A stretch of 32,690 nucleotides of DNA from Candidatus Woesearchaeota archaeon (GTDB lineage Archaea; Nanobdellota; Nanobdellia; Woesearchaeales; GW2011-AR9). The notes under the pieces were generated by a model. The model made no database searches. It was not told the DNA's origin and worked only from the letters and a program-made list of their open reading frames with translations. This document shows positions 1-32,690 of the stretch, one piece after another. The DNA lies in NCBI GenBank assembly GCA_013331635.1, contig DUFZ01000026.1, positions 1-32,690 of the forward strand. Reading direction: 5' to 3'. Each line of letters starts with the position of its first letter. The first letter of the stretch is position 1. The position numbers and the translations under genes are program-made.

Positions 1-173
1 GTCCTAAATGTAGGTTAGCAGCTTCTCAAATGGCGTGACATTTGACGGAGAATGTCAGTCTTCCATTACTCAAAGCGAAGGCGAGAAGCTGCTAACCTCA
101 TGAAAATCAGGGATTTTCAGGATGCCAAAAATGCAGGGCATTTTTTAGCACGAACAAAAGTGAGATTTAGGAC
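1..173. repeat. Nested inverted-repeat element (MITE-like or structured RNA)
   Basis: The ends are a 9-bp inverted repeat, GTCCTAAAT (1-9) and its complement (165-173). Inside lies a perfect 16-bp inverted repeat (12-27 with 83-98) enclosing a smaller hairpin (36-42 with 51-57). Two tandem 8-bp-stem hairpins follow, 101-108/112-119 and 127-134/138-145, both with the 3-nt loop AGG. No ORF fits. Matching termini around palindromes suggest a miniature transposable element; a folded non-coding RNA is the alternative. Any left-hand target duplication would lie outside the window, so insertion cannot be shown here. Confidence 0.6.
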
Positions 174-193
174 AGAGCCTCAAAAAAGACAAA

Positions 194-202
194 ATTTATA
201 GA
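194..202 (+). promoter_or_regulatory. TATA box of the first envelope gene
   Basis: The sequence ATTTATAGA sits about 24 nt before the ATG at 225. This is the normal archaeal spacing for a leaderless transcript. No Shine-Dalgarno motif precedes the ATG. Confidence 0.5.
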
Positions 203-224
203 GCAGAACTTTATTATAGGTAAA

Positions 225-1979
225 ATGAAGGTGCAAAAGAGGCTCATCATAGGTGCGGCGCTGGCATTGATTGTTATTAATCTCATTTCTACCTTTCTGA
301 TGCTTCAGCAGACAGCTACTTTAACCGTTCCGCTTACCGGCAAAGCTTCTTCTTCCGGCGAGGTTCAATTATGCATTAATAGGCCACCAAGTATTACTGC
401 AATTGCTGATCAAACCGGTACGGAAGGAACAGCTTTTACCTTGCAGGTGACTGCAACTGAGCCTGACGGGCAAACGCTGACGTATTATGATAACACCTCT
501 TTATTTGCGATAGATCAAACGGGGCTCATTAGTTTTACACCCTCGTTTGACAGCGCCGGAACCTATTCCATTCTCATTACAGTTCAGGATTCTGGCTGTG
601 TGCAGTTCAACGCTAGCGATGACTTTCTATTGACTATCGCAGAAGGGACTCCACCGGCAGAAGAAGGCCCCGCAGGTGGAGGAGGAGGGGGCGGAGGAGG
701 AGGCATTAGCATCCCGCCTAAGGATATTGGCTCTCTGGAATCTATTACCGGAACACAGAGGTCAAGTGCACGTGAAGGACAAATAATTATATTCACCTAT
801 AAAGGAATCACTCATACCATTCACTTGGACAAACTCGGTGTAGATTCAGCGAGGATTACGGTTGCTTCCCTTCCTCAAACGGTTACCTTGCTTCAGGGGG
901 AATATGAAGAATTTGATTTGGATGAGGACAAAGTAGCTGATGTTCGCATCCAGCTAGATTTGATACAAGACAAGCAAGCTTATTTCCTCATTAGCTACCT
1001 AAGAGAAAGCTTTTACATCAGTGATGAAATACTGAAAGTAAATGTACGAAAGTCAGAGCTTCTGGAAAAAAAAGTGACTGTTACCAATGACGGACAGATA
1101 AATCTTGATCTTCGGATTGAGAACCCTATGGAGAACTTGCTTACTATCACTCCCTCTTTATTTACTTTATCAAAAGAACTGAATGAGCTATTATCATTCA
1201 CCTTTAACCCTTCCAAAGATGCCATACCTGATGTCTATTCCAGAACTATTACTTTTACGGGAACTCAAGGATTACGGCTCCACAACGAATATATGGTCGT
1301 CGTGCTGGAAGTAGAAACGGATAAAGTTTTGTTTGATGGAAATATCGATCTTACTAAAGAGTCTTACTTTCCTGGGGAAGAGATGGCCGCAACGGTGAGC
1401 ATCTTTAATTTAGGTAAAGAATCTTCTGCGAACTTAACTTTGATGTATGATATTACCGATTTACAGGGTAAGCAATGGTATACTTTGGAAGAAGCAATTA
1501 CCTTAGAACAGCAAGCTTCTTTTTCGAAAGTCATTCCTCTGCCACCAGATATACTTCCGGGGCAATATGTGCTCGCATTGAAAATACCCTACCAGGATTC
1601 CTTTGCCACCAGCACTGAACTTTTTACCGTAGAAGCGCCTGCGCCGGCAGCACCTCGCCCATCTGCCTTAGCTGGCCTTGCGGCCAGAATAGCTGGAAAA
1701 CCAGTCTTTGTATTAGCAGTCCCTGCGATGCTGATGCTCATTGTTGGCATTGTAATAATATTAGTTCATCTTCATAAGAGAAGTCGCCGCCTGGAAAAAA
1801 CGCATGCTACCATTAAGCAGAAAGCCATAGAATCTAAAGTTCAGGATATCCATGATGCCAGCCGGCTTCAGCAGAAACTTAACCTGCTGACAGAAAGCTA
1901 CCACAAAGGTTATATAAAAGAAGAAACCTACCTGGAAACCAAGGCAAAAATAGAAAAATTGCTTCAAAAAAGAGGGTAA
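225..1979 (+). CDS. Membrane-anchored surface protein with Ig/cadherin-like domains
   Basis: A 584-residue envelope protein of unknown specific role. Residues about 8-28 form a signal anchor. Residues about 52-138 resemble a cadherin-like/putative-Ig repeat (NRPPSITAIADQTGTEGT start, then a D-x-G-rich beta pattern). Ten consecutive glycines (151-160) act as a linker. Two further beta-rich segments follow, the last (about 365-475) resembling CARDB-type extracellular modules with PGE and NLG motifs. A second membrane segment lies at about 493-517, followed by a basic cytoplasmic helical tail with a SHOCT-like KGYIKEETY motif. Most of the chain should therefore be outside the cell. It is followed after 9 nt by a coiled-coil gene, probably in the same operon. 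Domain assignments come from pattern reading. Confidence 0.8.
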   Translation: MKVQKRLIIGAALALIVINLISTFLMLQQTATLTVPLTGKASSSGEVQLCINRPPSITAIADQTGTEGTAFTLQVTATEPDGQTLTYYDNTSLFAIDQTGLISFTPSFDSAGTYSILITVQDSGCVQFNASDDFLLTIAEGTPPAEEGPAGGGGGGGGGGISIPPKDIGSLESITGTQRSSAREGQIIIFTYKGITHTIHLDKLGVDSARITVASLPQTVTLLQGEYEEFDLDEDKVADVRIQLDLIQDKQAYFLISYLRESFYISDEILKVNVRKSELLEKKVTVTNDGQINLDLRIENPMENLLTITPSLFTLSKELNELLSFTFNPSKDAIPDVYSRTITFTGTQGLRLHNEYMVVVLEVETDKVLFDGNIDLTKESYFPGEEMAATVSIFNLGKESSANLTLMYDITDLQGKQWYTLEEAITLEQQASFSKVIPLPPDILPGQYVLALKIPYQDSFATSTELFTVEAPAPAAPRPSALAGLAARIAGKPVFVLAVPAMLMLIVGIVIILVHLHKRSRRLEKTHATIKQKAIESKVQDIHDASRLQQKLNLLTESYHKGYIKEETYLETKAKIEKLLQKRG

Positions 1980-1988
1980 ACCTGTAAA

Positions 1989-2492
1989 ATGCTTGAATTT
2001 TTAAATATCCAAAAGCTTTATAAAAGGCTACATACTACTTCAGATAAGGCATTGGTAAAGAAAATTAAGAGAAAGACCAACAATAATGGTGATGGTATGG
2101 ACGAAAAACCCTTTGCGGAGAAGCTCCTTTCTGAAGATTTAAATAATGAAAAGAATGTTCCGGCTGCTAAGTCCGAGAAGACTATCTCTGCTCCCGTGAA
2201 GAAGCTAAAAAAAGAAAAAGATTTGCTCAAAGATGCTTTGCAGGACTTAGAAAGCGAATTACAGTCATTACGTACGGTGCGCGCTCAAATGGAGCGAAAA
2301 ATCAAGTCGGCATCCCGGGAATTAGGCAACACTCAACGGCAGGAATTAGAGTTACAGGGAAAAATCGGCGCGTTAAAACAGAAAGAAAATCTCTTAGTGA
2401 AGAAGTCTGTTGCCACCAAGGAAAAGCTTGATGCTTTAATCAAAAAGATGGAAAAAATCAAAACAGTAGAGCGCCAGCTCCAGGACATGTGA
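1989..2492 (+). CDS. Cytoplasmic coiled-coil protein
   Basis: 167 residues, no signal peptide or membrane segment. The first third is basic and low in complexity. Residues about 68-165 have heptad-like Leu/Lys/Glu spacing typical of a long coiled coil. The gene starts 9 nt after the preceding surface-protein gene, so the two are probably co-transcribed. The partner's cytoplasmic tail is also helical, so an interaction is possible but is inference. An in-frame ATG at 2097 (MDEKPFAEK) is an alternative start. I do not recognise a family. Confidence 0.65.
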   Translation: MLEFLNIQKLYKRLHTTSDKALVKKIKRKTNNNGDGMDEKPFAEKLLSEDLNNEKNVPAAKSEKTISAPVKKLKKEKDLLKDALQDLESELQSLRTVRAQMERKIKSASRELGNTQRQELELQGKIGALKQKENLLVKKSVATKEKLDALIKKMEKIKTVERQLQDM

Positions 2493-2513
2493 ATGGCGTA
2501 AATGAGCTAAATT

Positions 2514-2951
2514 CTATTCTTTAAAACAGAAGATAACTTGGCCGGAATAATTTCCATCCGGTGCGCTTCGGGGAACGTTCGCTTCAAGATAAACTTCTTT
2601 GGTTTCCTGGGCTTTTAGGTCAAATTCAGCTGGATTGATGCGCACCCAGGTTTCAAAATCACCATCCATGCTTACCGTTACATGGGCATCCTGATCATGC
2701 TGAACCTCAACTTTGCGACTCGACATTATATTTGGAGAAACTGCTCCAAAATTAAGATGGTCAGTATTAGTGTTAAAACCAAGCAAGGGGCGTTTTCCGG
2801 CATCTTTGACCTGGATGGAAGCAGGAATACTCTGCATTGCTGAACAGGATGATTGGAGATACGCAGCCCAGCTTATGACTATGACCACCAGCATTATAAT
2901 CACTAACACGATGGCCAAGAACAACTTAGGCTTATAATAGTTAGAAGTCAT
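2514..2951 (-). CDS. Small membrane-anchored beta-rich protein
   Basis: 145 residues from the ATG at 2951, which follows a GAGGAAAG-like ribosome binding site; an upstream ATG at 3008 would extend it deep into the preceding gene. One N-terminal membrane segment (about 10-33) is followed by a roughly 110-residue domain with the pattern of an immunoglobulin-like or NEW/CARDB beta sandwich (VYLEANVPRSAPDGNYSG, typical of 'P...dG.Y.G' surface modules). It overlaps the end of the next surface gene by 11 nt, so they are translationally coupled. The product probably faces outward. Specific function unknown. Confidence 0.7.
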   Translation of the reverse strand: MTSNYYKPKLFLAIVLVIIMLVVIVISWAAYLQSSCSAMQSIPASIQVKDAGKRPLLGFNTNTDHLNFGAVSPNIMSSRKVEVQHDQDAHVTVSMDGDFETWVRINPAEFDLKAQETKEVYLEANVPRSAPDGNYSGQVIFCFKE

Positions 2952-4116
2952 CTTCTTTCCTCGTTCCCAGATTATGACAATAATTTTGTTTAAATAAGTA
3001 GATGGCAATAACTACCACAAAGAGCAATCCAACTATCAGCGCTGGAATGAAACTAAAGCTCTTGGCTTCTTCGATTTGCTGCTGGATCAGAACCGGTTCC
3101 GCTAAAACAACGGGGGCTTTAGTAACTACCAGCTGAAAAGGAAACTCTTTCGATTCTCCTTCATAAAATAAGTGTATCACCCCGGGATAAATTCCTGGTT
3201 CCTGATCTACTTTCATAATCCCTTTCAACTGCTGGGAGGCCCAAGGCTCGAGATCCAGGCTGGGGGTTTGCAACAATTCCTGATTATTAACCATGACTTT
3301 AGCATAGACATGACGAAGCGAGTTGCCCCAGTTGTTACGCACCTGTACGGCAAATTCAGCATATCCCTGCTCGACTTCTGAGGTATAATTTTCCAGAATG
3401 ACATCCATATTGCCAATAAGGAAAGTGGTATTAGCCTTCTTGGATTGTCCGTCATAAAAAACCACAGCGTTGGCAGAATAACGGCCGGTAGGCAAGGAAC
3501 TGGAATTAAAAGAAGAAGTCAAGGTCATTCCTTTCAGACCTTCTAAGGGCTTTTCTTCCGTAATTACTCTTCCAATTTGCTTATTCTCAGCATCATAGAG
3601 GGTAATATCACCGTATATTTTATCAATATTGGGATAGCCCATACTGTTGACCGAAAGATAGAGCGTAAGCTTACTTCCTTGGTTGATGTTGGGGATGGAA
3701 AGAACAGGATTAATGTCTTTTTGGAAGGAATACACAATGACTTCAAAGGATTTGGAAGCACTGATTACTGCACTTATGCCATTTTCTATTTTCTCAGGCA
3801 CTTCCCTCACGGTTAGACCAATATTATAATTGCCGGGAGGAATTTGGTTCTCTGCAGAAAAATTAATAGTAAAAGTAAATTGGTTATTTTTAACTTCACT
3901 GATGGTTATATGCTTAAAAACACCCCCATCAACCAATACTTCTATGGGGAAATCCGTACCACTAACAGAAAAATCAGCAGAGAGGGTAGTACCAGGTAAA
4001 TATGTAATTGGGCTTATTTTTTTTCCAACTAAGGATAAACCTGCTGTAAAAGGAAGAATCAGCAAGACCAAAGTTAATACTACTAGAGGAAAATTTCTTT
4101 TCATCCACCAATCCAC
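2941..4116 (-). CDS. Secreted, C-terminally membrane-anchored protein
   Basis: 391 residues. A clear signal peptide (about 8-27: basic start, then VVLTLVLLILPF) precedes about 310 residues of repeated beta-sandwich-like segments with 'PGNYN', 'PTGRYS' and 'EPGIYPG' turns, as in tandem CARDB/NEW-type extracellular domains. A single membrane helix lies near 355-375, and the tail is short and charged. It overlaps the following small anchored gene by 11 nt. The architecture mirrors that of the large protein on the opposite strand. No enzymatic motif is visible; a scaffold or adhesion role is inference. Confidence 0.75.
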   Translation of the reverse strand: MDWWMKRNFPLVVLTLVLLILPFTAGLSLVGKKISPITYLPGTTLSADFSVSGTDFPIEVLVDGGVFKHITISEVKNNQFTFTINFSAENQIPPGNYNIGLTVREVPEKIENGISAVISASKSFEVIVYSFQKDINPVLSIPNINQGSKLTLYLSVNSMGYPNIDKIYGDITLYDAENKQIGRVITEEKPLEGLKGMTLTSSFNSSSLPTGRYSANAVVFYDGQSKKANTTFLIGNMDVILENYTSEVEQGYAEFAVQVRNNWGNSLRHVYAKVMVNNQELLQTPSLDLEPWASQQLKGIMKVDQEPGIYPGVIHLFYEGESKEFPFQLVVTKAPVVLAEPVLIQQQIEEAKSFSFIPALIVGLLFVVVIAIYLFKQNYCHNLGTRKEDDF

Positions 4117-4140
4117 CTTATTCTGAGAACCACTTGCGGT

Positions 4141-5031
4141 TTACCCGGGAGCTGTGGCATTAAACGTTAATCTAAATGAACTTTGAACACTGGTAGCAGG
4201 AGCATCCCAGGGGATAGTAACATTAATATCTATTACACCCGCATCTTTATTACCATCAGCCATTAATGGTTGATGGGTATAATTCCCACAGAGCCAGTGG
4301 CCCCTAGCACTCAACGAAACATAATGACCCTCAAACCCACTACCGTTCACATATTGATCTGTGCTACCTGTATAATCGCTACTATTAGTAATATTCCAAC
4401 TACTATCGCGATAATAACTCCCGCCCCCAGTGCAGGAAAGAGTAGCATCTGCGGCACCGTTTTCACCACTTTGGGCAGCAACTGAATTGGACGTCGCTTT
4501 GATGGATACACCACCCATAGTCCTATTGAGGGTACCACCAATGAACCGCGCATGAGTGCAGTTTCCACTACAGGTGTATCCTACTGAAATATTAATGTTT
4601 CCGGTATTTTCCAGTAAAAAACCTAAATTGCCAGGGCCTGTAAATCCTACTATATCAGAAAATCTACAGCAAAGACCGCCCTGCGTACCATCCTCATGGT
4701 TAGTTGCTTGACTTCCATTTCCAGCAGAGTGAGCACTAGAATAAATAGAACCATTGTAACCGTTGCTATCCATTAAACAGAAAAGGCAGCTGTTATTTAA
4801 TGCTCCCGTTCCAAAATTAATAGTTGTTCCATTAGAAAGGCTGAATGAAACAACGGAAGATATAGTTATGTTGACTTCACCATAATTTTGGCTAACAGGT
4901 GCCCCCGTTAGTGCATCAAAAACTGTTCCCAATTGATTTAGTTTGCTGATGCTGACAGTAGTGCCAACCAAGGTAATAACCATGGCAATCAATAATAAAG
5001 TGACAATCGTTTTATTGGAAACATCTTTCAT
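4141..5031 (-). CDS. Cysteine-rich surface protein with SNKT-type N-terminal anchor
   Basis: 296 residues. The N-terminus is short and polar, then VSNKTIVTLLLIAMVITLVG forms a membrane anchor (about 5-28). The ectodomain has at least ten cysteines in pairs (CLFC, CC, CSGNC and others) and many N-x-S/T sequons, which suggests a disulphide-stabilised, N-glycosylated extracellular domain. It begins directly after the stop of the preceding gene (TAA then ATG), so they form an operon. The anchor resembles that of the neighbour, and a pilin-like or S-layer-associated role is conceivable. No known family recognised. Confidence 0.7.
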   Translation of the reverse strand: MKDVSNKTIVTLLLIAMVITLVGTTVSISKLNQLGTVFDALTGAPVSQNYGEVNITISSVVSFSLSNGTTINFGTGALNNSCLFCLMDSNGYNGSIYSSAHSAGNGSQATNHEDGTQGGLCCRFSDIVGFTGPGNLGFLLENTGNINISVGYTCSGNCTHARFIGGTLNRTMGGVSIKATSNSVAAQSGENGAADATLSCTGGGSYYRDSSWNITNSSDYTGSTDQYVNGSGFEGHYVSLSARGHWLCGNYTHQPLMADGNKDAGVIDINVTIPWDAPATSVQSSFRLTFNATAPG

Positions 5032-5322
5032 TTAGTTCACCCTGGTTACATTAATAATTTTTATTCCTACCACACCGGAGGTAGGGGTATGAATGGGGGC
5101 TTCAGAAAAACCAGCTCCATTAGGCAAGGGAGTACGGGAGATAGTGCTTTGAGTATTTTTTAGTACCTGCAGATATAAGATGATACTGCTGACGCTTACC
5201 AGTATAACCAGCACTAAAACGATGAGGACGGTTTTGTTGGAAATGTCGGCTGAATTTGCGGGGGATTTTTGAGAAGCTCGTTGAGAAATTTTGGATAATC
5301 CTATTTTTCTTTTCTTAGTCAT
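5032..5322 (-). CDS. Small SNKT-type anchored membrane protein
   Basis: 96 residues. A basic 26-residue leader precedes DISNKTVLIVLVLVILVSVS, a membrane helix whose start matches the anchor of the next gene (VSNKTIVTLLLIAMVITLVG). Only about 45 residues lie beyond the helix. It is the first gene of a minus-strand envelope operon that runs to 2514. It may be a minor component of the same surface assembly. The leader plus hydrophobic helix loosely resembles a class III (pilin-type) signal, but no clear prepilin peptidase site is visible. Confidence 0.65.
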   Translation of the reverse strand: MTKKRKIGLSKISQRASQKSPANSADISNKTVLIVLVLVILVSVSSIILYLQVLKNTQSTISRTPLPNGAGFSEAPIHTPTSGVVGIKIINVTRVN

Positions 5323-5386
5323 AATACTACACCTTGTTCCCCGCTTTTAGTTGTTCTATACTATTGTTCACTGATAGAGGGAAGTA

Positions 5387-5396
5387 GTATTTAAAC
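5387..5396 (-). promoter_or_regulatory. TATA box of the minus-strand envelope operon
   Basis: On the minus strand this reads GTTTAAATAC, about 65 nt before the ATG at 5322. A leader of about 40 nt would result, unlike the leaderless genes elsewhere in the window. Confidence 0.4.
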
Positions 5397-5426
5397 ATTT
5401 GTTTTCACCCAAGGGTACTAATTATA

Positions 5427-5458
5427 GTTAAAATTATTAATGGTTAAAATTATTAATG
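5427..5458 (+). repeat. Perfect tandem 16-bp duplication across a start codon
   Basis: GTTAAAATTATTAATG occurs twice in a row (5427-5442 and 5443-5458). The first copy supplies the ATG at 5440 and the second encodes the first residues of the 111-residue protein. A second ATG (5456) is out of frame, so the duplication shifts which ATG is in frame. Confidence 0.85.
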
Positions 5459-5775
5459 GTCAAAATACTGCAAAGAGTTATAAAACCACGCACTTTTCAA
5501 ATGGTCCTATGATTCCTCTCTTTACCTTAGGCAAATGTAAAACTAAAGCTGGTTACACTGCCAAGCTGTTAAAGTCTGGAAAATTAAACCTAACGAAGGT
5601 TCAACAAGAGTTTGAGGTAATCCTCCAAACCCCCATTGTCCTGGTCATTCGCATCGAGCAAGTGGAAATCATTGTCCACCAATACGCAGAATTGTTTTTT
5701 AAGAATTGCGCTGATGTAGCGCTAATGGAAAAACTGGCCGCAAAAGTGTATAAGGTTGGTTTGGAAAAAGTTTAG
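5440..5775 (+). CDS. Hypothetical protein, alpha/beta
   Basis: 111 residues, soluble, Lys-rich, with alternating beta (QTPIVLVIRI, VEIIVHQYAELFF) and helical (LMEKLAAKVYKVGLEK) segments in the C-terminal half. I do not recognise the family. A weak AT-rich TATA-like stretch lies near 5419-5428. It ends 11 nt before the 3' end of the oppositely oriented tRNA-Asn gene. The start codon lies within a tandem 16-bp duplication. Confidence 0.55.
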   Translation: MVKIINGQNTAKSYKTTHFSNGPMIPLFTLGKCKTKAGYTAKLLKSGKLNLTKVQQEFEVILQTPIVLVIRIEQVEIIVHQYAELFFKNCADVALMEKLAAKVYKVGLEKV

Positions 5776-5786
5776 GAAAAATAAAA

Positions 5787-5860
5787 CGCCCCAGGTCAGA
5801 TTTGAACTGACGATCTGATGGTTAACAGCCATCCGCTCTAGGCCGCTGAGCCACTGGGGC
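5787..5860 (-). tRNA. tRNA-Asn (anticodon GTT)
   Basis: Read on the minus strand, the 7-bp acceptor stem GCCCCAG/CTGGGGC closes a full cloverleaf with discriminator G (5787). The anticodon loop CTGTTAA contains GTT. The T arm GTCAG-TTCAAAT-CTGAC is canonical. The tRNA is 74 nt without an encoded CCA and has no intron. The palindromic TATA box at 5887-5894 lies about 27 nt upstream of the mature 5' end. Confidence 0.96.
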
Positions 5861-5886
5861 ACTCTTGTTCATCGTAAGCCAAATTA

Positions 5887-5894
5887 TTTATAAA
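5887..5894. promoter_or_regulatory. Palindromic TATA box shared by tRNA-Asn and phosphoesterase
   Basis: TTTATAAA is its own reverse complement. It lies 27 nt from the 5' end of tRNA-Asn on the minus strand and 24 nt from the ATG at 5918 on the plus strand. Both distances are right for TBP/TFB-directed initiation, so one box could serve both directions. No other TATA-like sequence lies in the gap. Confidence 0.65.
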
Positions 5895-5917
5895 GATTTC
5901 TGCTCAGTATCGATAGC

Positions 5918-6622
5918 ATGGAAATAAGCAAGGGAATTCATATCATCGAAACGGCGCTCTGGCTGGCAAAACCGAAAGCACTCTTACTCAATGATCTTCA
6001 TCTGGGATATGAAGAAGCCTTGCATCGCCGGGGTGTTTTAGTGCCAAAATATCAATTGCAGGAAATACTGATTACCTTAGAGAGAATTCTTCAGGAAGTA
6101 AAGCCTGAAAAAGTTGTCATCAATGGTGATCTCAAGCATGAATTTGGAACCGCGCTTCGGCAGGAGTGGAAAGAGGTGCTGGCCTGGCTGGATTTCCTGT
6201 TGAAGAGAGTGAAAGAAGTTATTATCATCAAAGGGAATCATGACCCGCTCTTGGGACCAATTGCTCTTCAACGCGGTATCAGTATTGTATCGGAGTATCG
6301 TATTGGAGATACTTTAATAGTCCATGGGGATAAACTGGTACGTACCGGAGCGGGAAGAATCATCATCGGGCATGAACATCCTGCGGTTACTATCCGGGAA
6401 GGGAGCAAACGGGAAAAATGCAAGTGCTTCCTGAAAGGAAAATGGAAAGGAAAAGAATTGATCGCCGTTCCCAGTTTCAATCCTCTGCTGGAGGGGACGG
6501 ATATCTTGAAAGAACAGGTGCTCAGCCCTTTTCTAGGGAATATTAAGAATTTTGAAGTGTACGTGGTTCATGGACAAGAAGTGTTTGATTTTGGAAAAGT
6601 GAGAGATATACCAACAAAGTAA
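5918..6622 (+). CDS. Archaeal ICC-like metallophosphoesterase (SbcD/Mre11-related)
   Basis: 234 residues. All calcineurin-like metal-binding motifs are present in order: D26-x-H28 (LNDLHLG), G70-D71 (NGDLKH), G106-N107-H108-D109, H136 (HGD) and G151-H152-E153-H154. The size and the opening 'LNDLHLG' match the archaeal family of putative SbcD/Mre11-related phosphoesterases (COG1407 type), which is thought to act on nucleic acid substrates but is poorly characterised. It is probably transcribed leaderless from the palindromic TATA box shared with tRNA-Asn. It converges on the next gene. Confidence 0.88.
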   Translation: MEISKGIHIIETALWLAKPKALLLNDLHLGYEEALHRRGVLVPKYQLQEILITLERILQEVKPEKVVINGDLKHEFGTALRQEWKEVLAWLDFLLKRVKEVIIIKGNHDPLLGPIALQRGISIVSEYRIGDTLIVHGDKLVRTGAGRIIIGHEHPAVTIREGSKREKCKCFLKGKWKGKELIAVPSFNPLLEGTDILKEQVLSPFLGNIKNFEVYVVHGQEVFDFGKVRDIPTK

Positions 6623-6646
6623 AAAAGAGGAGTGGCCTCTATGGAC

Positions 6647-6964
6647 CTACTTTGCACGTGCTTTTTGATTATATCCCTTCTGTTTCTGCTGATGGAATTC
6701 ACAAAAGACTAAATGAGGGACTACGGGCTTATGGCAGCGAACACAGATGCCGGCTTTCTTCCGTTCGCTATAACTGGTGCGACGTTCCTGGTTCAATCGG
6801 CGGCTATTCTGGTGATAAAATTTGAGAAAGCGATTGGGATATTCAGAATCTTTTAGAGGAAGGGGCTGTTTTTTGGAGAGAGCATTGGTTTCTTCCGGGG
6901 ATTTTTTTCTTTCAAATACCTGTTTCTTTTTCTCTTTTAATTTAGTAAGCCATTCTTTAAACAT
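6647..6964 (-). CDS. Small basic protein with a zinc-binding-like motif
   Basis: 105 residues, strongly basic with no membrane segment. Near the C-terminus CVRCHKPVVPHLVFCEFH gives C-x2-C ... C-x3-H spacing, suggesting one zinc-binding knuckle, and is followed by a Lys/Gln-rich tail. The charge suggests nucleic acid or ribosome binding (inference). An AGGTGAT ribosome binding site precedes the ATG at 6964, a good match to an archaeal anti-Shine-Dalgarno. I do not recognise the family. Confidence 0.65.
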   Translation of the reverse strand: MFKEWLTKLKEKKKQVFERKKSPEETNALSKKQPLPLKDSEYPNRFLKFYHQNSRRLNQERRTSYSERKKAGICVRCHKPVVPHLVFCEFHQQKQKGYNQKARAK

Positions 6965-7000
6965 GGAATCACCTTTTATGAATTGATATGTGCTTTCTAT

Positions 7001-7804
7001 TCACTTTTGACACCTGGAACAATAATACGTGCCCCTCCCACCCATTCGTACCTTAGTAATAAGGTGTTTTTGGGGGCAGTGGGTCTTTTCATACACGGTT
7101 AAGTATTTCTGAAACCCGCCGGAGCCTTCGATGTGAACATAATTTTTAACCGTAGTTCCATTATGGGCAATGGACTGCCGCAGCACCTGTTGAATAGCTT
7201 GATGCAACTTCTGAATTTCAGGGACTTTAAGCGTTCCTATCTTCCGCTTTGGATCTATCCCAGCATGATATAAAGCTTCCTGTGCATAAATATTACCAAT
7301 CCCGGCGATGAAGTTCTGGTCCATTAACGTTACTTTAATATTTGCTTTTGGCTTTTTGGCCAGCATTTCCTTAAATTTGGTTGCCGTGAATTCTTTCCCT
7401 AAGGGCTCCGGGCCAAATTGTGCTAATTCTTTCTGTAATCGTGCTTCATTCAATACTCGAACTGAGCCAAATTTGCGAATATCAGTGTAGCTTAAAACTG
7501 AGCCATCCTGCAGATAGAATTTAACTCCGGCAAATTTCTCATCTTTTCCCAGGCTTTCAGGTTTAGGCGCGTAGTGAAAATGCCCGGTCATGCCTAAGCG
7601 TACCAACAGGTACTTCTTTTTTTCTAATTCTATGATAATGGCTTTTGCCCGGCGCCAGGCCCTAACTACAGTACTAGGGACAGCTTTTTCGATGCTCTTA
7701 TCAACCCTTTTCTGCTCCAGCACTTGCGCCGACTGAATCCGCTTGCCTACGATGTGCTTATTGAGCTGTTGCACAATGGTTTCCACTTCAGGCAATTCCG
7801 GCAT
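7001..7804 (-). CDS. mutM: Formamidopyrimidine-DNA glycosylase (Fpg/MutM)
   Basis: 267 residues starting at MPELPEVET (ATG at 7804). The upstream in-frame ATG at 7822 is unlikely, because Pro2 must become the N-terminal nucleophile. The enzyme excises oxidised purines such as 8-oxoguanine and cleaves the strand. PELPEVET, the RRAK lysine region, RLGMTGH, QNFIAGIGNIYAQEAL and the DNA-binding GSGGFQKYL region are all recognisable. The C-terminal zinc finger is altered: CPQKH stands where CPxC is usual, before the normal CSRC. This family is mainly bacterial, so transfer into this archaeal lineage is likely. It diverges from the PH-domain gene across one TATA box. Confidence 0.93.
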   Translation of the reverse strand: MPELPEVETIVQQLNKHIVGKRIQSAQVLEQKRVDKSIEKAVPSTVVRAWRRAKAIIIELEKKKYLLVRLGMTGHFHYAPKPESLGKDEKFAGVKFYLQDGSVLSYTDIRKFGSVRVLNEARLQKELAQFGPEPLGKEFTATKFKEMLAKKPKANIKVTLMDQNFIAGIGNIYAQEALYHAGIDPKRKIGTLKVPEIQKLHQAIQQVLRQSIAHNGTTVKNYVHIEGSGGFQKYLTVYEKTHCPQKHLITKVRMGGRGTYYCSRCQK

Positions 7805-7826
7805 TAGTGGGAGTAACCCCACAAAA

Positions 7827-7834
7827 TATATAAA
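7827..7834. promoter_or_regulatory. TATA box shared by mutM and PH-domain gene
   Basis: TATATAAA, with a palindromic TATATA core (7827-7832), lies 23 nt from the mutM ATG (7804) on one side and 25 nt from the ATG at 7857 on the other. Both genes would give nearly leaderless mRNAs from one box. This is the second such arrangement within 2 kb. Confidence 0.6.
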
Positions 7835-7856
7835 GTTTTACCAATTGAATGACAGA

Positions 7857-8351
7857 ATGACCCTGGAAAAGGATGAGCAGATATTAATGGTGTTACGAAA
7901 GTCACGGAAAGCGTATTTAGCGGAATATCTCTGTGGTGTCATTATACTGGGCTTATTGGTGGGGCTGGCAGCTAAAGGGGTTTTGTTGCCGGCACTGCCC
8001 CGAAATCTCACGCTGGGGTTTGCCTTATTTTGCTTGGGATTTGCGGAAGTAAAACGCTTGTTTCTCCGCTATAAAATCACCCCCACGAAAGTTATTACCA
8101 TCCATGGGTTCATTAAGCAAACCAAGAAAAACATTTATTTCCACCCCCTGGCATTCATCCCCGACATCAATATCCAGCAGAGCCGGGCTCAGCGCATTCT
8201 TAATTACGGGACGGTGTTCTTAAGCGGGAGCGGAACGGGCTCGTTAGAGCTGAAAGATGTTGACTCTCCGCAGAAAGTGATGGAAATAATTGAAGGGCTG
8301 ATAGAGCAGAACAAGAAGAGCCAAACCAGGACTATTCCTTCTTCTGATTAA
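7857..8351 (+). CDS. PH-domain (YdbS-like, bPH2) membrane protein
   Basis: 164 residues from the ATG at 7857 (MTLEKDEQILMVLRKSRKAY). An ATG eight bases earlier hits a stop after three codons. Two membrane helices (about 20-40 and 48-66) are followed by a bacterial-PH-like domain (YKITPTKVITIHGFIKQTKKN, then the DINIQQSRAQRILNYGTV pattern typical of bPH2/YdbS proteins) and a charged tail. Members are membrane proteins of uncertain function. Orientation and spacing imply the same TATA box as mutM. Confidence 0.75.
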   Translation: MTLEKDEQILMVLRKSRKAYLAEYLCGVIILGLLVGLAAKGVLLPALPRNLTLGFALFCLGFAEVKRLFLRYKITPTKVITIHGFIKQTKKNIYFHPLAFIPDINIQQSRAQRILNYGTVFLSGSGTGSLELKDVDSPQKVMEIIEGLIEQNKKSQTRTIPSSD

Positions 8352-8355
8352 TAGC

Positions 8356-8383
8356 TCTTGAGAAAATATTATCAATCTCAAGA
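8356..8383. terminator. Hairpin after the PH-domain gene
   Basis: TCTTGAGA (8356-8363) pairs with TCTCAAGA (8376-8383) around a 12-nt AT-rich loop, just after the stop at 8351. It has no T-run, so it could be a weak terminator, an RNA 3' structure, or an operator for the downstream gene. Confidence 0.35.
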
Positions 8384-8455
8384 ACCAAAAAGTTTATTAA
8401 AGCAAAGAATTTAGGAGAGCATAAGTAGATTCAACTAAAAACAGAGGTGTTTATT

Positions 8456-9250
8456 ATGTATGCTCCCCAACCGTATCCCCCTAAGCATCATACCAAATTT
8501 TATATCGTGATGACAACTTTAGTTATTGGGGCAATTTTGTTCGTGCTGTTTATGAATAATGATTCCAATAATTTCGGGCTGACCAGTTTTACCGTCAAAG
8601 ATACCAATCAGGGGGGGGAAGAATTGGGAGTTTCCGATGCGCTGGATGCCAAACAGGTATTTCCGGACTTAAATCAAAGAGATAAAGATTCTTCTGCCAA
8701 GGAGTCATCCCAGGATCTGAATGAAGTTGATGTGTCGCTTTCATTTAATACTATTCCTGCAGTTAAAAAGGATGCAAAAATCAAAGATTTGGAACTGCAT
8801 TTTGATGACCTTAATACCAAGATTGATGTCAATGGTGATAAATTAGAGCTGAATAACCTTAAGGAAGTAAATTTGAATGTCCGGGGCTTTGTAGGACAGA
8901 TGGATTTTGACGACCAGGGTTTCTCATTAGATGGAACTGCCCGGGGAATAGCGGTTAATGATGTGAGCTTATCTTCCAAGGGGAATATCAGAATCTCTTT
9001 TAATAATCTGCATTATCGGTCCTTTTCCATCGATGAGATTGAATTAAATAATTTAGAACTCTCAAATGGGGATGGCATCTTAAAAGTGGCGGAGAAATTA
9101 AGCTATGCCTTGGAACAAGACCAATTGCTGATGTATTACTTCAATGGCGGCCTTACTATCGATCGGGATGCGGAAAATTCTCTGATGTTAGAAGGGGTTG
9201 CCAAAGGGATTGTGGTGAGCGGTGCTTTGCTGAATTTTAACCTGCGGTAG
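8456..9250 (+). CDS. N-terminally anchored secreted protein, unknown
   Basis: 264 residues from the ATG at 8456, chosen because GAGGTG (8444-8449) sits 6 nt upstream; the in-frame GTG at 8447 lies within that site. A Pro/His-rich start precedes a single membrane helix (about 18-38). The rest is acidic. A disordered Asp/Ser-rich region (about 50-95) leads into a long repeated beta pattern of LxLNNLxxVxLNxR and LDGxARGI type, repeated again as LEGVAKGI at the end. This could be a beta-solenoid or lipid-transfer-like sheet (inference). No family recognised. It converges on nop10. Confidence 0.7.
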   Translation: MYAPQPYPPKHHTKFYIVMTTLVIGAILFVLFMNNDSNNFGLTSFTVKDTNQGGEELGVSDALDAKQVFPDLNQRDKDSSAKESSQDLNEVDVSLSFNTIPAVKKDAKIKDLELHFDDLNTKIDVNGDKLELNNLKEVNLNVRGFVGQMDFDDQGFSLDGTARGIAVNDVSLSSKGNIRISFNNLHYRSFSIDEIELNNLELSNGDGILKVAEKLSYALEQDQLLMYYFNGGLTIDRDAENSLMLEGVAKGIVVSGALLNFNLR

Positions 9251-9273
9251 AAATTGGCACTATCAACACAACT

Positions 9274-9453
9274 TTAATACAGCCCTTTTTCTTTCCATTC
9301 TTTCTTCTTGCTTTCCCGGCGGTACTGGCCGTACTTGTCTTCAATGGAGAAAGAAATCGGCCGGGGAATAAGAGTGGCGCGCTTACATTCAGCACAGGCA
9401 GTTTTCAGCGTATATTTCTTACAGGCAGGGCATTGATGGATGTGCTCGGCCAT
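9274..9453 (-). CDS. nop10: H/ACA RNP protein Nop10
   Basis: A 59-residue protein. It has the MAEHIHQCPACKKYTLK start, a second pair of zinc ligands CAEC, and the PRPISFSIEDKYGQYRRESKK motif of Nop10. This subunit of archaeal H/ACA ribonucleoproteins works with Cbf5, Gar1 and L7Ae in RNA-guided pseudouridylation. It starts 2 nt after the aIF2-alpha stop, the conserved archaeal pairing, so the two are co-transcribed. Confidence 0.95.
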   Translation of the reverse strand: MAEHIHQCPACKKYTLKTACAECKRATLIPRPISFSIEDKYGQYRRESKKKEWKEKGLY

Positions 9454-9455
9454 GC

Positions 9456-10238
9456 TTAATCCTGCTTCTCTCGCTCAAAGGAGGCAGTGGAGAGTTTATC
9501 ATTAAAAGAAGCGATTATTTCTTCTACTTTTAAGAGATGCTTTTCGGCCGGCTTGTAATCAACGTCCTCCAGCACTAAGCGGTAACGCCCCCCGCCTAAA
9601 TAAAAGAGGATTACCGTGGGTGATACCTGTTCAACGCGATGCAAAGTTGATTTGATTCGTTCCACTCCTTCGGGATGATAGGTCTGCAGCCTGATTTCGC
9701 CGGTGATAACGACCTTGGGCGCCTTGAATTTGTCAACGATAGTGGCAGTCAGCTCTTCTGCCAGCTTTTTTTCCAAGCCCATTTTTTCTAAGCTGGCTGC
9801 GTTGGAGGCTACGTCTTTGAAACAGAGGTACAAGTGAGAATATTCCTTGAAGACCTTTTGAGATAATTCAGCATATAATGGCTCTACCGGACGATTTAAT
9901 CTCTTAGCTAGATTCTTAACCAAAGTTTCTGCTTTCAATTCCTGCTTGATTTCTTCCAGCTTTTCTACCCGCTGGGTGGAATTGACTCGGCGCAGGGAAA
10001 GGTCAATATGGCCGCGCTCCAGGTCAAGGCGAAGAACTTTACAGACAATTTGGCGCCCCTCGCTGACGAATTCACGCAGATTACGAATTCGGCCCGGCGA
10101 GACTTCTGAGATATGGACCAGGCCGGATTTATGGGGGTACTCTAACAGATCGACAAAGACGGAACTGGGAAGGATTTTAGTCACTTTACACAGTACTATC
10201 TCTTCCTCCTCGGGCATTCCCGTGCGTTGGTAGAACAT
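9456..10238 (-). CDS. eif2a: Translation initiation factor aIF2 subunit alpha
   Basis: 260 residues from the ATG at 10238 (MFYQRTGMPEEEEIVLCKVT). The frame is open back to 10403, but that extension reads through an insertion element and past the TATA box. aIF2-alpha is part of the heterotrimer that delivers Met-tRNAi to the small ribosomal subunit. An S1 domain (about 10-85, with VHISEVSPGRIRNLREFVSEG) is followed by a helical domain and a C-terminal alpha/beta domain that contacts the gamma subunit. Length is normal. nop10 follows after 2 nt. Confidence 0.95.
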   Translation of the reverse strand: MFYQRTGMPEEEEIVLCKVTKILPSSVFVDLLEYPHKSGLVHISEVSPGRIRNLREFVSEGRQIVCKVLRLDLERGHIDLSLRRVNSTQRVEKLEEIKQELKAETLVKNLAKRLNRPVEPLYAELSQKVFKEYSHLYLCFKDVASNAASLEKMGLEKKLAEELTATIVDKFKAPKVVITGEIRLQTYHPEGVERIKSTLHRVEQVSPTVILFYLGGGRYRLVLEDVDYKPAEKHLLKVEEIIASFNDKLSTASFEREKQD

Positions 10239-10260
10239 GGTAGTATCAGAAAGGAATCTA

Positions 10261-10268
10261 TTTATAAA
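10261..10268 (-). promoter_or_regulatory. TATA box of the aIF2-alpha/nop10 operon
   Basis: TTTATAAA lies 23 nt before the ATG at 10238. The mobile-element target duplication starts only 7 bp further upstream, so the core promoter is intact while everything beyond about position -45 has been replaced. Confidence 0.6.
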
Positions 10269-10274
10269 TGTTGT

Positions 10275-10435
10275 TGGGAATTTAGCTACTATGAAACCCT
10301 CTCGTTCGCACCCTCGCTTTACGGAAAATCGCTCACGAATCACTTTATGATCAGAGAGCGAGGGCAAGGCAGTCTGACGAATAGTACAGTGCTCACTGGC
10401 CATTTGGCGAGGGTTTCATAGTAGCCTGGGAATTT
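10275..10435. mobile_element. MITE (10284-10426) flanked by 9-bp direct repeats
   Basis: A 17-bp perfect inverted repeat (10285-10301 with 10409-10425; GCTACTATGAAACCCTC) bounds a non-coding core. The sequence TGGGAATTT flanks it directly on both sides (10275-10283 and 10427-10435), as expected of a 9-bp target duplication. Including one more base at each end, the right terminus read inward is GGCTACTATGAAACCCTC and the left is AGCTACTATGAAACCCTC. An inner 8-bp inverted repeat pairs 10311-10318 with 10357-10364. The GGC-type end and 9-bp duplication recall the IS903 subgroup of IS5-family elements; that link is from memory. No transposase is encoded. Confidence 0.85.
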
Positions 10436-10468
10436 GAGGCTAAGGAAAATTCATCAGTATGCCTGCAG

Positions 10469-10485
10469 TACCAAAAATAAAAAAA
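10469..10485 (-). terminator. T-rich terminator
   Basis: On the minus strand the bases just past the stop of the four-helix membrane protein include TTTTTTTATTTTT, the oligo-T signal used by archaeal RNA polymerase. Confidence 0.5.
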
Positions 10486-10869
10486 TTATCGTAGCACGGC
10501 GTACAACACCATGATGGCAATGACACCCCAGATGAGGAACGCCAGCCACAGGGATTGTACCATGGCAAAACGCTTGGCAATCAAGGGCCTCATTGCTTTC
10601 AATATAGTTGGGTATAAAGGAAGCAAACCTACTCCAATCAGCATAGTGGAGAACAACAGCAAGGCGCCTATTTCCACGATGCTAAACCTTTGAAGGATAT
10701 AATAGCCAACCACCACTATTATTGCTACAAAAAAGACTGTCATTAAAGATATGTTTTTCATCATGGCTTCTGCTACCCGCAATAGGTATTTGGGATTGAT
10801 GAGCCATAATACCAATTTGAGCAATACCAGCACCGCTAATATGACTGCGAGAATTTCTATTGATCCCAT
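10486..10869 (-). CDS. Four-helix integral membrane protein
   Basis: 127 residues, almost entirely hydrophobic, with four predicted membrane helices (about 5-23, 40-59, 64-87 and 104-126) and short basic loops. No signature motif seen. GAGGTGAT precedes the ATG at 10869 and a TATA box (10904-10915) lies about 35 nt upstream, so this transcript has a short leader. Function unknown. Confidence 0.7.
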   Translation of the reverse strand: MGSIEILAVILAVLVLLKLVLWLINPKYLLRVAEAMMKNISLMTVFFVAIIVVVGYYILQRFSIVEIGALLLFSTMLIGVGLLPLYPTILKAMRPLIAKRFAMVQSLWLAFLIWGVIAIMVLYAVLR

Positions 10870-10948
10870 AATACTATCACCTCAGGAAGGAAAATACGGA
10901 AGAACTTATATAGTTTTCTAATTGTAGTTCCTGACAAAGATAGTGCCT

Positions 10949-11440
10949 CTAGGCATAAAATTCTTCAGCTTCTTCCAGGCTTACCATTCTTTCCTGGATT
11001 TTTCCCTTACAATCATCCAAAATCCTACGTGATTCCGGAAGAGATTTCTGCGTTGCGACTGCCAGAATAGCAGCGATATGAGCGTACCACCCATCTAATA
11101 GTCCTGGTGCTACCACTATACGTGCTCCCTGCAAAAAACTATTCTTTGACAGATGTCCGTAGCGCTGATGTAATGCTTCTCCACCATACAGGAGAGCTTC
11201 AATATCTTTCGGCTCTTCAATAGAAGTTTTCCTCCATCCAATCTCATCGAGAGAGGAAGTGATGACTGCTGCTTCCGGCAATGTTCCCTGAAAAAGTTCT
11301 GGTTGCCATTGTCGATGAAGAGTATCAAGAAGAGAAAAGTACTTGGCACTAGGAGCTGAGGCTATTTTTTCTACCAGAAATAAGGTATACCTCGCAGCAT
11401 CCTTTGAAACTGCTACCCCAATCAGGTTAAAATCAAGCAT
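10949..11440 (-). CDS. Hypothetical protein, soluble
   Basis: 163 residues. Alpha/beta composition, no signal peptide, no recognised motif. GGAG lies 7 nt before the ATG at 11440, and a TTTTTTTATAGG element (11462-11472) about 25 nt upstream could be both its TATA box and part of the T-rich end of the rps27e transcript. The C-terminal half (HIAAILAVATQKSLPESRRIL) is helical. Confidence 0.6.
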   Translation of the reverse strand: MLDFNLIGVAVSKDAARYTLFLVEKIASAPSAKYFSLLDTLHRQWQPELFQGTLPEAAVITSSLDEIGWRKTSIEEPKDIEALLYGGEALHQRYGHLSKNSFLQGARIVVAPGLLDGWYAHIAAILAVATQKSLPESRRILDDCKGKIQERMVSLEEAEEFYA

Positions 11441-11486
11441 AGTTACTCCGCGAAGTGTCGCCTATAAAAAAATTATGAAAAGTGTC

Positions 11487-11666
11487 TTATTCCAACACTT
11501 CCAAAACCCTAGCAGAAATTCTTGATTTTCCGCCGGTGGGATAAGCAACTTCCTTGCTGCATACTAAACACAAAACGACATTGCTGGCGTTGCCAAAGAT
11601 GATCTGTTCATTCTTGCACTTGGAACAGCGTACTTTAATGAATCGGCTTTTAGGTACAGTAATCAT
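11487..11666 (-). CDS. rps27e: Ribosomal protein S27e
   Basis: A 59-residue small-subunit ribosomal protein. [20 protein letters not shown], the C-x2-C ... C-x2-C zinc ribbon (CSKC and CLVC) and the [17 protein letters not shown] end are diagnostic of S27e. It follows the L44e stop by 2 nt, the usual archaeal L44e-S27e order. Confidence 0.97.
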
Positions 11667-11668
11667 GT

Positions 11669-11977
11669 TTAAATCAACTCCACTTTCTTGGCGCGCCTGC
11701 CTTTTACCTGCATTGAGGATTTCTTACAGACACTGCAAGTGTAACGAAAATCAGTTTTCTTGGTGTCTTTAGCGCCAGAACGCTTGAATTTAGTAACTGC
11801 GGGCTTAGAATAACGACCCATATTTCCTATTCCCCTGGCTAAACCACGTTTTCGGGCTCGGTATTTTGATCCTCGCTTGAGTGAGGAAGGGGCTTTTTTC
11901 TTGTTCTGCGATACTTTTTGCTCTGTGTGTTTCTTACACGTTTTACAATACCGTTTAAGAGTTTTAGGAACTTTCAT
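11669..11977 (-). CDS. rpl44e: Ribosomal protein L44e
   Basis: 102 residues, very basic. The start [18 protein letters not shown] and the later CSVCKK provide the two C-x2-C zinc-binding pairs, with the [17 protein letters not shown] core of L44e (eukaryotic eL42). The protein sits near the E site of the large subunit. It is the first gene of a two-gene operon with S27e. ATTTATAAAG at 12003-12012 gives a leaderless-type promoter 26 nt upstream. Confidence 0.97.
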
Positions 11978-12002
11978 TGCTTAGTTGCTAAGAAGGTGGT
12001 TT

Positions 12003-12012
12003 ATTTATAAAG
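12003..12012 (-). promoter_or_regulatory. TATA box of rpl44e-rps27e
   Basis: CTTTATAAAT on the minus strand, 26 nt before the L44e start codon. Confidence 0.6.
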
Positions 12013-12027
12013 ATTTTGCTGTTCTCA

Positions 12028-12396
12028 TTACTTTTTCACAAATTCGACCTGTGGGAGATTTCTAAAACCTTCATCTCCAGTGAGAAATTTCACCTGTAAA
12101 CGTAAAGCTACCATGTATCCTACTACATCTGGAATGGACAAGCTTTTATGTTTTATTTTGAAAGACATAGCATTTTTAATATCATCAAAAGAAACCTCTG
12201 TCTGAAATGACAAAAATTTAGCTGTAAAATCATCAGCAACTCTTGAATCAACTTCTTTTTTAAGCCCATAGTTTAATTCTGCAAGATTAAAAATAGTAGT
12301 CACAGGAACAACATCTTGATAGGAAGTATATTTAGAATTACCTCTGAAAATCTCAAATAAAGCATAGGTATCAAAGAAAAAAATAAGATTAGACAT
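12028..12396 (-). CDS. vapC: VapC-type PIN-domain toxin
   Basis: 122 residues from the ATG at 12396 (MSNLIFFFDTYALFEI). The longer start at 12411 overlaps the antitoxin more. PIN acidic residues are visible: Asp9 in FFFDTYA, Glu in NLAELNYG, Asp in SIPDVVGYMVAL, and Asp in TGDEGF near the end. VapC proteins are Mg2+-dependent ribonucleases. The gene overlaps the upstream antitoxin by 8 nt, the standard arrangement for a toxin-antitoxin operon. Confidence 0.88.
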   Translation of the reverse strand: MSNLIFFFDTYALFEIFRGNSKYTSYQDVVPVTTIFNLAELNYGLKKEVDSRVADDFTAKFLSFQTEVSFDDIKNAMSFKIKHKSLSIPDVVGYMVALRLQVKFLTGDEGFRNLPQVEFVKK

Positions 12397-12610
12397 CCCA
12401 ACTTTCCTCATCGACTTCTTTTAGAATATCTTCAGTAGAGCGTCTAAATTTAATCTTCCCGAAAACTTCTCTGAGGACATTTGTTTTTTTGACTAAGAAA
12501 ATTTCAACGTTATCGCCTGCTTTAAGATGTTCAGTTTGAACTAGACCCTTGGGGATAACAATTCCAAGCGATCCTCCCCATTCACGTACTTGTGTTTCAA
12601 CTGCTTCCAT
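12389..12610 (-). CDS. vapB: VapB-type AbrB/SpoVT antitoxin
   Basis: 73 residues. The swapped-hairpin AbrB signature VREWGGSLGIVIPKGLV...LKAGDNVEIFLV fills residues 7-40. An acidic tail (ILKEVDEESWDV) likely wraps the toxin. The protein should bind its own promoter and neutralise the PIN toxin that overlaps its end. Two AT-rich TATA candidates lie at 12617-12625 and 12633-12642. Confidence 0.88.
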   Translation of the reverse strand: MEAVETQVREWGGSLGIVIPKGLVQTEHLKAGDNVEIFLVKKTNVLREVFGKIKFRRSTEDILKEVDEESWDV

Positions 12611-12646
12611 TTTATTATATAAATATAACTTAGTTTATAAATTTTA

Positions 12647-12994
12647 TCACAATAAAGCCAATTTCCCTGTTATCCCATCTATCTTCTCTTCCTCATCCGG
12701 CCCTATGCCGACGCAGGTTTTAGTACCGGGAGCCACCACTGTATGACCAGCATCGGTAATTAAAGCAGTAGTAAGTCCGGCATCCTTCGCTTGCTGCAAA
12801 TAAGAAAGAAGTTCTTTCTCATCCTTGACTTTGAGAACGATTTTTGCCATGCCTTGTTTGCGCCAAGTGCTCACTAATTTAGAATCTGACTTGAGAACAG
12901 CTTCCACCGATGCATGGGCTGCCTGCGCTGCTAATTTTCCTTTGGGGAGCTTTAAATCCTGACGAATGAGAATTACTTGTTTAAAATTGAGCAT
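12647..12994 (-). CDS. pth2: Peptidyl-tRNA hydrolase, type 2 (Pth2)
   Basis: 115 residues, full length for the archaeal/eukaryal Pth2 family, which releases peptides from peptidyl-tRNA that has dropped off the ribosome. FKQVILIRQDLKLPKGKLAA, QAAHASVEA, TALITDAGHTVVAPGTKTC and VGIGPDE are the family's conserved blocks, covering the catalytic Lys, His, Asp and Thr region. A TTTTTTAAAC element (13018-13027) lies about 24 nt upstream. Confidence 0.96.
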   Translation of the reverse strand: MLNFKQVILIRQDLKLPKGKLAAQAAHASVEAVLKSDSKLVSTWRKQGMAKIVLKVKDEKELLSYLQQAKDAGLTTALITDAGHTVVAPGTKTCVGIGPDEEEKIDGITGKLALL

Positions 12995-13038
12995 TATATG
13001 TTAAGAAAAGAAAACGAGTTTAAAAAATGATTGGTTGC

Positions 13039-13389
13039 TCAACGATAATATACAGGAAGGGGAATTCTATCAGATGTGCGAACAATGCTTCCATAATTTT
13101 TGAAAACACCATAGAACTTATGAATATCTCCCTTTGCTGCTGCAAGCTGGTGTTTATCCTCACCTACTAAAACAGCACTAATACATTTGCTGGGTCGATG
13201 TGACCAATGATTAATATGGGGACTGGGAATTAGTTCTGCTTCACGAAATTCCAAGCGACAACCATAATGCGCAGCAATACGAGCAGCATTAGGCAGGGCA
13301 CCGGTACTTGGAAATAAATTTTTAGCTTCAAATAATCTGGGAACTACGTGATATACCACTACTGAATTCGAATTTGGTTGTAAGGGCAT
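13039..13389 (-). CDS. Hypothetical protein
   Basis: 116 residues, soluble, His-rich in the middle (SPHINHWSHRPSK). Beta-alpha-beta features are likely (NSVVVYHVVPRLF, ISAVLVGEDKHQLAAAKGDIHKFYG). It begins 37 nt after the TrmB-family regulator on the same strand and no TATA box separates them, so they may be co-transcribed. I do not recognise the family. Confidence 0.55.
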   Translation of the reverse strand: MPLQPNSNSVVVYHVVPRLFEAKNLFPSTGALPNAARIAAHYGCRLEFREAELIPSPHINHWSHRPSKCISAVLVGEDKHQLAAAKGDIHKFYGVFKNYGSIVRTSDRIPLPVYYR

Positions 13390-13426
13390 TTTTCTTCCTT
13401 TTTTCTGAGTCTCACAAGTAACTTCT

Positions 13427-14221
13427 TTACTTCCCTATTCCCTTCCATTCCTTGTCAAACAAGGCGCTGAAGTATTCCACAAAGTAAGGAGCTTCGACCC
13501 ACACGGCGCAGTCATAACTCTTGTGCACTTTGGTGTCGTCAGTTAAATACAGCAACAGTTCTTTGTCATCAACCACGCAGAATCTGGCGTTGCTATTCTT
13601 GTATTGCTTTACATTCGCAATCTTAGAAAAGTTTTCCACTGCTTCCTTAGGAGTACTGGATGGAACAAAAATACGAACGTCCACCCCCGCTTTGACTAAT
13701 TTCTTGATGGGAGCAGAGAGCAATTCAAACTTGCGTTCCACGCCATCTTTGGATAACATCAAGGTAACGCTTTTCTTGGCGTTTTTAACCATGGTGGTTA
13801 AATGTTCATGAACTTTCTGCCGGCCTCGAAATGAGCCAGACTTGTCCGTAGGATCAACTAACTTAATTCCTTCGGTGTGCAGGACATTTAATTCGCCCAG
13901 TAACTCGCTGCCATTTAATTGAGAGAGAATTTGATTGCGTTGGTCAGCTTCTTCCACCACTTTCTTCTTAACCCGCTCAACGACTTCCGCAGGGGGAACC
14001 GCTAAATATTTGATAGGCTTGCCTATTTTAACAATAATGAATCCTTTCTTTTCCAAGGATTCCAGAACATCATAGGCTCGTGAACGAGGAACATTAGAGA
14101 TATCAGACAATTCACCAGCGGTAGAAACTCCTCGAGACAAGAGTGCAATCCAGAGCTTACTCTCATATGAATTCAGGCCGAAGTCCTTCAGCTTGTTCAA
14201 AAAGTCCTTTTGTATAATCAT
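13427..14221 (-). CDS. TrmB-family transcriptional regulator
   Basis: 264 residues. An N-terminal winged helix (about 8-75: GLNSYESKLWIALLSRG, then SRAYDVLESLEKKGFI) is typical of TrmB regulators. A coiled linker (about 80-105) follows, then a C-terminal phospholipase-D-like sensor fold (about 130-260, with VDVRIFVPSS and ARFCVVDDKELLLYL). TrmB proteins sense sugars or other small molecules; the ligand here cannot be read. The leader is about 70 nt from a TATA box at 14300-14309, with GGAGGATG before the ATG. TACT-N4-AGTA at 14326-14337, just upstream of the TATA box, resembles TrmB-type operators. Confidence 0.85.
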   Translation of the reverse strand: MIIQKDFLNKLKDFGLNSYESKLWIALLSRGVSTAGELSDISNVPRSRAYDVLESLEKKGFIIVKIGKPIKYLAVPPAEVVERVKKKVVEEADQRNQILSQLNGSELLGELNVLHTEGIKLVDPTDKSGSFRGRQKVHEHLTTMVKNAKKSVTLMLSKDGVERKFELLSAPIKKLVKAGVDVRIFVPSSTPKEAVENFSKIANVKQYKNSNARFCVVDDKELLLYLTDDTKVHKSYDCAVWVEAPYFVEYFSALFDKEWKGIGK

Positions 14222-14299
14222 CGTCGTGCATCCTCCAAGTTATTATTATAACACTCCAAGAACCCCTTTGCAACAATTATAGTACAGATTGTGTCACTT

Positions 14300-14337
14300 A
14301 TTTATAAATGTTTCGGTTTAGTTAGTACTTTTTAGTA
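14300..14337 (-). promoter_or_regulatory. Promoter and possible operator of the TrmB gene
   Basis: CATTTATAAATAAG on the minus strand forms the TATA box. The inverted repeat TACTTTTTAGTA (14326-14337) sits about 17 bp further upstream. Its half-sites match the TACT/AGTA half-sites reported for TrmB-like regulators, but with a 4-bp rather than 3-bp spacer. Confidence 0.35.
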
Positions 14338-14367
14338 GTTATATTAAGCAAATGCATTCCATTCTAT

Positions 14368-14661
14368 TTAATTATCCACGGTGAACAAACGATTGTCCTT
14401 CACTTTAAACAGCCCAATCCTCGCCCCGGCATCCAGCCAGCCGTGTGCATAATTAAGCGCAGCAAAGGCCAGTACATAATTTTCTTTCTTATCCATAAAA
14501 TAATGGGCATCATCATAATACCGCTGGGCCATATCCAGGAAATCTCTGGCTTGCTCTAGCCGCTTCTCATCCAGCGCAATTTTAACTTTCTCTAAGGCTT
14601 CTTTGGTAATGGAAAAATATTGGTTCAGTTTTTGGATGGTTATTGTTTGCTGTACCCTCAT
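14368..14661 (-). CDS. DUF357 family protein
   Basis: 97 residues, all helical. The motif YYDDAHYFMDKKENYVLAFA, then ALNYAHGWLDAGARIGLF, is the hallmark of archaeal DUF357, a small conserved family of unknown function. ATTTATAAAT at 14684-14693 gives a leaderless promoter 23 nt upstream. It is a separate unit from the neighbouring rpo6 operon. Confidence 0.9.
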   Translation of the reverse strand: MRVQQTITIQKLNQYFSITKEALEKVKIALDEKRLEQARDFLDMAQRYYDDAHYFMDKKENYVLAFAALNYAHGWLDAGARIGLFKVKDNRLFTVDN

Positions 14662-14699
14662 AGAATTACCAAAATAGCTGTTAATTTATAAATTATTTC

Positions 14700-14728
14700 A
14701 ATAAGAAAAAAATTAAAAGACAAAAATT
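14700..14728 (-). terminator. T-rich terminator of the exosome operon
   Basis: Directly after the rpo6 stop the minus strand reads as repeated T-runs (ATTTTTG, CTTTTAA, TTTTTTTC). This is the archaeal oligo-T termination pattern. The downstream DUF357 gene has its own promoter here. Confidence 0.5.
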
Positions 14729-14731
14729 ATT

Positions 14732-14962
14732 TCACTTCTTCCCGCTGACCGGCCGTTTGACCGTAATGGGCATGACACCGGCATTAAACTCCAACAAGGC
14801 AATTTCAATGGGATCAAATCGTTTCTGCTGCAATTCTTCAGGTGTCATTTTAACTAAAAAGGGAGCGCCCATGGAAATTTGCAGGGCTCGAGAACCAATC
14901 ATGCGGGCTTTCTCGTACTTGGTATAAATCAAGGTATCCTCAGTAATGGTAGCTGCTTTCAT
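14732..14962 (-). CDS. rpoK: RNA polymerase subunit Rpo6 (RpoK)
   Basis: 76 residues, the archaeal homologue of eukaryotic RPB6 and bacterial omega, which helps assemble RNA polymerase. [25 protein letters not shown] and [22 protein letters not shown] are the two conserved blocks. The ATG overlaps the rrp42 stop by 4 nt (ATGA), so translation is coupled. Rpo6 at the end of the exosome operon differs from the better-known rpl37ae/rpoP arrangement. Confidence 0.93.
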
Positions 14963-15750
14963 CGTAAGGCTTTATTCAAGACCTCCCTTAAAAATTTTGC
15001 CTTTTCTGAGGCGAGATCAACAATTCTTCCAACTTCATCTATCGTTAGAGGTGCAGTTCCGCCTTTTTGCAGTGCAGAAACGGTTTTAGAATCGTCAGTC
15101 GTTACTGTTAATCGTGCATCATAAGCTCGCTCTTCTTCTAAGGTTGGATCAACCAAGAGACTACCATTGATTTTATAGACAGTTACGGGTAATGGTTCTT
15201 TAACGAGTGGCAAGGAAACCTTAGTCTTTTGATGATAATCAATGGCGCCGGTGCTTTCATCAACGACGGGGAAATGAGCTGATTTAAGGGCTGTCAACGC
15301 TGCCAGCCCCGCAGTATCAAAAAGGTTGCCAGCATCATTAATAGTCATAATATCAATGCTGATGAACCAGGCTTTTTCTCCTGGAATAATACAGAGTTTC
15401 TTCATGTCGATGGCTTTGGCTTCGCGAATGCCTCGATCCACCACTCGAGCCAATTCTACCGCCTTAATGCCCGGAGGACCGGTTTCAAATTCGGGGTTGG
15501 ATAAAGGCAATAATTCGGCATTGACCATAATTCCACCTTCGTCAGGTGTATCGTTATAGGGTTTTTCAATGGATAACTTGACTCCAGCAATGACAATGTT
15601 GTCCCCAATGCGAACACGAGCAGACCCTTCTGCTGTCCAGGAAATGCCGGTTTCAATAACAATAGGGGTGCGATACTCGGTTAAAGTTCGGTTATCTAAG
15701 CGTTTTTGCACTGATGCCAATTGTACGATAGTTTCTTTGTTAACAATCAT
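14959..15750 (-). CDS. rrp42: Exosome subunit Rrp42
   Basis: 263 residues, the non-catalytic RNase PH-like partner of Rrp41 in the hexameric exosome ring. [39 protein letters not shown], and the [23 protein letters not shown] motif are typical of Rrp42. Rrp41 ends 3 nt before its start. Length is normal. Confidence 0.95.
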
Positions 15751-15753
15751 GTT

Positions 15754-16455
15754 TTACTCCCGTGAAAAGCGCTCTTTCAAAGCTTTTTTTTGAACTTCAT
15801 AGACCCTCTCAGTGGCAATTTTTGCCATTTCCAGCGCCTTGATGAGATCTTCTTTGGAAATTTCTCCATCCATTTGCAATAAGGTCAGTTCTTTGGTATT
15901 ATGAAGCATCGCCACCGGAATATCGGAAACAATCCCAAGATAGGCTTCTTCATTATAATTCAAATCGGCAACAACGGTTCCGTCCACCTGCCCGACGGCA
16001 ACTGAACTGACCATATCTTTCATGGGGATGCCGGCATCAGCAAGAGCAATGGCAGCAGCTGAAATAGCAGCGCACCTGGTGCCAGCATCCGTCTGTGGTA
16101 AGTCCACAAAGACATCTACCACTGAATTGGGAAAAGCGGACAAGTCCATCACTGGTTCTAAGGAGCTGTTCATGACCATGGAAATTTCCTGCGAACGACG
16201 ATTTCCTCCAGGACGGATTCGTTCTCCTGAACCGGAAAAGGGCATCATGCTATAATGACAGCGCAAAAGACCTTTCTTAGGATTTTGTAAAAATCGTGGG
16301 AACAATTCCCGCGGACCGTACACGGCAGCGTAGCAAACCGTATTTCCAATTTTAAAATAGGCTGAGCCATCAGCATTGGGAATTACCCCTGCTTTGGCTT
16401 CCATGGGACGAAGTTCGTCCACTTTTCGTTCATCTAATCTTTTTTTGTAGACCAT
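15754..16455 (-). CDS. rrp41: Exosome catalytic subunit Rrp41
   Basis: 233 residues. The phosphorolytic 3'-5' exoribonuclease subunit. The N-terminal KKRLDERKVDELRPMEAKAGVIPNADGSAY variant of the RNase PH fold, the phosphate-binding GNRRSQEISMVM region, TDAGTRCAAISAAAIAL, and the catalytic aspartate region DLNYNEEAYLG ... SDIPVAML are all present, so it should be active. It sits between rrp4 (8-nt gap) and rrp42 (3-nt gap). Confidence 0.96.
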   Translation of the reverse strand: MVYKKRLDERKVDELRPMEAKAGVIPNADGSAYFKIGNTVCYAAVYGPRELFPRFLQNPKKGLLRCHYSMMPFSGSGERIRPGGNRRSQEISMVMNSSLEPVMDLSAFPNSVVDVFVDLPQTDAGTRCAAISAAAIALADAGIPMKDMVSSVAVGQVDGTVVADLNYNEEAYLGIVSDIPVAMLHNTKELTLLQMDGEISKEDLIKALEMAKIATERVYEVQKKALKERFSRE

Positions 16456-16463
16456 TTTAATTA

Positions 16464-17150
16464 TTATACCCTTTTATCTTCCAAAAATTTTTGCATTCGC
16501 TCGGTTAAGCCATCCTGGTGAGATTTCTCCTGAATAAGTTTAATTGCCCGTTCAGCCAAATATTCTCCATTGGTAGTACCTTTAATCCATACGTGACCGT
16601 TTTGACCTATGGTAATGTCGCAGCCAGTCTTCTCTTTGATGAGGGAAATCATGCTGCCTTGCTTCCCGATGACCCGAGGCACTTTCTGACTGTTAATATG
16701 AATAATTCTTCCACCAGATATTTTATGCAATCCGGGCTCTTTCATGGTTAAATCAATCAAGTTCTGAGAAGTAACATTGACCAGAATAACCACCACATAA
16801 TCACCTATCGCAATAATTTCGCTTAAATCTTCGTCTTTTTTGATGAAGCGGGTAGTGGCATCTTTGACATTCAGAAAAGCGCTGTAGGCTGTTCCGGTAT
16901 CAACCCGCCAGCCATTTAAGGTAATATCACTGACTTTGCCGATAATTTTGTCCCCTACACGAGGGATATAAGGCCCAGCAAGGGGAGTTATTTTAATAAC
17001 CCTACCAGGAATAGACACTAAACCTAACACTTTAGAGTAAATAGCGCTCTCTTTTCGGTAGGTATTTTCTCCGGGCAGGTAATCCATGCCTTCAGCGAGA
17101 ATTTCGCCAGGGATGACAATGTCCCTTTCTTGTACCAGTACATTACTCAT
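16464..17150 (-). CDS. rrp4: Exosome RNA-binding cap subunit Rrp4
   Basis: 228 residues. N-terminal domain with IVIPGEILAEGMDYLPGENTY, an S1 domain (about 65-140, VGDKIIGKVSDITLNGWRVDTG), and a KH domain (about 145-205) with its GxxG loop in PRVIGKQGSMISLIK. Rrp4 caps the ring and feeds RNA into the channel. It overlaps the end of the SBDS-like ORF by 8 nt, so that ORF is translationally linked to it. Confidence 0.95.
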   Translation of the reverse strand: MSNVLVQERDIVIPGEILAEGMDYLPGENTYRKESAIYSKVLGLVSIPGRVIKITPLAGPYIPRVGDKIIGKVSDITLNGWRVDTGTAYSAFLNVKDATTRFIKKDEDLSEIIAIGDYVVVILVNVTSQNLIDLTMKEPGLHKISGGRIIHINSQKVPRVIGKQGSMISLIKEKTGCDITIGQNGHVWIKGTTNGEYLAERAIKLIQEKSHQDGLTERMQKFLEDKRV

Positions 17151-17358
17151 TTTGTATACGTATTTCCCCGTGCGTCATGGAATTTATCTTTTCTATAAAC
17201 TCAAGATAAAATCCCGCCGGGATCTCCATTTTTATCTTCCAACTTCCATCTGAAAACCACTCCTCTTTTAAAAGCTTACTGTTATTTTTGATAAATTGGG
17301 GATTTTGGGTAGTGATAAACCAGACAATGACAGCCATTTCTCTCTGTTCTATGTGCAA
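17143..17358 (-). CDS. Stand-alone SBDS C-terminal (domain III) protein or remnant
   Basis: 71 residues (64 from the ATG at 17337, which has GAGAG upstream). KEEWFSDGSWKIKMEIPAGFY and THGE match the C-terminal ferredoxin-like domain of archaeal SBDS/Sdo1, whose form I recall as 'EEW..DGSW......P.G.y......l....GE'. SBDS normally has about 230 residues with two more domains before this one, and normally sits between psmA and rrp4. Here domains I and II are absent: only 25 nt separate this ORF from the previous gene. It is either a truncated gene or half of a split SBDS. The reading frame is intact and overlaps rrp4. Confidence 0.75.
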   Translation of the reverse strand: MHIEQREMAVIVWFITTQNPQFIKNNSKLLKEEWFSDGSWKIKMEIPAGFYLEFIEKINSMTHGEIRIQNE

Positions 17359-17383
17359 TTAATTACAAGAATGAAATGAATAG

Positions 17384-17593
17384 TTAGGCTATTGCTTTTT
17401 CAGCAGCTTCAATAACTCTACGAACGTCACCAGAAAAAACTTGACTGGCACGTAAAATTTCAATAGATACAATGGAGCCATCTTTAGCTATATCAATTAT
17501 TACTCCATTAGGTAGCTCAACACTCTTCCAATAGCCTTCTTTTTTAAGTTGAATATTAAAGATGTCCTCGTCTTTGTCGTACCAGTTTTCCAT
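17384..17593 (-). CDS. DUF2283 protein, probable antitoxin-like partner
   Basis: 69 residues. WYDKDEDIFNIQLKKEGYW ... VELPNGVIIDIAKDGSIVSIEILRASQVF is the DUF2283 pattern (tyrosine-acidic start, 'ivD.d..G.ivgIEIL.aS'). These small proteins are frequently encoded directly after DUF4258-type proteins and are suspected antitoxins. The gene starts 1 nt after the DUF4258-like stop. Biochemical role not established. Confidence 0.8.
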   Translation of the reverse strand: MENWYDKDEDIFNIQLKKEGYWKSVELPNGVIIDIAKDGSIVSIEILRASQVFSGDVRRVIEAAEKAIA

Positions 17594-17594
17594 G

Positions 17595-17828
17595 TTAGTC
17601 CAGCCAGTAAGCCGTGATTATTTTAAAAGTTTTATTTACGTTTCTTTTGTAGATTACTTTGAGTATTCTTCCCGAAGGAGGGATACGACAAATGGCGTTG
17701 GAAGCATCAGGCCAATATTTATCTTTCAATTCATCTGAATTGCTTATGGCATACTCAAACATATCATCCGTTATTTCTGAGCGATACTTTTTTTTCCAAA
17801 GCCAATGTTTTGAATACTCAAACTTCAT
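17595..17828 (-). CDS. DUF4258-like protein, probable toxin-like partner
   Basis: 77 residues. FEYSKHWLWKKKYRSEITDD at the start and the RILKVIYKRNVNKTFKIITAYWL end fit the DUF4258 / RelE-like small nuclease fold (basic His near the start, 'kviTay' near the end). The DUF2283 gene follows after 1 nt, giving a candidate toxin-antitoxin pair. A TATA box (17847-17856) precedes it. It lies where SBDS would be expected to begin. Confidence 0.65.
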   Translation of the reverse strand: MKFEYSKHWLWKKKYRSEITDDMFEYAISNSDELKDKYWPDASNAICRIPPSGRILKVIYKRNVNKTFKIITAYWLD

Positions 17829-17873
17829 TTAGTAGATAGTATTAGCTGATTTATAAATATTTTGTGGTTATTT

Positions 17874-18599
17874 TCACTTATTCTGTTTCCAAATCAGTTC
17901 AAAGAATTTTCGGTAGGACTTAGCCGTCTGCGGTTCTTCGATGAGAAAACCAAATGGCTTATCCAGATAAATTATGATAGCAACCCGATTACCACAGATA
18001 ATAGTTTCAGTCAATTCTTCAAAATCTTTGGAGGTAGTTTTAACAGTTGTCAATGACCGTTTATTGAGTTGATTTGCCCACCACCTAAGTTTGGCATGAA
18101 AAAGCAATTGAGCTTTTATCTTTTTGTGAATTCGTTGACGGTGAAAACTATCCCAGAAAAAATCACCAAATAATTCATGGGCTCGAAGCGGACCGCCATA
18201 AGCATAGTATTCCTTGGAATGAGTATCGAGCATCAGGTTTAATAATTCTTTAACGCCACGAATTCCTTGAAACAAACTTGCCTGTGGTTTTTGGGGAGCG
18301 TTAATTCGTGTAGCTTCCAGTTCTGGAAGAATTTTTTGTAATCGTTCTTTCTTTTCATCTATAAAACTAAGCAAGAGTTTTGGTTCAACAGTCTGATAGT
18401 GATTCACTTTTCCTTCTAAAATAGAGGTAATAAAGCCTTTTTGTGCTAAAGAATGAAAAGCCCGATGAACAACCGCATTCTGTAAGCCAGATTTTTCTAC
18501 CACCTTACCAGCGGTACTGGAGCCGAGCTCTAAGAGGGTTAAGAATACTTTGATTTCGGCGCCGGTAAGACCTAAATCCTCAAGTATGGAAGTATCCAT
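17874..18599 (-). CDS. TrmB-like transcriptional regulator
   Basis: 241 residues. Winged helix at about 5-70 (LGLTGAEIKVFLTLLELG, then NAVVHRAFHSLAQKGFI, TrmB style), a coiled linker with LQKILPELEA, then a C-terminal sensor-like alpha/beta region ending PFGFLIEEPQTAKSYRKFFE. Its ligand is unknown. It diverges from an XRE-like regulator across a palindromic operator (18637-18662). It is part of an island lying inside the exosome superoperon. Confidence 0.8.
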   Translation of the reverse strand: MDTSILEDLGLTGAEIKVFLTLLELGSSTAGKVVEKSGLQNAVVHRAFHSLAQKGFITSILEGKVNHYQTVEPKLLLSFIDEKKERLQKILPELEATRINAPQKPQASLFQGIRGVKELLNLMLDTHSKEYYAYGGPLRAHELFGDFFWDSFHRQRIHKKIKAQLLFHAKLRWWANQLNKRSLTTVKTTSKDFEELTETIICGNRVAIIIYLDKPFGFLIEEPQTAKSYRKFFELIWKQNK

Positions 18600-18636
18600 A
18601 TCTCAATGTTTTTTCTGGTTTATTTAAGATTTTCTA

Positions 18637-18662
18637 TTTATAACCACAATTGTGATTATAAA
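18637..18662. promoter_or_regulatory. Palindromic operator between divergent regulators
   Basis: Two 13-bp arms (18637-18649 and 18650-18662) are inverted copies with one mismatched pair; the core is CACAATTGTG. It lies between the starts of the TrmB-like gene (18599) and the XRE-like gene (18695), next to an AT-rich TATA region at 18661-18676 for the plus-strand gene. Either or both regulators may bind it; which does cannot be read here. Confidence 0.65.
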
Positions 18663-18694
18663 AATTTATATTTAAAATATTTTTCTCCTCTTGA

Positions 18695-19171
18695 ATGGAG
18701 AATAGATATCCTGCCCTTGGACCATACATTCAAAGTAAAATGAAAGAATGTGGTTACAGAAGTTTAAGATCTTTAGCTTTAAAAATGGGATTGACTCCTG
18801 CTGCTCTTTGTAGTTACAATCAAGGTTATCGTTTTCCAAGAGAAAAAAGTATCCAAAAATTAGCTATAGCATTTCGAACAGACCCGCGAGAGATTGAACA
18901 ATTACGGGAGGAAGTTGATGCAAGGCAGAGGAAAAAATATGTTACAGAAAGCGAATTGGAACAATTGGTAGAGTCACGTAAAGTGATAGAATTAGACTCA
19001 ATGGCCAACAAAGTAGCTATCCAGTTACAACCTCTTTATGAAAAAATAGATCTAAAAATTGAACAATTGATAGAAATTACAAAAATGGTAAATTCCCAAT
19101 TGATAGGATATAATACCCTAATAGAGGCACACAATGCACTTATAAATTTTTTTGGAAGAGAAAGTAAATAA
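18695..19171 (+). CDS. XRE-type helix-turn-helix regulator
   Basis: 158 residues. Residues about 10-70 form a Cro/XRE helix-turn-helix: SKMKECGYRSLRSLALKMGL, then TPAALCSYNQGYRFPREKSIQKLAIAF. The remainder is a long helical, possibly coiled-coil region that could mediate dimerisation. It is the only plus-strand gene in this stretch and converges on psmA. TTTATATTTAAAATAT at 18665-18680 is its likely TATA region, with no Shine-Dalgarno. Confidence 0.8.
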   Translation: MENRYPALGPYIQSKMKECGYRSLRSLALKMGLTPAALCSYNQGYRFPREKSIQKLAIAFRTDPREIEQLREEVDARQRKKYVTESELEQLVESRKVIELDSMANKVAIQLQPLYEKIDLKIEQLIEITKMVNSQLIGYNTLIEAHNALINFFGRESK

Positions 19172-19174
19172 TTA

Positions 19175-19200
19175 GGCTAAAAATAATATAAAAAAACAAA
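19175..19200 (-). terminator. T-rich terminator after psmA
   Basis: On the minus strand TTTTGTTTTTTT and then ATTTTTAG follow the psmA stop within 30 nt. This suggests the pop5-psmA transcript ends here and does not continue into the exosome genes. Confidence 0.5.
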
Positions 19201-19203
19201 ACC

Positions 19204-19929
19204 TCACTTCACTAATTTCTTTAATTCATCATTGCTTAATTTAGTAAACCGGCGTTCTTTGCCATCGACAAAAGCAGCATCCACCCGGTCGAAGTTGAAT
19301 TCGTCTTTCAGAAACTCTTTCATTAAGCTCAATCCTAACCGTAAGCCTTCCTCAACACTCATCCCCGCTTTCCAGCGCTTCTCTAACTGCGGCTCGATTT
19401 CTGTATCACCCATCCCAATGACGGCAGCTCGGCATTGGAAGTACAACCCATAGGGTTCGGTGATGTATAATTTAACATCCCCGTCGTCTTCAACGCCGCC
19501 GACAAGCATGGATACTCCAAAAGGGCGGAGTCCGGCTGACTGGGTGCAGACCTGCTTTAAGTCGCACATTTCTTTGACAATGGAAATAATATCAATTTTA
19601 GTGTCATAGGTTACCGCATGCTGTTGCGCGTGCAGCTGCGCCCGATCAACCAAGACCCGGGCATCGGCGATTAAACCGGCGGCGGTAGCGCCGATATGAT
19701 CATCAATCTTAAACATTTTTTCGATAGCTTCCGGGACGACTAATTTGCTCAAAATCCGCTTGTCGGTAATGAAGACCACACCATCTTTACAGGCGATGCC
19801 CATCGCCGTAGGCCCCTGCTTGACGGTTTTTTTGGCATACTCAACCTGCAAAAGCCTTCCATCGGGAGAAAACATAGTTATAGAACGGTCATATCCCATC
19901 TTATCTATCATCTGTTTATTCTGCTGCAT
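19204..19929 (-). CDS. psmA: Proteasome subunit alpha
   Basis: 241 residues from the ATG at 19929, chosen because GAGGTG (19937-19942) sits 7 nt upstream; a GTG at 19938 lies in that site. The alpha signature YDRSITMFSPDGRLLQVEYA, which forms the gate of the 20S proteasome, and the G-x-T-A-x-G-I core are intact. The ribosome binding site overlaps the stop of the upstream RNase P gene. In many archaea this gene is followed by SBDS and rrp4; here an island intervenes. Confidence 0.97.
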   Translation of the reverse strand: MQQNKQMIDKMGYDRSITMFSPDGRLLQVEYAKKTVKQGPTAMGIACKDGVVFITDKRILSKLVVPEAIEKMFKIDDHIGATAAGLIADARVLVDRAQLHAQQHAVTYDTKIDIISIVKEMCDLKQVCTQSAGLRPFGVSMLVGGVEDDGDVKLYITEPYGLYFQCRAAVIGMGDTEIEPQLEKRWKAGMSVEEGLRLGLSLMKEFLKDEFNFDRVDAAFVDGKERRFTKLSNDELKKLVK

Positions 19930-19939
19930 TTTTAACACC

Positions 19940-20278
19940 TCACTTTTCCAACAATGAACTTGCTTTTTTCAGTACCCCGGACGTAATCAGGGAACGAATA
20001 ATAACCGGCTGGTTTTTAATCTTTTTGATTAAAGTTAAGGCCGCTTTGAGCTCATCTACATATTTATGATTCACTTTAATTATAAACTTTTGGTTTTTGG
20101 CGCTGAATTTTTCCTTCAGAAACAGGGGAGAGGACTGGGCTAATCCCCATTGGCCGAAGAAGAGCAGCAGAGCTTTCTCGACTTCTTCCTGGACATCCGG
20201 CAGTGAGAAAGTATGGTTTCCCATAATCTGAAAAGTGACATATCTCTTCTTCTGGCGCGAGGAGGGAAGAATTTTCAT
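19940..20278 (-). CDS. rnp2: RNase P protein component Pop5 (Rnp2)
   Basis: 112 residues from the ATG at 20278 (MKILPSSRQKKRYVTFQIMG); the frame is open to 20329 but that crosses the TATA box at 20301-20309. RYVTFQIMG, a central FIIKVNHKYVDELKAALTLI strand-helix unit and the end SLITSGVLKK agree with archaeal Pop5, which assists the RNase P RNA in tRNA 5' processing. It is the first gene of the pop5-psmA pair, the head of the known exosome superoperon. Confidence 0.85.
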   Translation of the reverse strand: MKILPSSRQKKRYVTFQIMGNHTFSLPDVQEEVEKALLLFFGQWGLAQSSPLFLKEKFSAKNQKFIIKVNHKYVDELKAALTLIKKIKNQPVIIRSLITSGVLKKASSLLEK

Positions 20279-20300
20279 ACAGTCAGAAAAAAGAAAATAG

Positions 20301-20309
20301 TATATAAAG
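20301..20309 (-). promoter_or_regulatory. TATA box of pop5-psmA
   Basis: CTTTATATA on the minus strand, 23 nt before the Pop5 start codon at 20278, giving a leaderless transcript. Confidence 0.6.
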
Positions 20310-20373
20310 CTTGTTGAGGGAAAGTTCAAAAAAATCAGAAAATAGTTAAACCAGACAATTTAATAGCAACTTT

Positions 20374-20643
20374 ATGACCGATGAAACCAAATGTATCAGA
20401 CCCAGAAGTATTGGACTTGGTTTAGTAGAGCTTATGGGTGGAACATTAGTTACTGAAATAGGAGGGTCTGTAGTCTATTTAGCTCGCCAAGCCCCCCTCT
20501 TGGAAAAACCTTTTGAACCAACACACTTAATTACCTATGGAATTGGAACAGCCGGAGCCATGGTCGCAGTACTAGGGCTGGTTACTCTTTATGATGGAAT
20601 TAAAATTTTAAAAGAGAATTATTTTCCAAATTATACTACTTAG
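20374..20643 (+). CDS. Small two-helix membrane protein
   Basis: 89 residues with two probable membrane helices (about 12-34 and 52-74, the latter YGIGTAGAMVAVLGLVTLYDG) and short polar ends. No family recognised. It diverges from pop5 and converges on the single-strand-binding protein gene. Confidence 0.55.
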   Translation: MTDETKCIRPRSIGLGLVELMGGTLVTEIGGSVVYLARQAPLLEKPFEPTHLITYGIGTAGAMVAVLGLVTLYDGIKILKENYFPNYTT

Positions 20644-20670
20644 AACAGCATACAAAATCTATCCAAAAAC

Positions 20671-21087
20671 CTATTCTATAAACTCTTCTTCACTCGCTTC
20701 TTCTGGTTCCTCGGCATCTTCATCGTTTTCTTCTTGGTCAGGAGCTCCGCCTGCCAGCATAGCCGGGTCATTCGTGAATACGGTATTCCGATCTACTGCC
20801 CCTTTGATGACTTCAATCTTACCAAACTTGCCCGTTGAGAGCTGTTTTTCATTGCGATATTCCGAGCACCAGCCGTTTTGGACATGGATGGTGTCGCCTT
20901 CATTGACTAAATCAATATCATCATTCCATAAGGTAAGAGTCACTTGCCCGGTGCCATCCTTGACCACTACATTACATACTTTTCCTTTCTTGCCGAATTT
21001 CTCAAAAGTACGGGGGGAGTCTTTCCTGATGACGGTAACAACGACATCAATATTGCCTTGGTTTGGCTTTATATCCTTGAGTTCCAT
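20671..21087 (-). CDS. OB-fold single-stranded DNA-binding protein (aSSB/SOSS-B-like)
   Basis: 138 residues. One OB fold (about 1-100: MELKDIKPNQGNIDVVVTVI, GKVCNVVVKDGTGQVTLTLWND, VNEGDTIHVQNGW) closely resembles archaeal single-OB SSBs and human SOSS-B1, which bind single-stranded DNA in repair and replication. The tail is strongly acidic (EENDEDAEEPEEASEEEF), like the protein-interaction tails of other SSBs. TTTATATAGT (21111-21120) gives a leaderless promoter. Confidence 0.88.
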   Translation of the reverse strand: MELKDIKPNQGNIDVVVTVIRKDSPRTFEKFGKKGKVCNVVVKDGTGQVTLTLWNDDIDLVNEGDTIHVQNGWCSEYRNEKQLSTGKFGKIEVIKGAVDRNTVFTNDPAMLAGGAPDQEENDEDAEEPEEASEEEFIE

Positions 21088-21143
21088 GATATGCCTGTGG
21101 TCAGCCTTTTTTTATATAGTTTTCTGTTCTTGAGAGAGTATAT

Positions 21144-21677
21144 CTACGTGCCTTTCTCCAGAGCATCCCTTAACTGCGCGACCGGGGCGGCGTACATTTC
21201 TTTCACTTTCGCCGGAAGTTTCTGAAGTAAAGCACTCGCCGTCTCATATTCTCGCTGGAGCACTGCCAAGTTTCCTTTACTGGCATTATTCAGCAGCTCC
21301 TGAAGATTTTTTTCGGCTTTCATCTGCTCTTCCAGCTGTTCACGCACTTTGGCAATTCGGCCGTAAAAGTTGGCTTTCTGCTTCTCGGATAATTTCAGGT
21401 AGTGGTCGTAAATATGGAGGTACTGGGCCTGAAGCGAAGAGGGTGATTCCTTCAGCAGAAGCTTATTGATGACTTTCAAATCCCGCCGGATGATGCTGGG
21501 AGCGTACATATATTCAAACCAAAGGACGATGCTGCCAAATAAACCTAGGATAATCAGGATGACCAGCAACACCATCTGCAGTGTCTCATCTTTTTCCAAG
21601 ATGTACAAAAAGGAGGTAATGCCTACCAGAACGGTCAGAAGAATAAACCATAATATAAAACCACCCTTTCGGTCCAT
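21144..21677 (-). CDS. Membrane protein with two helices and a coiled-coil tail
   Basis: 177 residues. Two membrane helices (about 8-27 and 34-55) lie at the N-terminus. The rest, about 120 residues, is a Lys/Glu/Leu-rich helical region (residues 85-170), probably a cytoplasmic coiled coil. No family recognised. A TATA box (21699-21707) lies 22 nt upstream. Confidence 0.65.
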   Translation of the reverse strand: MDRKGGFILWFILLTVLVGITSFLYILEKDETLQMVLLVILIILGLFGSIVLWFEYMYAPSIIRRDLKVINKLLLKESPSSLQAQYLHIYDHYLKLSEKQKANFYGRIAKVREQLEEQMKAEKNLQELLNNASKGNLAVLQREYETASALLQKLPAKVKEMYAAPVAQLRDALEKGT

Positions 21678-21719
21678 AGGTTAAAGAGAATGAGAGGGTA
21701 TATAAATATTTGGGAGAGT

Positions 21720-23204
21720 TTATTGATGCTGTAACGATGATAACTTTTCTATCAGCCGGGCTATATTTACTCGTTCCTGGAAGGTATTCTCACGGTCGCG
21801 GACAGTAACGGCGTTATCATCTAAACTTTCAAAGTCGATGGTAAGGCAGTATCTCGTTCCAATTTCATCGGCTCGGGCATATCGCCTCCCTACTGAGCCA
21901 GACTCGTCGTAGAAGCAGGAAAAGGTTTTTCGAAGCTGTTCATACACCTGCTCGGCTTTAGCCGTAATCTCCGGCTTATTTTTGACCAGGGGAAAGACCG
22001 CGCAGTAGAAAGGAGTAAGTTGATTGGGAAGATGGAGTACGATGTTCCCTCGCTGCTGATTATCCTCATAGGCTAAATCCAGCAAGGCATACACATTCCT
22101 ATCGACACCAAAAGAGAGTTCCAGCACGTGGGGAATAAATTTCTGCCCGCTTTCTTCTTCCAGCACTTCCAGAGACTGTTTAGAGATTTTACCATGCCCT
22201 TGTAAATCATGATCAGTTCGATAATGCAACCCGCCTACCTCGGTAAAGCCGTATTCCTGAAGGTCTACTTCTAAATCAAAGTGATATTTATTGTAAAAGG
22301 CTTTTTCGGTATCATTTAACTGATACAGGCGGAATTTCTCAGTGGGGATATGCAGGCGCTCCAGATAGAACTGCTGGATTTTGACGAGATGATAGACATA
22401 AAAGGCAGGCAGGCCTTGCTGAACGAGCTCCGCGGCAGTTCTTTCGACAACCTTGCCAGGGGAACGATCAGCAACCAAGAGTGTTCTTAAAGGATAATCT
22501 TTTATCAAGGGAAAAGAACGATGCTCATTGATCCTAGAGGGATTAAAAAAAATCTGTAATTCAGCTTGCGTAAACTCGCGCTGGCGCAAGGTTAAGTTCC
22601 GGGGCGAGATCTCGTTGCGATAGGCACGGCCAATGATGGCTAAGCCCAACGGTAATTTTTTTCGCAGCAACTCATGCTGGAGCTTGAAATTGACATAGGG
22701 GGACTGAGCGGTTTCCGGGCGAAGATAAGCTTTCTGGGAAGAACCTACTCCTAAATTCAGGGGGAACATCATATTCATAATCGTCACCGGAAGAAAATTA
22801 GATTTACATTTTGGGCATTGGAGATGATGCGACTGAACCAGTTTGGTGAGTTCTTCAGGGGTGTGTCCTTCCATTCGTTTCTGCAGAGCTTTTTCCAGAA
22901 AATGATCAGCTCTATCTTGGAACTGGCACTTAGAGCATTTGATAACCGGGTCGATAAAGTTCTCCAGATGCCCGGAAGCTCTAAAGACATTCTCAGGCAT
23001 GATATTGGCAGCTTCTATCTCAAAGAAGTTGTCATTAAGACCTAAAAAATAGCTGCGCCAGAGATTTTCAAAGTTGTGCTTGAGCTTGGTCCCAAGATGC
23101 CCGTAATCATATAAGCCAGCAATGCCGCCATAGATTTCGCTGGAAGGATAGATGAATCCTTTCTTTTTGCAAAACATGGCTAGATCGGAGGTGGTGTGGG
23201 TCAT
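21720..23204 (-). CDS. glyS: Glycyl-tRNA synthetase (archaeal class II)
   Basis: 494 residues from the ATG at 23204 (MTHTTSDLAMFCKKKGFIYP); the open frame to 23264 crosses the TATA region at 23223-23233. Motif 2 is YRNEISPRNLTLRQREFTQAE-like (the GlyRS 'PR...REF..aE' signature) and an insertion with two C-x2-C pairs (CSKC, CPKC) binds zinc. VLELSFGVDRNVYALL contains motif 3, and the C-terminal anticodon-binding domain (about 395-490, DEIGTRYCLTIDFESLDDNAVTVRDR) is complete. It is shorter than the usual 550-570 residues, mostly through smaller insertions. Confidence 0.96.
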   Translation of the reverse strand: MTHTTSDLAMFCKKKGFIYPSSEIYGGIAGLYDYGHLGTKLKHNFENLWRSYFLGLNDNFFEIEAANIMPENVFRASGHLENFIDPVIKCSKCQFQDRADHFLEKALQKRMEGHTPEELTKLVQSHHLQCPKCKSNFLPVTIMNMMFPLNLGVGSSQKAYLRPETAQSPYVNFKLQHELLRKKLPLGLAIIGRAYRNEISPRNLTLRQREFTQAELQIFFNPSRINEHRSFPLIKDYPLRTLLVADRSPGKVVERTAAELVQQGLPAFYVYHLVKIQQFYLERLHIPTEKFRLYQLNDTEKAFYNKYHFDLEVDLQEYGFTEVGGLHYRTDHDLQGHGKISKQSLEVLEEESGQKFIPHVLELSFGVDRNVYALLDLAYEDNQQRGNIVLHLPNQLTPFYCAVFPLVKNKPEITAKAEQVYEQLRKTFSCFYDESGSVGRRYARADEIGTRYCLTIDFESLDDNAVTVRDRENTFQERVNIARLIEKLSSLQHQ

Positions 23205-23239
23205 TTTTTTGGAATTTACGTCTATATTTATTAATCTTG

Positions 23240-23641
23240 TTAGCGAGTTAGTTCTTTGGCCCAATCTAAAAATCGTTCTGCATGCTTGAGAGCAAGATCC
23301 GCTTCGTTCGAAGTTATCAATTTTTCTTCATATTCAGCCTGATTTTTTAATCCTAAGAGAGAGGAAAGCTGCTGGATTTTCTTATTGAGGTCCATTCCCG
23401 GCAATACTTTTATCTGCCTGATCAATTGCAATACTTCATTGTGCCTTTCTCCAATACAACGCTGACTTAGGTGAAAAACGGTCAAAGCATCGGCTGCGGA
23501 AATACCACTGTACACTGCATTGATAACGCAACTATTCCAATGGTTTTTTGCAAAAGCATCTTGTGCGCTAGCGAAGCACTCTTGAGCTTTTTGGAGGTAA
23601 TTCTGATGTAAAGAGGGGGTAACGGCCCTGGTATTTACCAT
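23240..23641 (-). CDS. HEPN-domain protein (HepT-like toxin)
   Basis: 133 residues from the ATG at 23641, which overlaps the MNT stop by 7 nt. All-helical. The fold pattern QKAQECFASAQDAFAKNHWNSCVINAVYSGI and the R-x5-H motif in QRCIGERHNE match HEPN RNases. The classical HepT motif R-x4-H-x-Y is altered: spacing is five and Tyr is not present two residues after His. Partnered with the upstream MNT nucleotidyltransferase, as in MntA-HepT systems, where the partner AMPylates the toxin. Confidence 0.82.
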   Translation of the reverse strand: MVNTRAVTPSLHQNYLQKAQECFASAQDAFAKNHWNSCVINAVYSGISAADALTVFHLSQRCIGERHNEVLQLIRQIKVLPGMDLNKKIQQLSSLLGLKNQAEYEEKLITSNEADLALKHAERFLDWAKELTR

Positions 23642-24216
23642 TTTCCACAAATAAGTATGTTCTTTTTAATAATGTTTTCCCTAAGTGCAGGGTTGGTAGC
23701 TGCAAATTCAGCGGGAGTAAATAGAAGCGGCGAGAGGGGGTTTCCAAAAAGATCTAAAACTTTTACTAAAAGTGGTTCTAATTTTTGCTCTACTTTTTTC
23801 TTGTTAGTAGTTATAATAAGAAGGTCTATATCAGAGTTATACCCTTCTTTTTCTTCTGCCACACTCCCAAAGATGGCGCAGACTTTTATATCTTGAAAGG
23901 AGAGGTGTTTCTTAATGAGGTCTATGACTTTTTGCAGAGTCATTTGTTCTTGTCGAAATAACTTATTCAAAGGCTCATAGAGATAAGAATTGGTATTAAG
24001 ATAGAGTGCATGGCTTCTTCCAAATATTTGTTTAATGATTAAATTATGCCGCTCTAACTCCAAGATAGATTTAGAGACTGAACGGTGATTTACTTGAATC
24101 AAAGTGGCCATTTCCCGTATCCAAAAACCCTTACGGGGGAATTTGCACAGTACCCGCAAGAGCTTTACTTTTATCTCTGAGCCAAATATTTCTTCCAGAT
24201 AGGTATGAAATCTCAT
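23635..24216 (-). CDS. MNT nucleotidyltransferase with N-terminal winged helix
   Basis: 193 residues. Residues about 10-75 are a winged helix (VKLLRVLCKFPRKGFWIREM, then NHRSVSKSILELERHNLI). Residues about 95-190 are an MNT-type nucleotidyltransferase with an exact G-S-x10-D-x-D signature (GSVAEEKEGYNSDID). In MntA-HepT modules this enzyme adds AMP to the HEPN toxin. The winged helix suggests autoregulation, and a palindrome sits over its likely transcription start (24227-24244). Confidence 0.88.
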   Translation of the reverse strand: MRFHTYLEEIFGSEIKVKLLRVLCKFPRKGFWIREMATLIQVNHRSVSKSILELERHNLIIKQIFGRSHALYLNTNSYLYEPLNKLFRQEQMTLQKVIDLIKKHLSFQDIKVCAIFGSVAEEKEGYNSDIDLLIITTNKKKVEQKLEPLLVKVLDLFGNPLSPLLFTPAEFAATNPALRENIIKKNILICGKW

Positions 24217-24226
24217 GGTGCATTAA

Positions 24227-24244
24227 ATTCTCCATATGGGGAAT
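24227..24244. promoter_or_regulatory. Operator-like palindrome at the MNT-HEPN promoter
   Basis: An 18-bp inverted repeat (ATTCTCCATATGGGGAAT, one mismatched pair) lies about 10-20 nt downstream of the TATA box TTTTATATA (24254-24262, minus strand) and just before the ATG at 24216. A repressor bound here would block initiation. A second, perfect 14-bp palindrome ATTTTCCGGAAAAT occupies 24273-24286, upstream of the TATA box. Confidence 0.6.
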
Positions 24245-24370
24245 ATTATGTACTATATAAAAGTTACGCCTAATTTTCCGGAAAATGAAACTATTGGCAG
24301 ATTTTTTGATTTTTACTGGCAAATGAAAGATCAAAGTAAATTTTATAAACCAAGAACCTTGCACTAAAGT

Positions 24371-24805
24371 ATGACCTATGACTCAGCACGATACCAAGCG
24401 GTGTACACCCATACCGTGGAACAAATCATAACTAGGGGGTTGCTGGAGGGTAATCGAAAAATTACTCAAAAAGGAATACGAGCGGTGACGCAGACTCTGC
24501 CGGGATTGGAACAGAAATTAGCATCAGCTATGAAAGATCTACGTCAAGTCGTTAATCAACCAAGGAGCTGTGAACAGGATTATGCTCTCTATACTCTTGC
24601 CTGCATCCTCTGGAAAGACTGGAATTATCAGGAGAAGAAGGCAGTGCGAGAACTTGCTGGCAGAACCAATTTGCATGTTTCGGCGCTCCCCATTCTTGCC
24701 GGAGCGTACTTGATGAGTAGGGCAACGGAGAGGGTGATAATCTATTATTCTTCTCAAAATACCTTAAATTTGATGAGGGAAAGGACCAGAGGGAATGGGG
24801 TGTAG
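24371..24805 (+). CDS. Hypothetical helical protein
   Basis: 144 residues, predominantly helical, basic at the end, no membrane segment strong enough to call. A TATA box TTTTATAAA (24341-24349) lies 22 nt upstream, which supports the plus strand over the long opposite-strand frames in this stretch. No family recognised. It converges on the next gene. Confidence 0.55.
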   Translation: MTYDSARYQAVYTHTVEQIITRGLLEGNRKITQKGIRAVTQTLPGLEQKLASAMKDLRQVVNQPRSCEQDYALYTLACILWKDWNYQEKKAVRELAGRTNLHVSALPILAGAYLMSRATERVIIYYSSQNTLNLMRERTRGNGV

Positions 24806-24843
24806 AATAGTTTTTCAATGAGAAAAGGAAAGAAGGAAATTTT

Positions 24844-25185
24844 TTATTCCACAATAATCTGCAGCTTATTTTTATCTATCGGCTCTAAGATCACTTCTTT
24901 TCCTTTTTCAAGAGAGAGAAACTGCACCAATGATTTTGGTATTCGAACATCCAATGCATTTCCCACCTCAGAGACTTTGCTTCGAGCTCGCAATCCCCAT
25001 AATCCTTTGCGTTTAACTTCCATTTCAATTTTATCAGAAGCAGCAGATTCAAACAAAGTTTCACCGCAGTGTTTACACACTAATGCTGCAAAAGTACCAA
25101 TATTCTCCCCTAAAAATACATAGGGGACCTTCTTTTTCTCATACGTTCCCATATTACAACTGGTGCATCTTATTTTTTGTTCCAT
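24844..25185 (-). CDS. Zinc-ribbon plus AbrB antitoxin-like protein
   Basis: 113 residues. An N-terminal MqsA/YgiT-like zinc ribbon carries CTSC (8-11) and CKHC (37-40). Residues about 62-113 form an AbrB/SpoVT DNA-binding hairpin (VSEVGNALDVRIPKSLVQFLSLEKGKEVIL). The same two-domain design occurs in antitoxins. It overlaps the end of the DUF4258 gene by 16 nt. It probably binds the shared promoter. Confidence 0.82.
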   Translation of the reverse strand: MEQKIRCTSCNMGTYEKKKVPYVFLGENIGTFAALVCKHCGETLFESAASDKIEMEVKRKGLWGLRARSKVSEVGNALDVRIPKSLVQFLSLEKGKEVILEPIDKNKLQIIVE

Positions 25186-25403
25186 CCTTTGGGCCTCCCT
25201 AAATGGACTGTAATTACTTTAAATTTATCACCTAGCTTTTCAAACACAACCGTGAAATGCCGGTAGATAGTTATAAAATGATTTCCCTCGAGAAAGCGAG
25301 GACCCCTACTGATAGCCTCGGCAATTTCGACCCGGGAAATCCCATCATCCATGGCTTCATCCTGAGCATGTTTGGTCATTACTACTTCATCCTTTGTTAC
25401 CAT
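25170..25403 (-). CDS. DUF4258 protein, probable toxin
   Basis: 77 residues from the ATG at 25403 (an internal ATG at 25379 is possible). The pattern TKHAQDEAMDDGISRVEIAEAIS, then HFTVVFEKLGDKFKVITVHLG, is the DUF4258 signature (HA...m...gIs, 'kviTv'). These small proteins are associated with zinc-ribbon antitoxins. A TATA box (25437-25450) and a 10-bp palindrome AGTAATTACT (25425-25434) lie upstream, the latter a possible operator. Confidence 0.78.
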   Translation of the reverse strand: MVTKDEVVMTKHAQDEAMDDGISRVEIAEAISRGPRFLEGNHFITIYRHFTVVFEKLGDKFKVITVHLGRPKGWNKK

Positions 25404-25465
25404 CCGAGGATCTCCGTATAAACTAGTAATTACTTGTTTTATTTAAACCTTTCGGCGAAAAATAT

Positions 25466-26662
25466 TCACTTCCTCAACCACTCCACTTCTTCTTCTGTAA
25501 GATCTAATTCTTTGGCAACCTCTATTCCTGCGCCATGCTGAAACATCACTTGAAGATAGGGCACCTGCTCTAAAGCTACTTTTCTGGAAGTGTGCGTCGC
25601 TGCGCCTAGTTTTTCAGCTATCTCTTTTTTCTTGGCATTCTTCATCTTGGCCTGCCAGAGGCGCAGAATACGCATGGTGGGACGGTACTCAACAAAGTTG
25701 GGATTCTTTTCCTCTTTGGCGGAGGAAATGCCGGCGGTGAGTAAATTAGAGATGTAGACTAAAAATCGCCAGTGCTGCTGCCGCTTGATTCGGCCATTAA
25801 ATACATCGGCACGGGCTAAATGCTCATAGGCTTTGGCCAAAGAACTGGGAGTAAGGTATTCTTTAGGCACATTTTCATCCAGCCACAGAAAGACTTCATT
25901 CATATCGACATCAACATCATCTAAAACGGGAAGGGCGTTCTCAACGACTGAGGATTTAAAAATCAAGTGCAGGGCGTTGATGATGGACTCGGTTCGCTTT
26001 CTGTCGGACAGCGTTCGTACCGTGTCCAGAGTGCAGTGCTGGTTTATAGTGCACATCTGTAAATCAAGCAAAGCTCCTCGTACGTCTCCATCAACTTGTC
26101 TGGCAATGGTATTAATGGCCTTGATATCAAATTGAATATTCTCCTGCTCACACACCCACTGCAAGGTGTGAGCGATGGTTTTATGGTCTACCTTATGAAA
26201 TTCAATCAGAGTACACGCTTTGGTCAACGGCTTGAATTTGCTGTCATAGGGGTCATTAGCAGTGAGAATAATGGGAAAGGATGACTTTTGAATTGCCGAC
26301 ACTAACGTCGGGATACACCCGCGGTCTTCCCTTCCAGAAATGTTGTCGATTTCATCGATAAGGATAAGTTTGGGGGTGAAAAAAAGCGACTGCTGTCCTA
26401 AGGCTGCCCCTAAAAATGATTTCATCGAAGCTTCATTGCGTACATCAGAGGAATTAATTTCCAGAATATCATATTTTAACTCCTGGGCTAGCGCATATAC
26501 TGAGGAAGTCTTGCCATTGCCAATGGGGCCATAAATGAGCGCCGCCCGGTTTTTTTGTTTTTTATAATTGAGAATGAAATCCTTCAGCTGCGATACGCCC
26601 AAGGGCTGGCCAAAGACCTGGGCGGAGTTCTTGGGTGCGTAGGTAGTAGTGAAGAGGGGCAT
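25466..26662 (-). CDS. rfcL: Replication factor C large subunit
   Basis: 398 residues from MPLFTTTYAPKNSAQVFGQP (ATG at 26662); the frame extends to 26746 but into the promoter. The AAA+ clamp loader has Walker A GPIGNGKT (45-52), Walker B LILIDEID (99-106), sensor 1 ILTAND and the SSAR/SRC-like RGCIPTLVSA region. RfcL and RfcS load PCNA at primer ends. The C-terminus (LTEEEVEWLRK) lacks an obvious PIP-box (Q-x-x-L/I-x-x-F-F), which RfcL proteins usually carry there. It diverges from the guaB-like gene. Confidence 0.94.
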   Translation of the reverse strand: MPLFTTTYAPKNSAQVFGQPLGVSQLKDFILNYKKQKNRAALIYGPIGNGKTSSVYALAQELKYDILEINSSDVRNEASMKSFLGAALGQQSLFFTPKLILIDEIDNISGREDRGCIPTLVSAIQKSSFPIILTANDPYDSKFKPLTKACTLIEFHKVDHKTIAHTLQWVCEQENIQFDIKAINTIARQVDGDVRGALLDLQMCTINQHCTLDTVRTLSDRKRTESIINALHLIFKSSVVENALPVLDDVDVDMNEVFLWLDENVPKEYLTPSSLAKAYEHLARADVFNGRIKRQQHWRFLVYISNLLTAGISSAKEEKNPNFVEYRPTMRILRLWQAKMKNAKKKEIAEKLGAATHTSRKVALEQVPYLQVMFQHGAGIEVAKELDLTEEEVEWLRK

Positions 26663-26760
26663 ACGAGTGGGGGTCGAGGAAAGGTTAAAAGATTTATGGT
26701 TTAAAATTATATAGAAAGGTTTGATTAACCCATCCAAATACTTCAAACCCTTCTAAGAAA

Positions 26761-26799
26761 GACTTTGAATTCAATGTAAAATAGGGGTTATTCAAAGTC
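26761..26799. promoter_or_regulatory. Inverted repeat between rfcL and the guaB-family gene
   Basis: GACTTTGAAT (26761-26770) and its complement (26790-26799) are separated by 19 bp, in the divergent intergenic region. It could be an operator or an RNA hairpin in the rfcL leader. The guaB-family promoter lies downstream at about 26866-26876, followed by GGAGGG (26891-26896) 10 nt before its ATG. Confidence 0.4.
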
Positions 26800-26906
26800 C
26801 TCTATAATTTTCTATCATGGTTACTTATCTATTTAACCATTCATATTCTCCTTTGCCATAATCTATTTAAAGCCAGCTCCAGAACAGGAAGGAGGGTGGC
26901 AGTTAC

Positions 26907-28334
26907 ATGAAAGATATTCGTTTAGGATTAACTTTTAATGATGTTCTTCTCGTACCTAAGCGCACGCCTCTGAGTTCCCGTAGCGAGGCGGAGGTGACCA
27001 GCCGTTTTACGAAAAATATTGCTCTTAATATCCCCTTAGTCAGCGCCAATATGGCTACCGTTACTGAGCATAAGATGGCGATTGCCATGGCTAGAGAAGG
27101 AGGGCTGGGAGTTATCCATCAGTTTGGAAGCATTGAAGAACAGATGGAAGAAATCAAAAAGGTGAAGAAAAGCACCTGTTACATTATTGATTATCCGGTT
27201 TCGGTTTCTCCTTTAATTACCATCCAGGAAGCGGCTGCCATCATGAAACAGGAGGGGGTAACAAGCTTGCTGGTCAAAGTGGGCGATGAGCTGGTGGGAA
27301 TTTTTACCTCGCGCGATTACCTATTTGAGGATGATTTTAGTAAAAAGATAAGTGAAGTTATGACCACTAAAGAAAAATTGGTAACGGCAGAGTATGGCCT
27401 GCCCTTGGATGAGGCAAAAAAAATCTTACATACGCACCGCATTGAAAAATTACCCCTTTTGCAGAATGGTATCGTCCGGGGCTTAATCACCACTCAAGAC
27501 ATCAAAAAGCTGGAGCAATGGCCCCAGGCCTGCCGGGATACTAAAGGAAGACTGCGAGTAGGAGCTGCTGTTGGAGTGAAAGATACTTTGGAAAGGGCGA
27601 AATCCTGCATCGATGCTGGTGCGGATGTGATTATCTTGGATATCGCCCATGCCCATTCTGAGCTGGCCATCCAGCGCCTGAAAGAACTGAAATCTTATTT
27701 TAACATCGATGTGATGGTCGGAAATATTGCGACAGCAGAAGCTGCTTTGGATTTAATTCAGGCGGGAGCGGATGGGTTAAAAGTGGGAATCGGACCCAGT
27801 CCGGTGTGCACCACTCGCATTATTTCCGGCAGCGGAGTGCCTCAGTTGACTGCTATCTTAGATGTAGTTCGGGTTGCCCGGAATTATAAGGTTCCCGTCT
27901 GCGCCGACGGAGGGATGAAATACCCCGGGGATGTGGCCAAGGCCATCGGCGCGGGCGCCAGCAGTATCTTTTCGGGCTTTCTGTTTGCCGGAACGGATGA
28001 AGCGCCGGGGATGGTCATCATGAAAGACGGCAAGCGGTATAAAAAGTACCTAGGCAGCGCCTCGTATGACAGCGGGCATGAACGGAAAGAAAACTTAGAG
28101 GGAAAACAGTACAAACAAAGGCTGGATATTTTTGTAGAGGGGGTAGCTATTTTGATTGACTACAAAGGACCGGTTCAGGATACCATCCGGGGGATCATCA
28201 AAGGGCTGCAAAGCGCCATCAGTTATTGCGGCGCACATAGTATCGCTGAAATGCAGGAGAAGGCAGAGTTTATACAGATTACATCCAGCGGCTGGGATGA
28301 AAGCCTCAGTAGAGGGCAGAAGTTGAGTGAATGA
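26907..28334 (+). CDS. guaB: IMP dehydrogenase-family enzyme
   Basis: 475 residues, (beta/alpha)8 barrel interrupted by two CBS domains (about 93-205, which usually bind nucleotides). The loop GIGPSPVCTTR carries the catalytic Cys301; GIGPGS is more usual. LTFNDVLLVP, GNIATAEAALDLIQAG and FLFAGTDEAPG are IMPDH-like. However, the flap segment reads YLGSASYDSGHERKENLEGK and lacks the usual DRYFQ Arg-Tyr dyad, as in GMP reductases. The product is probably IMP dehydrogenase (IMP to XMP in GTP synthesis), but GMP reductase is possible. A strong GGAGG precedes the ATG. Confidence 0.88.
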   Translation: MKDIRLGLTFNDVLLVPKRTPLSSRSEAEVTSRFTKNIALNIPLVSANMATVTEHKMAIAMAREGGLGVIHQFGSIEEQMEEIKKVKKSTCYIIDYPVSVSPLITIQEAAAIMKQEGVTSLLVKVGDELVGIFTSRDYLFEDDFSKKISEVMTTKEKLVTAEYGLPLDEAKKILHTHRIEKLPLLQNGIVRGLITTQDIKKLEQWPQACRDTKGRLRVGAAVGVKDTLERAKSCIDAGADVIILDIAHAHSELAIQRLKELKSYFNIDVMVGNIATAEAALDLIQAGADGLKVGIGPSPVCTTRIISGSGVPQLTAILDVVRVARNYKVPVCADGGMKYPGDVAKAIGAGASSIFSGFLFAGTDEAPGMVIMKDGKRYKKYLGSASYDSGHERKENLEGKQYKQRLDIFVEGVAILIDYKGPVQDTIRGIIKGLQSAISYCGAHSIAEMQEKAEFIQITSSGWDESLSRGQKLSE

Positions 28335-28384
28335 AAATAAGTTTGAGGATTAACCCGCAGAAAGAGAACAAAAATAAAAAATCC

Positions 28385-28495
28385 TTAATCCCAGAGCGTG
28401 GCAAAGGATTCTTCTTCCTCATCAAAGTCGTCGTCTCCATCATCGTCGTCATCATCATCGCCAAAAGCGAGATGCTTCTTCTTTTTCTCTTTCAT
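28385..28495 (-). CDS. Tiny acidic protein
   Basis: A 36-residue ORF: MKEKKKKHLAF, then a run of aspartates and glutamates with one phenylalanine, then SFATLWD. A strong AGGGGG ribosome binding site lies about 7 nt before the ATG at 28495, and a TATA-like TTATATGG (28529-28536) lies further upstream. A basic head, polyacidic middle and aromatic C-terminus suggest a binding peptide, possibly of a nucleic-acid or ribosomal partner. Unannotated in most gene finders at this size, so treated as probable. Confidence 0.55.
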   Translation of the reverse strand: MKEKKKKHLAFGDDDDDDDGDDDFDEEEESFATLWD

Positions 28496-28670
28496 GATTT
28501 TCCCCCTAAATATGCTTGAAATCATCATTCCATATAATGCAGATTTAAAATGATTATGGTTGTGGAGAATATAGGTCTTTCTGGGAGAAAGTGGCTGGTC
28601 AGCTTGAAAATACCGTTCTGGGCATTATTACAGCGTTACTTTTTTAAAGAGCCTTTGAATTTATCTATAG

Positions 28671-31115
28671 ATGGAGCTTCCTCAACATTACGATTCTAAG
28701 CTATCTGAACCAAAGTGGCAGAAATTCTGGGAAGAGAGTGCTATTTATGTCTTTCATCCGACACCTAAGATGGAAACCTATAGTGTTGATACTCCTCCTC
28801 CAACGGTATCAGGAAAGATGCATATGGGGCATGCTTTTAGTTATACCCAGCAGGATATCGTCGTGCGGTATCAGCGGATGAGGGGGAAAAAAGTCTTTTT
28901 TCCTTTTGGAACGGATGATAACGGGCTGCCTACGGAAAAACTGGTGGAGAAAAAAAAGAATATTCTCTCCCGCACCATGAAGCGGGAAGAATTTGTCAAC
29001 ATCTGCCTGGCACTAATCAAAGAAGAAAAACCCTTATTCATCCAGAGCTGGAAGGATATCGGCATATCAGCGGATTTTACCCGGTCGTATTCAACCATTA
29101 ACCGGCACTGCCAAATTACTTCCCAAGCCTCTTTTTTAGAATTATTCCAGAAGGGACGAATTTACCAGCAGGAATCGCCTAATACCTTCTGTGTTTCTTG
29201 CCAAACGGGCATCGCCCAGGCAGAATTTGAATCCGTTGATATGGAATCCTCATTTAATGAAGTTGCATTCAAATCGGGAAGCAAGGATCTAGTTATTGCC
29301 ACCACCCGCCCAGAAATGATTCCTGCCTGCGTGGCCTTATTTCATCACCCAAATGATGACCGATATAAGCACCTGAAGGGAAAGTTTGCCCAGGTGCCCA
29401 TTTTTAACTATGAAGTGCCCATCTTAACCGATGAAACGGTAGATAAAGAAAAGGGAACCGGATTAATGATGGTCTGCACTTTTGGAGACAAAGAAGATGT
29501 CGATAAATGGTACCGCTATAATCTGCCCTTGCGGGTGGTATTTGAGAAGAACGGCAGAATGAATGAGCTGGCGGCAGAATTCAAAGGAAAGAAAATTGTG
29601 GAAGCCCGCAGCGCTATTCTGGAAAAGTTACAAGAGCAAGGAGTGCTGAAGAGCCAGAAGAAAATCATCCATGCCGTGAATGTCCATGAACGCTGTAAAA
29701 CCGAGATCGAATTTCTTAAGACAAAACAATGGTATATTAAAATTCTAGATCAAAAAGAACTCCTGTTAGACGCAGCTAATCAGATTACCTGGTATCCTTC
29801 CCATATGAAAGTGCGCTACAATCATTGGGTGCAGAACTTAAATTGGGACTGGTGCATTTCCCGCCAGCGCTATTTTGGCATTCCGGTTCCGGTATGGACC
29901 TGCAGCAAATGTCAGAAGTATATTTTTCCTAACGTACAGGACCTGCCGGTTGATCCGGTCATTGATAAACCTAAAACGCCTTGCGAATGCGGCTCTACTT
30001 CTTTTGCGGGAGAGACTGATGTCCTAGATACTTGGGCAACTTCCTCAGTAACACCGGAAATTGCCGGGAACTGGGCCAGCAAGGGGGAATATGAGTTTAC
30101 TTTTGAAGAGAACGTCCCTTTTTCCTTACGACCACAGGCGCATGATATCATCCGCACCTGGTTATTTTACACGGTAGTGAAAAGCTTTTACCATCATGGA
30201 CGAGTGCCTTGGAGTAAAGTCATGATTTCCGGGCACGCCCAGGATGCGCAAGGACGAAAAATGTCCAAATCTTTAGGCAATATTATTGAACCGCAGGACA
30301 TGATTAAGAAATACTCTGCTGATGCCCTGCGATTCTGGGCCGCGGGCTCAAAATTAGGTGATGACTTGCCCTTTCAGGAGAAAGATTTAGTGACGGGGCA
30401 GAAGTTTGCCACTAAATTATGGAATGCCTCTAAATTCAGCCTGATGCATTTGGATGATTATCATCCTGCTCAGCAGAAAGTCCAACTGGAATATTTTGAT
30501 AAATGGCTGCTCAGTAAACTGCATCGGCTTATCCGAGAGAGTACGGATACTTTTGAACAGTATGAATATTCACGGACGAAAGCAGAAGTTGAGCAGTTTT
30601 TTTGGCACGTCTTTTGCGACTATTACTTAGAAATTGTCAAGGATAGGCTGTATAATCCCATGGTTCGGGGAGTGCAGGCCCGGCACAGCGCTCAGCGGGG
30701 GTTATATGAAGGATTGCTGGGGATACTGAAGATGATGGCGCCGATTATGCCTCATATTGCCGAAGAGATCTATCAATTGTATTTTGCCGCCCGGGAAGAA
30801 GTTAAGAGCATCCATATTTCGTCCTGGCCGGTATTTGATGAAAAATTGATTGATGAAAAGGCGGAACTTCTGGGGGACCTCGGTATCGACATTATTACCA
30901 CCATGCGCCGGTATAAATCCGAACAGCAGTGGTCGATGAAAGAAGAACTCAAAGAGATCATTCTAGTGAGCTCTGAACCAGAGTTCAAGACTATGATTGC
31001 CGGTATTGAAGGCGATTTACGGGCGGTGTTGAATGTCAAAAAAATAAGTTTTGCGGGAAAAACCACCCTGGAAAGTGAAAAGATGGGTGTTGGGATTGGA
31101 GTGGTGCATTCATAA
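28671..31115 (+). CDS. valS: Valyl-tRNA synthetase
   Basis: 814 residues, class I enzyme that charges tRNA-Val. HMGH (51-54, the HIGH motif) is preceded by TPPPTVSGK, the ValRS version. KMSKS lies at 530-534. The editing (CP1) domain with the TTRPEM motif (ATTRPEMIPACVALFHHP) and the C-terminal anticodon-binding helices are present. Zinc-binding-like C-x2-C pairs occur in the CP1 and central regions. TTTTTTAAAG (28640-28649) is a probable TATA element 22-31 nt upstream. Confidence 0.97.
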   Translation: MELPQHYDSKLSEPKWQKFWEESAIYVFHPTPKMETYSVDTPPPTVSGKMHMGHAFSYTQQDIVVRYQRMRGKKVFFPFGTDDNGLPTEKLVEKKKNILSRTMKREEFVNICLALIKEEKPLFIQSWKDIGISADFTRSYSTINRHCQITSQASFLELFQKGRIYQQESPNTFCVSCQTGIAQAEFESVDMESSFNEVAFKSGSKDLVIATTRPEMIPACVALFHHPNDDRYKHLKGKFAQVPIFNYEVPILTDETVDKEKGTGLMMVCTFGDKEDVDKWYRYNLPLRVVFEKNGRMNELAAEFKGKKIVEARSAILEKLQEQGVLKSQKKIIHAVNVHERCKTEIEFLKTKQWYIKILDQKELLLDAANQITWYPSHMKVRYNHWVQNLNWDWCISRQRYFGIPVPVWTCSKCQKYIFPNVQDLPVDPVIDKPKTPCECGSTSFAGETDVLDTWATSSVTPEIAGNWASKGEYEFTFEENVPFSLRPQAHDIIRTWLFYTVVKSFYHHGRVPWSKVMISGHAQDAQGRKMSKSLGNIIEPQDMIKKYSADALRFWAAGSKLGDDLPFQEKDLVTGQKFATKLWNASKFSLMHLDDYHPAQQKVQLEYFDKWLLSKLHRLIRESTDTFEQYEYSRTKAEVEQFFWHVFCDYYLEIVKDRLYNPMVRGVQARHSAQRGLYEGLLGILKMMAPIMPHIAEEIYQLYFAAREEVKSIHISSWPVFDEKLIDEKAELLGDLGIDIITTMRRYKSEQQWSMKEELKEIILVSSEPEFKTMIAGIEGDLRAVLNVKKISFAGKTTLESEKMGVGIGVVHS

Positions 31116-31233
31116 ATAAGAGGGGCGAAAGACCAACAGCTTTAAATAAGAGAAAGGTGTTTTAGGAAGAATAGGGTGGGGAAGAGAACATTCGAGTAAA
31201 AAGGGAATGTTGAATTTTCCACTGCAACGATAC

Positions 31234-31253
31234 TATATAAATAAAAAAGGAGG
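31234..31253 (+). promoter_or_regulatory. Promoter and ribosome binding site of the DUF5679 gene
   Basis: A TATA box TATATAAAT (31234-31242) is followed almost at once by GGAGG (31249-31253), 8 nt before the ATG at 31262. The short spacing means the transcript starts at or after the ribosome binding site, or initiates further upstream. Confidence 0.45.
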
Positions 31254-31261
31254 AAGAAAAA

Positions 31262-31423
31262 ATGGTTGAAGGTTACTGCGTTAAGTGTAAAGCCAAGCGA
31301 GAAATCTCAGCGGGCAAAGAAGTTGCGATGAAAGGGAAAGGCGGAGTCACCAGAAGGGCAATGAAAGGAAAATGCCCGAAGTGCGCCACGACTATGTTTA
31401 GAATCTTAGGTGCAAAGAAATAA
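31262..31423 (+). CDS. DUF5679 zinc-ribbon protein
   Basis: 53 residues: MVEGYCVKCKAKREISAGKE, then KGKCPKCATTMFRILGAKK. Two C-x2-C pairs (CVKC, CPKC) bind one zinc. This matches the small archaeal/bacterial DUF5679 family ('YCVKCK.kre...G.CP.C...mfrI'), of unknown function. A TATA box and a clear GGAGG support the start. A T-rich stretch follows. Confidence 0.9.
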   Translation: MVEGYCVKCKAKREISAGKEVAMKGKGGVTRRAMKGKCPKCATTMFRILGAKK

Positions 31424-31446
31424 GTTCTTCTTATTTTTTTTATTTT
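31424..31446 (+). terminator. T-rich terminator of the DUF5679 gene
   Basis: Directly after the stop at 31423 the plus strand reads TTCTTCTTATTTTTTTTATTTT, an oligo-T archaeal terminator. The converging minus-strand gene ends 37 nt further on. Confidence 0.55.
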
Positions 31447-31482
31447 ATTATTTAAATTCTAGAAAATTGGTATAGAAAGTTA

Positions 31483-31869
31483 CTAGGACTTATCATCTTT
31501 TCCCTTGAGCATATCTGCAACCTCTGCAGTGCTCATGATCTTCAGTTTGAACTTATGCTGCAAATTTGCCCTGACCTTAATCAATCTCTCGTTTTCAGTC
31601 ACGAAGCATTCTCCTTGAGCGTCCATCACTGCATCGATATAGCGCAGAAAACTATCGCTGCCATAATCATCGTAAAACTTATCCAGGTAGTGTTCTTGAT
31701 ATTCTTCTTTGGTGAATAATCCTTGCTCCAAAGCTTTTTGGAGAACCTGCTTATTATCTTCATGTATCTTCTGTAATATTCGCTGCACCATGGACTCGCG
31801 CACGGCTAAAGGCAGCTTTCGAGCTTTCTCAAAAAGGACTGGATCGAGGGGAGCATATTTTTTGGTCAT
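31483..31869 (-). CDS. Hypothetical protein with a PIN-like C-terminus
   Basis: 128 residues. The first 65 are helical and charged. The last 55 (DAVMDAQGECFVTENERLIK, then LKIMSTAEVADML) recall the C-terminal half of a PIN domain ('d...a.aa...a.fvT.d..ll ... I....e'), without the N-terminal catalytic part. It overlaps the cysS stop by 4 nt (ATGA), so it is translated from the cysS operon. Could be a degenerate or split PIN protein. Confidence 0.55.
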   Translation of the reverse strand: MTKKYAPLDPVLFEKARKLPLAVRESMVQRILQKIHEDNKQVLQKALEQGLFTKEEYQEHYLDKFYDDYGSDSFLRYIDAVMDAQGECFVTENERLIKVRANLQHKFKLKIMSTAEVADMLKGKDDKS

Positions 31870-32690
31870 GCTTTGCGTATCTCATACCCTTCTTTGGTGT
31901 CCCCAATGATATACCCTAGCTGTTTGATCTTATCCCGCAGTTCATCGGATTTCTTCCATTCCTTGTTCTGCCGGGCTTGCAAGCGTTGCTTGGCTAAGGC
32001 GATGATTTCTTTCGAAATTTTGTCTTTCTTGACATGAGCCAAATCCAGACCAAGTACTTTACCGCACTTGACAAGAAGGGTGTACTTATCCTTGTTGCTC
32101 AATTTTTCATCTTTTAACATATCCCATACTGTTGCCAAAGCCTGGGAGGTGTTTAAATCATCATTGATTTCCTGGGTAAATTGTTCCAGGTATTTTTTCT
32201 GGGCTTCTTTTTGCTCTTTGTCTTTAGCTAATTTTAATTCTAGAACTTTATCTACCAGTCGCCTTCGGGCTATTTTTGCCCCTTCCAAGGCTTCATAGCT
32301 GAACATCAGGGGATTGCGATAGTGCGTGCCTAAGCAAAAATAGCGATAGTCTAAGGGATGAAAGCCTTTTTCTTCTAAGGTGGCAAGAGTGATAAAATTA
32401 TTGCCGGACTTGGCCATTTTCTTGCCAGCGGTTAACTCTAAAAAAGCATTATGCAGCCAATATTTCACCCAGGGTTTCTTGCCTATTGCTGCTTCAGACT
32501 GGGCGATTTCATTGGTATGATGCACGGGAATGTGATCAATACCACCGCAATGGATATCAAATTGATTCCCAAGATATTTAGTTGCCATGGCAGAGCATTC
32601 AATATGCCAGCCGGGAAAACCTTCGCCCCACGGACTCGGCCAGCGCATGATGTGTTCCGGGTCGGCCTTTTTCCAGAGGGCAAAGTCCTG
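31866..32690 (-). CDS. cysS: Cysteinyl-tRNA synthetase, C-terminal part (runs off the window)
   Basis: The frame is open from the window end (first visible codons [13 protein letters not shown]) for 274 codons. [20 protein letters not shown] and [20 protein letters not shown] are the CysRS zinc/cysteine-recognition blocks. The KMSKS loop reads [13 protein letters not shown]. The anticodon-binding region continues to the end. The ATG at 32648 (MRWPSPWG) is internal, not the start. The N-terminal catalytic half with HIGH lies beyond the window. Confidence 0.96.

Follow-up and report, generated by a model that had tools for sequence, protein, structure and literature searches.

The window analysed here, a stretch of 32,690 nucleotides from a Candidatus Woesearchaeota archaeon (coordinates given without a contig name refer to it), contains directly before rrp4 a short ORF that resembles only the last third of the gene for the ribosome factor SBDS. 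This locus raises the question of whether the ORF (hereafter called the stub) is one part of a split gene, a functional protein reduced to a single domain, or what is left of a gene that is being lost.

Domain content and predicted fold of the stub

The stub occupies positions 17143-17358 of the reverse strand and encodes 71 aa if translated from the TTG at 17358, or 64 aa if translated from the first ATG at 17337. The original prediction that it encodes SBDS domain III, without domains I and II, is borne out by the profile searches, in which all matches are confined to the end of SBDS: PF20268 (SBDS_C) matches residues 27-68 of the product (39.4 bits, cut-off 27; profile positions 26-66 of 71), and a profile derived from 23 intact SBDS sequences of the family to which the host genome belongs matches the whole ORF (73.3 bits, positions 163-233 of 234). 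TIGR00291 is matched only by the end of its model (163-226 of 231), scoring 28.4 bits where the cut-off is 126.55, and the ORF misses the equivalog threshold of this model. BLAST aligned the full length of the ORF with residues 162-233 of the SBDS protein from the relative G008 (57% identity over all 71 residues), while a sequence search of the PDB reported archaeal SBDS throughout, bar one weak, chance-like match. No match to the FYSH domain SBDS_N (PF01172) was found within the ORF. Judged by these alignments, the predicted product is confirmed to consist solely of domain III, the C-terminal domain of SBDS, and since both the profile and the BLAST alignments cover only the SBDS end, the start of the ORF appears to lie approximately at the boundary between domains II and III.

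The structure prediction proposed for the ORF product agrees with this assignment. AlphaFold2 (36 sequences; the input alignment biases the model towards the domain III fold) returned all six elements of domain III in the order β-α-β-β-α-β, with a mean pLDDT of 74 and the lowest values over residues 1-20 and at the extreme end. The comparison of this model with the crystal structures of SBDS by Foldseek gave TM scores of about 0.8. EF-G/EF-2, whose domain V is structurally related to SBDS domain III, was also among the matches (TM about 0.7-0.78), however with E-values of about 0.01 and weaker and no sequence relationship found. In comparison with archaeal SBDS/SDO1 proteins (TIGR00291; AF0491, mthSBDS, P. 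abyssi aSBDS), the stub shares the domain III signature, the predicted fold and the position between psmA and rrp4, but it lacks domains I (FYSH) and II, and its first β-α unit is devoid of the conserved motif.

One of the options put forward originally was a split SBDS, with the N-terminal part encoded elsewhere. Searches of the whole draft genome (1.32 Mb in 91 contigs, 95.25% complete) speak against it: PF01172 found no match anywhere, PF09377 (domain II) found a single match elsewhere that is at chance level (11.8 bits, E = 0.3), and the family profile of 23 sequences, with E-values up to 10, matched the stub alone. Because domains I and II were not found elsewhere within this 95% of the genome, the split gene is unsupported; likewise, no full-length SBDS and no gene with the FYSH and central domains was detected besides the stub at this level of completeness. 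An N-terminal remnant hidden beside the stub was also considered and rejected, as a six-frame hmmsearch (--max) of the stretch from psmA to rrp4 reported the stub only. The 25 nt upstream of the stub exhibit a weak likeness to SBDS DNA, too short to count.

Position in the exosome superoperon

The conserved gene order in the relatives is OB-Pop5-psmA-SBDS-rrp4-rrp41-rrp42. In the window, the stub is followed on the reverse strand by the genes for the exosome protein Rrp4 (16464-17150; matches to ECR1_N, KH and S1, and synteny in the relatives), Rrp41 (15754-16455; RNase_PH match) and Rrp42 (14959-15750; assigned from its superoperon position and the homologues at the same place in the relatives). 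The usual upstream neighbour of SBDS, psmA (19204-19938, reverse strand; proteasome alpha, PF00227 and PF10584, gene order in the relatives), also lies upstream of the stub, but past a block of four genes (17384-19171). The canonical superoperon position claimed for the stub thus holds on the rrp4 side, where the genes overlap, and not on the psmA side, where the block intervenes.

Nearest to the stub, this block contains a DUF2283 gene (17384-17593, reverse strand; PF10049, 48.9 bits), whose stop codon is separated from the stub by 25 nt, as had been stated. It is preceded by a gene for a DUF4258-like protein (17595-17828, reverse strand), probably a toxin-like partner of the DUF2283 protein; as a putative toxin-antitoxin pair, the DUF2283 member is clear, while the DUF4258 member scores 18.3 bits with PF14076, under the cut-off of 25. 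The remaining two genes encode a TrmB-family regulator (17874-18599, reverse strand; PF01978, 47.8 bits) and, on the opposite strand, an HTH-like regulator (18695-19171, forward strand; HTH_3 below cut-off only). In the relatives that show both psmA and SBDS/rrp4, no TrmB homologue was found in the interval, and no counterpart of the HTH-like regulator was found at this position in the relatives. DUF2283 has a patchy distribution (16 of the 49 family genomes), and the host genome, with 5 copies, represents the family maximum. The psmA-rrp4 joint of the exosome superoperon is insertion-prone, since the relatives carry different, mutually unrelated genes in the psmA-rrp4 or SBDS-rrp4 gap (L068, L075, L097, L074, L090, L078 and others).

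Two other gene pairs in the window may be of a similar kind. At 12028-12610 (reverse strand) a MazE/AbrB-like antitoxin gene overlaps a gene that looks PIN-like by eye, and the two probably form a toxin-antitoxin pair. At 24844-25403 (reverse strand) a YgiT-finger/MazE-like protein (NCBIfam) is accompanied by a small protein that is DUF4258-like by eye and has no NCBIfam match; judged from their sequences, these are possibly also a toxin-antitoxin pair.

The stop codon of the stub and the start codon of rrp4 share an overlap of 8 nt, ATGAGTAA (17143-17150, reverse strand), in accord with the overlap described originally. The identical ATGAGTAA is found in G008 and G004, and G003 has ATGAGTGA, likewise of 8 nt. 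The G008 gene (L086:6777-7475) differs from the stub in encoding all three SBDS domains and in directly following psmA. Because the three genomes exhibit the same arrangement, the overlap is regarded as ancestral and the 3' end of the stub as the ancestral rrp4 start region, and the sharing of the overlap suggests vertical descent of the stub. Horizontal transfer from a G008-like lineage was considered as a source of the stub and set aside, although a tree that forces the stub to group with G009, G002 and G036 is not rejected (p-AU 0.11, 49 columns).

The stub might therefore act only in cis, as a leader that provides rrp4 with a ribosome-binding region and translational coupling while its protein has no function. 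The overlap common to G008, G003 and G004 would agree with such a role, as would GGGGA (17165-17169, reverse strand), a possible Shine-Dalgarno-like site for rrp4 located within the stub, and the presence of a separate GGAG-type site ahead of rrp4 in the SBDS-free relatives. However, the spacing of 14 nt between GGGGA and the downstream rrp4 ATG is long, and about 30 nt would suffice for a leader, yet conservation at the protein level extends over about 150 nt. We regard this role as improbable.

SBDS and aIF6 in the relatives

SBDS_C was detected in 259 of the 353 genomes of the order (142 of 180 among the good genomes). In a tree of four superoperon proteins the host groups with the SBDS-free G014, G016 and G038 (SH-aLRT 90) inside a ten-genome clade (SH-aLRT 99) that includes three more genomes without SBDS, and the presence of SBDS across the family tree requires at least 6 changes. 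The comparison of the locus proposed originally thus shows that the nearest relatives in the tree are SBDS-free and that the intact relatives share the rrp4 overlap; in a scan of the genome contigs no Rrp4 match was closer than 77% identity. At least 15 genomes of the family carry psmA and rrp4 on the same contig without an intervening SBDS, as do 7 genomes outside the family among those retrieved. With all filters switched off, a profile search revealed no remnant in the SBDS-free psmA-rrp4 gaps, and no matches to SBDS_N or SBDS_C were found elsewhere in these genomes. The SBDS-free sisters (G014, G016, G038, G020, G039 and others) are like the host in having no domain I or II, no aIF6 and an otherwise preserved superoperon, but unlike the host, which retains the stub, they have no SBDS remnant between psmA and rrp4.

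No second domain-III-only SBDS was seen among the 259 SBDS_C-positive genomes, and the same architecture was not encountered in more than one lineage. This state is observed in the host alone, since the other short SBDS_C frames that could be inspected are explained by contig ends (G149, G136, G254, G259 and G199) or by frame changes, with the N-terminal part encoded immediately alongside in a different frame (G025 and G304). In the latter two the frame changes within domain III (G025, L078:5200-5969, reverse strand, 178 + 80 aa; G304, C155:6747-7429 (L150), 222 + 71 aa) and represents either real erosion or an assembly error.

A full SBDS or its N-terminal part could also be encoded in other strains or in the ~5% of the genome that the assembly lacks, with the stub being a duplicate, a strain-specific variant or an assembly variant. 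Although a draft of 91 contigs and 95.25% completeness leaves room for this, canonical superoperon genes flank the break on both sides within its 32.7-kb contig, none of the SBDS-positive relatives searched has more than one copy of SBDS, and the stub occupies the native SBDS site, where it retains the ancestral overlap with rrp4. We consider this explanation very unlikely.

The classical partner of SBDS is aIF6. It was found in none of the 49 family genomes, the host included, and in 15 of 47 genomes of the order outside the family; about two thirds of the other sampled families lack it. SBDS is present in 14 of 15 aIF6-positive and in 50 of 81 aIF6-negative genomes (Fisher p = 0.013, or 0.09 outside the family, both uncorrected for relatedness), so that the link between the loss of SBDS and the loss of aIF6 is a trend only. 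In the open-licence literature, to which our search was confined (subscription journals being outside its scope), we found no paper on the loss of SBDS or aIF6 in DPANN archaea.

Conservation, possible function and origin of the stub

Alignment to the family reveals that the stub consists of two unlike parts. The 3' part (17143-17292, reverse strand; 49 codons, IKNNSKLLKEEWFSDGSW...IPAGF...THGE...) is well conserved: it retains 12 of 14 strongly conserved columns, and its mean identity to the family is 50.6%, compared with the 53.8% that the conservation of Rrp4/Rrp41/Rrp42 would predict (z = -0.8). In contrast, the 22 codons on the breakpoint side (17293-17358, reverse strand) align to domain III but appear scrambled, with a mean identity of 18.9% vs 49.5% expected on the same basis (z = -5.6), only 2 of 7 conserved columns kept, and the motif IP..y.GK gone. 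A compensated frameshift was considered as the origin of this segment, by eye and in a DNA alignment with G008, in which the divergence is too great to resolve one.

The second half exhibits no acceleration (end branch 0.28 vs the median of 0.24), its differences from G008 fall 9, 6 and 20 on the three codon positions, which is a coding-type pattern, and the frame is open across all 71 codons. A simulation of neutral drift from the sequences of the relatives gave P = 0.047 at 0.10 and P = 0.005 at 0.15 substitutions per site, and the conservation together with the open frame allows at most about 0.1 neutral substitutions per site since the truncation. This limit suggests that either the truncation would be young relative to the divergence from the sister genomes, or the second half would still be under selection. 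It was originally argued from the intact frame that the ORF is maintained rather than decaying; the frame is indeed open and overlaps rrp4, but the argument is weak because a young stub would look identical.

Maintenance would be expected if the stub encoded a functional miniprotein composed of domain III only. It is known that in Pyrococcus ribosomes the N-terminal domain of aSBDS fills the peptidyl-transferase centre, while the C-terminal domain contacts the P stalk and the sarcin-ricin loop (PMC13324472), and that in Sulfolobus extracts aSBDS competes with aEF-2, while the release of aIF6 needs no aSBDS (PMC8024482). A protein with domain III only could in principle still occupy the P stalk/sarcin-ricin site. 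The conservation of the second half, comparable to that of intact genes, the complete predicted β-α-β-β-α-β fold with its similarity to SBDS structures, and the start of the ORF at a domain boundary all argue for such a protein. However, it would be unique among the SBDS_C-positive genomes, conserved residues are gone from its first β-α unit, the nearest relatives live without any SBDS, and no Shine-Dalgarno-like site was seen before either the TTG or the ATG. With no phylogenetic support and no second case in the 353 genomes, the functional miniprotein retains some plausibility but is unlikely. The more specific version, namely a stand-alone domain III that works at the ribosome (P stalk/sarcin-ricin site) without aIF6 and without the SBDS portion that reaches into the peptidyl-transferase centre, seems slightly less likely still.

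Among the options considered originally, a recent truncation has the best support, given the SBDS-free nearest relatives, the scrambled breakpoint side and the limit of about 0.1 neutral substitutions per site. We propose that the stub is probably an eroding remnant, a halfway stage in the loss of SBDS from a lineage already without aIF6. In such a scenario, aIF6 would have been lost first, and the block with the DUF4258/DUF2283, TrmB and HTH genes would have arrived between psmA and rrp4 in an ancestor of the species. Domains I and II, encoded by the 5' two thirds of SBDS, would have vanished, with the last third staying joined to the overlapping rrp4, and a further small indel or scramble near the breakpoint would have cost domain III its first conserved motif. 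The other ~49 codons may look intact because the event is young, perhaps aided by the need for the rrp4 start region. We infer that the insertion was the cause of the 5' deletion in SBDS, that the stub does not function as SBDS and that the event was recent. The open 71-codon frame, the lack of acceleration, the coding-type differences, the start at the domain boundary and the complete predicted fold run counter to the remnant, and they are just as compatible with a maintained protein.

Ordinary decay is the most likely account of the stub itself; the more interesting part is the repeated loss of SBDS in Woesearchaeota-type archaea without aIF6. If the stub is a remnant, the host genome has been caught halfway in a family that has no aIF6 and has lost SBDS several times. 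Such a family may serve as a natural experiment on which functions of the ribosome become dispensable once aIF6 is gone, and on which part of SBDS goes last. A mirror image of the stub is found in G086 (L117:2347-2892, reverse strand), a genome that carries aIF6: its SBDS protein of 182 aa comprises domains I and II with no domain III, and ends with ...LLPIKRKDKENE just before rrp4.
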